From positions 1 to 64,000 of the forward strand of contig JADGEL010000003.1 in the NCBI GenBank assembly GCA_016744415.1: a stretch of DNA of 64,000 bases. The letters run 5' to 3'. Below the pieces are notes generated by a model that was not told the DNA's origin, made no database searches, and worked only from the letters and a program-made list of their open reading frames with translations. Positions 1-64,000 of this stretch are shown here, one piece after another. Origin of the DNA: Flavobacteriaceae bacterium (lineage in GTDB: Bacteria; Bacteroidota; Bacteroidia; Flavobacteriales; Flavobacteriaceae). Position numbers and translations under genes: made by a program. How positions within the stretch are numbered: the first letter of the stretch is position 1; every line of letters begins with the position of its first letter.

Positions 1-56
1 TTAAGCCTATCAGCGCAGATGGTACTGCCATTTTGGTGGGAGAGTATGTCATCGCC
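1..56 (+). rRNA. rrf: 5S ribosomal RNA, 3' part
   Basis: The first bases read as the second half of a bacterial 5S rRNA: the conserved GAAGTTAAGCC region is entered mid-way, followed by the loop D/E region and the closing helix with GTGGGAGAGTATG. The 5' part lies outside the window. The 3' end near base 56 is estimated from the start of the T-run and hairpin that follow. It implies that an rRNA operon lies immediately upstream. Confidence 0.85.
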
Positions 57-65
57 TTTTTTCTG

Positions 66-101
66 AAATCCTTCAACTTAATTGTTGAAGGATTTTTTTT
101 T
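66..101 (+). terminator. rRNA operon intrinsic terminator
   Basis: Bases 66-77 and 84-95 form a perfect 12-bp stem with a 6-nt loop, and the 3' arm runs into a T tract. It sits directly behind the 5S rRNA, so it most likely ends the rRNA operon. Confidence 0.85.
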
Positions 102-229
102 ACTCTAAATCTGTAAATTAATAGAATAAATATTAGTGTTTTTAAAATTTCACTAACTTTTATTTTATCATTTAGCAAAATTTATTATTTTGCACTGAAT
201 ATTGCGATATAAAACAACTCTCATATCTA

Positions 230-2023
230 TTGAAAAAAATATTACTCACATTGTTTTTCGCATTACCATCTCTTTGTTTCTCTCAAGAAGGAGTTATAGA
301 TAGTTTAGAAAATGTAATTGTAGTTACCGATAATGACTCTATAATTATGGATACCTACAATAAACTTCGTAGGGCAACTTATTATTCTGCTCCAAAAAAG
401 TCTCAAGAATATACTTTTAAATATCTTGAGGTAGCAAAAAAGCGTCAAGATTCATTTCATACAGCTATTGCTAATTTTTATCTAGGTAATTCTTATGTTG
501 TACAAAGCAATTATAAAAATGCTTTAAGTCATTACTTAAAATCAGCAAATTATTTTGAGAAAAGGGATTCGTCACGTTATAGTTCGGTTTTAAATGGTAT
601 AGGTGCTGCCTATGAAAATAGTGGGAACGATTCTTTGTCTTTAAAATATTTTAAGAAATCACAAATTATAAGCAAATCTCGTAGAGATTTGAGGCGTAGT
701 GCTATCGCCTTGAACAATATTGGAAATATTTATAAGAATAGAGGGGACTATAAAGTTGCTAAGGAGTACATGGAAAAAGCCGTTGCTGATATTGAAACAA
801 CTGGAAGAGAGCAATATATTATTCCGTTATCAATAAACCTTGCAAATATTTATACAGATATCAAAGATTATGATAAGTCAATATTATTTTTTGAAAAGTT
901 GCTTATTCAAATAGATACTGTAAAAGACGTTTATAGTTACGCTGCAGCACTCAGAGGATTAGGAACATCAAATATTGCTAAGGGTAAAAATAAACTGGGT
1001 TTAAAATACTTTGAGCATGCATACAAAAAATATCGCATTTCTGATTTTTTTGATGAGCGCTATGATATGATGCCTGATCTTATCAATGCTTATAAAGTAA
1101 ATAAAAAATATAGTGATGGATTAAGATTGTATGATGAGTATAATACAATTAAGGACTCTATTTTTAGTGTTGAAAAAGATAAAAATTTAACCGAAGCACT
1201 TCAGAAATATGAGAGTGAAAAAAAAGATGCTCAGTTAAAAGTTTTGGAGTTAGAAGGTGAAAAGAGTAAACAACAGAAAAAATTATATTTGTTTGTCGCT
1301 ATTGCTGGAATTTTAATAGCAGTACTTTTAGGTTTTTTTGGATATAAAAACAGGAAAAAGAATATTATTTTAGATAAACACAAACGATTTTTAGAAGCTA
1401 CACTTGATGAGAAAAACACACTGCTAAAAGAAGTACACCATCGTGTTAAAAATAGTTTTCAAATTGTTTCGAGTTTGCTATATCTACAATCTGAAAATAT
1501 TGAAGATAAAGAAGCTAAAATAGCAATTAAGGAAGCCGAAAATAGAGTGCGTTCTATGGTGCTAATCCATCAGAGGTTGTATAATAAAGATGAGCTGGTA
1601 GGAATAAATACCAAAGACTACTTTAATGATTTAGTACATGATATAATTGAAAGTCATCAGTTTAAAAAAGAAAAAATACAGTACGAACTCTATATTGAAT
1701 CACTTGTGTTAGATATAGAAACCATTACTCCAATTGGTCTTATATTAAATGAATTGATTGTAAATACATTAAAACACGCATTTGTAGAAGTACATGAAGA
1801 TAGCAAACTTGTAGTCCGTTTTTCTAAAGAGAATGATCGGTTAGTATTAAAAGTAATTGATAATGGGAAAGGTTTTGAAGGGGAAATTGAAAATACATCT
1901 TTCGGTATCACATTAATGAAAGCATTGTCAAAGAAATTAAAAGCAAATCTTAATTACTTTTCAGAACCATCAGTAGGTACAAAAGCTGTGTTAGATATTA
2001 AAAGATTTAATATCCTTCCTTAG
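230..2023 (+). CDS. TPR-containing sensor histidine kinase
   Basis: Membrane sensor kinase of the Bacteroidota TPR type. An N-terminal signal peptide (about 1-18) is followed by about five tetratricopeptide repeats (about 75-310, presumably periplasmic), a coiled-coil stretch, one transmembrane helix (about 352-373) and a cytoplasmic HisKA_2-type kinase. The phospho-acceptor motif EVHHRVKN lies near residue 403, and the ATPase carries the N box (LNELIVNTLKH) and G box (DNGKGF). The start is TTG, chosen because it gives a complete signal peptide and no in-frame ATG precedes the repeats. The partner is the LytTR regulator 17 bp downstream. The signal sensed is unknown; TPRs suggest a protein or peptide ligand or partner. 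Confidence 0.9.
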   Translation: MKKILLTLFFALPSLCFSQEGVIDSLENVIVVTDNDSIIMDTYNKLRRATYYSAPKKSQEYTFKYLEVAKKRQDSFHTAIANFYLGNSYVVQSNYKNALSHYLKSANYFEKRDSSRYSSVLNGIGAAYENSGNDSLSLKYFKKSQIISKSRRDLRRSAIALNNIGNIYKNRGDYKVAKEYMEKAVADIETTGREQYIIPLSINLANIYTDIKDYDKSILFFEKLLIQIDTVKDVYSYAAALRGLGTSNIAKGKNKLGLKYFEHAYKKYRISDFFDERYDMMPDLINAYKVNKKYSDGLRLYDEYNTIKDSIFSVEKDKNLTEALQKYESEKKDAQLKVLELEGEKSKQQKKLYLFVAIAGILIAVLLGFFGYKNRKKNIILDKHKRFLEATLDEKNTLLKEVHHRVKNSFQIVSSLLYLQSENIEDKEAKIAIKEAENRVRSMVLIHQRLYNKDELVGINTKDYFNDLVHDIIESHQFKKEKIQYELYIESLVLDIETITPIGLILNELIVNTLKHAFVEVHEDSKLVVRFSKENDRLVLKVIDNGKGFEGEIENTSFGITLMKALSKKLKANLNYFSEPSVGTKAVLDIKRFNILP

Positions 2024-2040
2024 GCTTAAAATAAATATAT

Positions 2041-2727
2041 TTGAAACCATTACAAATTTTTATTGTTGAAGACGAACCTCTTATTACTGTTACTATTGAA
2101 ACAGCATTAATAAAACAAGGTTATGCTGTATGTGGTGATGCTGAAGATTATGAAAGAGCACTGAAAAACATTACAATGCTCACTCCAGATTTAGTCTTAC
2201 TTGACATTCAGTTAGAAGGTAAAAAAGACGGGATAGATTTAGCAAAGCAATTAGATATAGTTGGAATTCCATATTTGTATCTAACTTCTCAAACTGATGT
2301 TTGTACTATTGATCGAGTCAAAGAAACCAGTCCTTTAGGTTATATTGTAAAACCATTTACAGAAACAGGATTGCGTAGTACTATTGAAGTCGCATGGAAT
2401 AATTACTCGCCAAAAGAAAAAGAATTTCTTATTTTTTCATCTGATAATAAATTGTATAAAATAGATCAATCACAAATTTTGTATTTAAAAGCATATGATA
2501 ACTATTGTTATATTTATACGAATCATAAAAAATATTTAGTTCCAAAAACATTAAAATATATTGTAAAAAATCTTAGTGATAAGAATTTTATAAAAGTACA
2601 TCGTTCCTATGTAATAAATATTAATAAAGTAAGTGCTTTAACATCTACGAGTGTACTTATCAATGCAATTTCTATTCCTTTAAGCAAATTGCATAAAGAA
2701 GAAATAAAGCAAAAATTAAAGTCGTAA
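2041..2727 (+). CDS. LytTR-family response regulator
   Basis: Cytoplasmic two-component regulator. The receiver domain (about 1-120) has the acidic pair D11/E12, phospho-acceptor Asp55 in LVLLDIQLEG, Thr82 and Lys104 in IVKPF. The C-terminal half is a LytTR DNA-binding domain, with the typical HRSYVININ and PLSK segments. It starts at TTG, 17 bp after the sensor kinase stop, so the two are surely co-transcribed and form a pair. A 21-bp-spaced direct repeat directly downstream (2733-2767) is a plausible binding site. LytTR regulators in this phylum often control exported or surface products, which fits the exported protein genes that follow. Confidence 0.9.
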   Translation: MKPLQIFIVEDEPLITVTIETALIKQGYAVCGDAEDYERALKNITMLTPDLVLLDIQLEGKKDGIDLAKQLDIVGIPYLYLTSQTDVCTIDRVKETSPLGYIVKPFTETGLRSTIEVAWNNYSPKEKEFLIFSSDNKLYKIDQSQILYLKAYDNYCYIYTNHKKYLVPKTLKYIVKNLSDKNFIKVHRSYVININKVSALTSTSVLINAISIPLSKLHKEEIKQKLKS

Positions 2728-2732
2728 AAGGC

Positions 2733-2767
2733 GTTCACTAAAAAATAGGGACTGTTCACTAAAAATA
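2733..2767 (+). promoter_or_regulatory. Direct repeat, candidate LytTR operator
   Basis: GTTCACTAAAAA occurs at 2733 and again at 2754, exactly 21 bp apart, on the same face of the helix two turns later. LytTR proteins bind two imperfect ~9-bp direct repeats with a 12-13 bp spacer and a GTT core, which is the geometry seen here. The site lies between the LytTR gene and the promoter of the exported protein at 2824. Confidence 0.55.
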
Positions 2768-2773
2768 GTCGTT

Positions 2774-2800
2774 TTGTAAAAGTTAATTTTAATAGGTTTG
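2774..2800 (+). promoter_or_regulatory. Candidate promoter of the exported repeat protein
   Basis: TAGGTTTG at 2793-2800 matches the Bacteroidota -7 consensus TAnnTTTG, with a TTG at 2774-2776 as possible -33 element. The spacer of 16 bp is short for this class, which would suit a promoter that needs an activator bound at the direct repeat just upstream. Confidence 0.45.
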
Positions 2801-2823
2801 AATATCTATTAAAATTAAATCTT

Positions 2824-5280
2824 ATGAAAACAACATTAAAAAATAACATACTCATACTTTCAATAGTATTGTTTACTGCTAATTTAAACGCTCAAAATTG
2901 TGGTGCTGGAGATATTACTTTATCCTTGCAATCTCAAGTAAATAATTTTGTTTCTTCCTATTCTAGTTCAGGATGTACAACTATCGATGGTAACCTAACT
3001 ATTGAAAATGCAAATATTACGGATATATCTGGATTATCATTTTTAACTACAATTAATGGGTTTTTGAAAGTGAAGAGTACAAATAACCTTAGCAGTTTAA
3101 GTGGACTAGAGAATATCGCAACTATTGGAGACTATTTTGAAGTAACTGGTATAAGTTTTTTAAGCCTAATAGAAGTTGATCTTCCAAATTTAAATAGTGT
3201 TGGAACTCATTTAAAAATAGATAATGCAAACAATTTACTAACTGTTGAAATATCAAACTTAACAAGTATCGGAACGTACTTACAAATAAGCAAAACACCA
3301 AGTTTAACAACAGTAGATTTTCAAAGTTTATCTAGTATAGCATCAAGTATCTTTTTAACAAATAGTTTTGGGTATCTACTTGGATCAAACTCTTTTAGAG
3401 TGCTAAATCTTCCTAACTTAACAACTCTAAACTTTTCTGCTATGACTAGTTTAGGAGGAGATTTTTATGTAAATACTGCTGGTATATCTGATTTTTCAAA
3501 TATGCCAAACTTAATTAGTATTGGGGGAGATTTTAATCTAGAAAATAATCCATCTTTAACAACAATCGTAGGCCTACCAACTAATAATCTTACAGGTAAT
3601 ATAAATATTTATAATAATGCTACTTTAACAGATTTAGGAAGTCTTGTTAATACTACAATATTAAATGGATATTTAAATATTAGAGATAATGATTTACTAA
3701 CCACATTTTCATTTCCGAATTTAACATCAGCAAACTCATATGTTTTGTTTGCATCGTCTAATATTACTTCAATTTCATTACCAAGTTTAGCAAGTTTAAC
3801 AGGAACTTTAAAAATAGGTTCAGGTACTAGTGCCTCATCTACAATATCTTCTTTAGATATACTAGGCGCAACTAATTTATCAAGTTTAGATATTTCATCT
3901 TTAACTTCTCTTTCTGGTTATGCAAGAATAAGTAATACTCAATTAACCAATTTGGATGATTTAAGTAATATTAGTTCAATAGGTGCTTATATCACAATTG
4001 AAGATAATTCACTATTGACGGATATTTCTGCAATTACAGGTTTGGCATCAATAAATGGAAACTTAACTATTAGTAATAATAACATGTCAGCAATTACTTT
4101 TCCTAATCTAACAACTATCAATGGTGCTTTAGATTTAAACACCAACCCAAATGTGAACACTATTAGTTTTCCTTTATTAAGTAATATTAATAATTATATT
4201 TCTATTTCAGATTTTGATATAACAATTATTGATAATGCAAATTATTTACAAATAGTAGATAGTAGTACATCAACAATTGATTTTGGTAGTATTTCTTCAT
4301 TAAACACTTATTTTAATATTAAAAATTCTTCTTTGACTGATTTAAATAGTTTTTCTAGTCTTACAAGTATTGGTACTAACATTGGTGTTTCTAACAATAC
4401 TTCATTAAATGATATTTCAGCATTATCGGCTATTACATCTGCTAATGATATAATTATTGAAGGGAATGTACTAACAAACCTTAATGGTTTAGAAAATTTT
4501 GCAACCGTTAATAACTTATCTGTCACTAATGAAAATAATATTACAGACCTTACAGGAATTAACTTAAGCGGAATTAATAATGCTTTGACCATAGATAATA
4601 ATGATAATCTAACATCTTTAAATAGTATGATAAATATAGATGCTTTAAATGGAAGCATGACAATAACAAATAATGCAACTTTAGTTGATGTTGATATTCT
4701 AAGTGATCTTTTATATGTAAAAGATGACCTACTTTTAACATCCAATGCTTTATTAGAAGAATGTTGCGTTGTAACTAACTTTTTAGATGCAACAAATTAT
4801 ATTGGTGGAGCTCTAACAGTTTCAGGAAATAATACTAATTGTGTATCAATACCTTCTATAATAACAAGTTGTAGTGTTTCGCAAAGTGATGTAGATACTG
4901 ATAATATTATAGATACAGAAGACAATTGCTCAAGTATATCAAACCCAAACCAAGAAGATACTGATGGAGATGGAGTAGGAGATACTTGTGATAATTGTCC
5001 AGATGATGCAAATGCTCTTCAAGAAGATGCAAATAACAATGGAATTGGAGATGCATGTGAAGCTTCAGGAACTGGAGCAGATACTGGTTTAGACACTGGA
5101 GGTTTAGGAATTGGAACATCTAGCCCAAACAGTCAATTTGAAATTGCAAAAGGAGATGTATTTATAAAAAATATGCATAGGGGAGTTATTATGAAAGCGC
5201 CAAATGGTAAATGTTTTAGAATGCAACCTAATAATGAAGGTTTACTAAAGAGTACAGAAATTACATGTCCAGATAATTAA
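2824..5280 (+). CDS. Exported repeat protein with thrombospondin type 3 repeats
   Basis: Secreted 818-residue protein. After a signal peptide (about 1-23) come many ~22-25 residue repeats of the kind ISGLSFLTTINGFLKV / LTSIGTYLQIS, resembling leucine-rich or receptor-L-domain solenoids of Bacteroidota surface proteins. Residues about 690-745 carry calcium-binding thrombospondin type 3 repeats (DTDGDGVGD and similar). The C-terminus (about 755-818) is a short Cys-containing domain with GVIMKAPNGKCFRM, not a classical T9SS sorting domain. Probably cell-surface or released and possibly adhesive; substrate unknown. It follows the kinase/LytTR pair and is separated from the next gene by 12 bp, so the two exported proteins are likely co-expressed. 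Confidence 0.8.
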   Translation: MKTTLKNNILILSIVLFTANLNAQNCGAGDITLSLQSQVNNFVSSYSSSGCTTIDGNLTIENANITDISGLSFLTTINGFLKVKSTNNLSSLSGLENIATIGDYFEVTGISFLSLIEVDLPNLNSVGTHLKIDNANNLLTVEISNLTSIGTYLQISKTPSLTTVDFQSLSSIASSIFLTNSFGYLLGSNSFRVLNLPNLTTLNFSAMTSLGGDFYVNTAGISDFSNMPNLISIGGDFNLENNPSLTTIVGLPTNNLTGNINIYNNATLTDLGSLVNTTILNGYLNIRDNDLLTTFSFPNLTSANSYVLFASSNITSISLPSLASLTGTLKIGSGTSASSTISSLDILGATNLSSLDISSLTSLSGYARISNTQLTNLDDLSNISSIGAYITIEDNSLLTDISAITGLASINGNLTISNNNMSAITFPNLTTINGALDLNTNPNVNTISFPLLSNINNYISISDFDITIIDNANYLQIVDSSTSTIDFGSISSLNTYFNIKNSSLTDLNSFSSLTSIGTNIGVSNNTSLNDISALSAITSANDIIIEGNVLTNLNGLENFATVNNLSVTNENNITDLTGINLSGINNALTIDNNDNLTSLNSMINIDALNGSMTITNNATLVDVDILSDLLYVKDDLLLTSNALLEECCVVTNFLDATNYIGGALTVSGNNTNCVSIPSIITSCSVSQSDVDTDNIIDTEDNCSSISNPNQEDTDGDGVGDTCDNCPDDANALQEDANNNGIGDACEASGTGADTGLDTGGLGIGTSSPNSQFEIAKGDVFIKNMHRGVIMKAPNGKCFRMQPNNEGLLKSTEITCPDN

Positions 5281-5292
5281 AAATATATATTT

Positions 5293-6060
5293 ATGAAAGA
5301 TATAATATTTACTGCCATATTTATTTTTATAACTATTGGTATGTATTCGCAAATTACTAATACAGAAGTTTTAAAAGCTGAAGAAGGAATTGACTTAATA
5401 TTAGAAGATATTTTTTCTAACAGTAGTAGTGGTTCAGTTATCAATAATGGGAATATCACATTTAATAATACATATAATGATGGTGGGGTATTAAATGTAT
5501 CTCCAAGTTCATCAACAATAATAAATGGAAATTATAGCACTTCAGGAATACTTGAAGTAGTTATTAATGGTTCAGATGCTGGAAATATTCTTGGGTATAG
5601 CCAAATAAACATTAATGGCAATCTAACTTTAACTTCATCAACAATAAATGTAATTATAGACCCTGCATATTTACCTGGAGATGGAACAAAACATACAGTT
5701 ATTACTTATACAGGAAATTTGACAGATACGTTTACAACTGTAAATCTACCAAGTACAGGTTGGTATGTAGATTATTCAACTCCAGGAGAAGTGAATGTTG
5801 TTAGAGACCTTGTTTTAGCCATAGAAAATGTTGATATGGTTACTTTTTTAGTATACCCAAACCCAACCTCAGGAATTGTAAATATCCAAACTAAAGAAGA
5901 TATTGATAGAATTGAAATTTATGATATAAATGGTAGGTTGATTTTTAATAAATTAAAAACCTCACAAGTTAATATAAGCCAACTTTCTGTTGGAGTCTAT
6001 ATACTTAAAGTGGTAGGGGAGAATGGAGAATCATCAATAAATAGAATAATAAAAAATTAG
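5293..6060 (+). CDS. T9SS-exported surface protein
   Basis: A signal peptide (about 1-19) is followed by a beta-rich region with Ser/Thr/Asn-rich sequence and a predicted beta-sandwich. A clear C-terminal type IX secretion sorting domain follows from about residue 185: it begins VYPNPTSGIVNIQ, then IEIYDINGRLI and LSVGVYILKV, the type A pattern. It is therefore exported across the outer membrane by the T9SS. The body of the protein matches no enzyme I recognise. It lies 12 bp behind the TSP3-repeat protein and in front of a strong hairpin, closing the kinase-regulator-target unit. Confidence 0.85.
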   Translation: MKDIIFTAIFIFITIGMYSQITNTEVLKAEEGIDLILEDIFSNSSSGSVINNGNITFNNTYNDGGVLNVSPSSSTIINGNYSTSGILEVVINGSDAGNILGYSQININGNLTLTSSTINVIIDPAYLPGDGTKHTVITYTGNLTDTFTTVNLPSTGWYVDYSTPGEVNVVRDLVLAIENVDMVTFLVYPNPTSGIVNIQTKEDIDRIEIYDINGRLIFNKLKTSQVNISQLSVGVYILKVVGENGESSINRIIKN

Positions 6061-6075
6061 ATAAAACGAAATTTT

Positions 6076-6130
6076 TTAAGATACAAAAAACACCAACAAT
6101 AAAATATTGCTGGTGTTTTTTGTATCTTAA
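6076..6130 (+). terminator. Long bidirectional hairpin terminator
   Basis: Bases 6076-6100 pair with 6106-6130: a 25-bp stem with a single mismatch and a 5-nt loop. T/A runs lie on both sides, so it can act on either strand. It ends the transcription unit of the T9SS cargo gene. Confidence 0.8.
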
Positions 6131-6218
6131 AAAAATCAACTTTCAATTATCATATTTATAAACTTATTACGTTACTGTAATAGTATAAATTTTTTAAGGC
6201 TAACAATAAAATAAATTT

Positions 6219-6226
6219 TAAGTTTG
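6219..6226 (+). promoter_or_regulatory. -7 box of porQ
   Basis: TAAGTTTG matches TAnnTTTG and ends 10 bp before the ATG at 6236. It overlaps the alternative TTG start at 6224, arguing against that start. No convincing -33 TTG is visible. Confidence 0.4.
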
Positions 6227-6235
6227 CAGCTGTTT

Positions 6236-7255
6236 ATGAAATTATTATTACGACTCTTTTTATTTCTCTCTATTGGTGGTTTTTCACAGGTTGGTGGTGA
6301 GAGTGTTTATAATTTTTTAAACGTTCCAACTTCGGCTCGACAAGCTGCTTTGGGCGGAAAAGTACTTACACTTATTGATGATGTAAATCAACCATTTTGG
6401 AACCCATCATCTATTGGTTTAGAAATGGATAATCAATTTGGAGTTAATTACCTTAACTTTTTAACGGATATCAATTACGTATCTACTTCTTTTGCACACA
6501 TGATTAATCGTAATTTCGGAACGATACAAGGCGGAATTATTTATGCAAATTATGGTGAATTTATTGAGGCTGACGAAGATGGAAATGAAACAGGAACCTT
6601 TAAGGCTTTTGATATGGCACTGTCTGTTGGATATGCCTATAAATTTCCATGGTCAAATATTAGTATAGGTGCTAATGTTAAGTTGGTAAATTCTGTAATA
6701 CAAGATTACTCTTCATTTGGCGCAGCAGTTGATTTAGGGATTATTTATAAAAATGAAAACCAACCTTATGTATTTACTTTGGTTGCTCGTAATTTAGGAT
6801 ATCAGATAACAACCTTTGATGGTACTCAAGAAAAAGTTCCGATTGAGATTATGCTAGGAGCATCGTACAGAGTAGAGAATGTACCAATAAAACTATATGG
6901 CACAATTGATAATTTGCAAAAATGGAATGTTGCAAAACCAAACCCTTCAAATAGTGAAACCAATATTGATGGTACAACTATAGATGAAGAAATTAGTTTT
7001 TTAGACAATACCATGCGACATTTTGTTTTAGGAGCAGAATTGTTTCCAGAGAGTGGGTTTAATTTACGTGTGGGATATAATTTTAGACGCGCTAAAGAAT
7101 TACAATTGGAAGATATCAGAACCTTTGCTGGATTTTCTGCAGGATTTGGTTTGAAAATGGGAAGATTTAAATTAAATTACGCTTATACAAAATATCATCC
7201 AGCCGAAAACACAAGTACTTTCAGTTTGTTGATAAACTTAAATCAGCGTTACTAA
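6236..7255 (+). CDS. porQ: Type IX secretion system protein PorQ
   Basis: Outer-membrane beta-barrel component of the T9SS; in the family it acts with PorU, PorV and PorZ in the cell-surface attachment complex. A signal peptide is followed by the family's conserved start of the mature protein (VYNFLNVPTSARQAALGG) and the NPSSIG segment typical of PorV/PorQ. Many amphipathic strands follow, ending in a C-terminal aromatic residue (LNQRY). The length (339 residues from ATG 6236) is normal. The next gene is cmk, 16 bp away, the usual porQ-cmk order in Flavobacteriia. It agrees with the T9SS cargo gene upstream. Confidence 0.9.
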   Translation: MKLLLRLFLFLSIGGFSQVGGESVYNFLNVPTSARQAALGGKVLTLIDDVNQPFWNPSSIGLEMDNQFGVNYLNFLTDINYVSTSFAHMINRNFGTIQGGIIYANYGEFIEADEDGNETGTFKAFDMALSVGYAYKFPWSNISIGANVKLVNSVIQDYSSFGAAVDLGIIYKNENQPYVFTLVARNLGYQITTFDGTQEKVPIEIMLGASYRVENVPIKLYGTIDNLQKWNVAKPNPSNSETNIDGTTIDEEISFLDNTMRHFVLGAELFPESGFNLRVGYNFRRAKELQLEDIRTFAGFSAGFGLKMGRFKLNYAYTKYHPAENTSTFSLLINLNQRY

Positions 7256-7271
7256 TAAATACGTTTTAAAA

Positions 7272-7964
7272 ATGAAAAAGATTATTATTGCTATAGACGG
7301 ATTTTCATCTACTGGTAAAAGTACACTTGCCAAACAATTAGCTAAAAAACTGCAATATGTTTATGTTGATACTGGGGCAATGTATAGAGCTGTTGCTTTG
7401 TATACTATGAATCATAATCTGATAAATATTGAGGATTTTGATGCAGAAGGCTTGATATCAAAAATTAAGGATATTAAAATCCATTTTGAATTTAATGAGT
7501 CAAAAGGATTTGCAGAAGTATTTTTAAACGATGAAAATGTTGAGAAAGAAATTCGCAGCCTTGAAGTTTCTCAGTTTGTAAGTCAGGTATCAACAATATC
7601 TGCAGTAAGGGCAAAACTAGTAGAGCAACAACAAGAAATGGGAGTCAATGGAGGAATTGTTATGGATGGTAGAGATATTGGTACCGTTGTTTTTCCAAAT
7701 GCTGATATAAAATTTTTTATGACAGCATCGGCAGATAAAAGAGCGAAGCGACGATACAAAGAATTGTTAGATAGAGGCGATGAAAATGTTACCTATGCAC
7801 GTGTTCTTAAAAATGTTGAGTCTAGAGATTATATTGATTCTACTCGATTAGATTCTCCATTAATAAAAGCTGATGATGCAATTGCAATAGACAATTCTGA
7901 TATGGGATTAGAAGAACAATTTGAGCGTGTTTTTAGTTTGGTAAATTCTAGATTAAAAGGATAA
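7272..7964 (+). CDS. cmk: Cytidylate kinase
   Basis: Phosphorylates CMP and dCMP with ATP in the cytoplasm (pyrimidine nucleotide salvage and synthesis). The P-loop is GFSSTGKST at the N-terminus. The substrate-binding motif DTGAMYRAVAL and the lid/Arg motif DGRDIGTVVFP are both intact. The length of 230 residues is normal. It follows porQ by 16 bp and is probably co-transcribed with it. Confidence 0.96.
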   Translation: MKKIIIAIDGFSSTGKSTLAKQLAKKLQYVYVDTGAMYRAVALYTMNHNLINIEDFDAEGLISKIKDIKIHFEFNESKGFAEVFLNDENVEKEIRSLEVSQFVSQVSTISAVRAKLVEQQQEMGVNGGIVMDGRDIGTVVFPNADIKFFMTASADKRAKRRYKELLDRGDENVTYARVLKNVESRDYIDSTRLDSPLIKADDAIAIDNSDMGLEEQFERVFSLVNSRLKG

Positions 7965-7984
7965 ACCATAAATTTGTTCTAGGG

Positions 7985-8025
7985 TATGGGTATATTCAAA
8001 TACTTATGTGTTTGCAACGATATTT
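7985..8025 (-). repeat. Second copy of the queE 3' end
   Basis: This 41-bp stretch repeats the last 40 bp of queE (8631-8670) in the same orientation, with one inserted base and one synonymous change (CAC to CAT). Read on the minus strand it still encodes the final QTHKYLNI segment of QueE. The lipoprotein gene at 8061-8582 lies between the two copies. Confidence 0.85.
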
Positions 8026-8060
8026 CAAGTTTTACATTCTTGAAATTTACTATTGTTATT

Positions 8061-8582
8061 TTACTCACTTACATTTGTATATGATCCGGAATAATTTCCA
8101 CTAAATAGTAGGCCATCTTCTCTTATAAATGAAAATTCAAAGTCAATATTTGTAGTAGAAATTGAGTTTATAGTAAAGCTTATTTCGGTTGCATTTAGGT
8201 CAGAATTATATGTATCTTCAAGCAATCTGTTTCCACCTTGTATATAGCCGTTTGACTTTGAAGCATTTTCAGTAACCCTATAATTTAATAGTTCTTTTGT
8301 TCCGATTTCAAAATCAACACCTCTATAGTCTACATATAGAATATCTATTCCGGAATCAATATTATCACGAAGTAAATCTTTATTACTTAAAATTATAGCT
8401 AAATCACTAGGGTTATCATTGAGTGTATTTTCATCATTTATATATGCATGAGGAGTGTTAAGATATGTATTGCCAATTTGTATACCACCTTCGTTTGTAA
8501 TTTCAACCTGATTGTCATCAGTAGCACAAGATGAGATAAATAATCCAATTAAAATTCTACATATTAAATTTATTGTTTTCAT
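8061..8582 (-). CDS. Small lipoprotein of unknown function
   Basis: The N-terminus is a lipoprotein signal peptide with the Cys in LFISSCATDD, so the protein is probably anchored in a membrane facing the periplasm or surface. The rest (about 150 residues) is beta-rich, with alternating Thr/Ser/Asn-rich strands near the C-terminus. I recognise no catalytic motif or named family. The gene lies between two copies of the queE 3' end and reads in the same direction as queE, which suggests insertion of a cassette behind queE. It may be exchanged between strains. Confidence 0.7.
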   Translation of the reverse strand: MKTINLICRILIGLFISSCATDDNQVEITNEGGIQIGNTYLNTPHAYINDENTLNDNPSDLAIILSNKDLLRDNIDSGIDILYVDYRGVDFEIGTKELLNYRVTENASKSNGYIQGGNRLLEDTYNSDLNATEISFTINSISTTNIDFEFSFIREDGLLFSGNYSGSYTNVSE

Positions 8583-8629
8583 TCAGTCAATTTTTTAAGT
8601 TTTTGATTATTGTATTTATCCAATAATCA

Positions 8630-9259
8630 TTATGGTATATTCAAATACTTGTGTGTTTGCAACGATATTTTCCATTTTGGGTTTTTCATCACATAATCAA
8701 CAATTAAAGAAGTCATTTTTTCTCTATTGCTCCACTCTGGTTGTAAAAACAATTGGCATTTACTAGAAACTTTAGCTGCTTGTTCTTCGGCAAATTTAAA
8801 GTCATTTTTATTATGCACAATCATTTTTAACTCATGAGCATGTTCATAGATTTCGGCTACTGGTAATTTTGTTTTCTTTGGAGATAAACAAATCCAATCC
8901 CAAACACCAGATAATTGATAAGCTCCAGAAGTTTCAATATGCGTTTTCAACCCTTCATTTTGTAGTGATTCTGTTAAAGGATTCATATTCCAAATTAATG
9001 GTTCTCCCCCTGTTATCACTACAGTATCGGCAGATTTTTTTGAATTTTGAACTATTAAATCAATTGCAGTTGGAGGATGTAAGTTAGCATCCCAACTCTC
9101 TTTTACATCACACCAATGACATCCTACATCACAACCTCCAATTCTAATAAAATAGGCGGCTTTCCCTGTATGACATCCTTCTCCTTGAATGGTGTAAAAC
9201 TCTTCCATTAATGGAAGCATTAATCCATTATCTACTAATTTTTTGGTTTGTATATCCAC
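8630..9259 (-). CDS. queE: 7-carboxy-7-deazaguanine synthase
   Basis: Radical SAM enzyme of queuosine/7-deazapurine synthesis that converts 6-carboxy-tetrahydropterin to 7-carboxy-7-deazaguanine. The [4Fe-4S]-binding CxxxCxxC is in GGCDVGCHWC, preceded by the family motif EEFYTIQGEG, and GGEPLIWN binds SAM. The length of 209 residues is normal for the flavobacterial form. It is divergent from the ATPase at 9345. Its last 40 bp are duplicated at 7985-8025. Confidence 0.94.
   Translation of the reverse strand: MDIQTKKLVDNGLMLPLMEEFYTIQGEGCHTGKAAYFIRIGGCDVGCHWCDVKESWDANLHPPTAIDLIVQNSKKSADTVVITGGEPLIWNMNPLTESLQNEGLKTHIETSGAYQLSGVWDWICLSPKKTKLPVAEIYEHAHELKMIVHNKNDFKFAEEQAAKVSSKCQLFLQPEWSNREKMTSLIVDYVMKNPKWKISLQTHKYLNIP
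8631..8670 (-). repeat. queE 3' end, partner copy of the duplication
   Basis: The native copy of the duplicated segment, within the last 13 codons of queE. It is the partner of 7985-8025; the two copies bracket a ~605-bp segment holding the lipoprotein gene. Confidence 0.85.
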
Positions 9260-9344
9260 TTCTAAAATTTATTTTGCAAATGTAAGACTATTAGAATTTT
9301 ATACTTTAAAAGTTTTGAGTATTTTTAACGATAAAATATTGAAT

Positions 9345-10850
9345 ATGACAGAACGTGATACTTTTTTTAAATTTATAAATGATGGTTATAAAACCAAAGG
9401 TGATTTTATTAATCTCGGAGCAGCAATGTTAGACGAAGAAACAATTACTAATGCATTTGTAAAGATTCCGCTAAAAACAATTAATAGGCATGGATTAATT
9501 GCAGGGGCAACAGGAACAGGAAAAACGAAAACCTTGCAGGTGTTTGCTGAGAATTTATCAGAGAAGGGAATTCCTGTTTTATTAATGGATGTAAAAGGAG
9601 ATTTAAGTGGATTAGCAAAAGCAAGTCCCGGTCACCCCAAGATTGATGAACGTCATGAAAAGATTGGTCTTCCGTTTGTAGCGAAAGAGTTTCCTGTAGA
9701 AATACTAACAATATCTGAACAAGATGGTACACGATTGCGTGCAACTGTTTCAGAGTTTGGACCAACATTGTTATCTCGAATATTAAATTTATCAGATGTA
9801 CAAAGCGGCATCGTTGCTGTCTTGTTTAAATATTGTGATGATATGCGTTATCCTTTGTTAGATTTAAAAGATTTTAAGAAGATATTGCAATATGCAACCA
9901 ATGAAGGGAAGAAAGAAATAGAAGCTCAATATGGTAGAATATCAACATCATCAACTGGATCAATTTTAAGAAAAATTATAGAGATTGAACAACAAGGAGG
10001 TGATTTGTTTTTTGGCGAACGCTCTTTTGATGTACAAGATTTAGTTAGGATAAATGATGAGGGTAGAGGAATGATTTCTGTATTAAGGTTGACAGATATT
10101 CAAGATAAACCAAAATTATTCTCAACTTTTATGTTGCAATTGTTGGCTGAGATTTATTCAACATTTCCTGAACAAGGAGATAGTGATAGACCAGAATTAG
10201 TGTTGTTTATAGATGAAGCGCATTTGGTATTTAAAGAAGCTTCAGGTGCATTGATGGATCAAATTGAAAGCATTATAAAATTGATTAGATCAAAAGGAGT
10301 GGGGATTTATTTTGTAACCCAAAATCCTAAGGATATACCTTCATCCATATTATCACAACTGGGATTAAAAATTCAACATGCATTAAGAGCATTTACTGCA
10401 AATGACAGAAAAGCCATAAAATTAGCAGCAGAGAATTATCCAGAATCACCATACTATGATACCGCAGAAATCTTAACAAAGTTAGGAATTGGAGAGGCTT
10501 TTGTTTCTTCTTTAAATGAAAAAGGAATACCTTCGCCACTTGCTAGAACTATGTTGAGAGCACCCATGAGTAGAATGGATATTTTGACTAATCAAGAAAT
10601 TGAAAGTCTAATAGCAAACTCTAAGGTTGCAACAAAATACAATGAAATTGTAGATAGAGAGAGTGCTTATGAAATTTTAACTGATAAGATTGTTCGTTTT
10701 AATAAACAAGAAATTGAAGAAAAAAAATTAAAAGAAATTCATAAACCCTCAAGACGAACTAGTACGAGAATGAACCCAATATTAAAGGTTGTAACAAGTG
10801 CAACTTTTATACGAGGTTTTTTTGGAGTTTTGAAAAAAGTAATGAAATAA
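9345..10850 (+). CDS. HerA-like / DUF853 ATPase
   Basis: P-loop ATPase of the helicase HerA-like (DUF853) family, cytoplasmic, proposed to act on DNA but of unsettled role. Walker A is AGATGTGKT near residue 50 and Walker B is LVLFIDEAH near residue 290. The TQNPKDIPSSIL segment (sensor region) and the GIGEAFVS region are typical. The ATG at 9345 was chosen over an upstream in-frame start at 9243 because the longer form would overlap queE and its extra 34 residues do not look like this family. Length 501 residues, normal. A basic C-terminal tail follows the ATPase core. Confidence 0.88.
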   Translation: MTERDTFFKFINDGYKTKGDFINLGAAMLDEETITNAFVKIPLKTINRHGLIAGATGTGKTKTLQVFAENLSEKGIPVLLMDVKGDLSGLAKASPGHPKIDERHEKIGLPFVAKEFPVEILTISEQDGTRLRATVSEFGPTLLSRILNLSDVQSGIVAVLFKYCDDMRYPLLDLKDFKKILQYATNEGKKEIEAQYGRISTSSTGSILRKIIEIEQQGGDLFFGERSFDVQDLVRINDEGRGMISVLRLTDIQDKPKLFSTFMLQLLAEIYSTFPEQGDSDRPELVLFIDEAHLVFKEASGALMDQIESIIKLIRSKGVGIYFVTQNPKDIPSSILSQLGLKIQHALRAFTANDRKAIKLAAENYPESPYYDTAEILTKLGIGEAFVSSLNEKGIPSPLARTMLRAPMSRMDILTNQEIESLIANSKVATKYNEIVDRESAYEILTDKIVRFNKQEIEEKKLKEIHKPSRRTSTRMNPILKVVTSATFIRGFFGVLKKVMK

Positions 10851-10899
10851 ATAATTGTAATATACGTTACAGTAACGAGAATCGATTAAATCAATTTTT

Positions 10900-11472
10900 A
10901 TGAATAAATTAAAAAATCTAGGAGTACTTTTATTAATAGTATTTGTGTTTTCTCAATGTACAAATGAAAATTCTTTTTTGATTGAAAAGAATAGAGTTGG
11001 TTTGATTTCTAACACAGATAGAGTGAGTGATATAGAAATGATTTTTTCCAATGATTCTGTGGTAAGCCATTTAAGCGAAGGAGCTTTAGGTGATGGAGAA
11101 TCAAAATTTAATGGAGATAATGATGAATACCTAATTTACTCAAAAGAAGGAAAGCATTTATTGACCCTTGTGCCAAAAATTTCGCAAGATTCATTATCAA
11201 CAATTAAATATGTTGATGTGTTTGATAGCCAATATAAGACTGATAAAGAGTTAGCATTAACATCGCAATTTAAAGATGTGAATTTGCAGTATATGATTAA
11301 TAAAGTAGAAACTACTTTGTCATCTGCTACTTTATATATAGATGAATTGAATGTCACTTTAACAATTGATAAGAAAGAATTGGGAATTAATGAATTTAGT
11401 ACTGAGAAAGTGAAGATTGAACAAATTCCTGAAATGGCAAAAATCAAATCAATGACTATTTGGTTTGATTAA
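10900..11472 (+). CDS. Putative lipoprotein of unknown function
   Basis: Lipoprotein signal peptide with the Cys in VFVFSQCTNE; the mature part is about 170 residues. It contains a segment that looks like a conserved flavobacterial unknown (DNDEYLIYSKEGKHLLTLVP, then a region with SQFKDVNLQYMI). There is no catalytic motif. It lies between the ATPase and the cupin on the same strand. A 7-bp inverted repeat (11469-11475 with 11494-11500) spans its stop and the approach to the cupin start. Confidence 0.75.
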   Translation: MNKLKNLGVLLLIVFVFSQCTNENSFLIEKNRVGLISNTDRVSDIEMIFSNDSVVSHLSEGALGDGESKFNGDNDEYLIYSKEGKHLLTLVPKISQDSLSTIKYVDVFDSQYKTDKELALTSQFKDVNLQYMINKVETTLSSATLYIDELNVTLTIDKKELGINEFSTEKVKIEQIPEMAKIKSMTIWFD

Positions 11473-11502
11473 AGGAGTATTAATTATAAACCCCCTTTAA
11501 AA

Positions 11503-11871
11503 ATGTCTAAAAAATATACAATTCAAAAATCACCATTTGTTATTCCAACTGACGATGGTAAGTTGATTGAAGAACATTTTGGTTTTACAACGGATTCTAA
11601 TCCAGCATTGAGTTTGGCACATATGGTGGCGCCATCAGGATGGAGTGAGCCTTTTCAAACTCCAGAGTTTGATGAATATACCTACATCATTAAAGGTAAA
11701 AAACAATTTAATATTGATGGTGAAATTGTGATACTTGAAAAAGGACAATCTATAAAACTTAATAAAGGAGTTAGAGTTCAATATTCAAACCCATTTAATG
11801 AGCCTTGTGATTATATCTCAGTTTGTACCCCAGCATTTTCTATTGGTATTGTTCATCGCGAAGAAGGTTAG
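11503..11871 (+). CDS. Cupin-domain protein
   Basis: Single cupin barrel of 122 residues. Residues about 38-110 carry the cupin pattern: an EPFQTPEFDEYTYIIKG strand pair, then FNIDGEIVILEKGQSIKL and the late strand NPFNEPCDYISVC. The usual metal-binding His pair of cupin motif 1 is not obvious, so it may bind without catalysing. It converges with, and overlaps by 4 bp, the halogenase-like gene on the other strand, marking the edge of the pigment locus. Substrate unknown. Confidence 0.8.
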   Translation: MSKKYTIQKSPFVIPTDDGKLIEEHFGFTTDSNPALSLAHMVAPSGWSEPFQTPEFDEYTYIIKGKKQFNIDGEIVILEKGQSIKLNKGVRVQYSNPFNEPCDYISVCTPAFSIGIVHREEG

Positions 11872-13121
11872 TCATATTTATTCAATTTCAATTCTTGCTC
11901 CATATCAATTACATGAGCAACGGTTTTTATAATCCTATTATGTCTAGTAACAAACGGGTTTGTTTTATCCCAAACATATCCTGCTAAGACAGCACATATT
12001 TGTTTTTTAATTTCAGGATTTTCTGGTCTAGCAAAAAACAATTTTTGCAAATTACCCGTATACCATTCTTTTACATACGATGAAAAAACAGCAACACCTT
12101 CAGCAATATATTTGGTATATTCTGTTTCCCAATTAACAGTTTTTCCTTGTAATTCTTTACAAGCTAATTTTGCAGCTAATAATCCAGATTCGGTTGCAAA
12201 AGTAACTCCCGATGAAAAAACAGGATCTAAAAACTCTGCAGAATTTCCAGTCAATGCATACCCATCTCCATACAATTGCTTTACTGATTTAGAAAAATTT
12301 TGAATAATAATTGGCTCAAATAAAAAGTCAACATCTTTAAAGCGCTCATAATAGTAATCAGATAATTTCATCATTTCTGATAAACGTTCTGTCGGTGTCC
12401 CTTTATAAGAATTAATAAATCCAGTTTTACTTACAAAACCAATACTTGTATTTCCGTTAGAAAACGGAATTACCCACAACCATGTATCTGTGTCAATTAC
12501 ATCAAAAGTAATGAGTGTTCCTTCTTTTCCTTCAGGACGATTGATATCTTTTACTTGTGTAAAAATAGAGGAGTGGTCTGGTAATTTTGAAGGGATATCT
12601 AAATCTAAAAGGCGTGGTAAAACACGTCCATATCCGCTAGAATCAATAATAAATTTTGCATTGATAGTTTTTAAATTTCCATCTTTATCTTTAATGGTTG
12701 TTTTGGAGTTTGAGCCATCAAAAGTAACCGCAATAACTTCATTTTCAAAATCAATAGGTACTCCTTTTTTTTGCACTTCTGTTGCTAAAGTATTATCAAA
12801 ATCATCACGAGGAACTTGCCAAGTCCAATTCCAACCTTCGGTGTGCTTTTTGCTAAAATCAAAATCACAAACAATATCTTTGCTCAGAAATCGTGCACCA
12901 GCTTTTTTTTCATAATTACGTTCAATTAAACAATCTAAAAGTCCAACTTCTTCAAAATGTTCCATACATTTTGGAAGTAAACTTTCACCAATAACATAGC
13001 GAGGGAATTTAGATTTCTCAACAACCTTTACATTGACTTTATTGTTTTTTAAATAAGAAGCTGAAACACAGCCAGATGGGCCAGAGCCAATTACTAGGAC
13101 ATCAACATTTTCTTCATTCAT
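11868..13121 (-). CDS. Flavin-dependent halogenase-like oxidoreductase
   Basis: FAD enzyme of the tryptophan-halogenase / geranylgeranyl-reductase superfamily. The FAD-binding GSGPSGCVSASYL is at the N-terminus. The motif DTWLWVIPFSNG (WxWxIP) is the one that marks flavin-dependent halogenases, and YALTGNSAEFLDPVFSSG is the second FAD site. It is the first gene of the flexirubin locus, divergent from tyrosine ammonia-lyase. Flexirubins are chlorinated in some species, so ring chlorination is the likely role, but a hydroxylation or dehydrogenation cannot be excluded from sequence alone. Confidence 0.82.
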   Translation of the reverse strand: MNEENVDVLVIGSGPSGCVSASYLKNNKVNVKVVEKSKFPRYVIGESLLPKCMEHFEEVGLLDCLIERNYEKKAGARFLSKDIVCDFDFSKKHTEGWNWTWQVPRDDFDNTLATEVQKKGVPIDFENEVIAVTFDGSNSKTTIKDKDGNLKTINAKFIIDSSGYGRVLPRLLDLDIPSKLPDHSSIFTQVKDINRPEGKEGTLITFDVIDTDTWLWVIPFSNGNTSIGFVSKTGFINSYKGTPTERLSEMMKLSDYYYERFKDVDFLFEPIIIQNFSKSVKQLYGDGYALTGNSAEFLDPVFSSGVTFATESGLLAAKLACKELQGKTVNWETEYTKYIAEGVAVFSSYVKEWYTGNLQKLFFARPENPEIKKQICAVLAGYVWDKTNPFVTRHNRIIKTVAHVIDMEQELKLNKYD

Positions 13122-13128
13122 AATTAAT

Positions 13129-13160
13129 TTGTATTTATAAAATAAAAATTGGTAAATTTG
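13129..13160 (+). promoter_or_regulatory. Promoter of the tyrosine ammonia-lyase operon
   Basis: TTG at 13129-13131 and TAAATTTG at 13153-13160 fit the Bacteroidota -33 / -7 pattern with a 21-bp spacer. It lies in the divergent intergenic region, 60 bp before the lyase ATG. Confidence 0.55.
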
Positions 13161-13220
13161 TTTAGTAAAAATACTAAAATCCTTTAAGAAATTAGAGGTT
13201 CCAACTAATTAAACTTATAT

Positions 13221-14750
13221 ATGCTGAAAATAGAAAAAGAGTTAGAGCTTTCTGACTTTTATAGTGTTCTTTTTAAGAATGATAAAATTGAATTGAGCCA
13301 ATCAATTATTAAAAGAGTAGAAAAAAGCCATGAATTTTTAAAAGAGTTTTCTGAGAACAAAGTTATCTATGGTGTCAATACCGGATTTGGCCCTATGGCA
13401 CAATATAAAATTGCAGATAAAGATCGTTTGCAATTACAATACAATTTAATTCGTAGTCATGCTTCTGGTACTGGTGAACCTTTAAAAGCTAAGTATGTAA
13501 AAGCTGCAATGTTAGCCAGATTAAACACACTTTGCTTGGGTAATTCTGGCGTGCATCCGTCAGTTGTTGACTTAATGATTGAGTTGATTAATAGAGATAT
13601 TACCCCATTGATTTATTCTCATGGAGGAGTTGGTGCTAGTGGTGATTTAGTACAGCTGGCACATTTAGCATTAGTTTTGATTGGTGAAGGTGAAGTGTTT
13701 TATAAAGGAAAATTAACTCCAACTGCTGAAGTTTTTGAAATCGAGAATTTATCCCCTATTAAAGTTGTAATTCGTGAGGGATTGGCTTTGATGAATGGGA
13801 CTTCGGTAATGACAGGTATCGGAATTGTAAATACTATTTATTCTCAAAAATTATTAGATTGGACTATAGGCTGTTCCGTTGCCATAAATGAAATTGTTTG
13901 CGCCTATGATGATCATTTATCGGTTGAATTAAATCAGACGAAAAAACATAAAGGTCAACAGAAAATAGCTAAAATAATGCGTGAGGCATTATCTGACAGT
14001 AAGTTGACAAAAAGTAGAGAAGATCATTTGTATAATGGCAATGGTAATAATGGCACTTCTATTTTTAAAGATAAGGTACAAGAGTATTATTCATTACGTT
14101 GTGTTCCTCAAATTTTAGGGCCTGTTTTGGATACTTTGAAAGGTGTAAAAAGAATAATGATCGAAGAAGTAAATTCTGCAAACGATAACCCAATTGTTGA
14201 TGTTGAAAAGAAACATGTATATCATGGTGGTAATTTTCATGGAGATTATATTTCATTAGAAATGGATAAACTGAAATTAGTGGTTACTAAATTAAGCATG
14301 TTGTCTGAGCGCCAATTAAATTATTTGTTGAATCATAAATTGAATGATATTTTAACTCCGTTTGTTAATCTCGGAACATTAGGATTAAACTTCGGAATGC
14401 AAGGAGTTCAGTTTACAGCAACTTCTACAACCGCAGAAAACCAAACATTATCTAACCCAATGTATGTACATAGCATTCCTAATAATAATGACAATCAAGA
14501 TATTGTAAGTATGGGTACCAATGCCGCATTAATTACCAAAAAAGTAATTGAAAATGCTTTTGAAGTGGTGGCAATTGAATTGATTACTGTAATACAAGCT
14601 ATAGAATATTTAGGAGTTCAAGATAAAATTTCTTCTAAAACTTCTGAATTGTACAATCAAATTAGAGCTATTGTGCCAGTGTTTAAAGAAGATGTTATTA
14701 TGTACCCGTATGTAAATAATGTCAAAGAGTTTTTAATGAAAATAGATTGA
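13221..14750 (+). CDS. Tyrosine ammonia-lyase
   Basis: Aromatic amino acid lyase of the HAL/PAL/TAL family that deaminates tyrosine to 4-coumarate, the aryl starter of flexirubins. The MIO cofactor triad is Ala139-Ser140-Gly141 in HGGVGASGDLVQ. The substrate-selecting residue is His80 in LIRSHASGTG, as in tyrosine-specific enzymes, where phenylalanine lyases carry other residues. The sequence closely follows the characterised Flavobacterium johnsoniae TAL (for example VIYGVNTGFGPMAQY and NNNDNQDIVSMGTN). The full length of 509 residues is present. It begins the plus-strand part of the pigment locus with its own promoter. Confidence 0.93.
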   Translation: MLKIEKELELSDFYSVLFKNDKIELSQSIIKRVEKSHEFLKEFSENKVIYGVNTGFGPMAQYKIADKDRLQLQYNLIRSHASGTGEPLKAKYVKAAMLARLNTLCLGNSGVHPSVVDLMIELINRDITPLIYSHGGVGASGDLVQLAHLALVLIGEGEVFYKGKLTPTAEVFEIENLSPIKVVIREGLALMNGTSVMTGIGIVNTIYSQKLLDWTIGCSVAINEIVCAYDDHLSVELNQTKKHKGQQKIAKIMREALSDSKLTKSREDHLYNGNGNNGTSIFKDKVQEYYSLRCVPQILGPVLDTLKGVKRIMIEEVNSANDNPIVDVEKKHVYHGGNFHGDYISLEMDKLKLVVTKLSMLSERQLNYLLNHKLNDILTPFVNLGTLGLNFGMQGVQFTATSTTAENQTLSNPMYVHSIPNNNDNQDIVSMGTNAALITKKVIENAFEVVAIELITVIQAIEYLGVQDKISSKTSELYNQIRAIVPVFKEDVIMYPYVNNVKEFLMKID

Positions 14751-14778
14751 ATAGATTATTAATTTAAAACATAAAAAG

Positions 14779-15912
14779 ATGAAAAAGATAGTTTTAGTGT
14801 TAGTTAGTGTATTGTTGTGTCAAACAATTTTTGCTCAAAGAGCAGCAGTTGTAAACCAAGACAAAAAGTTTGGTTTTATTAATGAAGATGGAAGTTGGTT
14901 GATTGAACCAACTTATAAAGGTGCTATCAGTTTTTCTGATGGATTGGCAGGAGTATTTGATGGTGATAATTGGGGTTTTGTTAATAGTAAAGGCGAAATG
15001 GTTATCGGAGCTAAATACGACAAAGTAAAAGGTTTCAATTCAGGTATAGCTGTTGTAGCAATGGGTAAAAAATGGATGTATATCAACAAAAAAGGAGAAG
15101 AAGTTTCTTTGCAAACATCAGACAAAGTATTTGATTTTGTTGGTGGTGTTGCCTTTTTTAGACAAAACGGTTTGGTAGGTCTAATGAATCCAAAAGGAGA
15201 AGTTTTAGCTGAAGCGAAATACAAGAAAATTTTAAAGTTTAAAAATGGACATGCAAAAGTATTGTTAGGAGAATCTTGGGGATTAGTTGATAGTACAGGT
15301 AAAGAAGTAATTGAGCCAATTTATCAAGAAGTAGGTTACATGTCTCAAGGTGTGGCAAAAGTTAAAAAAGATAATATTTATGGATTGATGATTAATGGAG
15401 TTTTTACAAAAGTTGATGGCGCTATAAAAATTTGGGGCTTTACAGATGGAGAAAATTTGACATATGCTATGAATGCAGATAAGAAAGTTGGTTTTATAGA
15501 TAGATCTGGAAAATGGGTTATACAGCCAACCTTTAAAAAAGTAAAAAGATTTAGCAATGGATTGGCTCCTGTATTGGAAAATAAATTATGGGGATTTATA
15601 GATGAAAGCGGAACTATAGTAATTTCTGAGCAATATAAAGATGCCGAAATTTTTAGTAAGGAAGGATATGCGCCTGTAAAACCTAGTAAGATGTGGGGTT
15701 TTATTAATACAAAGGGTGATTTGATTATTGATGATAAGTATATTATTTCTGCAAAGAGTTTTAATTTTATGGTAGCAAAATCAAAAGGTTTTGAAAATGG
15801 ATTGGCAAGAGTTGGATACAAAAAAAAATGGGGTTTTATCAATGAAAAAGGGGAGTTACTAAATGATATTTGGTATATAAATGCTGAAAGTTTTGAAGAA
15901 ATAAAGAGATAA
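14779..15912 (+). CDS. Exported WG-repeat protein
   Basis: Signal peptide (about 1-20) then about eight WG/KWG repeats of ~40-48 residues (KKFGFINEDGSW, NWGFVNSKGE, LWGFIDESGT, KWGFINEKGE), a beta-rich solenoid commonly found in exported Bacteroidota proteins. No enzymatic motif. It sits between tyrosine ammonia-lyase and the M23 peptidase. This family is not part of the known flexirubin pathway, so it is probably an insertion or a periplasmic accessory. Function unknown. Confidence 0.82.
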   Translation: MKKIVLVLVSVLLCQTIFAQRAAVVNQDKKFGFINEDGSWLIEPTYKGAISFSDGLAGVFDGDNWGFVNSKGEMVIGAKYDKVKGFNSGIAVVAMGKKWMYINKKGEEVSLQTSDKVFDFVGGVAFFRQNGLVGLMNPKGEVLAEAKYKKILKFKNGHAKVLLGESWGLVDSTGKEVIEPIYQEVGYMSQGVAKVKKDNIYGLMINGVFTKVDGAIKIWGFTDGENLTYAMNADKKVGFIDRSGKWVIQPTFKKVKRFSNGLAPVLENKLWGFIDESGTIVISEQYKDAEIFSKEGYAPVKPSKMWGFINTKGDLIIDDKYIISAKSFNFMVAKSKGFENGLARVGYKKKWGFINEKGELLNDIWYINAESFEEIKR

Positions 15913-15944
15913 CCTAAATGAATAATGTATATAAACTAAATTAG

Positions 15945-17468
15945 ATGAGAAAAATAATTTATTATTTTAAAGTAGGAGTTTTATTAATTGGGTTACAGCT
16001 CTTAACAATAAATTGTAATAATGATGAAACAATATCAATGCAAGAAGAAAATTTGTTAGAAAGCAAATTTAAAATTCCTTCCGTTTCAATTGCTCAAAAT
16101 AGTTTTGAGCTTAGTACTCAAATAAGAGACCCCTTTAAAAGTGCATCTTCAAGCTCCAGTGAATTATTCAGGACTAATAGTGAATCAGAGAATGAAATTT
16201 TTGTTAATTGGGACAAATCAGTTGCTAAAAAATTTAAAGAAGAAGATGGAGGCGTTGATATTCTGTATACACCTGTAGAGTATAATAGCCACAATGTAAG
16301 AATGAAAACATTTGTTGCATCTGTAGAAAATGAAAGTGAATTAGAATCGAGTATAATAACTGTTGTTTATGATGATACTTCAAATAAATATCAATTTTCT
16401 GGTTTAATAATTAAGCATTATTTGAATGGTGATTTAAAACAAATTTACAGATATGAAAATGGTATAAGAGTTTTAGAATCGGTAGAATATGATTCTTATA
16501 TAGAAAATAATCAAAGTGAAACAGCATCCATAGCTATAGGTGATGCACTATTTACTGAATACCCTGAAGCTGATACAGATTGTGATATGACAATTGGAGA
16601 ACTATTATTGATGATTTGGGAAAGCGGAGGCGGATATTTTGCTTTTGACGAAGTTGTAGTGGTAGCTAGTGGAAATGTTACTGGTAATGATGGTAGTGGA
16701 GGAACTGGAGATGGCTGGGATGGAGATGGATTTGATTGGGAAAACCCTGATGATATTTTAAATCAAGACGGCGGTGGCGGAAGCCCTGTTGGTGGTAATG
16801 AAGATGATGAAAACGGGGATAATACAAATGAGAGTGGTGATGAAGAAGAACCAGAATGGTGGGAAGATTGTGGAGAAGGATATGTGCTAGATGCTGATGG
16901 GAATTGTGTTGAGATTATACCATGTGCAGGTAATCCATTACCTAAAATTAAATTAGCACATCAACTAGGACTATCAGGTTGGAAAGGAGGAATGTTTGGG
17001 AATTCTAATATTGGTGGATGCACACGATTTGGAGCAAATCATTGTTCAACGCCAAGAAACAAAAAGCATGAAGGATTAGATTTAGAAAGCTCTTATGGCG
17101 ACCCTATTTATGCCATGTATGACGGAGTAGCAACAAAAATCACTCAACATGATAAAGATGGTGTAACAGTTATAGGAGCGGGTCATTATGTAAGTATAAC
17201 TTCTACTGTTAATGGTGAAGAAATAAAAATTCTTTATTTTCATATGCAAGAAGACAATAGAAAATCTGGAGATGTAAGCGTAGGTGATATTATTGGATTT
17301 CAAGGAGATTCGGGAAATTTAAAAGGTGCAATTGATGGTGGTTATGCTATTTCGCACTTACATATTAAAATAAAAGATTCCTATGGGAATGCAATTGATC
17401 CAAGACCTTTTCTTAGTACTGAAATGGATATAAATGGAAATGTAACTCAAAATGAAAACTGTAACTAA
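15945..17468 (+). CDS. Exported protein with C-terminal M23 peptidase domain
   Basis: Likely lipoprotein (Cys in LLTINCNND). Residues about 25-240 form an exported N-terminal region and 240-310 an Asp/Gly/Glu-rich linker. After a short Cys-containing junction (CAGNPLPKIKLAH, then GCTRFG) comes an M23 (LytM-like) metallopeptidase domain, about 375-490, with zinc ligands in KHEGLDL and HLHIKI. M23 enzymes cut peptide bridges in peptidoglycan. The layout of constant N-terminus, acidic linker and exchangeable C-terminal domain resembles modular exported effectors of Flavobacteriaceae. It is followed after 12 bp by a small exported protein. It lies inside the pigment locus without an obvious pathway role. 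Confidence 0.82.
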   Translation: MRKIIYYFKVGVLLIGLQLLTINCNNDETISMQEENLLESKFKIPSVSIAQNSFELSTQIRDPFKSASSSSSELFRTNSESENEIFVNWDKSVAKKFKEEDGGVDILYTPVEYNSHNVRMKTFVASVENESELESSIITVVYDDTSNKYQFSGLIIKHYLNGDLKQIYRYENGIRVLESVEYDSYIENNQSETASIAIGDALFTEYPEADTDCDMTIGELLLMIWESGGGYFAFDEVVVVASGNVTGNDGSGGTGDGWDGDGFDWENPDDILNQDGGGGSPVGGNEDDENGDNTNESGDEEEPEWWEDCGEGYVLDADGNCVEIIPCAGNPLPKIKLAHQLGLSGWKGGMFGNSNIGGCTRFGANHCSTPRNKKHEGLDLESSYGDPIYAMYDGVATKITQHDKDGVTVIGAGHYVSITSTVNGEEIKILYFHMQEDNRKSGDVSVGDIIGFQGDSGNLKGAIDGGYAISHLHIKIKDSYGNAIDPRPFLSTEMDINGNVTQNENCN

Positions 17469-17480
17469 ATAAAAAAAATC

Positions 17481-17990
17481 ATGAAAAATATATTAATAAT
17501 ACTTATTTTATTTTTAGCTAATAAAGGATATTCGCAAGCGGTTGCTAACGAGCTAACTACAGAGCAATTTAACAATATTAAAATTGAAGGAATTTTAAAA
17601 ACTACTCTTGAAGCAACACAAGGCGATATAATACAAATGGAAAGTGTTTTTGGCAGCTCAGAGTTCACTGAAGGGCCTGATGGCATAGGAGATGGTTGGA
17701 GGATTTTTACCTTTTCAAATGGATTAACAATTGGATTTACAGACATTTACTCGCAACAATATGATGCGAGTATTGAAGGTTTTGATACAAATTCTATAAC
17801 CATCAAAGAGATAACGGTTAATGTTGGGGATAACATTAGTTTGTTAGGTTCCGATATAATATTTAATCCTAGAACAGATGGTGCTGAATCAATTATATTT
17901 ACCCATTCCTTTTACGATTGTTGCCCAATAATAATTGAGTTCAATCACAGAAATATTATTACTAAAATTGCATATTATGTATGGTCATAA
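17481..17990 (+). CDS. Small exported protein of unknown function
   Basis: Signal peptide (about 1-18), mature part about 150 residues, acidic, with a predicted beta-rich fold and a Cys pair in SFYDCCPII near the C-terminus. No family recognised. It follows the M23-domain protein by 12 bp and is surely co-transcribed with it, so it may be a partner, inhibitor or immunity-type protein for that peptidase. That role is inferred only from position. Confidence 0.65.
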   Translation: MKNILIILILFLANKGYSQAVANELTTEQFNNIKIEGILKTTLEATQGDIIQMESVFGSSEFTEGPDGIGDGWRIFTFSNGLTIGFTDIYSQQYDASIEGFDTNSITIKEITVNVGDNISLLGSDIIFNPRTDGAESIIFTHSFYDCCPIIIEFNHRNIITKIAYYVWS

Positions 17991-17995
17991 TCAGA

Positions 17996-18183
17996 ATGAT
18001 TTTGTGTAAAAATCTCTTAATAATATTTATTTTATAACTATTACTAGTATTGTCAGAGGACAAGCAGACTCAAACATTATTACAGAAAAAGGATTTTATA
18101 ATATTGAAATAATTATTATAAAGCTTAAAGATAATAAAAAAAGCATCATGTTGAAATTGAAAACTTACGGGTATTTATGCTAA
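17996..18183 (+). pseudogene. Possible frameshifted remnant of a small exported protein
   Basis: An ATG at 17996 opens a hydrophobic stretch (MILCKNLLIIFIL) that stops at once. The reading continues one frame over with TITSIVRGQADSN and about 40 further residues to a TAA at 18181-18183. Together they resemble a signal peptide plus a short mature part, broken by a single frameshift. It could also be non-coding; the evidence is only this pattern. The rest of the 17991-18199 gap shows nothing else. Confidence 0.3.
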
Positions 18184-18199
18184 TAACAAAGATATATAT

Positions 18200-18931
18200 A
18201 TGAAGTGTGCTTTAATAACAGGAGGATCGAGAGGAATTGGAAGAGCAATTTGCAATAAATTATCTCAAGAATCAGAATATCATATCTTAATTAATTATCA
18301 TTCTAATAAAGACGCAGCGAATGAAACTTTGAGGGTGGTAAATGAAAATGGGAATACAGGAGAAATTCTACAATTTGATGTTTCTAACGCTGATGAAGTG
18401 AAGAACGCTTTAGATACATGGCAAGAAAACAATACAGATGCTCTCATAGAAGTAGTGGTTAACAATGCAGGAATCACAAAGGATGGTCTGTTTATGTGGA
18501 TGCCAAAACAAGACTGGGATTCTGTAATTAATACAAGTCTAAATGGTTTCTTTAATGTGACAAACTATGTGATTCAAAAAATGTTGAGGAATCGTTATGG
18601 CAGAATCGTAAATATGGTTTCAGTTTCTGGAGTCAAAGGCACAGCAGGCCAAACCAATTATTCAGCTGCAAAAGGTGCTATTGTTGCAGCAACAAAAGCA
18701 CTAGCTCAAGAAGTGGCAAAAAGAAAAATTACGGTGAATGCTGTTGCTCCAGGGTTTATAAAATCTGATATGACTGCAAGCTTAGACGAAAAAGAATTAA
18801 AGAAAATGATTCCGATGAATCGTTTTGGAGAAGCCGATGAAGTCGCAGACTTGGTATCGTTTTTAGCATCAAAAAAAGCATCGTACATCACCGGTGAAAT
18901 TATCAATATTAATGGCGGAATTTATTCATAG
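18200..18931 (+). CDS. fabG: 3-oxoacyl-ACP reductase, FabG type
   Basis: NAD(P)H-dependent SDR that reduces 3-ketoacyl-ACP during chain extension. The nucleotide-binding motif is TGGSRGIGRAI. The catalytic Ser/Tyr/Lys lie in VSVSG and NYSAAKGA, and the segment APGFIKSDM is typical of FabG. 243 residues, normal. It opens the run of closely packed pigment genes and is followed by a ketosynthase after 5 bp, so it is the pathway reductase rather than the primary fatty-acid FabG. Confidence 0.9.
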   Translation: MKCALITGGSRGIGRAICNKLSQESEYHILINYHSNKDAANETLRVVNENGNTGEILQFDVSNADEVKNALDTWQENNTDALIEVVVNNAGITKDGLFMWMPKQDWDSVINTSLNGFFNVTNYVIQKMLRNRYGRIVNMVSVSGVKGTAGQTNYSAAKGAIVAATKALAQEVAKRKITVNAVAPGFIKSDMTASLDEKELKKMIPMNRFGEADEVADLVSFLASKKASYITGEIININGGIYS

Positions 18932-18936
18932 TAAAC

Positions 18937-20169
18937 ATGAGTAGAGTTGTAATAACAGGAATGGGAATTTATTCTTGCTTAGGTGTAAGCCTGCAAGAAG
19001 TAAAAGAATCTTTGTATGCCGGAAAATCAGGAATTATTTTTGATGCCGATCGAGAAACATATGGCTTTCGCTCAGCGTTAACTGGAGCAGTTCCAAAGCC
19101 TAACTTAAAAAAAATATTATCAAGAAGAGCGCGAATCAGTATGGGCGAAGAGTCAAAATATGCCTATATAGCTACCTTAGAAGCATTGAAAAATGCCAAA
19201 ATTGACGAAGATTTTTTAAAGCAAAACGAAGTCGGAATTTTATATGGAAATGATAGTACCGCAAAATCGGTTGTAGAAACAAATGATAAGGTACGTGATA
19301 AAGGTGATACTACTTTAGTAGGGTCAGGTGCTATTTTTCAAAATATGAATTCTACTGTTACCATGAATTTGGCTACTATTTTTAATTTAAAAGGAATTAA
19401 TTTAACCGTAAGCGCAGCTTGTGCAAGTGGTTCACATTCAGTCGGATTAGGATTTCATTTGATAAAAAGTGGCTTGCAAGATTGTATTATTTGTGGTGGT
19501 GCTCAAGAAATAAATAAATATGCCATGGCAAGTTTTGACGGCTTGGGAGTTTTTTCGATTAATACTGATAATCCGGCAAAAGCATCTAAACCATTTGATA
19601 AAAACAGAGATGGCTTGGTGCCAAGTGGTGGTGGAGCTACTTTGATTTTAGAAAGTTATGAATCGGCTATAAAAAGAGGTGCACCAATTTTAGGCGAAGT
19701 TGTAGGTTATGGTTTCTCATCCAATGGCGAGCATATTTCTACTCCAAATGTCGATGGTCCAAGTAGGGCGATGTTAAAAGCATTAACACAGGCAAATATG
19801 AATGCTTCACAAATTGATTATGTTAATGCACATGCAACTTCAACTCCAGTTGGTGATCAGAATGAAGCAAAGGCAATTCATCAAGTTTTTGGGGATCGAC
19901 TCCCTTATGTTAGTTCTACAAAATCAATGACAGGTCATGAATGTTGGATGGCTGGTGCAAGTGAAATTATTTATTCAATGTTGATGATGGAACACTCATT
20001 TATTGCACCGAATATCAATTTAGAGGAGTGTGATGAAGATTCAGAAAAATTAAACTTAGTTAGACAAACCTTAAATAAAAATATTGATGTATTTTTGTCG
20101 AATTCTTTTGGGTTTGGAGGAACAAACTCCGCAATAGTTATAAAAAAATATCAAAGTAAAAATGGATAA
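18937..20169 (+). CDS. 3-oxoacyl-ACP synthase, KAS II type
   Basis: Chain-extending ketosynthase. The Cys-His-His triad is complete: Cys162 in SAACASGS, His in NAHATSTPVGD and His in SMTGHECWMAG. 410 residues, as usual. It overlaps the following ACP gene by 8 bp (translational coupling), so the two probably work together on the aryl polyene chain. Confidence 0.9.
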   Translation: MSRVVITGMGIYSCLGVSLQEVKESLYAGKSGIIFDADRETYGFRSALTGAVPKPNLKKILSRRARISMGEESKYAYIATLEALKNAKIDEDFLKQNEVGILYGNDSTAKSVVETNDKVRDKGDTTLVGSGAIFQNMNSTVTMNLATIFNLKGINLTVSAACASGSHSVGLGFHLIKSGLQDCIICGGAQEINKYAMASFDGLGVFSINTDNPAKASKPFDKNRDGLVPSGGGATLILESYESAIKRGAPILGEVVGYGFSSNGEHISTPNVDGPSRAMLKALTQANMNASQIDYVNAHATSTPVGDQNEAKAIHQVFGDRLPYVSSTKSMTGHECWMAGASEIIYSMLMMEHSFIAPNINLEECDEDSEKLNLVRQTLNKNIDVFLSNSFGFGGTNSAIVIKKYQSKNG

Positions 20170-20404
20170 AAGTTCTATTATTAGCAAGGTTAATGAGTTT
20201 CTTGAAGAAGAGTTCGAAGTAGAGAATGAAGACATTGCCCCAGATGCTAATTTAAAAGACACCTTAGAGTTAGATAGTCTAGATTATGTAGATTTAGTGG
20301 TATCTGTAGAATCAAATTTTGGAGTTAAATTAAATGCCGATGACTTTGTTGGTGTTGTTACTTTGCAAGATTTTTATAATTTAATTGACAAGAAGGTTAA
20401 TTAA
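20162..20404 (+). CDS. Acyl carrier protein
   Basis: 80-residue ACP with the phosphopantetheine attachment Ser in LELDSLDYVDL. Acidic helix bundle of normal size. It is coupled by overlap to the ketosynthase upstream. It is the first of two ACPs in the locus, presumably a dedicated carrier for one of the two chains. Confidence 0.93.
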   Translation: MDKSSIISKVNEFLEEEFEVENEDIAPDANLKDTLELDSLDYVDLVVSVESNFGVKLNADDFVGVVTLQDFYNLIDKKVN

Positions 20405-20415
20405 AAGTCTTTTTT

Positions 20416-21297
20416 ATGGCACAGTGGGAAGGCAAATCTAAAGGGCTAGTACTAGGTTATAAAATATTTATTTTCTTTATTAATCATCTTGGGATTAGAG
20501 CTGCCTACGTACTCCTCTTATTTGTATCGTTTTACTTTTTTATATTTTCTCCAAAAGGTACAAAAACGAGTTTTTACTTTTTTCATAAGCGTTTGGGGTT
20601 TTCAAAGTTGAAAAGTTTTTTCAAAGCTTATAAAAACGTCTTTGTATTTGGTCAGACTCTAATTGATAAGGTTGCAATTTCTTCAGGTTTAAATAACCGT
20701 TTTACTTATGACCATGATGGAGGAGGAGCAATTAAGAAATTGCTAAAAGAAAAAAAAGGTGGAATTTTAATCAGTGCCCATGTTGGTAATTTTGAAATAG
20801 CAGAATATTTTTTTAGTGAGGTTGATATTAATTCGCAAATTAACTTGGTGACTACTGATAATGAACGACGCGCAATTAAAGAATACTTAGAAAGTGTATC
20901 TATTAAGTCGAGTATTAAGTTTATAGTTATAGAACCAGACATGTCGCATATTTTCAAAATTAATAATGCCTTAAGTAATAACGAATTAATTTGTTTTACA
21001 GGTGATCGTTATTTTGAAGGGAGCAAAACCTTAACCGAAAATCTGCTAGGTAAAGAGGCCAGATTCCCTGCGGGTCCCTTTTTGTTAGGTTCGCGAATTA
21101 AGGCTCCAGTTATTTTTGTGTATGTAATGAAAGAAGCAAACAAGCATTATCATTTGTATGCTCGAGTGGCGAAGTTTAAAAATAGAGATGCACAAGATTT
21201 ATTAAAAAAATATACCGAGAGTATTGAAGATATTTTGAAAAAGTATCCATACCAATGGTTTAATTATTTCGATTTTTGGGATAAATCTTCTGAATAA
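20416..21297 (+). CDS. LpxL/HtrB-like acyltransferase
   Basis: Membrane-associated acyltransferase of the lipid A lauroyl/myristoyl transferase family. The N-terminal transmembrane helix is about 30-50, the catalytic HxxxxE is in SAHVGNFEIAE, and the GDRYFEG and FPAGPFLLG segments are typical. Homologues occur in aryl polyene and DAR clusters, where the acyl-ACP is the donor. Here it may transfer the polyene acyl chain, for instance to the resorcinol in flexirubin ester formation; the acceptor is inferred. Confidence 0.85.
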   Translation: MAQWEGKSKGLVLGYKIFIFFINHLGIRAAYVLLLFVSFYFFIFSPKGTKTSFYFFHKRLGFSKLKSFFKAYKNVFVFGQTLIDKVAISSGLNNRFTYDHDGGGAIKKLLKEKKGGILISAHVGNFEIAEYFFSEVDINSQINLVTTDNERRAIKEYLESVSIKSSIKFIVIEPDMSHIFKINNALSNNELICFTGDRYFEGSKTLTENLLGKEARFPAGPFLLGSRIKAPVIFVYVMKEANKHYHLYARVAKFKNRDAQDLLKKYTESIEDILKKYPYQWFNYFDFWDKSSE

Positions 21298-21323
21298 ATT
21301 AAAATAAAATGACTATTTTTCAT

Positions 21324-21345
21324 TTTAGCTAAATCAATAGCTAAA
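21324..21345 (+). promoter_or_regulatory. Inverted repeat upstream of the darA leader
   Basis: TTTAGCTA at 21324-21331 and TAGCTAAA at 21338-21345 form a perfect 8-bp inverted repeat with a 6-nt spacer. It ends on the first base of the leader element. There is no T-run, so it is more likely an operator or RNA hairpin than a terminator. Confidence 0.45.
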
Positions 21346-21433
21346 TGAAACGAACATGCTAGAAAGTTTATGACCAAGAGGTTGAGAAATAGCGAACGGC
21401 ATGTGGCTTTTAAAAAACAATAAATATAAACAC
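21345..21433 (+). ncRNA. Conserved structured leader, copy A (darA)
   Basis: 89 nt from an ATGAAACGA motif to the base before the darA ATG. ACATGC pairs with GCATGT as outer stem, with a weak inner hairpin (TGACC/GGTTG, loop AAGA) between, then ATAGCGA before the 3' arm. The A-rich tail matches the copy in front of ackA almost base for base. A mini-ORF MKRTC-stop opens at 21345. The same element lies before 37433 (three copies) and ackA. I infer a cis-acting 5' leader; I do not recognise it as a described class. Confidence 0.6.
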
Positions 21434-22366
21434 ATGAAAAATGTACTTGTCGTTTATTACTCACAATCAGGACAATTATTAGAAATTGCTAAAAACGTAA
21501 TCAAAGACTTAGAGATCTCTCAAGAAGTAAACTTAACTTTTTACGAAATAAAGCTCAAAGATGATTTTCCTTTTCCATGGACAAAAGATGAGTTCTATGA
21601 TGCCTTTCCAGAAACTTTTTTACAGATCCCTTCTGAGTTATCCGATTTAGAAAATCCAATTTTAAAACAAAAATATGATTTGGTTTTTTTGGCATATCAG
21701 GTTTGGTATTTGTCCCCTGCTATTCCTATAAATTCCTTTTTAAAAAATGATGTTGCTAAAGAATTATTAGCAGACACTCCAGTCATAACTCTGATCGGAG
21801 CTAGAAATATGTGGATCCAAGCGCAAGAAAAAGTAAAGCGATTGTTAGTTGCAAATAATGCCAATTTGATTGGAAACATAGCTTTGGTAGATAGACATAT
21901 TAATCATATAAGTGTTATTACTATTGTACATTGGATGTTTAATGGAGATAAGAATAAACGTTTTATGGGGATATTTCCAAAACCTGGAGTATCACAAAAA
22001 GATATTGATGAATCCATTAAGTATAGTCCAATTATTTTAAATCATTTAGTGCAAAATGATTATGATGACTTACAAAAAAAACTATTAAAAATTGGAGCCG
22101 TAAAAATTAAACCTTTTTTAGTTTTGGTTGATAAAAGAGCCAATGTTATATTTAGTAAATGGGCAAATTTTATTCATGGTAAAGGAAGAGCAAAGGGAGT
22201 TGAGAGAAGGTCGTTAGTTACGATGTTTAGCAGGTATTTAATGTTTGCAATTTGGTTCATTGCACCCATCGTTTTTGTATTATTTTTGTTAACTTACGTC
22301 CCTTTAATTGGAAAAATTAGAAAGGATAAAAAATATTTTTCCTCAGTACAACTTAAAAAGAGCTAG
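21434..22366 (+). CDS. darA: Dialkylresorcinol aromatase DarA
   Basis: Flavodoxin-like oxidoreductase that, in DAR pathways, aromatises the cyclohexanedione made by DarB to the resorcinol. The FMN phosphate loop is YYSQSGQLLEIA at the N-terminus. The second loop is LAYQVWYLSPA and the third ITLIGARNMW. Near the C-terminus there is a transmembrane helix (about 280-305), which would place the enzyme at the inner membrane. The ATG at 21434 was chosen over a TTG-type start at 21401 because the conserved leader ends exactly here and the flavodoxin fold begins at once. It is followed after 9 bp by darB. Confidence 0.87.
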   Translation: MKNVLVVYYSQSGQLLEIAKNVIKDLEISQEVNLTFYEIKLKDDFPFPWTKDEFYDAFPETFLQIPSELSDLENPILKQKYDLVFLAYQVWYLSPAIPINSFLKNDVAKELLADTPVITLIGARNMWIQAQEKVKRLLVANNANLIGNIALVDRHINHISVITIVHWMFNGDKNKRFMGIFPKPGVSQKDIDESIKYSPIILNHLVQNDYDDLQKKLLKIGAVKIKPFLVLVDKRANVIFSKWANFIHGKGRAKGVERRSLVTMFSRYLMFAIWFIAPIVFVLFLLTYVPLIGKIRKDKKYFSSVQLKKS

Positions 22367-22375
22367 CCAACTAGA

Positions 22376-23509
22376 ATGAAAGAAGTTTATATTACCAGAG
22401 TTTCGAAATACTTACCAAATAACCCTATTAGCAATGATGAAATGGAAGCTAAATTAGGAGTTATTGACGGACAAGAATCGAAAGCGAGAAGATTAGTATT
22501 ACGTAACAATCAAATTAAGACAAGATATTACGCCATAGATGAGGAAGGAAATTGGACACATAACAATGCTCAATTAGCAAAAGAGGCAATTGAATTGTTG
22601 TACGATAAAGATTTTAAAAAAGAAGATATTGAGTTGTTATCATGCGGTACTTCGAGCCCAGACCAGATATTGCCATCACATGCTGCCATGGTTCATGGTC
22701 TTTTAAAAAACGGAAACGTAGAAATCAATTCACCTTCAGGTGCTTGCTGTTCTAGTATGCATGCTTTAAAGTACGGGTATTTATCAGTAAAATCTAATCA
22801 AGTTAATAATGCAGTTTGTTCAGGTTCTGAGCGATTTTCATCTTGGTTAAAATCTACCATTTTTGAAAGTGAAATTTCGCATCTTAAAGAATTAAAAGAA
22901 AGACCAATCTTAGCATTTAATAAAGAATTCTTGCGCTGGATGTTATCTGATGGGGCTGGAGCATTTTTATTAGAAAGCGAACCAAATGGAAAACAACCTC
23001 TTAAAATAGAGTGGATGGAAGGCTATTCTTATGCATACGAACTTGAGACTTGTATGTATGCAGGTAGCGATAAATTGGAAAATGGAGAATTAAAATCTTG
23101 GACTGAATACCCATCAGAAGCTTGGAGTAAAGAATCTATTTTAGCAGTAAAACAAGATGTGAAATTGTTGAGTGCCAACATTCTTGTAAAAGGAGTTGAT
23201 AGTTTAAAAAAATCAATTGAAAAACACAATGTAAAACCAGAGGAAATCACCTATTATCTTCCTCATATTTCATCTTATTTTTTCAAAGAAAAGTTGCATA
23301 CAGAGATGATTAAGCAGGGAGTTGAGATTCCGTGGGGTAATTGGTTTATGAATTTAGACAAGGTCGGAAACATTGGTTCTGCTTCAATTTATCTTATGTT
23401 AGAAGAGTTGGTGAATTCTGGAAAATTAAAAAAAGGCGATAAAATTTTACTATCGGTACCAGAAAGTGCTCGTTTTCTGTATTCCTACGCGTTGTTAACT
23501 GTTTGCTAA
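22376..23509 (+). CDS. darB: Dialkylresorcinol ketosynthase DarB
   Basis: KAS III-like condensing enzyme. DarB joins two beta-keto acyl thioesters and cyclises them to a 2,5-dialkylcyclohexane-1,3-dione. The active-site Cys is in SGACCSSMH (Cys124 or 125), the His in YYLPHISSYF and the Asn in GNIGSASIY. 377 residues. It lies between darA and a hotdog dehydratase that starts on the base after its stop codon. The darA-darB pair is the defining mark of DAR/flexirubin loci. Confidence 0.9.
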   Translation: MKEVYITRVSKYLPNNPISNDEMEAKLGVIDGQESKARRLVLRNNQIKTRYYAIDEEGNWTHNNAQLAKEAIELLYDKDFKKEDIELLSCGTSSPDQILPSHAAMVHGLLKNGNVEINSPSGACCSSMHALKYGYLSVKSNQVNNAVCSGSERFSSWLKSTIFESEISHLKELKERPILAFNKEFLRWMLSDGAGAFLLESEPNGKQPLKIEWMEGYSYAYELETCMYAGSDKLENGELKSWTEYPSEAWSKESILAVKQDVKLLSANILVKGVDSLKKSIEKHNVKPEEITYYLPHISSYFFKEKLHTEMIKQGVEIPWGNWFMNLDKVGNIGSASIYLMLEELVNSGKLKKGDKILLSVPESARFLYSYALLTVC

Positions 23510-23947
23510 ATGAATGTTGTTGAAAATCCAATAACCGATATAGGTCATCTAATACCTCAAAAGTTTCCTTTTGTAATGGTAGATACGTTGGTTTCTTTTT
23601 CAAAATCAGACATTACCTCCTTATTTACAATTAAAAAAGACAATCTGTTTTTTTTAAATGATGAATTGTCAGAACCTGGTTTAATTGAGAGTATGGCTCA
23701 AACAGTAGCCTTGCATACAGGGTATGAATTTTTTTTAAGAGGCGAAGAAGCTCCGACAGGATATATTGGCTCAATCAAAAAAATTGAAATTGTAAAACTT
23801 CCAAAGGTTGGAGAAGTAATTTCAACTCATGTAAACATTCTTCAAGAATTTTTGGGTATAACACTTGTTGAGATAAAAGTGGTTAATGAGAATAAAGAAG
23901 TCATTGCCTCTGGGCAAATGAAAACTGTAATCGCTAACAATGGTTGA
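23510..23947 (+). CDS. Hotdog-fold dehydratase-like protein (1)
   Basis: FabZ/FabA-like hotdog domain of 145 residues: LIPQKFPFVMVD at the start, then EPGLIESMAQTVAL with the catalytic-type Glu. The canonical HFPxxPVxPG His motif is absent (its place reads LNDELSEPG). It may still dehydrate with its partner or be a binding half. It begins directly after darB and overlaps the next hotdog gene by 8 bp, so the two may form a hetero-oligomer. Expected to act on 3-hydroxyacyl-ACP in the polyene cycle. Confidence 0.8.
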   Translation: MNVVENPITDIGHLIPQKFPFVMVDTLVSFSKSDITSLFTIKKDNLFFLNDELSEPGLIESMAQTVALHTGYEFFLRGEEAPTGYIGSIKKIEIVKLPKVGEVISTHVNILQEFLGITLVEIKVVNENKEVIASGQMKTVIANNG

Positions 23948-24398
23948 TGTTAGTAAATTAGATATCAGTAAATTTTTACCACACCGCTCTCCTTTTTTGA
24001 TGGTTGATAAAGTGTTGAGTATTGGAGAAAAACATGTATCAACATCCTTTCAAATAAAAGAAAACAATGTTTTTGTAGAAAACAATTTATTTAATGAAAT
24101 TGGTTTAGTTGAGTGTGCTGCACAAACTTGCTCATCCATCGTTGGTAAAAGTTATTTTGAAGATGATGATCTAGAAGGTTTGGGCACAAAATTAATTGGA
24201 TTTATAAGTACCATTAAATCTGTTCAACTTTATGCCTGTGCAAAAGTTGGAGCTACCATAAAGGCAGATGCTCGATTGGTTTCTCGCTTCGACGCTGATG
24301 AATACACTATTTGCACCTTGAATTGTAAAATTACCGATGACACAAAAGAATTATTATCTTGTGAAATGAATTTGTTTATTCGAGAAGTTAAAAAGTAG
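23940..24398 (+). CDS. Hotdog-fold dehydratase-like protein (2)
   Basis: Second FabZ-like hotdog protein, 152 residues. LPHRSPFLMVD is followed by NEIGLVECAAQTC with the Glu; the His of the HFP motif is again missing (FVENNLFNEIG). It overlaps the preceding hotdog gene by 8 bp. Together with the complete dehydratase at 35625, three hotdog enzymes of this type serve the locus. Confidence 0.8.
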   Translation: MVDVSKLDISKFLPHRSPFLMVDKVLSIGEKHVSTSFQIKENNVFVENNLFNEIGLVECAAQTCSSIVGKSYFEDDDLEGLGTKLIGFISTIKSVQLYACAKVGATIKADARLVSRFDADEYTICTLNCKITDDTKELLSCEMNLFIREVKK

Positions 24399-24401
24399 TG
24401 T

Positions 24402-24809
24402 ATGAAAAAAAGTGATATTCCACAAGATAGAGGTAGTAAAGACACTTCTAATTTTAAAGAGTTGTGTTATGCAACAGATGAAGAAGGTAATTATGTTACT
24501 GGAAATAGCACAGGATGGGATCCTAAGAAAATAGCTTTAGACAATGCCATCGAAGAAATTCATGAAAGGACTGAGAATGCAAAGCAGAGAGTATTAAAAA
24601 AAGAAACGAGTCCGATAGAATATTACATGGAGTTAAACAAAATGGATGTTTCTATTTTAGCGAGTTATATAGGGTTTTGGTCATGGCGTGTGAAACGACA
24701 TTTTAAAGTAAAAGTGTTCCATAAACTATCAGATAAAATATTAAAAAAATATGCCGATTTATTTAAAATTTCCATCAATCAATTAAAAGATATAGAATAT
24801 GGAAATTGA
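24402..24809 (+). CDS. Conserved protein of unknown function in the pigment locus
   Basis: 135 residues, charged, mainly helical, no signal peptide or transmembrane helix. The N-terminal part (about 1-50) contains ATDEEGNYVTGNSTGWDPK. The C-terminal part is basic (WRVKRHFKVKVFHKL) and ends in a helix-turn-helix-looking stretch (KYADLFKISINQLKDI). No catalytic motif is seen. It overlaps the BtrH-like gene by 11 bp, so it is probably a partner or adaptor of that enzyme. Confidence 0.7.
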   Translation: MKKSDIPQDRGSKDTSNFKELCYATDEEGNYVTGNSTGWDPKKIALDNAIEEIHERTENAKQRVLKKETSPIEYYMELNKMDVSILASYIGFWSWRVKRHFKVKVFHKLSDKILKKYADLFKISINQLKDIEYGN

Positions 24810-25797
24810 TTATACACATCATCAAACAGCACATTGTGAAAATGGAGTTGTTTCTAACCTAATGAAATTTAATGGCTATGGGGTTAGTGAACCAATGGTT
24901 TTCGGTATTGGTTCTGGTTTATTGTATTGTTATATTCCATTTTTAAAAGTCAATCATGCACCAGCAATTACGTATAGAGTGATGCCAGGGCAAATTTTTA
25001 ACCGCTTTGCAAAACGAGTTGGAATAAAAATAAAAAGAGAAAAGTTTAAGAACCCTTCTCAGGCTAAATTGAGTTTGGATGAAAACCTAAAGAAGAACAA
25101 TCCAGTTGGTTTACAAGTAGGAGTCTTTAACTTAACCTATTTTCCTGAGGAATATCGTTTTCATTTCAATGCTCACAATTTGGTTGTTTATGGAAAACAA
25201 GATGATAAGTATTTAATTAGTGATCCTATAATGGAAAATGTTTCTACTCTTACAGAAGAAGAATTAGAAAAAGTGCGTTTTGCAAAAGGTGCATTTGCAC
25301 CAAAAGGCCATATTTATTACCCAATTGATTTTCCGAAGGAGTTAGATTTAAAGAGGGCGATTATTAAAGGCATTAAACATACATGTAAAGATATGTTGGC
25401 TCCAATTCCAATTGTAGGTGTTAGAGGAATGAGATTTACGGCAAAAAAAATCCGTAGATGGCCAAAGAAAGAAGGCATTAAAAAAGCAAATCATTATTTA
25501 GGACAGATTGTGCGCATGCAAGAAGAAATAGGTACAGGAGGAGGAGGATTTCGTTATATTTTCGCTGCATTTTTACAAGAAGCAAGTACAGTTTTAGAGA
25601 ATACACAATTATTTGATTTATCAAATGAGATGACTATAATTGGTGATACGTGGCGAGACTTTGCAGTAGATGCCTCACGTATTTACAAAAATCGATCAGC
25701 AAAAAATGATGCATATAATGACATTGCTAATCAGTTAGAAAATATTGCAGATATGGAAGAAGTATTTTTTAAAAAATTAAAAAAAGCGATTCGTTAA
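24799..25797 (+). CDS. BtrH-like acyltransferase / peptidase-fold protein
   Basis: The N-terminal half (about 5-140) is a BtrH N-terminal domain, a papain-like fold that in butirosin synthesis moves an aminoacyl chain from an ACP to the product. The nucleophile is likely Cys13 in TAHCENGVVSN and the His lies in YRFHFNAHNLVVYG. The C-terminal half is a helical domain with a basic patch (KKIRRWPKKEGIKK). 332 residues. It lies 3 bp before the ABC ATPase. In this locus it could transfer an acyl-ACP-bound chain; substrate unproven. Confidence 0.8.
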   Translation: MEIDYTHHQTAHCENGVVSNLMKFNGYGVSEPMVFGIGSGLLYCYIPFLKVNHAPAITYRVMPGQIFNRFAKRVGIKIKREKFKNPSQAKLSLDENLKKNNPVGLQVGVFNLTYFPEEYRFHFNAHNLVVYGKQDDKYLISDPIMENVSTLTEEELEKVRFAKGAFAPKGHIYYPIDFPKELDLKRAIIKGIKHTCKDMLAPIPIVGVRGMRFTAKKIRRWPKKEGIKKANHYLGQIVRMQEEIGTGGGGFRYIFAAFLQEASTVLENTQLFDLSNEMTIIGDTWRDFAVDASRIYKNRSAKNDAYNDIANQLENIADMEEVFFKKLKKAIR

Positions 25798-25800
25798 TTC

Positions 25801-26544
25801 ATGATTCATATCAATCACATATCAAAAAAATATAAAGGAACAGATTTTTATTCTGTTGAAGATTTAGATTTAAAAATTGAAGAAGGTGAAATATTTGGAT
25901 TGTTAGGTCCAAATGGTGCTGGTAAAACGACGCTGATTTCTATGCTCTGTGGTTTGTTAAAACCAACATCAGGAAGTGTAACTATTAATGAACTTAACTT
26001 TAGAGACAATAAAAAGAAATTACAATTTTTAATTGGTGTGGTACCACAAGAATATGCGTTGTATCCTACTTTGACGGCTTATGAAAACTTATTGTATTTC
26101 GGGGCGATGTATGGATTGAAAGGAAAGAAATTAAAGAAGAATATAGAACAGTCTTTAGAAAGTTTAGGTTTGTCTCCCTTTGCTAATAAGAGAATCAAAA
26201 CATTTTCTGGAGGAATGAAACGTCGAGTGAATTTAATTGCAGGAATTTTACATCAGCCAAAAATATTATTTTTAGATGAGCCAACCGTTGGTGTAGATGT
26301 GCAATCAAAGAATGTGATTATGCAACATTTAAAAAAAATGAATAATGACGGTACAACCATTATTTACACTTCACATCATATGAGCGAAGCACAAGATTTT
26401 TGTTCAAAAGTTGCGATTGTAGACAGTGGTAAAATTATTATTAAAGGCACACCAAATGAATTGATAAATTCAGTGAACGGTGCAAAAAGATTAGAAGAAG
26501 TGTATTTGGATTTAACAGGAGGTGAATTGAGAGATTATGTATAA
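25801..26544 (+). CDS. ABC transporter ATP-binding protein
   Basis: Walker A is GPNGAGKTT, the Q-loop lies in VPQEYALYP, the signature FSGGMKRR and Walker B ILFLDEPTVGVD. All motifs are intact. Type of ABC-2 drug/lipid exporters. It overlaps the permease gene by 8 bp. In flexirubin loci this pair is thought to export or flip pigment or its precursors across the inner membrane. Confidence 0.93.
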   Translation: MIHINHISKKYKGTDFYSVEDLDLKIEEGEIFGLLGPNGAGKTTLISMLCGLLKPTSGSVTINELNFRDNKKKLQFLIGVVPQEYALYPTLTAYENLLYFGAMYGLKGKKLKKNIEQSLESLGLSPFANKRIKTFSGGMKRRVNLIAGILHQPKILFLDEPTVGVDVQSKNVIMQHLKKMNNDGTTIIYTSHHMSEAQDFCSKVAIVDSGKIIIKGTPNELINSVNGAKRLEEVYLDLTGGELRDYV

Positions 26545-27811
26545 ATTGTTAATTGCAACATATAAAGAATTTTTGTTACTCAAACGCGATTTGGGAGGAT
26601 TAGCAATTTTATTCATAATGCCATTGGTGCTGTTAATTACAGTTACTTTAATCCAAAATAGTTCATTTGTTGGAAATGCCGATGTACAAATTCCTATTAT
26701 TTTAATTGACAATGATAGGGGCGAACTTTCTTCGTCAATCATTGAGAACTTACATGAAAATGATTCCTTTGAAATTGTAAGAACCATTGAAGGTATTACT
26801 ATTGATGAAGCTTTAGCAAATGATTTGGTGCTTAAGGGAAAGTATCAACTAGCAATTGTAATCCCTGAAAATCTCACAAAAAATCTCAATATAAAAGTTT
26901 CGCAAAATGTTGCTGTAATATTAGAAGAGTTGGGAGTAGAAGAAAATCCATCAATAGAAAATATTGAAATAAGTCCACAACAAATTAAAATGTATTTTGA
27001 CCCCGCTGGACATAGTTCATTTAAAAATGGAGTTAAAAGTATTATTGATAAAATGGTTTCGAAATTAGAAACAGAAGCGGTTTATAGGGCTTTTCAAGAA
27101 GAACTAGAAATTGAAGAAGTCAATTTTAGTTCAGGAGAGTTGTTTACTTTTTTAGAAATGAATCCACAAAAAAACGATATCGAAATTAAACCAAATTCGG
27201 TACAACACAATGTACCAGCTTGGGCGCTGTTTGCTATTTTCTTTATCATTATCCCATTATCAATCAATGTTGTTGCCGAAAAGAATCAAGGAACATTTGT
27301 AAGATTAAAAACAAGCCCAATCTCTTATGCTACTTCTATATTTGGAAAAGTATTTGTCTATTTAGCTGTTTGTTTACTGCAATTTTTATTGATGTTATTA
27401 GTAGGGTTTTACATTTTTCCTCATTTAGGATTACCTGAGTTTTCTATAAACGGAAGCTATTGGTTGTTATTTATTGTTGCACTATTTTCAGGATTAGCAG
27501 CGATAGGAATTGGAATTCTATTAGGAACTTTAGCAAATACACCAGAACAATCTGCGCCTTTCGGAGCAACATCAGTAGTTATTTTAGCTGCTATTGGTGG
27601 TGTGTGGATTCCGGTTTTTGCAATGCCACAGTTAATGCAAGTAGTTGCAAAGTTATCTCCTATGAACTGGGGCTTAAACGGATTTTATGATGTAATTATT
27701 AGAAACGGAGAATTTGCTGATATTTTACCTGAAATAAGTTTGTTGGGACTTTTCTTTCTTTCAATGGTCTTTATTTCAATTTATTATGACAAAGCTAAAA
27801 ATGCAGTTTGA
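26537..27811 (+). CDS. ABC-2 type transporter permease
   Basis: One transmembrane helix near residues 20-40, then a large periplasmic domain (about 45-225) and five helices in the C-terminal half, the layout of ABC-2 exporters with an extended loop. It contains NQGTFVRLKTSPIS after the second helix. The partner is the ATPase that overlaps by 8 bp. Substrate inferred from context only. Confidence 0.9.
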   Translation: MYKLLIATYKEFLLLKRDLGGLAILFIMPLVLLITVTLIQNSSFVGNADVQIPIILIDNDRGELSSSIIENLHENDSFEIVRTIEGITIDEALANDLVLKGKYQLAIVIPENLTKNLNIKVSQNVAVILEELGVEENPSIENIEISPQQIKMYFDPAGHSSFKNGVKSIIDKMVSKLETEAVYRAFQEELEIEEVNFSSGELFTFLEMNPQKNDIEIKPNSVQHNVPAWALFAIFFIIIPLSINVVAEKNQGTFVRLKTSPISYATSIFGKVFVYLAVCLLQFLLMLLVGFYIFPHLGLPEFSINGSYWLLFIVALFSGLAAIGIGILLGTLANTPEQSAPFGATSVVILAAIGGVWIPVFAMPQLMQVVAKLSPMNWGLNGFYDVIIRNGEFADILPEISLLGLFFLSMVFISIYYDKAKNAV

Positions 27812-27813
27812 TT

Positions 27814-28230
27814 ATGACTATTAGAGAAACTACAACAATAAGAATTAGATTTAATGAAACCGATCCACTTGGTATTGTGTGGCACGGAAATTATATTTCA
27901 TATTTCGAAGAAGGGCGTGAATCCTTTGGCAGAAAACACGGTTTATCATATTTAGATGTTAAGAATAACGGGTTTGTAACACCGATAATTGAATCGACTA
28001 CAAAACATAAATTACCACTAAAATACGGCGATATTGCAACAATAGAAACTACATATGAAAATAGTAAATCTGCAAAAATGATTTTTACCTATAAGATTTT
28101 TAACCCTGAAGGGAAAGTTGCATGCATAGGTAGAACAGTTCAGGTTTTTGTGAATTTTGAAGATGAATTGGCTTTGACACTTCCACCATTTTTTGAAGAG
28201 TGGAAGAAGAAAGAAGGAATTTTAAAATAA
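27814..28230 (+). CDS. Acyl-CoA/ACP thioesterase, 4HBT family
   Basis: Hotdog thioesterase. The motif RFNETDPLGIVWHGNYISYFEEGRE (positions about 10-34) holds the catalytic Asp and is the hallmark of 4-hydroxybenzoyl-CoA thioesterase-like and YbgC-like enzymes. ATG 27814 was preferred over TTG 27808. It lies directly behind the permease and 3 bp before a ketosynthase. It may release chains or proofread stalled acyl-ACPs. Confidence 0.87.
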   Translation: MTIRETTTIRIRFNETDPLGIVWHGNYISYFEEGRESFGRKHGLSYLDVKNNGFVTPIIESTTKHKLPLKYGDIATIETTYENSKSAKMIFTYKIFNPEGKVACIGRTVQVFVNFEDELALTLPPFFEEWKKKEGILK

Positions 28231-28233
28231 GAT

Positions 28234-29376
28234 ATGCAACAATCATACATTACATATCATCATATAATTTCTTCTCTCGGGTTTGATTCAAAATCTAACT
28301 TTGAACAGCTTAAAAAATCTAAATCAGGAATTAAAAAATATCAAAGAGAAAATGGAGATGAATATTATAGTTCGATTATAGATAAAGAAAAAGTTGATAA
28401 ACTGTTTTCTGAGATTGGTACTATTGATAAATACACCACGCTAGAAAAGATGATGTTATTATCAGTTAATGCTATTTTAAAGAAATCAAATTTAAATATA
28501 GGTGATAGAACAGGGTTGATACTTGCAACAACTAAAGGTAATGTTGATGTGCTTTCGACTAAATCAAAGTTTTATAAAGATAAAAGTCGATCCTATTTAT
28601 TTGAATTAGGAAGTCAAATTAGTTCTTTCTTTAATTTTAAAAGTAAAGCAATTGTTGTTTCCAACGCCTGTGTTTCTGGTATTTTGGCAGTAGCTGTTGC
28701 AGACCGTTTAATAAAATCAAAAATGTATGATGATGTTGTAATTGTAAGTGGTGATTTGGTAACAGAGTTTATTTTGTCAGGATTCACATCATTCCAAGCT
28801 ATTAGTAGTACACCCTGTAAACCTTTTTCAAAGAACAGGAGAGGAATTACAATTGGCGAAGCAGTTGCGAGTGTGTTAGTTTCATCAACCAAAAAAGAAA
28901 GTGCGGTTGAAGTTATTGGTACTGCATCTTGTAATGATGCCAATCATATATCAGGACCTTCAAGAACTGGAGAAGGATTGTATTTAGCAGTAGAATCTGC
29001 TTTAAAAGAAGCGCAAGTATTAATAGATGATGTAGACTATATTTCTGCGCATGGTACAGCAACCAATTTCAACGATGAAATGGAAGCTATTGCTTTTAGC
29101 AGATTAGGGATGAGTGAAATTCCGCTGAATAGCCTAAAAGGATATTACGGACATACTCTAGGTGCATCAGGATTATTAGAAACCATTATAGGGATAGAAT
29201 CCTTAAATCAAAACACTTTAATTGCATCACATGGATTTGATGAATTGGGAGTAAGTAAATCCATCAATGTCATTAAATCAACAACAAAAAAGCCGCTAAA
29301 TATATTTTTAAAAACTGCTTCAGGTTTTGGTGGATGTAACACAGCAGTTTTGTTTAAAAAAGTAATAAATAAATGA
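28234..29376 (+). CDS. Beta-ketoacyl synthase
   Basis: Ketosynthase with a full triad: Cys146 in VSNACVSGIL, His in SAHGTATNFND, His in YYGHTLGASG. 380 residues, a little shorter than KAS II. It belongs to the ketosynthases that accompany aryl polyene and DAR loci. It ends the second gene block; a promoter box follows before the methyltransferase. Confidence 0.87.
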   Translation: MQQSYITYHHIISSLGFDSKSNFEQLKKSKSGIKKYQRENGDEYYSSIIDKEKVDKLFSEIGTIDKYTTLEKMMLLSVNAILKKSNLNIGDRTGLILATTKGNVDVLSTKSKFYKDKSRSYLFELGSQISSFFNFKSKAIVVSNACVSGILAVAVADRLIKSKMYDDVVIVSGDLVTEFILSGFTSFQAISSTPCKPFSKNRRGITIGEAVASVLVSSTKKESAVEVIGTASCNDANHISGPSRTGEGLYLAVESALKEAQVLIDDVDYISAHGTATNFNDEMEAIAFSRLGMSEIPLNSLKGYYGHTLGASGLLETIIGIESLNQNTLIASHGFDELGVSKSINVIKSTTKKPLNIFLKTASGFGGCNTAVLFKKVINK

Positions 29377-29408
29377 TAGTTAAAGTCTTTAAATTAGACT
29401 TTATCTGT

Positions 29409-29416
29409 TAAATTTG
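29409..29416 (+). promoter_or_regulatory. Internal -7 box before the methyltransferase
   Basis: TAAATTTG fits TAnnTTTG and lies 22 bp before the ATG at 29439. A small hairpin (29382-29388 with 29396-29402) just upstream may attenuate read-through. No clear -33 TTG. Confidence 0.4.
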
Positions 29417-29438
29417 TAATAACAATCAACCAATAAAA

Positions 29439-30500
29439 ATGTCGAAAAAACAACTAAAAGCCATTGAGGCTTTAGAAGAAGCCCAAAAAATTGCTTTCGC
29501 ACCATTTACTTTCCAAACTACTGTAGCCCTAAGAAAATTAGGAGTTTTTGATTATATTTTTGACAATAGAGATGGAGGTGGGGTTACTGTTCAAGAAATT
29601 GCGAATGCCTTATCTATTAGTGTTTATGGTATTGGCGTGTTATTAGAATTAGCAGAGAGTTCGGATATCGTTTTGAAAGATGAAAAAGGGAAGTATGAAC
29701 TGTCAAAAACAGGTTATTTTTTAAATTACCATGAGACAGTTAATGTAAATATAAATTTTACGGATAAGGTTTGTTACAAAGGTTTAGATCATTTAACCGA
29801 TGCAATAAAAACAGGAAAGCCTGAGGGTTTGATTGAATTAGGAGAATGGCCTACAATTTATGAAGGGTTGTCAGTGCTTCCAGAAAAAATTAAAAAATCA
29901 TGGTTCGAGTTTGACCATCATTATTCTGACGCTATTTTTGATGAAGCTTTAGAAATTATTTTCAGAAATAATCCAAAATGTATTTTTGATATTGGGGGCA
30001 ATACAGGAAAGTTTGCTATCCGATCTTGTAAGCTATATGAGGATGTAAATATTAAGATTATTGATCTTCCTGGTCAATTAAACAAAGCCTTAGAGAATAC
30101 TAAGAATGAAGGGTTTGGTGAAAGAGTTTCTGGATACGAAATAGATTGGTTGACAGATAACCCGAGTATTCCAACAGGAATGGATACAATTTGGATGAGT
30201 CAGTTTTTAGATTGTTTTTCTGAAGAAGAGATTGTAAAAATATTGAGTACTTGTGTAAAGTCGATGGACGAGAATACCGAATTATTGATTATGGAGACTT
30301 TTACAGATCGCCAAAAGTTTGACAATGCCAAGTTTATTTTAGAAGCAACATCACTTTATTTTACGGTAATGGCAAACGGAAATAGTAAAATGTACCCAGC
30401 AGATGTATTTTTAAGATTGATTGATGAAGCAGGATTAAAATTGAAAGAAGACATTAAAATGGGTGAGTATCATACTATTTTAGTTTGTAAGAAAAAATAA
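29439..30500 (+). CDS. SAM-dependent methyltransferase
   Basis: 353 residues of the O-methyltransferase family (winged-helix dimerisation domain about 15-90, Rossmann domain after about 170). The SAM motif I is FDIGGNTGKFAI, followed by KIIDLPGQ and the LDCFSEEEIVKIL helix typical of this family. Flexirubins carry ring methyl groups, so it is likely the tailoring methylase acting on the aryl chain or resorcinol. It probably has its own promoter and is followed immediately by a half-size ketosynthase-like gene. Confidence 0.87.
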   Translation: MSKKQLKAIEALEEAQKIAFAPFTFQTTVALRKLGVFDYIFDNRDGGGVTVQEIANALSISVYGIGVLLELAESSDIVLKDEKGKYELSKTGYFLNYHETVNVNINFTDKVCYKGLDHLTDAIKTGKPEGLIELGEWPTIYEGLSVLPEKIKKSWFEFDHHYSDAIFDEALEIIFRNNPKCIFDIGGNTGKFAIRSCKLYEDVNIKIIDLPGQLNKALENTKNEGFGERVSGYEIDWLTDNPSIPTGMDTIWMSQFLDCFSEEEIVKILSTCVKSMDENTELLIMETFTDRQKFDNAKFILEATSLYFTVMANGNSKMYPADVFLRLIDEAGLKLKEDIKMGEYHTILVCKKK

Positions 30501-31112
30501 TTGAGATTGAATAAAAACCGTTACATACAAAGCTATTGTAGGATAACAAATAATGTTATTATTTTGAATGGAAAGGAGGTTTTTAGAGAATCATCAGAAG
30601 ATATAAAATCGTTTTTAAAAACTGTCTATAAAAATTTTGAGATTAAATATTCGAAATTTTTTAAAATGGATAATTTGAGTAAGCTCGCTTTTTTAGGAGC
30701 AGAGTTACTTTTGACAGATGAAAATAAATCATCTAATATAGCCTTGGTTTTTTCTAATGCAGCATCAAGTTTAGATACTGATAGGAAACATCAAGAGTCA
30801 ATTAATGATATTGAGAATTATTTTCCGAGTCCCGCAATTTTTGTTTATACTTTACCAAATATTGGGATAGGAGAAATAAGCATCAGACATCAGCTAAAAA
30901 GTGAGAATGCTTTTTTTATATTTGAAAAATACAATGCAGCATTTCATCATACTTATGAAAATAGCCTAATTCAAATGAATAAAGCAAATTCGGTGTTGGC
31001 AGGTTGGGTAAATGTTGATAAAAACACATGTGATGCTTTTTTATATTTAGTGTCTAAAAAGGGTAAAATTGAGCATACAACAGAAAATTTAATAAAATTA
31101 TATAACAACTAA
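30501..31112 (+). CDS. Half-length ketosynthase-like protein
   Basis: 203 residues. The segment ALVFSNAASSLDTDRKHQ and the region PSPAIFVYTLPNIGIGEISI resemble the N-terminal half of a ketosynthase, but no active Cys or His pair is present. It must be structural or a decoy, perhaps a partner of a full ketosynthase. The start is uncertain: the TTG at 30501 directly follows the methyltransferase stop, with another TTG six bases later. An ACP follows after 2 bp. Genes of this size and position occur in related aryl polyene loci. Confidence 0.75.
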   Translation: MRLNKNRYIQSYCRITNNVIILNGKEVFRESSEDIKSFLKTVYKNFEIKYSKFFKMDNLSKLAFLGAELLLTDENKSSNIALVFSNAASSLDTDRKHQESINDIENYFPSPAIFVYTLPNIGIGEISIRHQLKSENAFFIFEKYNAAFHHTYENSLIQMNKANSVLAGWVNVDKNTCDAFLYLVSKKGKIEHTTENLIKLYNN

Positions 31113-31114
31113 TA

Positions 31115-31372
31115 ATGGAGAACTTAAAATTAGAATTAAAAGCAAAGATTATCGAAAATCTAAATTTAGAAGATATTGAAGTATCAGATATCAAAAATAC
31201 AGACGCTTTATTTGGTGACGGATTAGGATTAGATTCGATTGATGCATTAGAGTTAATAGTAATGCTTGATAAAGACTACGGAATTAAATTGTCAGACCCA
31301 AAACAAGGAAAGGTGATTTTTGAGTCTATTGATACAATGGCTGCCTATATTAGCGAAAACAAAACAAAATAA
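31115..31372 (+). CDS. Acyl carrier protein (second)
   Basis: 85-residue ACP; the phosphopantetheine Ser is in GLDSIDALELIV, preceded by LFGDGLG. It is packed 2 bp from both neighbours and directly precedes a ketosynthase and a chain-length-factor-like protein, a KS-CLF-ACP set like that of type II polyketide systems. Confidence 0.93.
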   Translation: MENLKLELKAKIIENLNLEDIEVSDIKNTDALFGDGLGLDSIDALELIVMLDKDYGIKLSDPKQGKVIFESIDTMAAYISENKTK

Positions 31373-31374
31373 GA

Positions 31375-32571
31375 ATGAGTAAAGGGGTGGCTATTACAGG
31401 AATGGGAATTATTTCTTCGATTGGAAATACAGTCGAAGAGAACTACCAATCCTTAATTAGCAAGACACCAGGGATTTCGAGAATTGAAAGCATTGATACA
31501 ATTCATAAAAATAATATTAAAGTTGGAGAGGTAAAAACTTCCAATCAAGAATTTATTCAACAATTGGGTTTACCTCAGTCTAATAATTATTCTCGAACTG
31601 CTTTATTGGCTGAAATTTCCGTTTTGGAAGCAGTTGAAAATGCAGGAATTAAAGATATGAATTCTTGTAAAACAGGATTGATTTCTGCAACAAGTGTTGC
31701 AGGAATGGACAAGACCGAAAAATATTACTATTCCCTTTTTGAAGAATCTCAAAACAGAAAATATATTACAGCACATCCCGCAGGTGATGCTACTACAAAA
31801 ATTGCCAACCGCCTTGGGATTACAGATTTTGTAACAACTATTAGTACTGCTTGCTCATCATCGGCAAATGCCATTATGTTAGGTGCGCGTATGATTAAAG
31901 CGGGTAAATTAGATAGAGTGATTGTTGGTGGAGCAGATTGTTTGTCAAAATTCACTATCAATGGGTTTAAAACCTTGATGATTTTATCTGAAGATAATTG
32001 TAGACCATTTGATGCTGATAGAACCGGATTGAATCTCGGTGAAGCTGCGGCTTTTTTGGTGTTAGAATCAGATGCGCAAGTAAAGAAGTGCAACAAAGAA
32101 ATTTTGGGTTATGTTTCTGGTTATGCAAATGCAAATGATGCATTTCATCAAACGGCTTCTTCTGAAAATGGAGAAGGAGCAACTTTGGCTATGACAAAAG
32201 CTTTGAAAATTGCGAATATATCTGCAAATGAAATTGATTATATCAATGCGCATGGAACGGCAACAAATAATAATGATGCATCAGAGAGCAAAGCAATACG
32301 AAGAGTTTTTGGTGATACAGTGCCAGATTTAAGTTCTACCAAATCTTATACCGGTCATACCTTGGCTGCAGCAGCAGTAATTGAAGCAGTTTATTCAATT
32401 TTGGCTTTACAAAATGCAACTGTATTTCCAAATTTAAATTTTAAAACAGCAATTCCTGAAACAAATATTACTCCTGTAACCGAAGTTTTAAAAAAAGATT
32501 TAAACCATGTACTGTCTAACAGTTTTGGTTTTGGAGGCAATTGCTCTACATTAATTTTTTCAAAAGCTTAG
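31375..32571 (+). CDS. Beta-ketoacyl synthase, KS of a KS/CLF pair
   Basis: 398 residues with the complete triad: Cys160 in STACSSSANA, His in NAHGTATNNND, His in SYTGHTLAAAA. It is followed 3 bp later by a ketosynthase-like protein without these residues. The two probably form a KS/CLF-type heterodimer that extends the polyene, as in aryl polyene systems. Confidence 0.9.
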   Translation: MSKGVAITGMGIISSIGNTVEENYQSLISKTPGISRIESIDTIHKNNIKVGEVKTSNQEFIQQLGLPQSNNYSRTALLAEISVLEAVENAGIKDMNSCKTGLISATSVAGMDKTEKYYYSLFEESQNRKYITAHPAGDATTKIANRLGITDFVTTISTACSSSANAIMLGARMIKAGKLDRVIVGGADCLSKFTINGFKTLMILSEDNCRPFDADRTGLNLGEAAAFLVLESDAQVKKCNKEILGYVSGYANANDAFHQTASSENGEGATLAMTKALKIANISANEIDYINAHGTATNNNDASESKAIRRVFGDTVPDLSSTKSYTGHTLAAAAVIEAVYSILALQNATVFPNLNFKTAIPETNITPVTEVLKKDLNHVLSNSFGFGGNCSTLIFSKA

Positions 32572-32574
32572 GAG

Positions 32575-33633
32575 ATGAAAGATTGCTATATCAACGGAAT
32601 TGGATGTGTATCGGCTCAAGATTCAACTGTAGACTCAGCAATTGAAAACTATCGGGTTTTGACTGATAGAATTACGCATGCACGTAAACCTAATTACCGT
32701 GACTATATTAAACCTGCAATGATTCGTAGGATGTCTACTGGAGTTAAAATGGGTGTTGTTGCAGCATCTATTGCTATGAAAGAGGCAGAACTAGAAAATC
32801 CAGATGCTATCATTTCGGGTACAGGTTTAGGATGTTCTATTGACTCTGATAAATTCTTAAAAAAGATTGTTGATAATAATGAGCAGTTTTTAACTCCTAC
32901 GGCATTTATCCAATCTACACATAATACCGTTGGGGCACAAGTGGCTTTAGGCTTGAGGTGCAATGCCTATAACATTACCTATGTGCACAATGCCTTGTCT
33001 TTTGAATCTGCTATGCTAGATGCTCAATTAATGATTAGTGAGGGAGCGTCTAATATCTTATTTGGAGGCGTAGATGAACTGGGTGATTATACGACGAGCT
33101 TATTTGATTTGATAGATCATGTTAAAAAAGGTGAAGTTATTGAAAACGGAATTCTAAACTCAAATACCAAGGGAGCGATTTTTAGTGAAGGGGCTCAGTT
33201 TTTTGTTTTAGCCGATAATATATCTGATAATTCTTACGCAAAATTTATCGATGTTGCTATTTATAATGTATTACCACAAAACAGCATTGAAGAAAAGTTA
33301 GTTCAGTTTTTATCAGTAAATAATTTTGAAATCTCCGACATTGATGTTGTGATTTTAGGAACAAATGGTGATGTTAATTTTGATGGTATCTATTCAGATT
33401 TACAAGAATCAGTTTTTAAGAGTACACAGCAAATATGTTACAAACATTTATCAGGAGAGTACAACACAGCTTCTGGTTTTGGTTTTTGGACCGCTTGTAA
33501 TATATTGAAAAATCAATTGATTCCTAAGAACTTAATGTTGAATGAGATTAAGAATGTACCTGTAAAAAATATTTTGATATATAATCAGTATCGTTCAGAA
33601 AATCATAGCTTTACACTGCTAAGCTCATGTTAA
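32575..33633 (+). CDS. Chain-length-factor-like inactive ketosynthase
   Basis: 352 residues of ketosynthase fold, but the active-site Cys is Leu141 (HNALSFESA). The first His motif reads GTNGDVNFD and the second reads SGEYNTASG, with Glu in place of His. All three catalytic residues are therefore lost, as in chain length factors of type II systems. It is the partner of the active ketosynthase 3 bp upstream. It overlaps the following deacetylase by 7 bp. Confidence 0.83.
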   Translation: MKDCYINGIGCVSAQDSTVDSAIENYRVLTDRITHARKPNYRDYIKPAMIRRMSTGVKMGVVAASIAMKEAELENPDAIISGTGLGCSIDSDKFLKKIVDNNEQFLTPTAFIQSTHNTVGAQVALGLRCNAYNITYVHNALSFESAMLDAQLMISEGASNILFGGVDELGDYTTSLFDLIDHVKKGEVIENGILNSNTKGAIFSEGAQFFVLADNISDNSYAKFIDVAIYNVLPQNSIEEKLVQFLSVNNFEISDIDVVILGTNGDVNFDGIYSDLQESVFKSTQQICYKHLSGEYNTASGFGFWTACNILKNQLIPKNLMLNEIKNVPVKNILIYNQYRSENHSFTLLSSC

Positions 33634-34406
33634 GCTTTAGGAACGTAAATAGTGTAGTAGTTCTTCTTATTCTGATATTTTTTGGTTTAAGATTTAAGTT
33701 TGACATTGTTATTTGGTATATATTAATTCCAATAGTTGGTTGGTTGTTTTTAACAGCAATTGGTTCATTTAATATCAGCTTAAACTATTTTTTAAAAGCA
33801 ACACATCACAAACATTATACTGATAAAAATGTTATCGCTTTAACTTTAGATGATGGTCCTCATCCTGAATTTACTCCAAAAGTTTTAGAATTGTTAAAAG
33901 AGTTTAATAGCAAAGCAACTTTTTTTTTAATTGGTAAAAATGCTGAAAAGTATCCAGAGTTGGTAAAACAAATAATTGCTGATGGTCATGTTATTGGAAG
34001 TCATTCATATGCGCATACCAATAATTATGGTTTTCTATCACGAAATGGGGTTACCAAAGATATCATGAAATCTCAAAAAGTTTTGTTTGATATCACAAAG
34101 AGGAATGTTCAATTTTTTAGACCACCGTTTGGTGTGACCAATCCTAATATTGCGAGAGCTGTAAAAAACTTGAGTTTAAAAACTTTTGGTTGGAGTGTAC
34201 GATCTTATGATACGGTTGCCAAAAATTCAGAAACAGTTTTTAAAAAAGTAACGGCTAATTTAAAAAATGGAGATATCGTTTTATTACATGATACTAGTGA
34301 ACTGTCAGTAGATGCTTTAGAAAAAGTATTGACGCATTTAAAAATTAAAAACATGAATTCTGTAACTTTAACAACCCTATTCAATACTGATTCTTATGAA
34401 GTTTAA
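33627..34406 (+). CDS. Polysaccharide deacetylase family protein
   Basis: Two N-terminal hydrophobic stretches (about 5-50) anchor it in the inner membrane. The NodB domain (about 70-255) has ALTLDDGPHPEFT (catalytic Asp pair), GSHSYAHTN (zinc His pair), RPPFGV and LLHDTSE. All catalytic motifs are present. The substrate is unknown; deacetylases occur in several flexirubin loci, where an ester or amide may be cleaved. It overlaps both neighbouring genes. Confidence 0.87.
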   Translation: MLSFRNVNSVVVLLILIFFGLRFKFDIVIWYILIPIVGWLFLTAIGSFNISLNYFLKATHHKHYTDKNVIALTLDDGPHPEFTPKVLELLKEFNSKATFFLIGKNAEKYPELVKQIIADGHVIGSHSYAHTNNYGFLSRNGVTKDIMKSQKVLFDITKRNVQFFRPPFGVTNPNIARAVKNLSLKTFGWSVRSYDTVAKNSETVFKKVTANLKNGDIVLLHDTSELSVDALEKVLTHLKIKNMNSVTLTTLFNTDSYEV

Positions 34407-35031
34407 GCAAATAATTTCAACGGTTACAGTTTTTCTTTTTGTTGCAATTGGTTATGCTCAAGAAGTAAAGTTATCTCAACAAGAATCTAATGAGTTGAGA
34501 AATAATATCAAGATAAAATCAGAAGAGAAGAATTCTATTAAAAGTGAATTTATACAATTAAAGCATTTAGATTTTTTATCGAATGATATTGAATCAAGTG
34601 GAATACTTTATTACAAATCTCCAAATTCAATAAAGTGGGAATATCAAAATCCATTTAATTACAGCGCTACTTTTATTGGTGATAAGCTGTACATCAATGA
34701 TGCAGGTAAAAAAAGTGATTTGGATTTAAGTAGCAATAAATCATTTAAGTCGTTGAATGATTTGGTGGTAAGATCGGTAAAAGGAGATTTATTTGATGCT
34801 ACTGAATTTGAGATTTCCTATTTCAAAGATGCTCAAACTTATTCTGTTCACTTTATCCCAAAGGATAAAAAATTACGAGCATTTATTTCTGAGTTTATAA
34901 TTGTATTTGATATGAAGTTTTTTGAAGTAATTTCTGTAAAAATGTTAGAGAATTCAGAAGATTATACCCTACTTATTTTTAAAAATCAACAATTTAACCA
35001 ACCAATTTCTGATGCGGTATTTACTAATTAG
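34396..35031 (+). CDS. LolA-like outer-membrane lipoprotein carrier
   Basis: Signal peptide (about 1-22) and a LolA-type half-barrel of about 190 residues, with IESSGILYYKSPNSIKWEY in the position of the LolA strand pair. LolA carries lipoproteins through the periplasm; in aryl polyene and flexirubin loci a dedicated copy is thought to move the lipid-like pigment to the outer membrane. It overlaps the following lipoprotein gene by 20 bp. Confidence 0.85.
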   Translation: MKFKQIISTVTVFLFVAIGYAQEVKLSQQESNELRNNIKIKSEEKNSIKSEFIQLKHLDFLSNDIESSGILYYKSPNSIKWEYQNPFNYSATFIGDKLYINDAGKKSDLDLSSNKSFKSLNDLVVRSVKGDLFDATEFEISYFKDAQTYSVHFIPKDKKLRAFISEFIIVFDMKFFEVISVKMLENSEDYTLLIFKNQQFNQPISDAVFTN

Positions 35032-35617
35032 CTGTTGCTTTCTATTGGTTAGCTGTGGTTCGTATCCATCAAAAAATGGCTTTGTTGTTGATGAAGTTTC
35101 TTATCCAACAATCTTGAATCCTTATTTTTCAAATCCTGATTTAGATTACGTTTATAAGGCTCAGATTAAAATAAGTGATAATAATTTTGGTGGAATCTTA
35201 ATTGTCAAGAAAATAAATAATCAAGAGTATAGAGTTGTATTTACTACTGAAATGGGAAATAAACTTTTTGATTTCTCTTATATAAAGGATGGTTTTAAAG
35301 TGAATTCAATCCTAAAAGAAATGGATAAAAAGATGCTTGTCAATATATTAAAAAAAGATTTCAAGGTGTTGATAGAGGAGAATCCAATGAGAATAAATTC
35401 TTTTAGAAAGAACGATTATAGTATTGTACAAGCGCACATTTATAAGAAAGATCATTATTACTTTTTTAATAAAAACAGTTTAGAAAAAATCATTAGAGCT
35501 AAAAATAGAAATGAGAATACACGTTTTATTTTTTCGAATATTCATAATGATATCATCAAAAATATTCAGATATTACACAGCAAAATTAAACTAGAAATTA
35601 CACTTACAAAGATTTGA
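35012..35617 (+). CDS. Lipoprotein of the pigment export set
   Basis: Lipoprotein signal with the Cys in FLLVSCGSYP; about 185-residue mature part, basic and beta-rich (KKINNQEYRVVFTTE, then GNKLFDFSY). It resembles the small lipoproteins that accompany the LolA-like carrier in aryl polyene loci and may receive pigment at the outer membrane, like LolB. This role is inferred; there is no catalytic motif. It overlaps the carrier gene by 20 bp. Confidence 0.75.
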   Translation: MRYLLISCCFLLVSCGSYPSKNGFVVDEVSYPTILNPYFSNPDLDYVYKAQIKISDNNFGGILIVKKINNQEYRVVFTTEMGNKLFDFSYIKDGFKVNSILKEMDKKMLVNILKKDFKVLIEENPMRINSFRKNDYSIVQAHIYKKDHYYFFNKNSLEKIIRAKNRNENTRFIFSNIHNDIIKNIQILHSKIKLEITLTKI

Positions 35618-35624
35618 TTGAATA

Positions 35625-35993
35625 ATGTTACTAAAAGATTTTTATAAAATAAACGAAATAGATACTGTTGACGAAACAACTTCGGTTACTATTAGCATTA
35701 ACCAACATCACAAGATATTTAAGGGGCATTTCCCTAACAACCCAGTAATGCCAGGAGTTTGTATGATGCAAATCATTAAAGAAATTACTGAAGGAGTTGT
35801 TGGCGCAACTTTGTTTATGGAAAAATGTTCGAATGTAAAATTCATGGCATTGATTAACCCAGATATAAATAATGTTTTAAAGTTGGTGTTGCATATTTCT
35901 GAAACCGATGGAATCATAAAAGTTAAAAACACCACCCATTTTGATGAAACCTTGGCGTTAAAGTTAGTGGCGTATTATAAGAAAGTGGGGTAG
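35625..35993 (+). CDS. 3-hydroxyacyl-ACP dehydratase
   Basis: FabZ-type hotdog of 122 residues with the complete catalytic motif: HKIFKGHFPNNPVMPGV followed by the helix MMQIIKEI. It keeps the His that the two hotdog proteins at 23510 and 23940 lack, and is thus the most likely true dehydratase of the polyene cycle. It ends the second packed gene block of the locus. Confidence 0.88.
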   Translation: MLLKDFYKINEIDTVDETTSVTISINQHHKIFKGHFPNNPVMPGVCMMQIIKEITEGVVGATLFMEKCSNVKFMALINPDINNVLKLVLHISETDGIIKVKNTTHFDETLALKLVAYYKKVG

Positions 35994-36041
35994 TTTGTTG
36001 CACCAATATAATAGTCTAACATTTATCAGCAAACCAACCCA

Positions 36042-36566
36042 ATGAAACAAATAAGACTTAAAAGCATTTCAGACACTTATTTTGACAAAGCATGGGAGCT
36101 TTATGAAGAGGCTTTTCCTCTGGAAGAAAGAAGATTGCTTGATGCCCAAGCCAAATTAATGAGTGAATCAAAGTATCATTTTGATATATTAATTGTTGAA
36201 AACCAATTGGTAGGGTTTCTATTGTGGTGGGATTTAGAAACGTATAGGTACATAGGTCATTTTGCAACATCTAAGCAACAAAGGAATATGGGGATTGGAA
36301 AAATAATTCTTGAAAAGTTTATTAGTAATCATGACAAGCCAATTTTGTTAGAGGTAGAATTACCTGAGTCTGAACTCAAACAACGCAGAATAAAATTTTA
36401 TGAACGAATAGGGTTTAAATTGAATCAACACCACTATGAATTACCAGATTTTGAAGAGAATCAGACGCCTTTGCAACTACTATTAATGACCTATCCGAAT
36501 CTAATTTCTAAAAAGGATGTAGATCAGTTTGTAAAGAATTGTCATCCCGTAATTTTTGATATATAA
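36042..36566 (+). CDS. GNAT-family N-acetyltransferase
   Basis: 174 residues with the GNAT core: FLLWWDLETYRYIGHFATSK (beta4) and the acetyl-CoA loop RNMGIGKIILEKF, then ILLEVELPE and RIKFYERIGFK. It starts 48 bp after the dehydratase. It is not a known flexirubin gene, so probably a resident or inserted gene; substrate unknown. Confidence 0.85.
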   Translation: MKQIRLKSISDTYFDKAWELYEEAFPLEERRLLDAQAKLMSESKYHFDILIVENQLVGFLLWWDLETYRYIGHFATSKQQRNMGIGKIILEKFISNHDKPILLEVELPESELKQRRIKFYERIGFKLNQHHYELPDFEENQTPLQLLLMTYPNLISKKDVDQFVKNCHPVIFDI

Positions 36567-36580
36567 TCCAACCAAATAAG

Positions 36581-37069
36581 ATGTTCCTAAGAATAGAAAA
36601 TTCACACAAAAAGAAACTTGTTGGTTTGCAGCGTAAAATGACTTTTGAAAGTATTCCACAAGAAACTGTGGTTTTATGGAAACAATTTATGCCGTTAAGA
36701 AAACATATCACCAATACAGTAGACGCTAATTTTTATTCATTGCAAGTATATGATAGCCTTTTAAAAATACAAGAAGTTAAAGGCACAGATGAATTTACAA
36801 AGTGGGCATTGGTAGAGGTTATCAATTTTGAGAATGTTCAGAATACTATGGAATCATTTGAATTAGATGGTGGTTTGTACGCAGTTTTTCTTCACAAAGG
36901 TTTGGGGAGTGAGTTTGCAAAAACAATGAATTATATTTTTAGAGAATGGTTGCCGAAATCTGACTATACACTTGACCATCGTCCACATTTTGAGTTGTTG
37001 GGTGCAAAGTATAAAAATAACGATCCTAGCTCAGAAGAAGAAGTTTGGATTCCTATAAAAGAAAAATAA
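36581..37069 (+). CDS. GyrI-like small-molecule-binding protein
   Basis: Stand-alone GyrI-like / AraC effector-binding domain, 162 residues. It has the two pseudo-symmetric halves: KKLVGLQRKMTFESIPQ and GGLYAVFLHKG, ending in HFELLGAKYK. No DNA-binding domain. Such proteins bind hydrophobic or cationic small molecules. It follows the GNAT gene by 14 bp and may be co-expressed with it. Confidence 0.8.
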   Translation: MFLRIENSHKKKLVGLQRKMTFESIPQETVVLWKQFMPLRKHITNTVDANFYSLQVYDSLLKIQEVKGTDEFTKWALVEVINFENVQNTMESFELDGGLYAVFLHKGLGSEFAKTMNYIFREWLPKSDYTLDHRPHFELLGAKYKNNDPSSEEEVWIPIKEK

Positions 37070-37082
37070 ATTAGTTGATAAT

Positions 37083-37123
37083 GCGATTCCGACAAAGTGA
37101 CAGTTGAAGCGACGAGGAATCTC
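37083..37123 (-). repeat. Dispersed flavobacterial intergenic repeat
   Basis: On the minus strand it reads GAGATTCCTCGTCGCTTCA and on to CGGAATCGCA. GATTCC at 37085 and GGAATC at 37116 can pair. It looks like the small intergenic repeats that occur many times in flavobacterial genomes; no second copy lies in this window. Confidence 0.4.
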
Positions 37124-37128
37124 ATATT

Positions 37129-37161
37129 TTGTAGAAAATTATAAATAAAATAGTATCTTGG
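37129..37161 (+). promoter_or_regulatory. Candidate promoter of the triplicated leader
   Basis: TTG at 37129-37131 and TATCTTGG at 37154-37161 (one mismatch to TAnnTTTG) with a 22-bp spacer. Transcription would start near 37166, right at the first leader unit. The promoter is not repeated inside the later units. Confidence 0.4.
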
Positions 37162-37165
37162 GCAC

Positions 37166-37254
37166 ATGAACCGAGCATGCTAAAAAGTTATCATTTATTG
37201 GGAATGGTTTATAGCGATTAGCATGTGACCTATTTAATAAAATAATAAAGACAC
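37166..37254 (+). ncRNA. Conserved structured leader, copy B1
   Basis: Outer stem GCATGCTA with TAGCATGT (8 bp, one G-U), inner hairpin ATCATT/AATGGT, conserved ATAGCGA, A-rich tail ending ACAC before the next ATG. A mini-ORF MNRAC-stop opens at the first base. Same family as copies before darA and ackA. Confidence 0.6.
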
Positions 37255-37343
37255 ATGAACCGAGCATGCTAAAAAATTATCATTTATTGAGAATGATTTA
37301 TAGCGATTAGCATGTGACCTATTTAATAAAATAATAAAGACAC
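37255..37343 (+). ncRNA. Conserved structured leader, copy B2
   Basis: As B1, with the inner hairpin ATCATT/AATGAT fully Watson-Crick. Mini-ORF MNRAC-stop conserved. Confidence 0.6.
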
Positions 37344-37432
37344 ATGAACCGAGCATGCTAAAAAGTTATCATTTATTGAGAATGATTTATAGCGATTAGC
37401 ATGTGACCTATTTAATAAAATAATAAAGACAC
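37344..37432 (+). ncRNA. Conserved structured leader, copy B3
   Basis: As B2 apart from one base; its tail runs directly into the ATG at 37433. Mini-ORF MNRAC-stop conserved. Confidence 0.6.
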
Positions 37433-37927
37433 ATGAAACTTAGCATTTTAATAATTAGTCTTTTTGTAACAGTTATCAATTTTGATATTGAAGAAATAAG
37501 AGCATTGTACAAACAAACGGATGGCTCTAAGGACAATACAATTGTGTTGTTTAATAAATTGCAGTCCGTATCAGAAAAAGATGGGAATGTGTTGTTGGCC
37601 TATAAAGGAGCTTCAACAGCAATGAAAGGGAGGTTTGAAAAAGGCGCAAAGCAAAAAACAACTATTTTTAAAGAAGGCATTGCTTTGGTTGAAACAGCTT
37701 TGCTTAAAGAACCTAAAAATCTGGAAATTCGATTTATACGTTTGAGTATCCAACAGAACTCTCCAAAGCTTTTAAAGTATAAGAAAAACATTGATGAAGA
37801 TAAGAATTTCATTTTGTCTAATTATGAAAAAATTAAATCTAACAAACTTAGAAACTACATAAAAGACTATATTTTAAATTCAGATAATTTTACTGACGAC
37901 GAAAAAAGAGTAACTTCACAACCTTAA
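37433..37927 (+). CDS. Exported helical protein of unknown function
   Basis: 164 residues. The N-terminus is a short hydrophobic signal-like segment (about 1-17); the rest is charged and all-helical, with TPR-like helices (LLAYKGASTAMKGRF, then GIALVETALLKEPKNLEIRF) and a conserved-looking NSPKLLKYKKNI turn. No enzyme motif. Three tandem copies of the conserved leader stand directly upstream. It lies 9 bp before the glycosyltransferase-DUF2062 gene and starts the third gene block of the pigment locus. Confidence 0.75.
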   Translation: MKLSILIISLFVTVINFDIEEIRALYKQTDGSKDNTIVLFNKLQSVSEKDGNVLLAYKGASTAMKGRFEKGAKQKTTIFKEGIALVETALLKEPKNLEIRFIRLSIQQNSPKLLKYKKNIDEDKNFILSNYEKIKSNKLRNYIKDYILNSDNFTDDEKRVTSQP

Positions 37928-37936
37928 TTATTAGCT

Positions 37937-39127
37937 GTGATTGTGACTAACCATCAAGAAATTTTGACCGAGCTTTCTGATTTAAAATGCTGCGTTTTAA
38001 TTCCTACTTATAATAATGAAAAGACACTACAAAAAGTAATTGAGTCTGTCTTGGCATATACATCAAATGCTATTATAATTAACGATGGGAGTACAGACTC
38101 CACTTCTAATATTTTAGAAATCTTTCCAAATCTTTCACAAATACATTTTCAAAAAAATAAAGGAAAGGGAATGGCATTAAGAGCAGGTTTTAAAAAAGCT
38201 TTTTCTGATGGATTTGACTATGCAATTACAATTGATTCTGATGGGCAGCACTATGCTGACGACATTCCTATATTTGTTAATGAACTTAAAAAAAATGAAA
38301 AAACCTTATTAATTGGCTCACGTAATATGGCACATAAATCTGTTCCCAAAAACAGTAGTTTTGGAAACAAGTTTTCTAATTTTTGGTTTTGGGCTGAGAC
38401 AGGAATTAAACTTAATGACACACAATCTGGTTTTAGGTTATATCCATTAAAAGTGATGGATGAGATTCCGTTCTATACATCAAAGTTCGAGTTTGAAATT
38501 GAGTCCATTGTAAAAGCATCTTGGAGAGGAGTAGAGGTGAAAAATGTACCGATTAAGGTGTTGTATAATGACGAACGTGTTTCACATTTTAGGCCCTATA
38601 AAGACTTTGTTCGAATTAGCGTTTTAAATACTTGGCTGATTTTGGTTGCTTTGTTGTATATAAAACCGCGAGACCTTTTTAGAAAGATGCGTAAAAAAGG
38701 TTTCAAGAAATTTTTTGTAGAAAATGTATTAAAAAGTAATGACAGTCCGAAGAAAAAATCAATCTCAATAGCTTTGGGAGTCTTTTTAGGGCTGACTCCT
38801 TTTTGGGGTTTTCAGGGTATTTTAAGCTTGTCATTAGCAGCGGTTTTTAAATTGAATAAAGCTATTGCTTTTGCATTTTCTAACATTAGCATTCCGCCAT
38901 TAATCCCTTTTATTATCTATGGAAGTTTAGAATTAGGAGGATTAGTTTTTGGCACCGAAATAAAAATTGATTTTGACAATATTGTTGAAAATGTTAAATT
39001 GCTAAAACAAGTAAAAGAGTTTTTAGTAGGTAGCTTTATCTTAGCAACATTAGTATCTATCTTATTTGGTACAATAAGTTATTTGTATTTAACTTTAAGA
39101 GCAAAACGCATGCATGAACATATTTAA
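37937..39127 (+). CDS. Family 2 glycosyltransferase fused to DUF2062
   Basis: The N-terminal GT2 domain (about 15-230) has VLIPTYNNEKTLQKVIESV, then IINDGSTDST and the DxD-type TIDSDGQH. The C-terminal part (about 265-390) is a DUF2062 membrane domain with GVFLGLTPFWGFQG and several helices. Start GTG (37937); no ATG is available before the GT2 fold. Such fusions stand in aryl polyene and DAR loci next to the MMPL gene. The acceptor may be a lipid or pigment head group. It overlaps the MMPL gene by 14 bp. Confidence 0.87.
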   Translation: MIVTNHQEILTELSDLKCCVLIPTYNNEKTLQKVIESVLAYTSNAIIINDGSTDSTSNILEIFPNLSQIHFQKNKGKGMALRAGFKKAFSDGFDYAITIDSDGQHYADDIPIFVNELKKNEKTLLIGSRNMAHKSVPKNSSFGNKFSNFWFWAETGIKLNDTQSGFRLYPLKVMDEIPFYTSKFEFEIESIVKASWRGVEVKNVPIKVLYNDERVSHFRPYKDFVRISVLNTWLILVALLYIKPRDLFRKMRKKGFKKFFVENVLKSNDSPKKKSISIALGVFLGLTPFWGFQGILSLSLAAVFKLNKAIAFAFSNISIPPLIPFIIYGSLELGGLVFGTEIKIDFDNIVENVKLLKQVKEFLVGSFILATLVSILFGTISYLYLTLRAKRMHEHI

Positions 39128-42100
39128 TAAGCTATATTATTTTTTTGAGCATAAGAAAATTGTGTTCGTTGTATTACTCATATTGCTGCTTGGTGGTTTG
39201 TTATCCATTTCTTTTCAGTTGAATTTAGAAGAAGATATCACCAAATTGATTCCGCAGTCCGAAAAAACAAAAACACTTAATAAGGTATTAAATAACACCA
39301 ATTTTTCTGATAAAATTGTACTAAATATAGCGATAGACTCTGAAGGTAATCCAGATGATTTAACAGCATATGCATCAGAAATTGTCGATAGTCTACAAAA
39401 CTCATGTAATGAATACCTACTTAGTATTCAAGGTCAAATACCTGATGATGATATTACACAAACGCTTGATTTTATGTATAATAATTTACCTCTATTTTTA
39501 GAGGAGGTTGATTATCAACACTTAAATGATAGACTTTCAAAAGATAGTATTACTGCTTTGGTTGAGTCTAATTACAAAACCTTGATTTCACCAAGTGGGC
39601 TGATAGCAAAAAAACTGATTCGTAAGGATCCTTTTGGATTGTCATTTAGAGGTTTAAGGAAATTAGAAGCATTAAAAATATCTGATGACTTTGAAATGTA
39701 TAACGGTTATTTATTGGCAAATAACAAACAGAACTTATTGTTATTTTTAAATCCCGCTTTACCAACAAATGATACTGATGCTAATAAAGAATTTGTAGAA
39801 AAACTATATAGTATATCTTCATCTTTAAATTCAAAATATCAAACAAAGGCAAGAAGCGAATATTATGGTTCAACGGTAATTGCAGTGTCAAATGCCACAC
39901 AAATAAAAACCGATATTCAATTTACGGTGAGTATAGCACTTACTATTTTATTATTGATTCTTATCTTTTTTTATAAGCGTATTACAGTTCCAATATTGTT
40001 ATTTGTGCCTACCGCATTAGGTGCTTTAACTGCCATTGCTTCTCTGCACTTTATTAGAGAGAGTATTTCGGCAATTTCATTGGGGATTGGTTCTATTTTA
40101 TTGGGAATTACTCTAGATTACTCACTGCATATTTTAACACACTATCGTAATAATAATGATGTAAGCCAACTTTATAAAGATGTAACAAAACCCATTTTAA
40201 TGAGTAGTATTACTACTGCAGTTGCTTTTTTATGTTTGTTACTGTTAAAGTCGCAAGCGCTTCAAGACTTAGGAATTTTTGCAGCAATTAGTGTTGTTTC
40301 AACCTCGCTATTTGCGTTGGTTGTCATTCCTCTTTTATACAAGCCAAAGACAATTAAAACATCCGATTCTAAGAATGTCATTGAGTGTATTGCTAATTAC
40401 CAATTTAGTAAAAATAGAATTTTGTTGGTAGCTTTAGGATTGCTGGTGGTTGTTAGTTTCTTCACTTCCAAAAAAGTCTTTTTTAATAAGGACTTGAATA
40501 ATATGAATTATCAAAGTGAAGAAATTCTTGAGGCACAAAACAATTTGAATGATATCTTAAAGCTATCCTCAAAATCTGTTTATGTAGTTGCTTATGGTGA
40601 TGATTTAAATTCTGTGCTAGAAACGAATACTATTATTAATGATTCATTAGAAATAGAACAATCAGCAAATCAAATTTTGCAATACAATTCTAACGGAGCG
40701 ATTGTTTTATCAACCAAAAGTCAACAAGAAAAAATTAATAGGTGGAATTCCTTTTTCACCCCAGAGGTTAAATCAACTTTAAAAAATAATTTGATTGATA
40801 GTGGTAAGGTCGTTGGATTTAAAGCATCTACATATCAAACATTTTATAATTTATTAGATAAAAAATTTAAACCAATTGGTTTAGAAGAGTATGCAGCAGT
40901 CAATGCTTTTTTAACGGATGAATTCATAGCTGATAATATAGAATTGAAAACGGTAGTCACTTTAGTAAAGTTAGAAAAAGGTCAAAAAGCAGCATTAGAA
41001 TCAGTTATTAAAAAAATACCAAATGCATTGCTTATTGATAGAAAGTCAATAAGCGAAACTTTTTTAGGAGGTTTACGTGACGATTTTTCAAACTTAGTTA
41101 AATACTCATTTATAGCGGTGTTTCTAATCATTTTAGCCTTCTTTAAGAATATTGAATTAACCTTACTAACGACTATTCCTATTGCTGTTACTTGGTTTTT
41201 AACTTTAGGAGTCATGGGCATTTTTGGCATTGAATTCACTATTTTTAATGTCATTATTTCAACCTTTATATTTGGGCTCGGTGTTGATTACAGTATTTTT
41301 ATCACCAACGGTTTGGTAAAAGATTATACAAAAGGTACCAAAGAAATTACTACTTATAAAGTGTCAATTATTCTATCCGTTATTACAACCATTTTAGGGG
41401 TTGGAGTTTTAATTTTCGCTAAACATCCAGCACTTAAGTCAATCTCTGCATTGTGTTTAATTGGAATCTCAATAACGCTATTTGTATCGTTTACGATTCA
41501 GCCATTGCTGTTTAGAATTTTTGTGAGTGGGAGAGCTAAAAAAGGATTTTCACCAATTAAATTGAGAGTTTTTATTACTTCAACAATTTCATTAATTGTA
41601 TATGGTTTGGGTGGGATTTTATTATCGCTCTTTAGTATTACGTTATTGCAATTGATTCCAATATCAAAAATGAGAAAGAACAAATGGCTACATAAAAATT
41701 CTGCACAATTGGTGCGTTGGGTTTTATATTCTAATCCATTTGTAAAAAAGAGGGTTGTAAATACTGTTAATGAAACATTTGATGAGCCTGCAATTATTAT
41801 TTCAAATCATTCGTCATCACTAGATACTTTAACTATGGGATTGCTAACTCACAAGGTTATTTATTTGGTAAATGATTGGGTGTATAAGTCACCAATATTC
41901 GGAATTTTAGCACGTGTATTAGGCTTTTATCCGGTTTCTGATGGGGTAAATAATAGTACAAAGCATTTGCAAAGTAAAGTTGATGAAGGATACTCGTTAG
42001 TTATATTTCCTGAGGCAAAAAGATCCTTATCAAACAAAATAGGAAGATTTCATAAAGGAGCATTTTATTTACAGCAACAATTAAAAATTGATATTCTGCC

Positions 42101-42806
42101 AGTATATATGCATGGGAATTCTGAAACTATGCCAAAGAATGATTTTATGATTCATGATGGTAATTTAACCGTAACAGTTGGTGAAAGAATTAAATATGAC
42201 AATGATAGTTTTGGGACTACTGATAGAGAGCGTACCAAGAAAATATCTAAATATTATAAAAATGAGTTTTTAAAATTGAGAAAAATTTATGAAGATGAAA
42301 ATTATTTTAAACGAATATTAGTATCAAACTATTTGTTTAAAGAAGGAAAGTTATTTGATAAAGTAAAATCAGATTTTGATTTGTACAAAACTAAATATCA
42401 CAAGTTGAATCAGATGATACCAATGAAATGTAATTTGCTGCATATATGCGATGACCTTGGGCAATTAGATATTTTACTTATTTCTAAATCAAAAGATAGA
42501 AAAACCATTTCTTTTATTGAAGATAAATCTAAAAGAACAATTGCAGAGAACAGCTATGTAAATACACACAGAAAGGTAAATTACATCAATAGTATTGACG
42601 CAAAAAAAATATTTGGAATTGATATACTATTGATTTCTACTTTAAATGGAATCGAAAATTTCAAGCAAATAAATTTGAATGTATTTAAAACAATAATCCT
42701 ATTCAATAAAAAAAATCAAAGAATTGAAACTCTAAATGTTAGCTCTAATTTTGATAAAGCTATTACGTATAAACATTTACAAACAAATCCTATTTGGAAA
42801 AATTAA
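39114..42806 (+). CDS. MMPL-type exporter fused to PlsC acyltransferase and a methyltransferase-like tail
   Basis: 1230 residues. The N-terminal ~810 residues are an RND/MMPL transporter: a helix near 15-35, a periplasmic domain, a helix bundle near 270-415, then the same pattern again near 660-805. Next (about 860-1060) comes a PlsC acyltransferase with SNHSSSLDTL (HxxxxD) and FPEAKRS. The last ~150 residues resemble a degenerate SAM-methyltransferase Rossmann fold (LLHICDDLGQLDILLISK) without a clear SAM loop. Trifunctional proteins of this order are known from aryl polyene/DAR loci. Probably it acylates and exports a lipid-like intermediate. It overlaps the GT2 gene upstream. Confidence 0.88.
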   Translation: MNIFNKLYYFFEHKKIVFVVLLILLLGGLLSISFQLNLEEDITKLIPQSEKTKTLNKVLNNTNFSDKIVLNIAIDSEGNPDDLTAYASEIVDSLQNSCNEYLLSIQGQIPDDDITQTLDFMYNNLPLFLEEVDYQHLNDRLSKDSITALVESNYKTLISPSGLIAKKLIRKDPFGLSFRGLRKLEALKISDDFEMYNGYLLANNKQNLLLFLNPALPTNDTDANKEFVEKLYSISSSLNSKYQTKARSEYYGSTVIAVSNATQIKTDIQFTVSIALTILLLILIFFYKRITVPILLFVPTALGALTAIASLHFIRESISAISLGIGSILLGITLDYSLHILTHYRNNNDVSQLYKDVTKPILMSSITTAVAFLCLLLLKSQALQDLGIFAAISVVSTSLFALVVIPLLYKPKTIKTSDSKNVIECIANYQFSKNRILLVALGLLVVVSFFTSKKVFFNKDLNNMNYQSEEILEAQNNLNDILKLSSKSVYVVAYGDDLNSVLETNTIINDSLEIEQSANQILQYNSNGAIVLSTKSQQEKINRWNSFFTPEVKSTLKNNLIDSGKVVGFKASTYQTFYNLLDKKFKPIGLEEYAAVNAFLTDEFIADNIELKTVVTLVKLEKGQKAALESVIKKIPNALLIDRKSISETFLGGLRDDFSNLVKYSFIAVFLIILAFFKNIELTLLTTIPIAVTWFLTLGVMGIFGIEFTIFNVIISTFIFGLGVDYSIFITNGLVKDYTKGTKEITTYKVSIILSVITTILGVGVLIFAKHPALKSISALCLIGISITLFVSFTIQPLLFRIFVSGRAKKGFSPIKLRVFITSTISLIVYGLGGILLSLFSITLLQLIPISKMRKNKWLHKNSAQLVRWVLYSNPFVKKRVVNTVNETFDEPAIIISNHSSSLDTLTMGLLTHKVIYLVNDWVYKSPIFGILARVLGFYPVSDGVNNSTKHLQSKVDEGYSLVIFPEAKRSLSNKIGRFHKGAFYLQQQLKIDILPVYMHGNSETMPKNDFMIHDGNLTVTVGERIKYDNDSFGTTDRERTKKISKYYKNEFLKLRKIYEDENYFKRILVSNYLFKEGKLFDKVKSDFDLYKTKYHKLNQMIPMKCNLLHICDDLGQLDILLISKSKDRKTISFIEDKSKRTIAENSYVNTHRKVNYINSIDAKKIFGIDILLISTLNGIENFKQINLNVFKTIILFNKKNQRIETLNVSSNFDKAITYKHLQTNPIWKN

Positions 42807-42850
42807 GGATATGCCTTATTTTCGCCATTAAACTAATAAACAAAATTAAG

Positions 42851-43447
42851 ATGAAAAAAGTATTATTTATTGCTGTATTTGCAGCTTTCGGATTTATTGG
42901 GATCAATGCCCAAGAGAATGATGATAAAAGTGATTTTAATGAAGTAGTAGAAATGGCAAAAGGTGGAGGTTTTTATGTAGGTGCTAATATTGGCGTGCCA
43001 TTGAGTGGAGCTGGAGATTTAGCTTCTTTTAATTTTGGGTTTGATATAGCCTATTTATTCGAAGTAATTCCTAACTTAGAAGTAGGAGGGTTACTAGGGT
43101 ATTCACATTTTATTGGAGACGGTACATATATTTATAATGGAGATGGAGGTACGTTTATAAGGGATTATAAAGATGCTAGTTTTTTACCAATAGCTGCATC
43201 TGCAAGATATAATTTTAATGATTATCAATTTTTTGCTGGCTTAGATACTGGTTTTGCAATTAACTTGTCTGGAGATGCTGATAGTGGGTTTTATATTCGT
43301 CCAAAGTTTGGTTATAGATTAGGAGCAATTACTTTAATAGGCTCATTTACCTCCATTTCTGGTGGCTCTAACTATAATAGTAATTTAACTACAGTTTCAG
43401 TAAGCGGATTTACAACAGCCAATGTTGGAATAGAATATGGATTTTAA
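42851..43447 (+). CDS. Outer-membrane beta-barrel protein
   Basis: Signal peptide (about 1-20), then an OmpA/OmpW-like eight-strand barrel of about 175 residues with repeated Gly/aromatic strands (FYVGANIGVPLSG, LEVGGLLGYSHFIG) and a C-terminal GIEYGF, the aromatic end that the Bam complex needs. The ATG at 42851 was chosen over an upstream start at 42794 because it begins the signal peptide. A terminator follows. A role in the pigment locus is possible but not shown. Confidence 0.85.
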   Translation: MKKVLFIAVFAAFGFIGINAQENDDKSDFNEVVEMAKGGGFYVGANIGVPLSGAGDLASFNFGFDIAYLFEVIPNLEVGGLLGYSHFIGDGTYIYNGDGGTFIRDYKDASFLPIAASARYNFNDYQFFAGLDTGFAINLSGDADSGFYIRPKFGYRLGAITLIGSFTSISGGSNYNSNLTTVSVSGFTTANVGIEYGF

Positions 43448-43463
43448 ATTAAATAAAATATTT

Positions 43464-43497
43464 AAAAGCGAAAGCAATGCTTTCGCTTTTTTTATGC
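43464..43497 (+). terminator. Intrinsic terminator after the barrel gene
   Basis: AAAAGCGAAAGC (43464-43475) pairs with GCTTTCGCTTTT (43479-43490), 12 bp with a 3-nt loop, followed by a T run. It ends the block that starts near 37150. Confidence 0.85.
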
Positions 43498-43548
43498 TCT
43501 AAATTTTGGTATTTTTACTTTGTTAATTTTACTACAAAATTTATCCTT

Positions 43549-45066
43549 CTGAAAGAAAAATACGACATCGTAATTATTGGTAGTGGCTTGGGTGGTTTAG
43601 TATCAGCAAATATTTTAGCACGTCATGGTTATAGCGTTTGTGTGCTCGAAAAGAACAACCAATATGGTGGCAATCTTCAAACTTTTGTAAGAGACAAAAG
43701 TATTTTTGATACAGGGGTTCATTATATCGGGAGTTTAGCTGAGGGGCAAAATCTAAACCAGTATTTTAAATACCTGGGCATAATGGATGAGTTAAAATTA
43801 CAACAGCTAGACAAAAAATACGATGTTATTACTTTTGATAATGATTCGGAAGAATATGCACATACTCAAGGATATCAAAATTTTAAAGACACATTAATTT
43901 CCCAGTTTCCAAATGAGAATAAAGCTATTAATAGCTATTGTAGTAAAATACAAGAAGTGTGTAAAACGTTTCCTTTATATAATTTAGATGGTAAAACAGA
44001 AGGCTATGATAAAGAAGTACTCAATATTAAAATTTCAGAATATTTAGATTCTATAACCGATAATGTAACTTTAAAAGCGATTTTAGCTGGATCAAATTTT
44101 TTATATGCGGGTAAAGAAAATACGCCTCTATATGTGCATGCGCTATCTATAAATTCATTTATTAAAAGTTCTTGGAGGTGTATAGATGGTGGCTCTCAAA
44201 TTTCAAGACAGCTTATTAAAAAAATAAAAGAATTTGGAGGTGAAGTTTATAAACACCAAGAGGTTATTGAGTTTGGATTTGAAAATGATGAGTTGGTTTC
44301 TGTTATAACAAAAGAAGGAAAAGTTGTTGGAGGCGATTTATTCATTTCGAATATTGAACCCAAACAAACTATAAAAATGCTAAATGGTAAAGGTATCCGT
44401 AAAGCCTATGCTAACAGGATTGATAAAGTTGAAAGCATGATTTCTGGGTTTAGTATTCACATTGTTTTTAAACCAAAAACGTTTAAGTATATAAATTACA
44501 ATTACTACCATTTTAAAGATCCTAATAGAGTTTGGAAAGCACAAAACTATACAGAAGAGTCATGGCCAGAAGCATACTTAGTTTCGATGGGAGTTCGAAA
44601 AAATCAGGATCAATGGGCAGAGAATTTAACAGCGATGACCTATATGCGTTATGACGAAGTTGCAGAATGGGCAGATACTTTTAATACTATTGCAGAAAAT
44701 TCTGATAGGGGAGATTCGTATGAAGAATTTAAAAATAAAAAGACAGAACAATTTTTAGTAGAGTTGGAAAAGAAGTTTCCTAATATTAGAGATTGTATTA
44801 AGTCTATTTATACAGCTTCACCTTTATCATATCGAGATTATATTGGCTCTAATGACGGTGCTATGTATGGTTATGTGAAAGATGCAGACAATCCTATGAT
44901 GTCATTTTTATCACCCAAAACAAAATCGAAAAAATTATTTTTTACGGGTCAATCTGTTAATATGCATGGCATTTTAGGTGTTACAATTAGTGGAGTATTA
45001 ACCTGTTCACATATTATTGGAAAAGAAAAATTGTTAGATTCTATTAACAAATTTTTGGTTGAATGA
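43549..45066 (+). CDS. CrtI-like FAD-dependent oxidoreductase
   Basis: FAD/NAD(P) enzyme of the phytoene desaturase / retinol saturase family. The dinucleotide motif is IIGSGLGGLVSANIL near the start, followed by VLEKNNQYGGNLQTF; the C-terminal GVTISGVLTCSHIIG segment is typical. In the polyene pathway it could desaturate or reduce the chain. The start is doubtful: the only ATG upstream (43477) lies inside the terminator hairpin, so I place it at the CTG of 43549, just before the KEKYDIVII strand. It overlaps the next gene by 4 bp. Confidence 0.82.
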   Translation: MKEKYDIVIIGSGLGGLVSANILARHGYSVCVLEKNNQYGGNLQTFVRDKSIFDTGVHYIGSLAEGQNLNQYFKYLGIMDELKLQQLDKKYDVITFDNDSEEYAHTQGYQNFKDTLISQFPNENKAINSYCSKIQEVCKTFPLYNLDGKTEGYDKEVLNIKISEYLDSITDNVTLKAILAGSNFLYAGKENTPLYVHALSINSFIKSSWRCIDGGSQISRQLIKKIKEFGGEVYKHQEVIEFGFENDELVSVITKEGKVVGGDLFISNIEPKQTIKMLNGKGIRKAYANRIDKVESMISGFSIHIVFKPKTFKYINYNYYHFKDPNRVWKAQNYTEESWPEAYLVSMGVRKNQDQWAENLTAMTYMRYDEVAEWADTFNTIAENSDRGDSYEEFKNKKTEQFLVELEKKFPNIRDCIKSIYTASPLSYRDYIGSNDGAMYGYVKDADNPMMSFLSPKTKSKKLFFTGQSVNMHGILGVTISGVLTCSHIIGKEKLLDSINKFLVE

Positions 45067-46727
45067 ATTTGATAAAATCAAAATATTATTTTTTAAGTTT
45101 TCTTTTTATTCTATTTAGTTCTTGTGGTGTAAAAAAAGCTCAAAATGATTTGCCAGATGTGAAAAATTATAAACTTAGTAATGAATCTTTAGAAGTAATA
45201 AATGATTCACTTTCTTTTAAAGGAAACAATAGTTTACGACACAATAAATATGGTCAATGGGAATTGATTGCTAGTGGAAATCCTTATGATATGGGAAATT
45301 CCATTGGAGAGCTTTCTCAAGATTTGATAGTAAAACAGGAAGAATTGTTTTTTCAAAAAGTGGAGGAATTAGTTCCATCTAAATTCAAGCAGAATGTTTT
45401 AAAGAAGTTTTTGGGCTGGTATAACCGCAAAATGTATTTACATGTAAAAGAAGAGTACAAAGCTGAAATTCTTGGCATTTCAAAATACAGTTCCGACAAA
45501 TACGATCTAATGGGGTCTAAATATCAAAAGAGTTTATACTTACATGGGGCACATGATATAGGACATGCATTACAAGATTTGGCTTTGGTCGGTTGCTCTT
45601 CCTTTGCAGTTTGGGGAGAGAACACTTTAGATGGTGATTTAATCATCGCTCGTAATTTTGATTTTTATGCAGGCGATGAATTTGCTCAAGAAAAAATGAT
45701 ATCTTTTATACAACCCGAAAAAGGGTATAAGTTCATGGCCGTATCTTGGGCAGGAATGATAGGTGTTATGAGCGGTATGAATGACCAAGGGTTGACGGTA
45801 ACTATCAATGCTGGGAAATCTGATATTCCGTTAGTGGCAAAAACTCCGATTTCTTTAGTAACAAGAGAAATTTTACAATACGCATCAAACATAGATGAGG
45901 CAATAGATATAGCAAAAAAGAAAGAAGTTTTTGTATCAGAATCTATATTAATAGGTAGTGCCAAAGACAATAAAGCAGTTTTAATTGAGATGTCTCCAGA
46001 TAATTTTGACGTTTTCAATGCGCAAAACACACCAAAGTTAATTTGCTCTAACCATTTTCAAAGTGATGCTTATCAATCTGATGAAAATAACATCAATCAT
46101 ATTTTAGAAAGCCATTCTAAATATAGATATGATAGAATGGAGGAATTGTTGGGGAAAGTAGAAAAAGTAACTCCAAAAAAGGCTGTTGCTATTTTAAGAA
46201 ACAAAGAAGGATTAAATAATGAACTCATAGGCTATGGCAATGAAAAGGCTTTGAATCAGTTGTTGGCGCATCACGGAATCGTTTTTCAACCGAGTAAAAA
46301 AATGGTTTGGATTTCAACAAACCCGTATCAATTAGGCGAATTTGTTGCTTTTCATTTGGATGAAGTTTTTGTAAATCAAAGCCAAAAGATAAGTACTCTA
46401 TCTAATGCAGATTATTTAATTGGTAAAGATCCTTTTGTAAATTCTGATAAATTTATCGATTACGAAAAGTACAGAAATGAAAAAGTAAGAATTGTAAAAA
46501 ATACGGAAGAAGACGTAGTTTATAATTCAAAAGATATTGCTACTTTTAAATCGTACAATCCTCATAATTGGGAAGTGTATTTTTTGGTAGGCAAATATTA
46601 TTATGAGCAAAAACAGTACACAGCTGCTTTATTAGAGTTTGAAAGAGCCTTAACAAAAGAAGTCACAACTGTACCAGATATAGAAAAAATTGAATGGTAT
46701 ATAAAAAAAACAAAAAGGAAAATTTAA
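45063..46727 (+). CDS. C45-type autoproteolytic acyltransferase/hydrolase, lipoprotein
   Basis: Lipoprotein signal (Cys in LFSSCGVKK), then an Ntn-hydrolase domain of the C45 acyl-transferase family (about 60-470). The nucleophile is likely Cys178 in LVGCSSFAVWG, to be freed by self-cleavage, followed by ARNFDFY and GMNDQGLTVTINAGK. The C-terminus (about 490-554) has a TPR-like pair of helices. Family members move acyl groups to amines or cleave amides; in this locus it may attach or hydrolyse an acyl chain outside the cytoplasm. It overlaps its neighbours by 4 and 1 bp. Confidence 0.83.
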   Translation: MNLIKSKYYFLSFLFILFSSCGVKKAQNDLPDVKNYKLSNESLEVINDSLSFKGNNSLRHNKYGQWELIASGNPYDMGNSIGELSQDLIVKQEELFFQKVEELVPSKFKQNVLKKFLGWYNRKMYLHVKEEYKAEILGISKYSSDKYDLMGSKYQKSLYLHGAHDIGHALQDLALVGCSSFAVWGENTLDGDLIIARNFDFYAGDEFAQEKMISFIQPEKGYKFMAVSWAGMIGVMSGMNDQGLTVTINAGKSDIPLVAKTPISLVTREILQYASNIDEAIDIAKKKEVFVSESILIGSAKDNKAVLIEMSPDNFDVFNAQNTPKLICSNHFQSDAYQSDENNINHILESHSKYRYDRMEELLGKVEKVTPKKAVAILRNKEGLNNELIGYGNEKALNQLLAHHGIVFQPSKKMVWISTNPYQLGEFVAFHLDEVFVNQSQKISTLSNADYLIGKDPFVNSDKFIDYEKYRNEKVRIVKNTEEDVVYNSKDIATFKSYNPHNWEVYFLVGKYYYEQKQYTAALLEFERALTKEVTTVPDIEKIEWYIKKTKRKI

Positions 46728-48031
46728 TGATTCCGGAAATAGAAAAAAAATCAATTAAAGAAATAGAACAGTTACAAGAGCAAAAGTTGCAAGAATTATT
46801 GTCATACATAGCAACAAAATCACCTTTCTATAAAAAAATGTTTTCCGAGAATTCAATAGATATTTCTACGATTCAAAAATTGGAAGATTTAACAAAGATT
46901 CCAGTGACTACCAAAGATGATTTACAACAACATAATGATGCTTTTTTTTGTGTAAAAAAATCAAAAATTATAGACTATGTTACAACTTCTGGCACCACTG
47001 GTAAACCTGTTTTTTTTGGATTAACAGATAAAGATTTAGATAGACTGGCATATAATGAGGCTATTTCCTTTACTTGCTCAAAAGTTACCAGTAAGGATAT
47101 TATTCAGCTAATGACCACAATAGATCGGCGTTTTATGGCAGGATTGGCTTATTTTTTGGGCGCTCGAAAATTAAGTGCTGGAATTATAAGAGTGGGTAGT
47201 GGAATACCAGAATTGCAATGGGATTCGATCTTAAAATTTAAACCAACCTATTTAATCGCAGTTCCATCATTTCTATTAAAGTTGATCGAGTTTGCTGAGA
47301 AAAACAATATCAATCAAAATGAGAGTTCGGTGAAGGGAGTGATTTGTATTGGTGAGCCATTGAAGAATCAAGATTTTTCGATGAATGTTCTATCAAAAAA
47401 AATAAAAGAAAATTGGGATATTGAATTATACTCTACTTATGCTTCTACTGAAATGGGTACAACATTTGCAGAATGTGAACATCAAATAGGAGGGCACCAT
47501 CATCCTGAACTGATAATTACTGAAATTTTAGATGACAATAATCAACCTGTAAAAAATGGAGATGAAGGCGAGTTAGTAGTAACAACTTTGGGTATTGAAG
47601 GAATGCCTTTGTTACGATTTAAAACAGGAGATATTGTAAAGGCTCATCATGAAACTTGTGAGTGTGGCAGAAATACAATGCGCTTAGGTCCTGTGGTTGG
47701 TCGAAAAAAACAAATGATAAAATATAAGGGAACTACTATATATCCACCGGCGATGTATAATCTTTTAAATGATTTTTTAGAAATTAAAAATTATATCATC
47801 GAGATTGATGAAAATGAAATAGGGACTGATAAGATTACAATAAAACTTGGAGTTAAGGAAACATCAGACGAATTGATAACAAATATTAAAGATCATTTTA
47901 GAGCAAAATTGAGAGTTGCGCCAGATTTAGAATTTGTTTCTATTGCAGAAATAAGTAAATTACAGTTTCCAAAAATGAGCAGAAAACCAATGTTGTTTAT
48001 TGATAAAAGAAAACCATATGTTAGAAAATAA
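46727..48031 (+). CDS. AMP-forming ligase, phenylacetate-CoA ligase type
   Basis: Adenylate-forming enzyme (about 434 residues). The phosphate loop is TTSGTTGKPVFFG, the adenine-binding region YASTEMGTTFAE and the hinge FKTGDIVKAHH. A Cys pair in ETCECGRN resembles the zinc site of this subfamily. It probably activates 4-coumarate made by the lyase at 13221 and loads it onto CoA or an ACP. The ATG at 46727 was chosen: it overlaps the previous stop by one base. It overlaps the next gene by 14 bp. Confidence 0.87.
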   Translation: MIPEIEKKSIKEIEQLQEQKLQELLSYIATKSPFYKKMFSENSIDISTIQKLEDLTKIPVTTKDDLQQHNDAFFCVKKSKIIDYVTTSGTTGKPVFFGLTDKDLDRLAYNEAISFTCSKVTSKDIIQLMTTIDRRFMAGLAYFLGARKLSAGIIRVGSGIPELQWDSILKFKPTYLIAVPSFLLKLIEFAEKNNINQNESSVKGVICIGEPLKNQDFSMNVLSKKIKENWDIELYSTYASTEMGTTFAECEHQIGGHHHPELIITEILDDNNQPVKNGDEGELVVTTLGIEGMPLLRFKTGDIVKAHHETCECGRNTMRLGPVVGRKKQMIKYKGTTIYPPAMYNLLNDFLEIKNYIIEIDENEIGTDKITIKLGVKETSDELITNIKDHFRAKLRVAPDLEFVSIAEISKLQFPKMSRKPMLFIDKRKPYVRK

Positions 48032-49142
48032 ATTAGAGGTATTTAAAGATATTGAACCGTATTCTGATAAGAAAGTTAAAGAAACATTGAAGTGGTTAGA
48101 AACCAATGAAGAGTTTATTAGAGGAATTCAATTTTTTTACCCTTCTTGGACTAGAGAAGAGATTCTTACGAGATTACAATATTGTAAAACCTGTGCTGAT
48201 TTTCAAGTTCAATTTATTGTAGATACTATTAATAGATCTATTTATGACACGATGGATTCTTTTGAAATTGTTGGGTTGGAAGAAATTGAGTCTCCTAATT
48301 GTTTGTTTATTTCTAATCATCGTGATATTTTTCTTGATTCAGCAGTATTACAAAATAGATTGTATGAATTAGGAAAACCGTTTACCGAAATTTCTTTAGG
48401 TGATAATTTGGTGGTTAATGATGTAATGCTTGCAGTATCAAAATTGAATAGTATGTTTACAGTGTTGCGAAGTAATAGCAAATCTGAAATGCTTCAAAAT
48501 TCTAAAAATCTCTCTAATTACCTTCGCTATTCTATTACACAAAAAAAAGTATCCTCTTGGATTGCTCAAAAAAATGGACGCACTAAAGATGGAAATGATG
48601 TCACTGCTCCTGGGTTGATTAAAATGTTATTATTGAGTGGAGGAGATGATATAAAGAAAGACATAGCAGATTTAAATATTGTGGTTTCAACGATCTCTTA
48701 TGAATATGAACCTTGTGCTTTTGAAAAAGCCAATGAATTAAGTATTCTTGATAAAGAAGGGGTTTATAAAAAAACAGAGTTTGAAAATTTACATAGTATT
48801 GTTAATGGAATTAATGATCCAAAAGGTCATGTGAAGCTTGTATTTGAGAAATTAAATATTGATAACATCAACTTTACAAACAATAGAAAAAAGGACGTTA
48901 TTAGTGTTGCAAATGAAATGGATAGGATTGTATATAAAAATTATCAATTACGAAAAACGAATTATATTGCTCATGATTTATTGTATAATGATGACAGTTA
49001 CAGACATCATTACAAACAAGATGAAGTTGTTGACTTTGAAAAATATTTATCAAAAGCAAAGAATGAAGATATCTATCACCGACTTTTAAAAATGTATGCT
49101 ACGCCAATCCACAATAAAGCAATGCTAGAAAATAAAAATTAA
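48018..49142 (+). CDS. 1-acyl-glycerol-3-phosphate acyltransferase-like protein
   Basis: PlsC-like acyltransferase, about 374 residues. The motif reads [13 protein letters not shown], where the Asp is one residue further from the His than in the usual HxxxxD; this variant recurs in a Bacteroidota subfamily. [13 protein letters not shown] follows downstream. It has no transmembrane helix. ATG at 48018 was preferred over TTG 48000. It is the last gene of the pigment locus and converges with folD, overlapping by 4 bp. Confidence 0.83.
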
Positions 49143-50014
49143 TTTTTTCGCTGACAAGCCAACAAAGTGTTTTTCAATAACATTGCAATAGTCATAGGTC
49201 CAACACCACCAGGTACTGGAGTAATAAATGCAGATTTAGGGCTCACACTTTCAAAATGAACATCGCCCGCTAAACGATAGCCACGTTTTTTTGTATCATC
49301 TGGAACTCGAGTAATGCCAACATCAACAATAGTAACTCCGTCTTTAACCATATCTCCTGTTAAAAATTCTGGAATACCCAACGCAGCTACAATAATATCT
49401 GCTTCTTTGGTAATTGAAGCTAAGTCTTTTGTTCTACTATGAGCTACAGTTACGGTTGCATTTCCAGCAGCTCTTTTTTGACTCATTAAAATACTCATAG
49501 GACGACCAACAATATGGCTACGTCCAATTACAACAACATTTTTACCAGAAGTTTCAACTTGATATCGTTCTAGTAATTCTAAAATCCCAAATGGAGTAGC
49601 AGGGAGGTAACAAGGTAAATCTAAAGTCATACGCCCAACGTTTGTTGGATGAAATCCATCAACATCTTTATCAGGGTTGATAACCATTAGTATTTTTTGC
49701 TCATCAATGTGTTTCGGCAATGGAAGTTGGACTATAAATCCATCAATATCATCGTCATTGTTTAAGCGTTCAATATTTTCTAATAAAACTTCTTCAGTAA
49801 TGTCTTTCGGTAATTCAACTAAAGTAGAATTAAAGCCAACGCGCTCACAAGCTTTAACTTTCCCATTTACATAGGTCATACTAGCACCATCAGATCCTAC
49901 AAGAATTGCAGCTAAATGTGGAGTTTTCTTTCCTTCAGATTTTAATAGAGACACTGCTTCAGCAATTTCAATTTTTAAATCTCCTGATGTTTTTTTTCCG
50001 TCGAGTAGTTTCAT
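49139..50014 (-). CDS. folD: Methylenetetrahydrofolate dehydrogenase/cyclohydrolase
   Basis: Bifunctional cytosolic enzyme of one-carbon metabolism. Catalytic Lys is in [11 protein letters not shown]; the PLPKHID motif, the [10 protein letters not shown] nucleotide site and the C-terminal [11 protein letters not shown] are all present. 291 residues, normal. Housekeeping gene bordering the pigment locus; its minus-strand upstream neighbour is the three-gene glycosylation cassette, 6 bp away. Confidence 0.96.
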
Positions 50015-50020
50015 GATTGT

Positions 50021-51469
50021 TTATTTTAATTTATATAAGTTAACGTATATATTGTTTTTTGAAAAACTTTTGATTAAAATGTATTTATTATCTATGGAGT
50101 TATATTCTTTATCTGTTAAGTTGTAAACATTTGAAAAAAGAATGTATTCATTTTCACCATTAAAGTGTTTAAATAATCGATAATCATTATTAAAATCAAT
50201 ATTGTCAATTGTTGTGCTATTTGGAAAAAAAGTTCCAACCTTTTGAACCTTTATGTTGTTTTTATCTAAATAATGTATAGCTTCTTTTCTTAAGTTATGA
50301 TATGGTAAATGAGCTAAAGAGGAATCCCAACCTTGTGCAATATTTCTTGGGTAAATCCATAAATTTCCTGAAATCAAAAAAGAAAGCATAAGGATGTAAA
50401 TTATTTTTTTATGTTTATATAAATTTGTTAAAATATAGAAAGATAAAAAATTTAGCAATATGAATGATGTCAAAAAATATCTATGACCAAAAGGATTGGT
50501 GCTAAAAATACTAGTAAAGACTATTATAAAAACAGGGAGAAATGCAATTAAAAATAGTTGTTTTATGTTTTTTACAAAAATGATTTTTCTAAATTTTAAA
50601 ATTGAAAAGAAGATAAAAATATAAATAAAGAACCTTCCAAAATCAGAATATCTGTGTATTAGTACTATAATGTTTCTAAAAACATCTTCAATTGATGCCA
50701 TATTTCTATGACCTGCCCAAGGAGAATTAGGGTGTGAAATTAACCACCCTTTATTAATATAATGTATTATCAAATAGGATAAAGCAGGTAAGCTAGCAAT
50801 TAAATATCCAACAAAAAACTTTACAGTGAATATCGATTTAATTTTCTTTTTATTAATATAAAGTAAGTTTAAAACTTCAAAAATAAAAATCCCTCCACAA
50901 AGCATCATACTTCTGAGTGAGATTATACTTAAAAAGAAAAGGGCAAATACCTTCAAGTAATAATTATTATTTAAGATAGAATTTATGGCTAAAAAGAAAA
51001 AGAATAAGAGTAAAATTTCTGGATTTACAAGAATAAGTTGTGTTATTAAAGTGGGGTCTGATAAAATTAAAATAAAGGATAAAATTGACAAGAAATATGA
51101 CTTTGTATAAAAAAAAGCAAGTCTAAATATTTGATATAATAAGCCAATAGTAAACGGTATCATTAATAGGTGGCTTACCCATAACTTATGTCCAAAAATC
51201 TTCCAAAAAATTGCCAATAAAAAACCTAGAAAAGGAGGGTGTCCAGCGTCAAGGCTATTGGGAATATTCCAGTTAAAGATGTTATTATTGTAAAGGTAGT
51301 TTCCAGTTTTTGAAACGAAAAGAATATTGTCCCAAAAGATGCCAATATTATATGAAAAAACAAATATAAGAACACCCAACATTGTAAAAATAAAAAATTT
51401 AGATTTTGAATTTTCAAATATTATATTTGATGTTTTTTTAAAATTTAATTTAGCCATTTTAAGAACCAT
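50021..51469 (-). CDS. GT39-like membrane glycosyltransferase
   Basis: About 11 transmembrane helices in 482 residues and the motif DAGHPPFLGFL in the first loop (HPP), the mark of ArnT/PMT-like GT39 enzymes that use polyprenyl-phosphate sugars. It likely transfers a sugar to a lipid or protein on the periplasmic face. It is the last gene of a cassette with an epimerase-like protein and a GT2 enzyme, which may prepare the polyprenyl sugar. Very Ile/Lys/Asn-rich compared with the flanking housekeeping genes. Confidence 0.78.
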   Translation of the reverse strand: MVLKMAKLNFKKTSNIIFENSKSKFFIFTMLGVLIFVFSYNIGIFWDNILFVSKTGNYLYNNNIFNWNIPNSLDAGHPPFLGFLLAIFWKIFGHKLWVSHLLMIPFTIGLLYQIFRLAFFYTKSYFLSILSFILILSDPTLITQLILVNPEILLLFFFFLAINSILNNNYYLKVFALFFLSIISLRSMMLCGGIFIFEVLNLLYINKKKIKSIFTVKFFVGYLIASLPALSYLIIHYINKGWLISHPNSPWAGHRNMASIEDVFRNIIVLIHRYSDFGRFFIYIFIFFSILKFRKIIFVKNIKQLFLIAFLPVFIIVFTSIFSTNPFGHRYFLTSFILLNFLSFYILTNLYKHKKIIYILMLSFLISGNLWIYPRNIAQGWDSSLAHLPYHNLRKEAIHYLDKNNIKVQKVGTFFPNSTTIDNIDFNNDYRLFKHFNGENEYILFSNVYNLTDKEYNSIDNKYILIKSFSKNNIYVNLYKLK

Positions 51470-51487
51470 AATTCTACATTATATTTT

Positions 51488-52351
51488 TTAAAGAGAATTA
51501 ATATATTGCTTTAGATTATATTTTATTTTTTTATTTTCTGATTGATAACTTTTATACCCATATAGCCTTTCTATTTGGTCAGGTATTATCCCAATATAAA
51601 ATGGAATGAATTTAATAACTCTCAATAAAAAATACATTGTTTTTTGTTTAATAAAAATAATTTTTAAAGGACTGTTTTTTTTATTTTTGATATAATTAAG
51701 AATTTCATTAATCGAATATTTTTCATTTCCATTAATATTTATAATTTCATTTTTCATTTGAAGATTAAATATAGCGTCATGTAAAATATTCACAGAATCA
51801 ATAACATGTATAGGTGAAAATTTGTATTCCATCCCTATAGGACATAGAGCAAAATGACTACGCAAAGCGTTTTTTATCAATTGATCAATACCCTTATTGT
51901 ACCCCCCATCATAAATTTCTGAAATTCTGAAAACAGACCAGCTTGGTAAGTTGGATTGAATATATTGCTCTGCCAATAATTTTGATTTTGCATATGCACC
52001 TCCATTTATACTAGCAGTATTGGAACTAATATATATAAACCTTTTAATATTTATTTTGTTTACTAAATCAACAATTTTTTTTGTAGCCTCATAATTAATC
52101 TGATAATATTTATTTTCATTGTATGAGTGTGTTACTGCAGCTGCATGAATAACAAATTCACTTCCTACAATGTATTCTCTATATTGATTGATATCAAGAA
52201 TGTCTCCTTCAATTAATCGGATGTTTTTAAATGATAATGCTTTTGCATCTTGCGTTAACCCAATGATTTCATATTTAGATAAGTCAATTAATTTAGAAAG
52301 GTTTTTCATTAATAATGAAGAAATACCAGTAATGAAAATCTTTTTCTTCAT
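51488..52351 (-). CDS. NAD-dependent epimerase/dehydratase-like protein
   Basis: Extended SDR fold of 287 residues. The catalytic pair YxxxK is in GGAYAKSKLLAEQ, with HAAAVTHSY and the SSNTAS Ser upstream. The N-terminal Rossmann loop is unusual (TGISSLLMKNL): the second and third Gly of TGxxGxxG are missing. It probably alters a nucleotide sugar or related substrate for its two glycosyltransferase neighbours. It overlaps the GT2 gene by 4 bp. Confidence 0.82.
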   Translation of the reverse strand: MKKKIFITGISSLLMKNLSKLIDLSKYEIIGLTQDAKALSFKNIRLIEGDILDINQYREYIVGSEFVIHAAAVTHSYNENKYYQINYEATKKIVDLVNKINIKRFIYISSNTASINGGAYAKSKLLAEQYIQSNLPSWSVFRISEIYDGGYNKGIDQLIKNALRSHFALCPIGMEYKFSPIHVIDSVNILHDAIFNLQMKNEIININGNEKYSINEILNYIKNKKNSPLKIIFIKQKTMYFLLRVIKFIPFYIGIIPDQIERLYGYKSYQSENKKIKYNLKQYINSL

Positions 52352-53067
52352 GATTTAAATTCTTTAATCTTAAAGAGAAAAAGGTTTCGAATAAATTCAA
52401 ATATAGCAGAGAATTTAACAAAAGATTTCCTTTCTTTTAATGATTTGAATTCTGTTGAAAATTCAAAAAAAGTTGCATTGAGCTTTTTTATTTCAATCAT
52501 TATCTCAGCATCAATAAACCAATCATCAGATGTTAAATTCATTTTATTATAAATTTCACGAGAAAAAATTTTTGGCTTTGAATTAATATCTTTCGAATTT
52601 AAAGAAGGAAATAATAGTGAGAAAAATAGGTTATACACTTTCGAAATAAATTTTCTGTAAAAACCATCCCCTCGATTAGTTCTATATGTTTTTACAAGGT
52701 CATATTTACCTGTAGTAATAATATTGAAGCATTTTGAAATATTATTAATAGGAAATTGGCCATCACCATCTATAACACAAATATACTTACCAGTTGTAAC
52801 GGATAAGCCTTCTTTCATATCCCAACCCATCATTCCTTTTTTGGGTTTGCATACAGTTATAAAATTTTTATTGTTTTTTGCTATTTCTTTTACTATATCA
52901 GCAGTTTTATCTATTGAGTTTTCTATGTAATTAGCGACTAAAACTATTTCAAAATTTTGAGTTAAATTTTCAGCATGTTTTTTTACTTTTTCGACAAACG
53001 ATATAATATGATGCTCTGACCTATAGCATAAAATAACAATTGATAACTCAGGAGGAAAGTTTTTCAT
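52348..53067 (-). CDS. Family 2 glycosyltransferase
   Basis: GT2 domain of 239 residues of the polyprenyl-phosphate sugar synthase type (DPMS-like): LSIVILCYRSEHH at the start, VLVANYIENS, and the metal-binding CVIDGDGQFP. It probably charges polyprenyl phosphate with a sugar for the GT39-like enzyme. It is the first gene of the cassette and overlaps the epimerase-like gene by 4 bp. Confidence 0.85.
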   Translation of the reverse strand: MKNFPPELSIVILCYRSEHHIISFVEKVKKHAENLTQNFEIVLVANYIENSIDKTADIVKEIAKNNKNFITVCKPKKGMMGWDMKEGLSVTTGKYICVIDGDGQFPINNISKCFNIITTGKYDLVKTYRTNRGDGFYRKFISKVYNLFFSLLFPSLNSKDINSKPKIFSREIYNKMNLTSDDWFIDAEIMIEIKKLNATFFEFSTEFKSLKERKSFVKFSAIFEFIRNLFLFKIKEFKS

Positions 53068-53210
53068 GTTTTAATTTTAAAGATATCCATCGCTAGCTCA
53101 AATGATTTTTGAAAAGCAATTAAATTTTTAAAATCCATAAATCTATATTAAAATCCCCTATCTATTCTCTTAGTCACTGTTCACTCAGAATCTTCATCAT
53201 TAATAATCAT

Positions 53211-54542
53211 TTACCCTTTCATTCCTTGCATCATCTGCATCATTTTTCTGCCCCCGCCACCTTGCATCATCTTCATCATTTTACTCATTTGAGTAAATTG
53301 CTTCATTAACTGGTTTACTTCTTGTATAGTAGTTCCAGAACCTTTAGCAATTCGTTTTTTTCGGCTAGAATTTATTGTTGATGGTGTATTTCTCTCAGTC
53401 GGAGTCATAGAATGGATAATAGCTTCGATACCCTTAAAAGCATCATCGTCAATATCAACATCTTTCATCATTTTACCAGCACCAGGTATCATTCCGACCA
53501 AGTCTTTCATGTTCCCCATCTTTTTGATTTGTTGAATCTGTTTTAAGAAATCATCAAATCCAAATTGGTTTTTTGCAATTTTCTTTTGAATTTTGCGAGC
53601 CTCTTCTTCGTCATATTGTTCCTGAGCACGTTCAACAAGTGACACAACATCACCCATTCCCAAAATACGTTCAGCCATACGATCTGGATGAAATACATCA
53701 ATCGCTTCCATCTTCTCACCAGTACCAATAAACTTAATTGGTTTATCTACAACCGATTTGATAGATAAAGCTGCACCACCACGGGTATCACCATCTAATT
53801 TTGTAAGAACAACTCCTTCAAAATTTAAGATATCATTAAAGGCTTTGGCAGTATTCACAGCATCTTGACCTGTCATAGAATCTACCACAAACAATGTTTC
53901 TTGAGGAGAAATGGCTTTGTGAATATTAGATATCTCTGTCATCATTTGCTCATCAACAGCCAAACGACCAGCAGTATCAATAATCACTACATTTTTACCA
54001 GTTGCTTTTGCATGCTTTACAGCATTTTGAGAAATTTCAACAGGATTTTGATTACCAACTTCGGCATATACTTCAACACCAATTTGTTCCCCTACTACCT
54101 GTAATTGATTTATCGCGGCAGGACGATATACATCACAACCTACCAATAAAACCTCTTTTGATTTTTTTGTTTTTAAGTAGTTTGCCAATTTTCCAGAAAA
54201 AGTGGTTTTACCAGATCCTTGTAAACCAGACATTAAAATAACAGTTGGAGAACCACCTAGATTTACTCCTACAGTTTCGCCACCCATGAGTTCAGTTAAC
54301 TCATCTTTAACCAGCTTCACCATCAATTGCCCAGGATTTAATGTAGTCAATACATTTTGCCCGATGGCTTTTTCCTTAACACGTTTGGTGAAATCTTTGG
54401 CGATTTTAAAATTCACATCGGCATCTAAAAGGGCTCTGCGTACTTCTTTTAAAGTTTCGGCAACATTTACTTCTGTAATACTACCATGTCCTTTTAATAC
54501 GTGGAACGCTTTATCTAACTTATCACTTAAATTATTAAACAT
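53211..54542 (-). CDS. ffh: Signal recognition particle protein Ffh
   Basis: SRP54 GTPase that targets nascent membrane proteins. N domain (about 1-90), G domain with GLQGSGKTTFSGKLA, DTAGRLAVDE and TKLDGDTRGG, and a Met-rich M domain ending with methionine-glycine-rich helices. 443 residues, normal. Its promoter box lies just upstream on the minus strand. Confidence 0.97.
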   Translation of the reverse strand: MFNNLSDKLDKAFHVLKGHGSITEVNVAETLKEVRRALLDADVNFKIAKDFTKRVKEKAIGQNVLTTLNPGQLMVKLVKDELTELMGGETVGVNLGGSPTVILMSGLQGSGKTTFSGKLANYLKTKKSKEVLLVGCDVYRPAAINQLQVVGEQIGVEVYAEVGNQNPVEISQNAVKHAKATGKNVVIIDTAGRLAVDEQMMTEISNIHKAISPQETLFVVDSMTGQDAVNTAKAFNDILNFEGVVLTKLDGDTRGGAALSIKSVVDKPIKFIGTGEKMEAIDVFHPDRMAERILGMGDVVSLVERAQEQYDEEEARKIQKKIAKNQFGFDDFLKQIQQIKKMGNMKDLVGMIPGAGKMMKDVDIDDDAFKGIEAIIHSMTPTERNTPSTINSSRKKRIAKGSGTTIQEVNQLMKQFTQMSKMMKMMQGGGGRKMMQMMQGMKG

Positions 54543-54568
54543 ATTTTACTGTTATTTTTTTGAAATGA

Positions 54569-54576
54569 CAAAGATA
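54569..54576 (-). promoter_or_regulatory. -7 box of ffh
   Basis: On the minus strand TATCTTTG, a full TAnnTTTG match 26 bp before the ffh ATG. No clear -33 element. Confidence 0.4.
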
Positions 54577-54745
54577 CTGAAAAGTTAGAATATTTGGGGT
54601 TAGAAATAGAAGGGAATATTATAGACTGGCATAACAATTTTTAAAGACTAAAATTTGATTTTGTTGTGATATCTAATTTGATAGTTAGTATTCATTTAAG
54701 AATTTTTAGTTTCTTTGCTAAAGCTATTTTAAATATTATTTTAAC

Positions 54746-55354
54746 ATGGATTATATCATTCACATTTTATTAGGAATCTTAGCAACTTTTATAGGGCTTC
54801 TTGCTCCTGGTATGTTAAACATGACAGCTGTTCAAATTACAGTAGAAAAATCACAAAAAGAAAGCAGATTGTTTTCAATGGGTGCTGCTAGTATTATTTT
54901 AGTACAAGCTAGTATTGCTTTATTTTTCGCCAATTATTTGAGTCAAAACCCGAGTGTTATTGAAAGTTTAGAAATAGGAGGGATCTTCGTTTTCTTTGCT
55001 TTGGCAATTTTCTTTTTTTTAAAAACGCGTACTAAATTAAATATTAAAAAGAAAAAAGGAAAAGAAGAGAATTACTTTGTGAGAGGTGTTTTAATGTCAT
55101 CTATGAATATGCTAGCAATCCCATTCTATTTAGGAATTAGTACTTTTTTAGGTGCTGAAGGGTACTTAAAAATGGAGTCATCGTACATTTCCGCTTTTGT
55201 ATTTGGGGCTATGTTTGGGGCTTATTTATTGTTTTTTACTTACATCGCATTTGCAAATGTAATAATAAAGCGGGCTAATTTTATTGCTCAAAACATCAAC
55301 TATATTCTGAGTTTTCTTTTTTTGGCATTGGGAATTTGGACTTGGATGAAGTAA
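54746..55354 (+). CDS. LysE-family exporter
   Basis: 202 residues with six hydrophobic segments in the LysE/RhtB order; the start GLLAPGMLNMTAVQ carries the conserved Pro-Gly turn of the family. A basic loop (KTRTKLNIKKKKGK) sits between helices 3 and 4. It exports amino acids or related small molecules across the inner membrane; substrate unknown. Divergent from ffh. Confidence 0.85.
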   Translation: MDYIIHILLGILATFIGLLAPGMLNMTAVQITVEKSQKESRLFSMGAASIILVQASIALFFANYLSQNPSVIESLEIGGIFVFFALAIFFFLKTRTKLNIKKKKGKEENYFVRGVLMSSMNMLAIPFYLGISTFLGAEGYLKMESSYISAFVFGAMFGAYLLFFTYIAFANVIIKRANFIAQNINYILSFLFLALGIWTWMK

Positions 55355-55402
55355 TTTTCAATTAAGAATTATTGGTAATAATGAATTCTAGAATTACACA
55401 AT

Positions 55403-55747
55403 TTATTTTAGAAGTACTTCTTTAATAGTAAAAGGTGTACATGATCCTTGAGTTATCTCATCAATCATCAATTTAAATGTATTTTCTTTGTTTTGTAATT
55501 CTACCAAATCAAAATTCCGATTTGTACTTTTAAATTGTTTGGCAGTCATACGATAGACTTCGTCGGTTTCGGTTCCAATAGGTTGAAAAGAAACCATAAA
55601 TTCTCCATTTAACTCACCATCAATAAAAGTTACTGATACATTTTTACTTACGTTTACATATTTACATTCACCACCTACTTTTTCTTTTTTACAAGCAGTA
55701 ATAGAAATTATAAATAATAATACAGTAAAAGCGGATTTAAGTTTCAT
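55403..55747 (-). CDS. Small lipoprotein of unknown function
   Basis: Lipoprotein signal with the Cys in ISITACKKE; a mature part of about 95 residues that is beta-rich and carries two further Cys (GGECKYV and GSCTPFT), possibly bridged. No family recognised. The start ATG at 55747 begins the signal peptide; another ATG lies three codons upstream (55756). Confidence 0.75.
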   Translation of the reverse strand: MKLKSAFTVLLFIISITACKKEKVGGECKYVNVSKNVSVTFIDGELNGEFMVSFQPIGTETDEVYRMTAKQFKSTNRNFDLVELQNKENTFKLMIDEITQGSCTPFTIKEVLLK

Positions 55748-55823
55748 ACAATTCAATTTTAAATGGGTAAGTAAAGATAAACCAAAATCTTGAAAATGAG
55801 CAAATATATTTTAAAGTACTTTG

Positions 55824-55831
55824 TATATTTG
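55824..55831 (+). promoter_or_regulatory. -7 box abutting the HMG-CoA lyase start
   Basis: TATATTTG, an exact TAnnTTTG, ends only 4 bp before the ATG at 55836. If used, the transcript would be leaderless or nearly so. Confidence 0.4.
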
Positions 55832-55835
55832 AGGA

Positions 55836-56693
55836 ATGGGAAAGGTGAAAATTATCGAATGTCCAAGAGATGCAATGCAAGGGATTAAATCGCATTTTAT
55901 TGACACAGATTTAAAAGCAGAATATATCAACATGTTATTGAAAGTTGGTTTTGATACGATTGATTTTGGAAGCTTTGTTTCTCCAACAGCTATCCCTCAG
56001 ATGCGAGATACTGCTGAAGTGCTTTCTAAATTAGATTTATCAAAAACCGAAAGTAAATTGTTGGCAATTGTTGCTAATGTACGTGGTGCAAATGATGCAA
56101 GTCAGTTTGAAGAGATTAATTATTTGGGCTATCCTTTTTCAATTTCCGAAAATTTTCAGATGCGTAATACAGGTAAAACCATAGTGCAATCTATCCAAAC
56201 ATTGGATGCTCTATTGTCAATTGCTGATAAGACTGACAAAGAAGTAGTAGCTTATCTTTCTATGGGGTTTGGAAACCCGTATGGAGACCCTTGGAATGTT
56301 GATATTGTTTCTGATTGGACAGAGAAGTTGTCAAATATGGGAGTGAAAATATTATCACTTTCTGATACAGTTGGAGTTGCTGACGGTAAAACAATTTCGT
56401 ATTTGTTTTCTCATTTAATTCCTCAATATCCCTCCATCGAATTTGGAGCACATTTGCATACTACCCCAACTACTTGGTTCGAAAAAGTTGACGCTGCTTT
56501 TAAAGCTGGATGTAACCGTTTTGATGGAGCTATAAAAGGATATGGAGGATGCCCAATGGCAAAAGATGATTTGACGGGGAATATGCCAACCGAAAAACTA
56601 CTCTCTTATTTTACTGAACAAAAAGTAAAGACTAATATAAAGCCCCTCACTTTTGAATCGGCTTATAATACTGCTTTGAAGGTTTTTATGTAA
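55836..56693 (+). CDS. Hydroxymethylglutaryl-CoA lyase
   Basis: DRE-TIM barrel enzyme that splits HMG-CoA into acetyl-CoA and acetoacetate (leucine and ketone-body metabolism). The motif IIECPRDAMQG gives the metal-binding Asp and the Arg, GAHLHTTP the metal His pair, and YGGCPMAKDDLTGN the active Cys loop. 285 residues, normal. It stands alone between a lipoprotein gene and ackA. Confidence 0.9.
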   Translation: MGKVKIIECPRDAMQGIKSHFIDTDLKAEYINMLLKVGFDTIDFGSFVSPTAIPQMRDTAEVLSKLDLSKTESKLLAIVANVRGANDASQFEEINYLGYPFSISENFQMRNTGKTIVQSIQTLDALLSIADKTDKEVVAYLSMGFGNPYGDPWNVDIVSDWTEKLSNMGVKILSLSDTVGVADGKTISYLFSHLIPQYPSIEFGAHLHTTPTTWFEKVDAAFKAGCNRFDGAIKGYGGCPMAKDDLTGNMPTEKLLSYFTEQKVKTNIKPLTFESAYNTALKVFM

Positions 56694-56728
56694 TAAAGTC
56701 ATTGCTGAGTAAATTGTATTTATTGTCT

Positions 56729-56746
56729 TTCCCGCGTATGCGGGAA
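56729..56746. repeat. Small palindromic intergenic repeat
   Basis: TTCCCGC and GCGGGAA around a GTAT loop form a GC-rich hairpin that stands out from the AT-rich DNA. It resembles the CCCGCGTAxGCGGG repeats found between many flavobacterial genes. It lies between HMG-CoA lyase and ackA (convergent) and may also work as a terminator for either. Confidence 0.5.
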
Positions 56747-56813
56747 TCCATAAAAAGCTAAATCAAAAATGGCTCCCCACTTGTGTGAGGAAGACATTTT
56801 CAAAAATTATTAA

Positions 56814-57998
56814 CTATTTTACCAACTCAAAAGATTGCTTTGCAATCTCAACCTCTTCATTTGTAGGAATCACCAATACTTTAGTTTTTGAATTTTCTGT
56901 ATTAATTTCTCTGATTAATTTATCTCTAATTTCATTTTTTGCAGCGTCTAATTCTATTCCGAAAACAGACATGTCTGCACAAACAAGTTGACGCATTGTT
57001 GAAGAATTCTCGCCAATGCCAGCTGTAAATACTATAGCATCCAATCCGTTTAGTGCTGCAGTATAAGCTCCGATATATTTTTTAATTCGGTAAGCATTCA
57101 TATCTAAGGCAAGTTGACATTGCGTATTTCCATTTTCTGCTTCCGCTTCAATTTCTCGCATATCACTAAAACCTGTCAACCCAAACATACCACTTTCTTT
57201 TTGTAGCATTGTATTGACTTCATCTAAAGAATAATCTAAATTATTGACTAAATGAAAAATGAGTGAGTGGTCTATATCTCCACTTCTTGTACCCATCATC
57301 AATCCGTTGATAGGTCCAAAACCAAGGGAGTGATCAATACTTTTTCCATTTTTAATGGCGGTCATACTACACCCATTTCCTAAATGTATCGTAATGATAT
57401 TTGAGTTTATTAATCCTAAGTATTCAATGGCTTTTTCTGAAACATATTTATGGCTTGTTCCGTGAAAACCATACAACCTAATATTGTGATCATCAAAAAA
57501 TTTTGTAGGGATTGCATATTGAGAAGCCTTAGCAGGGATACTTTGGTGAAATGCCGTATCAAAAACTGCAACCTGAGTTGCCTTTTTAAAGATTTCTTCG
57601 GCGATTACGATTCCCTCTAAATTCGGAGGATTATGTTGTGGAGCCAAAGTAAATAACTCCTTGATTTTATCTTTTACTTTTTGATTTATGGCAACTGTTT
57701 TAGAAAAAGCACATCCACCATGAACCACACGGTGACCAACGGCATTGATTTCATTAGTAGATGAAATGACACCTAATTTATCATCCAATAAAAGCTGTAC
57801 TACTTTTTCTAATCCAACTTTATGATTAGGAATATCAAGAACATCATCAATTGTATGAGTATCAGATTTAAAATGAATTTCTGAATTGTTTAAACCAATT
57901 CGTTCTACCAATCCAGAGCAAATAACTTTCTCCTGTGGCATTTGAAATAGTTGGTATTTGATAGATGAACTACCAGAGTTTATTACTAAAATTTTCAT
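56814..57998 (-). CDS. ackA: Acetate kinase
   Basis: Interconverts acetyl phosphate and ADP with acetate and ATP in the cytoplasm. The N-terminal ILVINSGSSSIKYQ, the VHGGCAFS segment, DTAFHQS with its Arg partners and HLGNGCSMTAI are all present. 394 residues, normal. It is downstream of pta on the same strand; the 87-bp gap between them consists of the conserved leader element. Confidence 0.96.
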   Translation of the reverse strand: MKILVINSGSSSIKYQLFQMPQEKVICSGLVERIGLNNSEIHFKSDTHTIDDVLDIPNHKVGLEKVVQLLLDDKLGVISSTNEINAVGHRVVHGGCAFSKTVAINQKVKDKIKELFTLAPQHNPPNLEGIVIAEEIFKKATQVAVFDTAFHQSIPAKASQYAIPTKFFDDHNIRLYGFHGTSHKYVSEKAIEYLGLINSNIITIHLGNGCSMTAIKNGKSIDHSLGFGPINGLMMGTRSGDIDHSLIFHLVNNLDYSLDEVNTMLQKESGMFGLTGFSDMREIEAEAENGNTQCQLALDMNAYRIKKYIGAYTAALNGLDAIVFTAGIGENSSTMRQLVCADMSVFGIELDAAKNEIRDKLIREINTENSKTKVLVIPTNEEVEIAKQSFELVK

Positions 57999-58084
57999 GT
58001 GTCTTTATTTATTGTTTTTTAAGGTCACATGCAGTTTGCTATTGTCATCTTTTTTGTGATAAACAGATTGTATGCTCGTTTCAT
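57999..58084 (-). ncRNA. Conserved structured leader, copy C (ackA)
   Basis: On the minus strand it runs from ATGAAACGAGCATAC to the base before the ackA ATG (86 nt). ATAGCAA and GCATGTGACCT are followed by the same A-rich tail as before darA. It fills the whole pta-ackA gap. The outer stem GCATAC/GCATGT has one mismatch; the inner hairpin is TTATC/GATGA. Here the mini-ORF is longer (about 19 codons) and ends at the conserved ATGTGA. Confidence 0.6.
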
Positions 58085-58085
58085 G

Positions 58086-60173
58086 TTAAATGTCTTGTGC
58101 TTGAATTGCAGTTAAAATTACGGTGTTAAAAATATCATCAACTGTACAACCGCGACTTAAATCGTTTACTGGTTTATTGAGGCCTTGTAACATTGGTCCA
58201 ATTGCTAAAGCACCAGTTTCCCTTTGCACTGCTTTATAGGTATTGTTTCCGGTATTTAAATCTGGAAAAATTAAGACTGATGCTTCACCTGCTACTTCAG
58301 AATTTGGTAATTTACTATTTCCAATTTCTTTATCAACCGCTGCGTCATATTGAATCGGTCCTTCAATTTTTAAATCAGGACGTTTTGCTTTTACAATTTC
58401 AGTTGCTTTGCGCACCTTATCAACTTCTGAACCTTTTCCTGATGAACCAGAGGAGTAGGAGAGCATCGCAATTTTAGGTTCAATTCCGAAGGCTGCACTA
58501 GAATCTGCTGATGAGATAGCAATCTCAGCCAACTGTTCGGCATTTGGATTAGGGTTGATAGCACAATCGCCAAAAACCGAAACGCGATCTTCTAAACACA
58601 TAAAAAATATCGAAGAAACAACAGATGCATTTGGTTTGGTTTTTACAAATTGCAATGCGGGTCTAATGGTTTGTTGCGTGGTATGTGCCGCTCCAGAAAC
58701 CATTCCGTCTGCATCCCCTTTATAAACCATCATAGTACCGAAATACGAAACATCTTCAAGAATATCTTTTGCCATGGCAATAGAAACGTTTTTATGTTTT
58801 CTCAATTCGTAAAAAGTTTGAGCATACTCTTCAAAGTTATCAGAATTAATAGGGCTTACAATTTTGGCAGCACTTAAATCTAGATGATTCTTTTTTGCAG
58901 TTTCTTTGATTTTATCAGCATCACCCAAAATAGTGATATCTACAAAATCAATCGCTAATAAATGTGCAGCAGCTTTTAATATTCTTGCATCGTTGCCTTC
59001 TGGCAAAACAATGTGTTTGCGTTGCTCTTTGGCTTTTTCTAGTAAGCTATATTGAAACATTCTTGGTGTGAGTCCAATAGATTTTGAAGTTGCAAATTTT
59101 TCAGACAGTTTATCAAAATTAAAATACTCTTTAAAAGTGTCTATTGATTTTACAATTCTAGATTTATTATCAGCATAAATATGCGATTTAATTGCACCAA
59201 TTTTGTTAGTAATTTCAAATGTAGCCCCATCTGTGGTTAGAATTGGAATTTTTTGTTCCAAGCCAGAAATTAATTTGAGGATGGGTTCTTCAGGGGTTAT
59301 ACCACCTGTTAAAATTATTCCTGAAATTTTCGGATAATTTGTTGACCTATTTGCTTGTAAAGCACCTAAAATAATATCAGCCCTATCTCCAGGAGTTATT
59401 ACTACACAATTTTCTTCTAGCCGTGTAAGATAGTTACGAAGTTGCATGGCACCAACTTTAAAACTCGCTACTTGATTGTTTAATTGACTAGTTTTAAATA
59501 ATAATTTTGCATTAATCTCTTTTACAATTTCTTTGATTGTTGGATTGTATAAAAAGTCAATCATTGGAATTACTTCAACTAGAATATTATTAGGTAGATG
59601 TTTGGCTATCCCATCTTTAACAAGTTGTACATTTTTTTCTTGAATTTTATTTGCAACTATAGAAAGTACTTCAACTTCTTTTTCAATAAATGAGTCATAA
59701 GCAATATGCAGATTGCCAATAAACTCATCCATATTTTTATCAACTCCACTAGAAACGAGTATTGCAGGAATCCCCAAATTTTTAGCAATAACAATATTTG
59801 AATCTAGCTCAACAGCAGCTCCTTCACCAGAAAAATCAGTCCCTTCAACAACTATAAAATCGAATTGTTTTTCTAAATGCTTATATTTTTCAATGATTTT
59901 ATTTAGCACTTCACCTTCTAAACCTAAATTTCTTTTTTTGATAAAGTCACTTCTGGTACAGGCATAAGCTTCATCATGTTCTATTTTTAATTTGAAATGA
60001 GAAATTACAGTCTTAATATGATTGTCTTGTTCACCGTCTTTAAGGTCATCAATTATAGGCCTAAAATATCCTACTTTTGGAGTACGAGCTAAAAGCATGC
60101 TCATAAGACCTAGGCTTACGATAGACTTACCACTATTAGGTTCACTCGTTGCAATATATATAGCTTTATTCAT
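58086..60173 (-). CDS. pta: Phosphate acetyltransferase
   Basis: Interconverts acetyl-CoA and acetyl phosphate. Long form of 695 residues: an N-terminal P-loop domain (ATSEPNSGKSIVSLG), a central DRTGG domain (about 210-320) and the C-terminal phosphotransacetylase domain with VLPEGNDARILKAA, DGMVSGAAHTT and SYSSGSSGKG. It precedes ackA in the usual order. It probably has its own promoter box at 60190-60197. Confidence 0.96.
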   Translation of the reverse strand: MNKAIYIATSEPNSGKSIVSLGLMSMLLARTPKVGYFRPIIDDLKDGEQDNHIKTVISHFKLKIEHDEAYACTRSDFIKKRNLGLEGEVLNKIIEKYKHLEKQFDFIVVEGTDFSGEGAAVELDSNIVIAKNLGIPAILVSSGVDKNMDEFIGNLHIAYDSFIEKEVEVLSIVANKIQEKNVQLVKDGIAKHLPNNILVEVIPMIDFLYNPTIKEIVKEINAKLLFKTSQLNNQVASFKVGAMQLRNYLTRLEENCVVITPGDRADIILGALQANRSTNYPKISGIILTGGITPEEPILKLISGLEQKIPILTTDGATFEITNKIGAIKSHIYADNKSRIVKSIDTFKEYFNFDKLSEKFATSKSIGLTPRMFQYSLLEKAKEQRKHIVLPEGNDARILKAAAHLLAIDFVDITILGDADKIKETAKKNHLDLSAAKIVSPINSDNFEEYAQTFYELRKHKNVSIAMAKDILEDVSYFGTMMVYKGDADGMVSGAAHTTQQTIRPALQFVKTKPNASVVSSIFFMCLEDRVSVFGDCAINPNPNAEQLAEIAISSADSSAAFGIEPKIAMLSYSSGSSGKGSEVDKVRKATEIVKAKRPDLKIEGPIQYDAAVDKEIGNSKLPNSEVAGEASVLIFPDLNTGNNTYKAVQRETGALAIGPMLQGLNKPVNDLSRGCTVDDIFNTVILTAIQAQDI

Positions 60174-60189
60174 CTAATATAATTTTTTA

Positions 60190-60197
60190 CAAAGGTA
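60190..60197 (-). promoter_or_regulatory. -7 box of pta
   Basis: On the minus strand TACCTTTG, a full TAnnTTTG match 16 bp before the pta ATG. Confidence 0.4.
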
Positions 60198-60327
60198 CTT
60201 GAAATTCATTATTATACTATGTGACTTTTATCACATATTTTCACTTATTATATACAGGCTAATTAACTATTATTTTAATATCTAAAGCAGGAGGGTTTTT
60301 AATGTGATTTAATATTGAATAAAGCAC

Positions 60328-60357
60328 TTGTTACTTTGTTAAATAACACTATATTTG
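60328..60357 (+). promoter_or_regulatory. Promoter of the rpsF operon
   Basis: TTG at 60328-60330 and TATATTTG at 60350-60357 with a 19-bp spacer, a textbook match to the Bacteroidota promoter. It lies 34 bp before the rpsF ATG. Confidence 0.65.
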
Positions 60358-60391
60358 CACCCTCAAAAAGAGAAAATTAAAATTTAAAATT

Positions 60392-60733
60392 ATGAATCAT
60401 TACGAAACTGTTTTCATTTTGAATCCCGTTTTATCTGAAACTCAGATAAAGGAAGCAGTAAAGAAGTTTGAAGACTATTTACTTTCCAAAGGTGCAGAAA
60501 TGATCCACAAAGAGAATTGGGGCTTGAAAAAATTAGCTTATGCAATTCAACACAAAAAAAGTGGTTTTTACCATTTATTAGAATACAAGTTAGCAGGTGA
60601 AGCAGTTGCTGCATTTGAACTTGAATTCAGAAGAGACGATAGCATTATGCGTTATTTAACTGTTAAATTGGATAAACACGCAGCTGCTTGGGCAGATAAG
60701 AGAAAAGCACGTGTTAAAACCGCTAAAAAATAA
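60392..60733 (+). CDS. rpsF: 30S ribosomal protein S6
   Basis: 113 residues starting [15 protein letters not shown], with [20 protein letters not shown], the RNA-binding strands of S6. First gene of the S6-S18-L9 operon. Confidence 0.97.
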
Positions 60734-60738
60734 TTAGT

Positions 60739-61035
60739 ATGGCAAGTATAGAGCAATCAGCAAAAGGAGGAAAACAAGGTGAAGTTAGGTACCTAACTCC
60801 ATTAGACATTGAAACAAAAAAAGAAGCAAAATACTGTCGTTTTAAGAAAAACGGAATTAAGTATATTGATTATAAAGATGCAGACTTTTTAATGTATTTG
60901 GTAAACGAACAAGGTAAAATTTTACCACGTCGTTTAACAGGAACTTCATTAAAATACCAGCGTAAAGTATCTGTTGCAATTAAAAGAGCACGTCATTTAG
61001 CATTAATGCCATATGTGGGCGATTTATTAAAATAA
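60739..61035 (+). CDS. rpsR: 30S ribosomal protein S18
   Basis: 98 residues with the S18 core [31 protein letters not shown] and [15 protein letters not shown]. It binds next to S6 in the small subunit. 5 bp after rpsF. Confidence 0.97.
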
Positions 61036-61048
61036 TAAAGAGGAAGAT

Positions 61049-61501
61049 ATGGAACTTATATTAAAGCAAGACGTAGAAAATGTAGGATTTAAAGACGATC
61101 TAGTAACTGTAAAAAACGGTTTTGGTCGTAACTTTTTAATTCCTCAAGGAGTAGCAGTTTTAGCCACAGTTTCAGCAAAAAAAGTATTGGCTGAAAACTT
61201 AAAGCAACGCGCTCATAAAGAAGAGAAATTAGTTAAAGATGCAACTAAAATAGCGGAGGCTATCAAAGCATTAGAAATTAAAATAGCTGCTAAGACTGGA
61301 GAAGGATCTAAACTATTTGGATCTGTTAACAATATTAACCTTTCAGAAGCACTTGTAAAAGCTGGACACGAAATTGATAAGAAATTCATCAAAGTAGAAG
61401 GTGGTAACGTTAAGAGTTTAGGAAAATACAATGCAGCAGTTAGATTACATAGATCTGTAATTGCTGATATTACTTTTGAAGTTATAGCAGAAGCAAAATA
61501 A
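61049..61501 (+). CDS. rplI: 50S ribosomal protein L9
   Basis: 150 residues. MELILKQDVENVGFKDD and VKNGFGRNFLIPQGVA form the N-terminal domain; the long helix and the C-terminal domain (GEGSKLFGSVNN) are present. Last gene of the operon, followed by a terminator. Confidence 0.97.
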   Translation: MELILKQDVENVGFKDDLVTVKNGFGRNFLIPQGVAVLATVSAKKVLAENLKQRAHKEEKLVKDATKIAEAIKALEIKIAAKTGEGSKLFGSVNNINLSEALVKAGHEIDKKFIKVEGGNVKSLGKYNAAVRLHRSVIADITFEVIAEAK

Positions 61502-61525
61502 TTAACATTCATTGTTAATAACAAT

Positions 61526-61560
61526 AAAAAGAGCTCACATTATGTGGGCTCTTTTTTTTT
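61526..61560 (+). terminator. Intrinsic terminator of the rpsF-rpsR-rplI operon
   Basis: AAAAAGAGCTCACA pairs with TGTGGGCTCTTTTT around a 3-nt loop (one G-U pair), followed by a T run. Confidence 0.88.
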
Positions 61561-61617
61561 ATCTTGACAATTCAAATTCAAAATAAGTATTATTAGTTTA
61601 ACTAAACGATTTTAAAC

Positions 61618-64000
61618 ATGAAACAAAAATTACGATTATCATTTTTTCTTGCTGTTTTTATGGTTGTAGCAAGTTTTGCTCAAGTTACAACTTCAAAAAT
61701 TCAGGGAATAGTAAATGACGAAAACAACGAAGGTCTGTTTGGCGCAAACGTTATTGCAACGCACGAGCCAACTGGTACTGTCTCAGGAACAATGACCCTA
61801 GACGGCGGTAGATTTAACTTGCCTAACTTGCGTATTGGTGGTCCTTATACCATCAGTATCAGTTTTGTTGGTTATCAAACAATGGAATATACAGATGTAT
61901 ATTTAGACTTAGGTTCGGCATTTGATCTTAATGTTCAAATGGTGAGTGATAGTCAACAATTAGAAGAAGTTGTAATTACTTCAGTTAAAAGTTCTACATT
62001 TAATAATAGTAGAACTGGTGCTGAAACAAGTGTAGGAAAACGAGAATTGACTCAGTTGCCTACAATTTCTAGATCCGCAGCTGATTTTACACGATTAGAC
62101 CCAACAGCATCTGGTGGTTCTTTTGGTGGAGCAAACGATCAGTTTAACAACTTTACCTTAGATGGTTCTATTTTTAACAATCCTTTTGGGCTAGATGCTG
62201 CAACTCCTGGAGGGCAAACTGATGCCCAACCAGTTTCATTAGACGCAATTGAACAAATTTCAGTTTCTAGAGCGCCGTATGATGTTAGCCTATCTGGATT
62301 TACAGGAGCTTCTGTAAATGCTGTTACTAAAAGTGGAACGAATAAAATTTCAGGAACTGTTTATGGATATTTCAGAAATGAAGACTTAACAGGAGGTAAA
62401 GTAAAAGGAGATGATATTTTTGTTCCTAAGTTAGAACAAACACAATATGGTGTGAGTGTTGGTGGACCAATCATCAAAAATAAATTGTTCTTCTTTGCCA
62501 ATTTTGAAAAAGATGAGCGTACAGATTTAGGCCAAACTTGGGCACCAAATACTGGTACTGGGGCTATCAATGAATCTAGAGTTTTAGAATCTGATTTATT
62601 ATCAGTTCAAAATATACTAAGTCAAGTAAGTATTGGAGGAGGAGAGTTTTATAACCCAGGTTTAATAGAAGGGTACACCCACGACTCAAACTCTACCAAA
62701 GGGCTTTTTAAACTAGATTGGAATGTAAACGAGAATCATCGTTTAGCATTTATCTATAATTTCTTGGATGCATCTAAAGATAAAAACGCACACCCAACAG
62801 CATTAGGGTTTAGAGGGCCAAATTCTCAAATTTTACAATTCGAAAATGCAGGATACCAAATCAATAATAAAATAAATTCATTTTTAGTAGAATTGAATTC
62901 AACTTTTGCTGATAACGTAACTAATAAATTTCAAGTTGGATGGACACATTTTGAAGATTTTAGAACACCAAAATCTAGTCCAGCTCCAACAATTACTTTG
63001 TTAGATGAAAATGGAGCATCAAACTATATTATTGCTGGTCACGAACCATTTTCTATCAATAATACTTTAGATCAAAAAGTATTTCAGTTTTCTAATAATT
63101 TAAATATAAGCACTGGAGACCATAATTTAACATTTGGTATTTCTTTCGAAAAATTCCAATTTGATAATTCATTTAACTTAGGTTCTTATGGAGCACAAGG
63201 AGTGTTTTTCCCTACTGGGACAATCAATGATTTTAGAAATTTAGATGCTGCAGGTGAAGCTGCATTAGTTGCAACCTACCAAGGTTATTTTGACGGTGCA
63301 ATTGCAGCAAATAGCTCATTAGCAGCAAATGGAGAAGGCAACCCAGGAGGTTGGGCATTAGCAGAAACAAATGTTGGGCAAATGGCATTTTATATGCAAG
63401 ATGAATGGAGTGTAAATGATAATTTAAAGATAACAGCAGGGGTTCGTTTTGACAAACCATTGTTCTTTGATTCAAGTCAAAAAGCACAAGAAGTAATAGA
63501 CCGTTCTTGTTGCTATGTTCCTTCGATTCCTTATACAGACCCTGCTAATGGTGAAACTGTATTTTTTGATTCAACACAAATGCCAAATAGTGATGTTATT
63601 ATTTCGCCAAGAGTTGGATTTAACTGGGATGTTAAAGGGGATAAAACAAACCAATTACGTGGAGGTACAGGAATCTTTACTGGCCGTTTCCCATTTGTAT
63701 GGTTAGGAAATCAAATTGGGAATCCAAATGTTTTCTTTTACAATGTAGTAGATCCAGACTTTAAATTTCCAACAGTTTGGAGAACTAGTTTAGGATTTGA
63801 TAAGAAATTAGAAAGCGGTTTAGTTTTAACAGCTGATTTATCTTATACAAAAGATATCAATGGAGCACATGTTCAAAATTGGGGATTAAGTGCCCCATCA
63901 GGAACATTAAGTGGAGCAGGTGATAATAGAGAAATATATTTACCAAGTGATGTTGGTAATGCTGCTTATGTATTTACAAATTCTGATAAAGGTTGGGCAT
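61618..64000 (+). CDS. TonB-dependent receptor, Oar-like (truncated by the window)
   Basis: Open from ATG 61618 to the last base (794 codons) without a stop. Signal peptide (about 1-22), then a carboxypeptidase-like regulatory domain (KIQGIVNDENNEGLFGANV to about residue 105) with QQLEEVVITS as link. The plug domain holds SIFNNPFGLD and GFTGASVNAVTKSGTNKISG. Beta-strands of the barrel follow. Of the Oar/OmpA-related TonB-dependent group in Bacteroidota, which take up large or unknown substrates across the outer membrane. The C-terminal barrel lies beyond the window. Confidence 0.92.
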   Translation, partial: MKQKLRLSFFLAVFMVVASFAQVTTSKIQGIVNDENNEGLFGANVIATHEPTGTVSGTMTLDGGRFNLPNLRIGGPYTISISFVGYQTMEYTDVYLDLGSAFDLNVQMVSDSQQLEEVVITSVKSSTFNNSRTGAETSVGKRELTQLPTISRSAADFTRLDPTASGGSFGGANDQFNNFTLDGSIFNNPFGLDAATPGGQTDAQPVSLDAIEQISVSRAPYDVSLSGFTGASVNAVTKSGTNKISGTVYGYFRNEDLTGGKVKGDDIFVPKLEQTQYGVSVGGPIIKNKLFFFANFEKDERTDLGQTWAPNTGTGAINESRVLESDLLSVQNILSQVSIGGGEFYNPGLIEGYTHDSNSTKGLFKLDWNVNENHRLAFIYNFLDASKDKNAHPTALGFRGPNSQILQFENAGYQINNKINSFLVELNSTFADNVTNKFQVGWTHFEDFRTPKSSPAPTITLLDENGASNYIIAGHEPFSINNTLDQKVFQFSNNLNISTGDHNLTFGISFEKFQFDNSFNLGSYGAQGVFFPTGTINDFRNLDAAGEAALVATYQGYFDGAIAANSSLAANGEGNPGGWALAETNVGQMAFYMQDEWSVNDNLKITAGVRFDKPLFFDSSQKAQEVIDRSCCYVPSIPYTDPANGETVFFDSTQMPNSDVIISPRVGFNWDVKGDKTNQLRGGTGIFTGRFPFVWLGNQIGNPNVFFYNVVDPDFKFPTVWRTSLGFDKKLESGLVLTADLSYTKDINGAHVQNWGLSAPSGTLSGAGDNREIYLPSDVGNAAYVFTNSDKGWA

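Follow-up and report, generated by a model that had tools for sequence, protein, structure and literature searches.

Gene organization of the locus

The window analyzed here, by which we mean the whole stretch of 64,000 nucleotides from a Flavobacteriaceae bacterium, begins with a gene for a sensor histidine kinase and a gene for a response regulator, behind which lie two genes for exported proteins followed by porQ and then cmk (Table 1). The kinase carries TPR repeats and, as read by eye, a probable signal peptide and one transmembrane segment. The regulator combines a receiver with a LytTR DNA-binding domain, with profile scores well above the family cut-offs (LytTR 63.0 bits, cut-off 22.6; Response_reg 62.6 bits, cut-off 30.2), and it reads FIKVHRS at the place of FhRhHRS, with K instead of the first R; excerpts from PMC4227749 describe FhRhHRS as the motif of the LytTR DNA-binding domain. 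Residues F182, H186, R187 and S188 (numbered without the first residue) were invariant in 18 aligned regulator sequences. A previous reading of this DNA made from sequence only (the sequence-only reading hereafter) had assigned LytTR, TSP3 and T9SS-sorting domains to these gene products, and profile matches bore out each assignment.

A stretch of 96 bp separates the regulator gene from the gene of the 818-aa protein, and the first repeat begins five bases past the end of the regulator gene. As the sequence-only reading had it, a 12-bp direct repeat, identical in both copies and with a period of exactly 21 bp, stands between the TPR kinase/LytTR regulator pair and the genes for exported proteins. 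Only 12 bp lie between the two exported-protein genes, which probably form one transcription unit, and the 24-bp inverted repeat behind them is probably the terminator that closes this two-gene unit ahead of porQ. The sigma-70 promoter scan is unsuited to the phylum Bacteroidota, and in the window the primary-sigma -7 box of this phylum, TAnnTTTG, was recognized as TAGGTTTG. From the numbering of that box (-12 to -5 in excerpts from PMC9723704), the predicted transcription start falls near 2805.

Table 1. Features of the locus and their coordinates in the window
Feature	Position	Strand	Evidence or remark
Sensor histidine kinase gene	230..2023	+	Pfam HisKA_2 2.2e-24, TPR_12 3.3e-22, HATPase_c 4.4e-07
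Response regulator gene, receiver and LytTR DNA-binding domain	2041..2727	+	Pfam LytTR 3.1e-17, Response_reg 4.6e-17
Operator repeat 1 (putative), GTTCACTAAAAA	2733..2744	+	core TTCACTAAA at 2734-2742
Operator repeat 2 (putative), GTTCACTAAAAA	2754..2765	+	core TTCACTAAA at 2755-2763; 21 bp from repeat 1
13-bp perfect inverted repeat around the -7 box	2783..2818		arms TTAATTTTAATAG ... CTATTAAAATTAA
-7 box, TAGGTTTG	2793..2800	+	39 bp past the start of repeat 2
First target gene, 818-aa secreted protein	2824..5280	+	Pfam Receptor_L/LRR-like repeats, TSP3 repeats
Second gene, T9SS cargo with type A sorting domain	5293..6060	+	PF18962 5.2e-14, TIGR04183
24-bp inverted repeat	6072..6134		arms read by eye; absent from the output of the consensus terminator scan

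Specificity of the repeat pair in the window and in the genome

A single half-site was rejected as evidence because its count in the window is at chance level: the 12-mer with up to two mismatches occurs at 17 places against 22.4 expected, with no excess. Taken as a pair, GTTCACT-N14-GTTCACT is matched perfectly at a single place of the 3.13-Mb genome, the pair of the window; the second-best site of this pattern (one mismatch, C2:231743) lies within a coding frame and was discarded. The pair is also the only site of the genome to match TTYACTAAA-N12-TTYACTAAA with zero or one mismatch, the next best places carrying two. In the relatives such sites precede the regulator gene and mostly secreted or surface-protein genes. 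Uniqueness in the genome proves little by itself, because in this genome the reversed control of the latter pattern is itself matched twice with at most one mismatch. When a weight matrix was trained on 40 sites, with the genus of the window left out, the pair scored 37.4 bits and the runner-up within the 64 kb 12.4 bits.

Loosening the patterns removed the signal. With three mismatches the genome holds 192 matches against 384 reversed for the GTTCACT pair and 166 against 227 for the refined pattern, being rarer than the control in both cases, and across 60 relatives the pair with one mismatch was matched in 26 genomes with similar reversed counts. Since loose patterns show no excess over the reversed control, only tight or composite patterns are informative, and because the pair with one mismatch is no commoner than its control, the case depends on geometry and on the element being conserved at orthologous places. 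These counts, together with the AT-rich run in which the pair is found, are what a chance repeat in AT-rich intergenic DNA, or a terminator remnant, would lead one to expect. Conservation and the fixed geometry of the sites, which are presented below, argue against such an origin, as does the strongest predicted hairpin of the region, which is the downstream inverted repeat and not a pairing of the two repeats; we regard either origin as exceedingly improbable.

Half-site consensus and promoter geometry

Over 44 non-identical sites the consensus is aTTCACTAAAaAaA, followed 21 bp further by TTcACTAAAaA, and the relatives keep the element as TTCACTAAA-N12-TTCACTAAA. The classical LytTR half-site consensus has a GTT core, and the sequence-only reading had taken GTT as the core here as well. 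That part has to be given up: the base preceding TTCACT in the first repeat of the 44 sites varies (A in 29, G in 8, T in 4 and C in 3), so GTT is not a conserved core and the core is TTCACTAAA instead. The LytTR-type layout claimed in the same reading stands, with two 9-bp direct repeats separated by 12 bp ahead of the -7 box in the window and with 9-12-9 or 9-11-9 arrangements generally; excerpts from PMC6193735 report for LytTR systems 9-bp repeats whose spacing is mostly 12 bp and in some cases 11 or 13 bp, with low conservation of the repeat sequence from one system to another. Among 38 sequences, some of them from the same species, the strict pair occurred 31 times with a period of 21 and six times (five distinct) with a period of 20, and never with a period of 19, 22 or 23; the box was present in 29 of the 31 period-21 pairs and in all six period-20 pairs.

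The distance to the promoter is equally constrained. A TAnnTT box starts 38 bp (20 sites) or 39 bp (19 sites) from the start of repeat 2, hence in 39 of the 44 sites, which had been chosen without regard to the -7 box, and no other offset of TAnnTT exceeds four sites. The columns of DNA between repeat 2 and the box are not conserved. Past TAnnTT the next base is T in 23 of the 39 boxes, then A in 21 and G in 11, so that the final G of TAnnTTTG is weak in the relatives. We found no -33 element of the primary-sigma type: no TTG is shared in the 30 bp upstream of the box, the maximum being 3 of 39 promoters at any one position. The sequence-only reading had argued that a short 16-bp spacer would make the promoter dependent on activation; the activator-like layout is retained, and the -33 element with its 16-bp spacer is not conserved. 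Combining the 38/39-bp distance with the published box numbering (PMC9723704, in excerpts) would place the operator centre at about -56.

Such an arrangement bears on the sign of regulation. The sequence itself would also fit a regulator that binds as a repressor and silences the surface genes until it is phosphorylated or released, and LytTR proteins can repress, as AgrA does at bsaA (PMC4227749, in excerpts). A repressor, though, would overlap the box more often and would have no need of so exact a distance, and an operator that stays wholly clear of the -7 box on its upstream side, at a constant distance that centres it near -56 in promoters lacking a -33 element, has the layout of a helper; repression is in our view improbable.

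The inverted repeat around the -7 box was considered as a shared second operator and was rejected as a general feature on its arm lengths. In 39 promoters not classed as regulator promoters (one of which, G025:6991, is in fact a regulator promoter) the mean longest arm was 5.97 against 5.33 in shuffled sequence, and in 15 regulator promoters it was 5.27 against 5.35. One locus (L067) has a 10-bp inverted repeat of other sequence at the place that matches the 13-bp one of the window. Separately, 12 of 54 promoters, all outside the regulator-promoter class, contain GCTATTA 12-13 bp beyond the first base of the -7 box; this heptamer may reflect shared ancestry or an initial transcribed element.

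Conservation of the site with the regulator subfamily

Orthologues of the regulator match at 81% in a genome of the same genus (G011), 63% in G028 and 57% in G025, and among the 80 loci listed they come from Aequorivita, Algibacter, Winogradskyella, Psychroserpens and others. In all of the first four loci examined the repeat lies behind the regulator gene, and G025 has a second one in front. A matrix site above 20 bits, within 7.5 kb and in the regulator's own direction, accompanies 35 of 39 non-identical regulator copies scoring above 230 bits, and among more distant regulators a weak matrix site is near 2 of 11. Three of the four copies that have no period-21 site (L230, L236, L229) carry the N11 form, with a 20-bp period and the box at 38, and at the fourth (L071) only a degenerate pair could be picked out by eye. 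Counting period 21 only, 16 of the 39 copies have a site no more than 100 bp ahead of the regulator gene, 29 have one just behind it and 13 have both, and L229 and L230 add two regulator-upstream sites with period 20; no such site precedes the regulator gene of the window. For the kinase gene, no upstream site was matched in G000, G011, G028 or G025, and one is present in G114 (L224). Across 543 kb of regulator loci the matrix gave 61 hits (58 distinct), every one intergenic, against none in reversed DNA, most of the 61 having also trained the matrix; sites from related species are not independent.

The regulator was present at E 1e-55 in at least 21 of 299 genomes of the family, which its named relatives mark as Flavobacteriaceae; the count is a lower bound because the census scored at most nine candidates per genome and could have missed some. 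The strict composite promoter occurred as 12 sites in 10 of the 299 genomes, against none for the reversed control, and all 10 were among the 21 with the regulator (P = 2.6e-13), a value that is flattering since most of what defined the pattern and the matrix came from the loci then counted; for the same reason the match amounts to consistency plus specificity and not to an independent test. The strict pattern misses 11 of the 21 regulator genomes. Better evidence than the P value comes from its absence in all 278 regulator-negative genomes of the family and from sites distant from the regulator, namely G153:C1:1511159, which is one of the 12 composite sites and lies about 600 kb from its regulator, and G011:C17:18590. 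In 395 genomes of the order the composite promoter appeared in only two, both on the regulator-positive list, with one hit in the reversed control. These distributions bear on whether another protein, for example a different LytTR paralog, binds the repeats and the neighbouring regulator is a bystander. Candidates exist, as the genome of the window has 15 matches to the regulator protein at E <= 0.001, the regulator itself included; that every composite-promoter genome has the regulator, and that distant regulators seldom have even a weak site nearby, makes a different binder slightly less probable still than repression.

Several observations on other loci were made in passing. In Marivirga a weak site (L080, around 4045; 24 bits, box at 39) lies behind a regulator of 37% identity, by which the code may reach beyond Flavobacteriaceae. 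Genome G121 has two kinase genes ahead of one regulator gene (L238, 9616-13298), and at the second regulator copy of G099 (L236) three sites with a 20-bp period surround tandem surface genes. Inspection of further, more distant LytTR regulators for 21-bp repeats gave variants in L072 and L087 and nothing clear elsewhere. A triple 21-bp repeat in G015 (L186; best regulator match 1.8e-20) and a 21-bp repeat pair inside a coding frame in G002 (L187; 4.7e-17) are left unexplained because their best regulator matches are in the range of ordinary paralogs.

Target genes and a possible exchangeable slot for surface proteins

The genes behind the sites are the regulator gene, once a kinase gene (L224), and otherwise mostly genes whose products have secretion-signal-like starts. 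Ten target proteins scanned for families gave LRR with T9SS sorting domain in two, a galactose-binding-like domain with T9SS sorting domain in one, Peptidase_S74 with YadA_head in one, a phage Collar in one, C1q/YadA-like domains at the margin of the cut-offs in two, and no family in three. Besides the kinase, the non-surface genes include that of a 105-aa membrane-like protein (L060, L240), and the sites in L059 and L234 have no same-direction gene for about 2-3 kb.

The same-genus relative, whose gene order is regulator, surface genes, porQ and cmk, keeps the repeat, whose absence from such relatives would have counted against the sequence-only reading; it has the repeat before two different surface genes of the locus and once more on another contig. 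The 818-aa protein aligns with a G028 protein (L052:4587-6134) encoded upstream of the kinase of that genome, with 44% identity over 449 columns in BLASTP, the C-terminal region being common to both; its other relative in the compared loci (L232) is weak, at 34% over 83 columns. The last 60 or so residues of the 818-aa protein (window 5100-5277; GIGTSSPNSQFEIAKGDVFIKN...) are common to the G028 protein, and by eye its tail resembles the start of fibre-like targets (VGIGNTNPQATLDI).

Across species the displayed proteins range from LRR/TSP3 proteins and LRR proteins with a T9SS sorting tail to S74 or YadA-like fibres, phage-collar-like and C1q-like proteins. The sensor half of the kinase has 28% identity to that of G028 and 22% to that of G025, against 72% and 53% for the kinase half, and within the genus the values are 77% and 84%; this divergence rests on four kinases. 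The faster divergence of the sensor half and the change of surface genes suggest an exchangeable slot, and we put forward tentatively, as a reading slightly short of even chances, that the kinase and regulator, with the composite promoter, stay in place across species as a conserved slot for control, that the surface gene placed in this slot is exchanged, and that the sensor half diverges along with it. The sensor may be tuned to the displayed protein or its ligand. Three findings go beyond what had been noted from the sequence of the window: relatives carry sites upstream of the regulator gene, the -7 box keeps its 38/39-bp distance, and the surface gene differs from species to species.

Comparison with known LytTR systems and proposed mechanism

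Like the AgrA/AgrC system of Staphylococcus aureus at P2/P3, the locus has a LytTR regulator and two direct repeats just upstream of a suboptimal promoter, the promoter-proximal repeats of AgrA being centred near -60 against about -56 here (PMC4227749, in excerpts). It differs in the half-site (TTCACTAAA), in having a Bacteroidota -7 box in place of -35/-10, in a kinase of TPR and HisKA_2 type, and in its targets, which would be surface proteins and, in relatives, the regulator itself. HdrRM and BrsRM of S. mutans share the 9-bp direct repeats just upstream of the promoter and positive autoregulation (PMC6193735, in excerpts); those systems, however, couple the LytTR protein to an inhibitory membrane protein, whereas here the partner is a histidine kinase. 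An AlphaFold2 model of the regulator (pLDDT 89.7, pTM 0.57) had chains of ComE from Streptococcus pneumoniae as its five best PDB matches (TM-score 0.43-0.44), with 4cbv as the closest solved full-length fold (Foldseek E 4.2e-12 over 247 columns). Identity to this structure is only 16%, the TM-score of 0.43 comes with a large rmsd (the domains being arranged differently), and the promoter type also differs; when only the LytTR domain was searched against PDB, a single weak relative, 3d6w, was returned. FimS of Porphyromonas, which has a role in fimbriae, is likewise a Bacteroidota sensor kinase, but membership of the window kinase in that family is ruled out by its score of 25.7 bits against NCBIfam FimS (NF053520), far below the cut-off of 600.

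Considering these data together, we hold it to be highly probable that the repeats are the site where the neighbouring LytTR regulator acts as an activator, with phosphorylation by the TPR kinase. In such a scheme the kinase would phosphorylate the regulator, two copies of which would occupy the direct repeats from the same face of the DNA with their centre some 56 bp before the transcription start, and the bound regulator would help load RNA polymerase on a -7 box lacking any useful -33 element, switching on the unit 2824-6060 with its LRR/TSP3 surface protein and T9SS cargo protein. In many relatives the same switch would also feed the gene of the regulator itself. The sequence itself shows the domain content, the repeat and its conservation alongside the regulator, the constant distance to the -7 box and the kinds of genes that follow; we infer the binding, the phosphotransfer, the activating sign and the signal by analogy with the systems above.

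Implications for Flavobacteriaceae

In the open-access literature searched, we came upon no LytTR binding site described for Flavobacteria or any other Bacteroidota: excerpts of three Flavobacteriaceae papers that name LytTR (PMC5395568, PMC10197871, PMC7440613) describe none, nor do those of PMC10142375, in which TTCACTAAA occurs as part of a primer. The mechanism is known in kind, as LytTR activation, and the novelty lies in the half-site, the Bacteroidota promoter context and the surface-protein regulon. On the strength of the sequence comparisons, the repeat pair is very probably the switch by which the regulator turns on the neighbouring surface-protein genes, and the same pair recurs in related bacteria before quite different surface proteins. 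If this is true, one LytTR subfamily in Bacteroidota would have a readable cis-code, the exact geometry of the promoter would allow its regulon to be predicted, and the locus would offer a clear case of an activator replacing the -33 element of the unusual Bacteroidota sigma factor. It would also point to a likely means by which Flavobacteriaceae control adhesin-like and T9SS surface proteins.

Follow-up and report, generated by a model that had tools for sequence, protein, structure and literature searches.

Elements of the IS200/IS605 group are described as having guide/target tetranucleotide interactions at both ends and subterminal hairpins; short guides inside the element base-pair with the target next to the left end and with the final bases at the right end (PMC6006769). 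In the Bacteroidetes, RAYTs of subclass 2.6 are flanked by atypical secondary structures that have copies elsewhere in the genome (PMC6006769), and the GTAG and CGTC tags define the two super-families of REP sequences, which are 20-40 bp long (PMC3733652). Direct repeats of the seven-base unit TAACTGA are found in Beggiatoaceae, Cyanobacteria, and a few Bacteroidetes; they are described as lying just upstream of start codons, at genes without common function and with a patchy distribution, and are not known to have hairpins or empty sites (PMC4679880).

The first 64,000 nucleotides of contig JADGEL010000003.1 from a Flavobacteriaceae bacterium (GCA_016744415.1), the window of this study, contain at positions 37166-37432 three head-to-tail repeat units directly before a gene. 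The original prediction read them as a triplication of that gene's own leader, giving steeper or multi-input control. We argue instead that the units are very probably copies of a small mobile element, non-autonomous and targeted to ATGAA, a view drawn from comparisons between genomes. This element lies just upstream of starts of functionally unrelated genes in marine flavobacteria and is patchy in its distribution, as are the TAACTGA repeats, differing from the latter, as described, in unit length, in its hairpins, and in its empty sites. As in the REP/RAYT system, a genome carries numerous short hairpin repeats that are scattered, lie mostly outside genes, and are patchy among relatives; unlike REPs, neither the family consensus nor the window units carry GTAG or CGTC, the element is two to four times longer, and its orientation at start codons is fixed. 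It is short, non-coding, and dispersed like a MITE, with an ATGAA direct repeat at its two edges, but no terminal inverted repeat was detected in the unit. Finally, a covarying stem over the start codon recalls structured 5' leaders of the riboswitch type, from which the element differs in the lack of a common gene function, in the lack of general conservation among orthologs, and in its precise empty sites.

The array and its empty counterpart

The array comprises three 89-bp units on the forward strand: unit 1 at 37166-37254, unit 2 at 37255-37343 (97% identical to unit 1), and unit 3 at 37344-37432 (99% identical to unit 2 and 98% to unit 1). Tandem Repeats Finder reports a period of 89, 3.1 copies, 97% matches, and a score of 529, the remaining two tandem arrays of the window scoring 51 and 53; each unit also matches the family model described below. 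The repeat finder and the pairwise identities bear out the predicted arrangement to the exact coordinate. Every unit starts with ATGAA and ends with ACAC, and the ATGAA of the gene at 37433 occupies the slot of a would-be fourth unit, so that the phasing proposed between units and gene is likewise real. Units 2 and 3 are the closest pair, in agreement with the claim that the last duplication was recent, and unit 1 has drifted in its inner hairpin while still pairing, as had been noticed: it has GGG/GGT for the GAG/GAT of the other units, with pairing kept through G-U.

The host gene (37433-37927, forward strand) encodes a protein of 164 aa with a hydrophobic N-terminal segment, to which a Pfam search returned no match; its start codon is the right end of the element. 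The array sits in a run of genes (32575-39127) resembling an aryl-polyene-type cluster, with a ketosynthase, a FabA/ApeI-like dehydratase, a LolA-like carrier, a DUF2062 glycosyltransferase, and a large exporter.

A single concatenated query served to find the orthologs of 14 genes within the genus, and their upstream regions were compared. At the window locus the sister genome (G007) is syntenic at ~82-85% identity and has the same upstream gene, the first 60 nt of the host gene being 85% identical to the ortholog, and it holds zero units: the direct junction of ...AAATAAAATAGTACCTTTCACAC with ATGAAATTAAGC in the sister genome corresponds in the window to ...AAATAAAATAGTATCTTGGGCAC, 267 bp of array, and ATGAAACTTAGC. 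On this alignment, the ATGAA of unit 1 is inferred to mark the original start-codon position of the gene. The promoter-like sequence was correctly assigned to the first unit alone, upstream of which it stands; it is also found in the unit-less sister genome, and therefore belongs to the gene's own upstream region and not to the repeat. The native leader of the gene at 37433 is the sequence preceding unit 1.

Dispersal, further empty sites, and other arrays

Searching the same genome with a single array unit brings up diverged copies at other places, and a sequence-only family model (R1) built from eleven copies finds 34 in the 3.13 Mb of this genome. The array units are 68-78% identical to seven of the dispersed copies from this genome. 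Among 13 congeners, copy numbers range from 0 to 73 (e.g., 73, 62, 20, 0, 1, and 2); G006 and G012 are rich in copies, and G005 and G009 have none. Two further copies lie in the window: one on the forward strand at 21345-21433, at the start of the gene beginning at 21434 and with an empty site in the sister genome, and one on the reverse strand at 57999-58084, at the start of the acetate kinase gene ackA (ATG at 57998). The ackA site, filled in the window's own genome, is empty in four congeners (G007, G008, G005, and G010), which favors insertion over loss.

Comparable filled and empty states are seen at other genes. At trkA, G003 carries the element and G011 has an empty site, all 40 of 40 left-flank bases being identical, and the flanks of the copy at 21345 and of the copy at tolC match their empty sites at 95% and 90%, respectively. 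In all filled/empty pairs the insert measures 86-91 bp, or 267 bp (3 x 89) at the window locus. Upstream DNA can be aligned in seven pairs, and there the left flank is 78-100% identical to the empty site and the element tail 45-58%; in four of the 11 pairs (cobO, truB, exbD, and oxyg), divergence or rearrangement of the upstream DNA prevents an independent placement of the left edge. ATGAA is left on both sides of each insertion, a state in which a target duplication looks the same as an element end that carries those five bases. Mobility is inferred from the empty sites, the dispersal, and the patchiness of what we regard as a mobile element.

The distribution of the element extends beyond the genus. 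When 84,980 species genomes were scanned for the pattern, more than 100 stretches came up; the 80 matches listed come from Flavobacteriaceae or other Flavobacteriales where titled so, plus a few metagenome-assembled genomes titled only Bacteroidetes. Under strict filters, which make these counts lower bounds, the element is present in at least 8 of 396 genomes sampled across the order and at least 6 of 296 sampled across the phylum, and of the latter six, two lie outside the family and one of these outside the class. The element reaches the gathering score of no family in Rfam 15, has no match in phage, plasmid, and viral collections, and a search of the literature for its sequence and for insertion at start codons found no description. 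Several copies in genome G006 (L321, L323, L324, and L328) carry an inner segment of ~45-50 bp, GAAATCGAAGATTCAACGCCTCCTTTAAAAACAATAAACAAGGTGAGTTAATGA, in the P1 hairpin region described below, and apparently represent a longer sub-family that spread with it. Single copies at L092, L119, L094, and L299 contain inserted GC-rich palindromes (e.g., TCCCGACGCTTCGGGAGCG and GCCGTGCCTGCGGCAGGCAGGCG) or short repeats of other kinds, which gives the impression that a different repeat has jumped into the element.

Tandem arrangement, too, recurs. An array in G006 has three units, a 97% identical pair and a third at 71-72%; two units each are found at ftcd in G007 (78% identity), in Lutibacter NORP71 (93%), and in G012 (97%), and a second family of the order has an array of at least two units. 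The suggested variation in copy number is therefore seen, with three units at the window gene and none in the sister genome, and two or three units at other genes in relatives. Unlike neighboring units suggest a second insertion at the regenerated ATGAA, and near-identical ones suggest local duplication. The units of the window array are nearly identical to each other but reach no more than 78% identity with the dispersed copies compared, which argues for duplication over three separate insertions: the lineage probably gained a single unit by insertion, and local tandem duplication then raised the number to three.

This local step should be distinguished from the idea that the whole array is a neutral tandem duplication, by slippage or misassembly, of a leader specific to this gene. 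The near identity of the units would be expected under it, but the unit is not gene-specific, as the dispersed family makes plain, arrays of two or more units stand at other genes in several genomes, and the sister genome holds no unit where such an origin had been expected to leave one. We consider this origin very improbable, and the recurrence of tandem arrays in several genomes makes an assembly artefact at the window locus unlikely. The proposal that the gene's own leader was multiplied for the sake of its control is not supported in view of the dispersed family, the unrelated genes that it precedes, and the precise empty sites; a regulatory side-effect of the units on the gene is possible.

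Folding of the element over the start codon

The family consensus runs ATGAA-ACGAGCATGYTAAAA-hairpin-AATAGCGAACAG-CATGTG-ACC-A-rich-CACATGAA, and past ATGAA the left flank shows no motif except A/T richness. Its fold consists of two hairpins, P1 in the left half and P2 reaching the right edge. In unit 3, on the forward strand, P1 spans 37357-37393, with GCTA (37357-37360) opposite TAGC (37390-37393), the pairing obtained when the corresponding part of unit 1 is folded as DNA, and encloses an inner hairpin seen in the RNA folds of the units (ATCATT, 37368-37373, with AATGAT, 37381-37386). P2, placed by covariation as well as folding, spans 37400-37435 and pairs CATGTG (37400-37405) with CACATG (37430-37435), the last three bases of which are the start codon of the window gene.

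The strongest long-range covariation in the element links the variable base of CATNTG with that of CANATG. Over 111 copies this pair is G-C in 85, G-T in seven, C-G in six, A-T in one, T-A in one, and unpaired in 11, and the covariation is also seen over a set of 81 copies. The eight compensated non-GC pairs were reached by none of 20,000 permutations, in a test that ignores relatedness. Compensated versions of P2 occur in different lineages (Ichthyobacteriaceae, Mariniflexile, Lutibacter, Arenibacter, Polaribacter, Gelidibacter, and G554, a genome of another class), and further families of the phylum also have the CATCTG/CAGATG version. Three divergent copies fold alike even though their sequences differ, with P1 formed by GCATGAG/CTCATGC, ATGCCCA/TGGGCAT, or GCAT/ATGC and P2 by CATCTG/CAGATG or CATGTG/CACATG. 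The window unit folded as DNA gives P1 (GCTA/TAGC) and P2, though little better than shuffled sequences (z -1.4). When the bases of the following start codon are left off and the unit is folded as RNA, it forms a longer alternative, GCATGCTAA/TTAGCATGT, which is peculiar to the window copy, where GATTA replaces the GAACA of most copies. No inverted repeats of 12 nt or more were reported within a unit.

An ORF begins directly after the element in 126 of the 140 places examined; of the 14 exceptions, six arise from recounting the inner units of the window array in overlapping loci. Within the window's own genome, 31 of 32 element sites are at an ORF start, and the remaining site has GTG. Nearly all copies are in sense orientation relative to the gene at whose start they sit. 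Among 16 further copies in G006, 13 are at gene starts (one of these a 47-aa frame), one precedes a degenerate second unit, and two are insertions at an intergenic ATGAA that starts no gene; from the last two, the target appears to be the pentamer ATGAA as such. The element, ~86-95 bp long, would insert at ATGAA, which at nearly every site means the first five bases of a gene; the old ATGAA would then stay at the left edge, and the gene would go on from a second, identical one at the right edge, with the A-rich stretch and ACAC before it, so that the reading frame would retain a start codon. At several loci (L020, L061, L077, L089, and others) an upstream ATG or TTG frame runs through the element into the gene, and automatic annotation may have wrongly extended these proteins.

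The database search of proteins covered those of the window, and genes at other copies were named from their translations. On this reading we take the downstream genes to include ackA, aroQ (dehydroquinase), truB, fmt, dnaN, ruvC, gapA (GAPDH), argF, ExbD, TonB receptors, and response regulators. They have no common functional theme, and a regulon was rejected on that ground. This bears on the view of the element as a cis-regulatory RNA, a riboswitch-like or protein-binding leader in which P2 opens or closes over the start and tandem copies sharpen the response of a regulon. It is favored by the two-hairpin RNA fold, whose covarying stem takes in the start codon, by the sense orientation at starts, and by the few orthologs that share the leader across genomes (dnaN, queD, and crcB). 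Against it, besides the missing theme, stand sister species that lack the leader at the same gene with the upstream region intact, a copy number that varies from 0 to 73 inside one genus, the lack of an Rfam match, and copies that precede no gene. We judge a regulatory RNA of this kind improbable. An upstream mini-ORF (MKRAC-stop in 40 of 106 copies) was likewise rejected, as a functional leader peptide, for the main explanation, because 17 of 106 copies have no ATG and in many the frame stays open with no stop.

A different possibility accepts mobility and adds to it: copies would be kept since their A-rich translation start and P2 tune the gene, making the element a portable expression module. 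By a crude count of available sites, 27 ATGAA pentamers in the window are at starts and 16 at other intergenic positions; the start-codon sites of the element exceed this availability, which could mean selection for function at starts. The preservation of P2 in most copies points the same way, as does the occupation of the same genes across genera, aroQ being occupied in this genome and in Formosa and what is apparently the same 5'-nucleotidase-like gene start in Gelidibacter and G231 (L104 and L366). Such shared occupation would reflect either repeated targeting of one start codon or old shared insertions. However, much of the excess may be survival, insertions inside genes being lost, and truncated copies exist. 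The Bacteroidetes phylum does not use Shine-Dalgarno sequences. In Flavobacterium johnsoniae, an A at -3 aids initiation and structure hinders it (PMC6847099), rules by which the C at -3 and the closed start that the element imposes, albeit in an A-rich context, are unfavorable. We rate an expression module as an unlikely, though appreciable, addition to the mobile element; by analogy with the F. johnsoniae rules, the start codon within P2 and the C at -3 would be expected to lower or alter translation as a side-effect of insertion.

Proposed mode of movement and its implications

If the element is mobile, IS200/IS605 offers, by analogy, the closest working model, and membership in that group is not claimed. 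Like those elements, it has a hairpin in each half without long terminal inverted repeats having been found, a fixed short target (ATGAA at both edges and in the empty sites), subterminal P1 and P2 in the folds of three divergent versions and of the window unit, and a terminal CANATG that pairs with an internal CATNTG. Unlike them, it is only ~90 bp long, has ATGAA on both sides, and has an A-rich loop after CATNTG without a consistent hairpin between CATNTG and CANATG. A search for Y1_Tnp in the window's own genome found none despite its 34 element copies, and among 30 Y1 loci from relatives no Y1 transposase or RAYT gene is flanked by the element. A tentative proposal, which we hold to be somewhat less probable than its negation, is that the element moves by hairpin-guided single-strand cutting and joining of the IS200/IS605 type, with CATNTG guiding the cut at the right end.

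A Y1 transposase as the mobilizer was set aside, given that its genes show no clear correlation with copy number and have no flanking copies. A reverse transcriptase was rejected as well, with no match in a search of the window's own genome and no correlation with copy number. An autonomous version, sought through unmatched left halves in G006 and G012, was not among the copies recovered, which were only truncated, internally enlarged, or tandem. At one locus in G012 (L213, contig 10, 215828-216169), a Y1_Tnp-like domain lies in an ORF overlapping a restriction-modification methylase-like ORF; the methylase-like sequence continues downstream of the domain, as if the latter had been inserted into the methylase.

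We know of no description of mobile DNA that lands exactly on start codons and supplies the replacement. The mobile element may belong to a previously undescribed kind, with a start-codon pentamer as its target and a right end that is at once recombination site and new translation start, a prospect that we place only slightly short of an even chance. Under that reading, housekeeping genes would be invaded without being killed, and the mover would be an enzyme not yet recognized.

If this is true, these bacteria would possess a natural system of movable translation starts at dozens of unrelated genes. Conserved hairpin leaders that emerge from comparative RNA searches can, on this evidence, be mobile elements. 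Gene starts at element loci may also be mis-annotated, since several copies join the gene to an upstream start frame.
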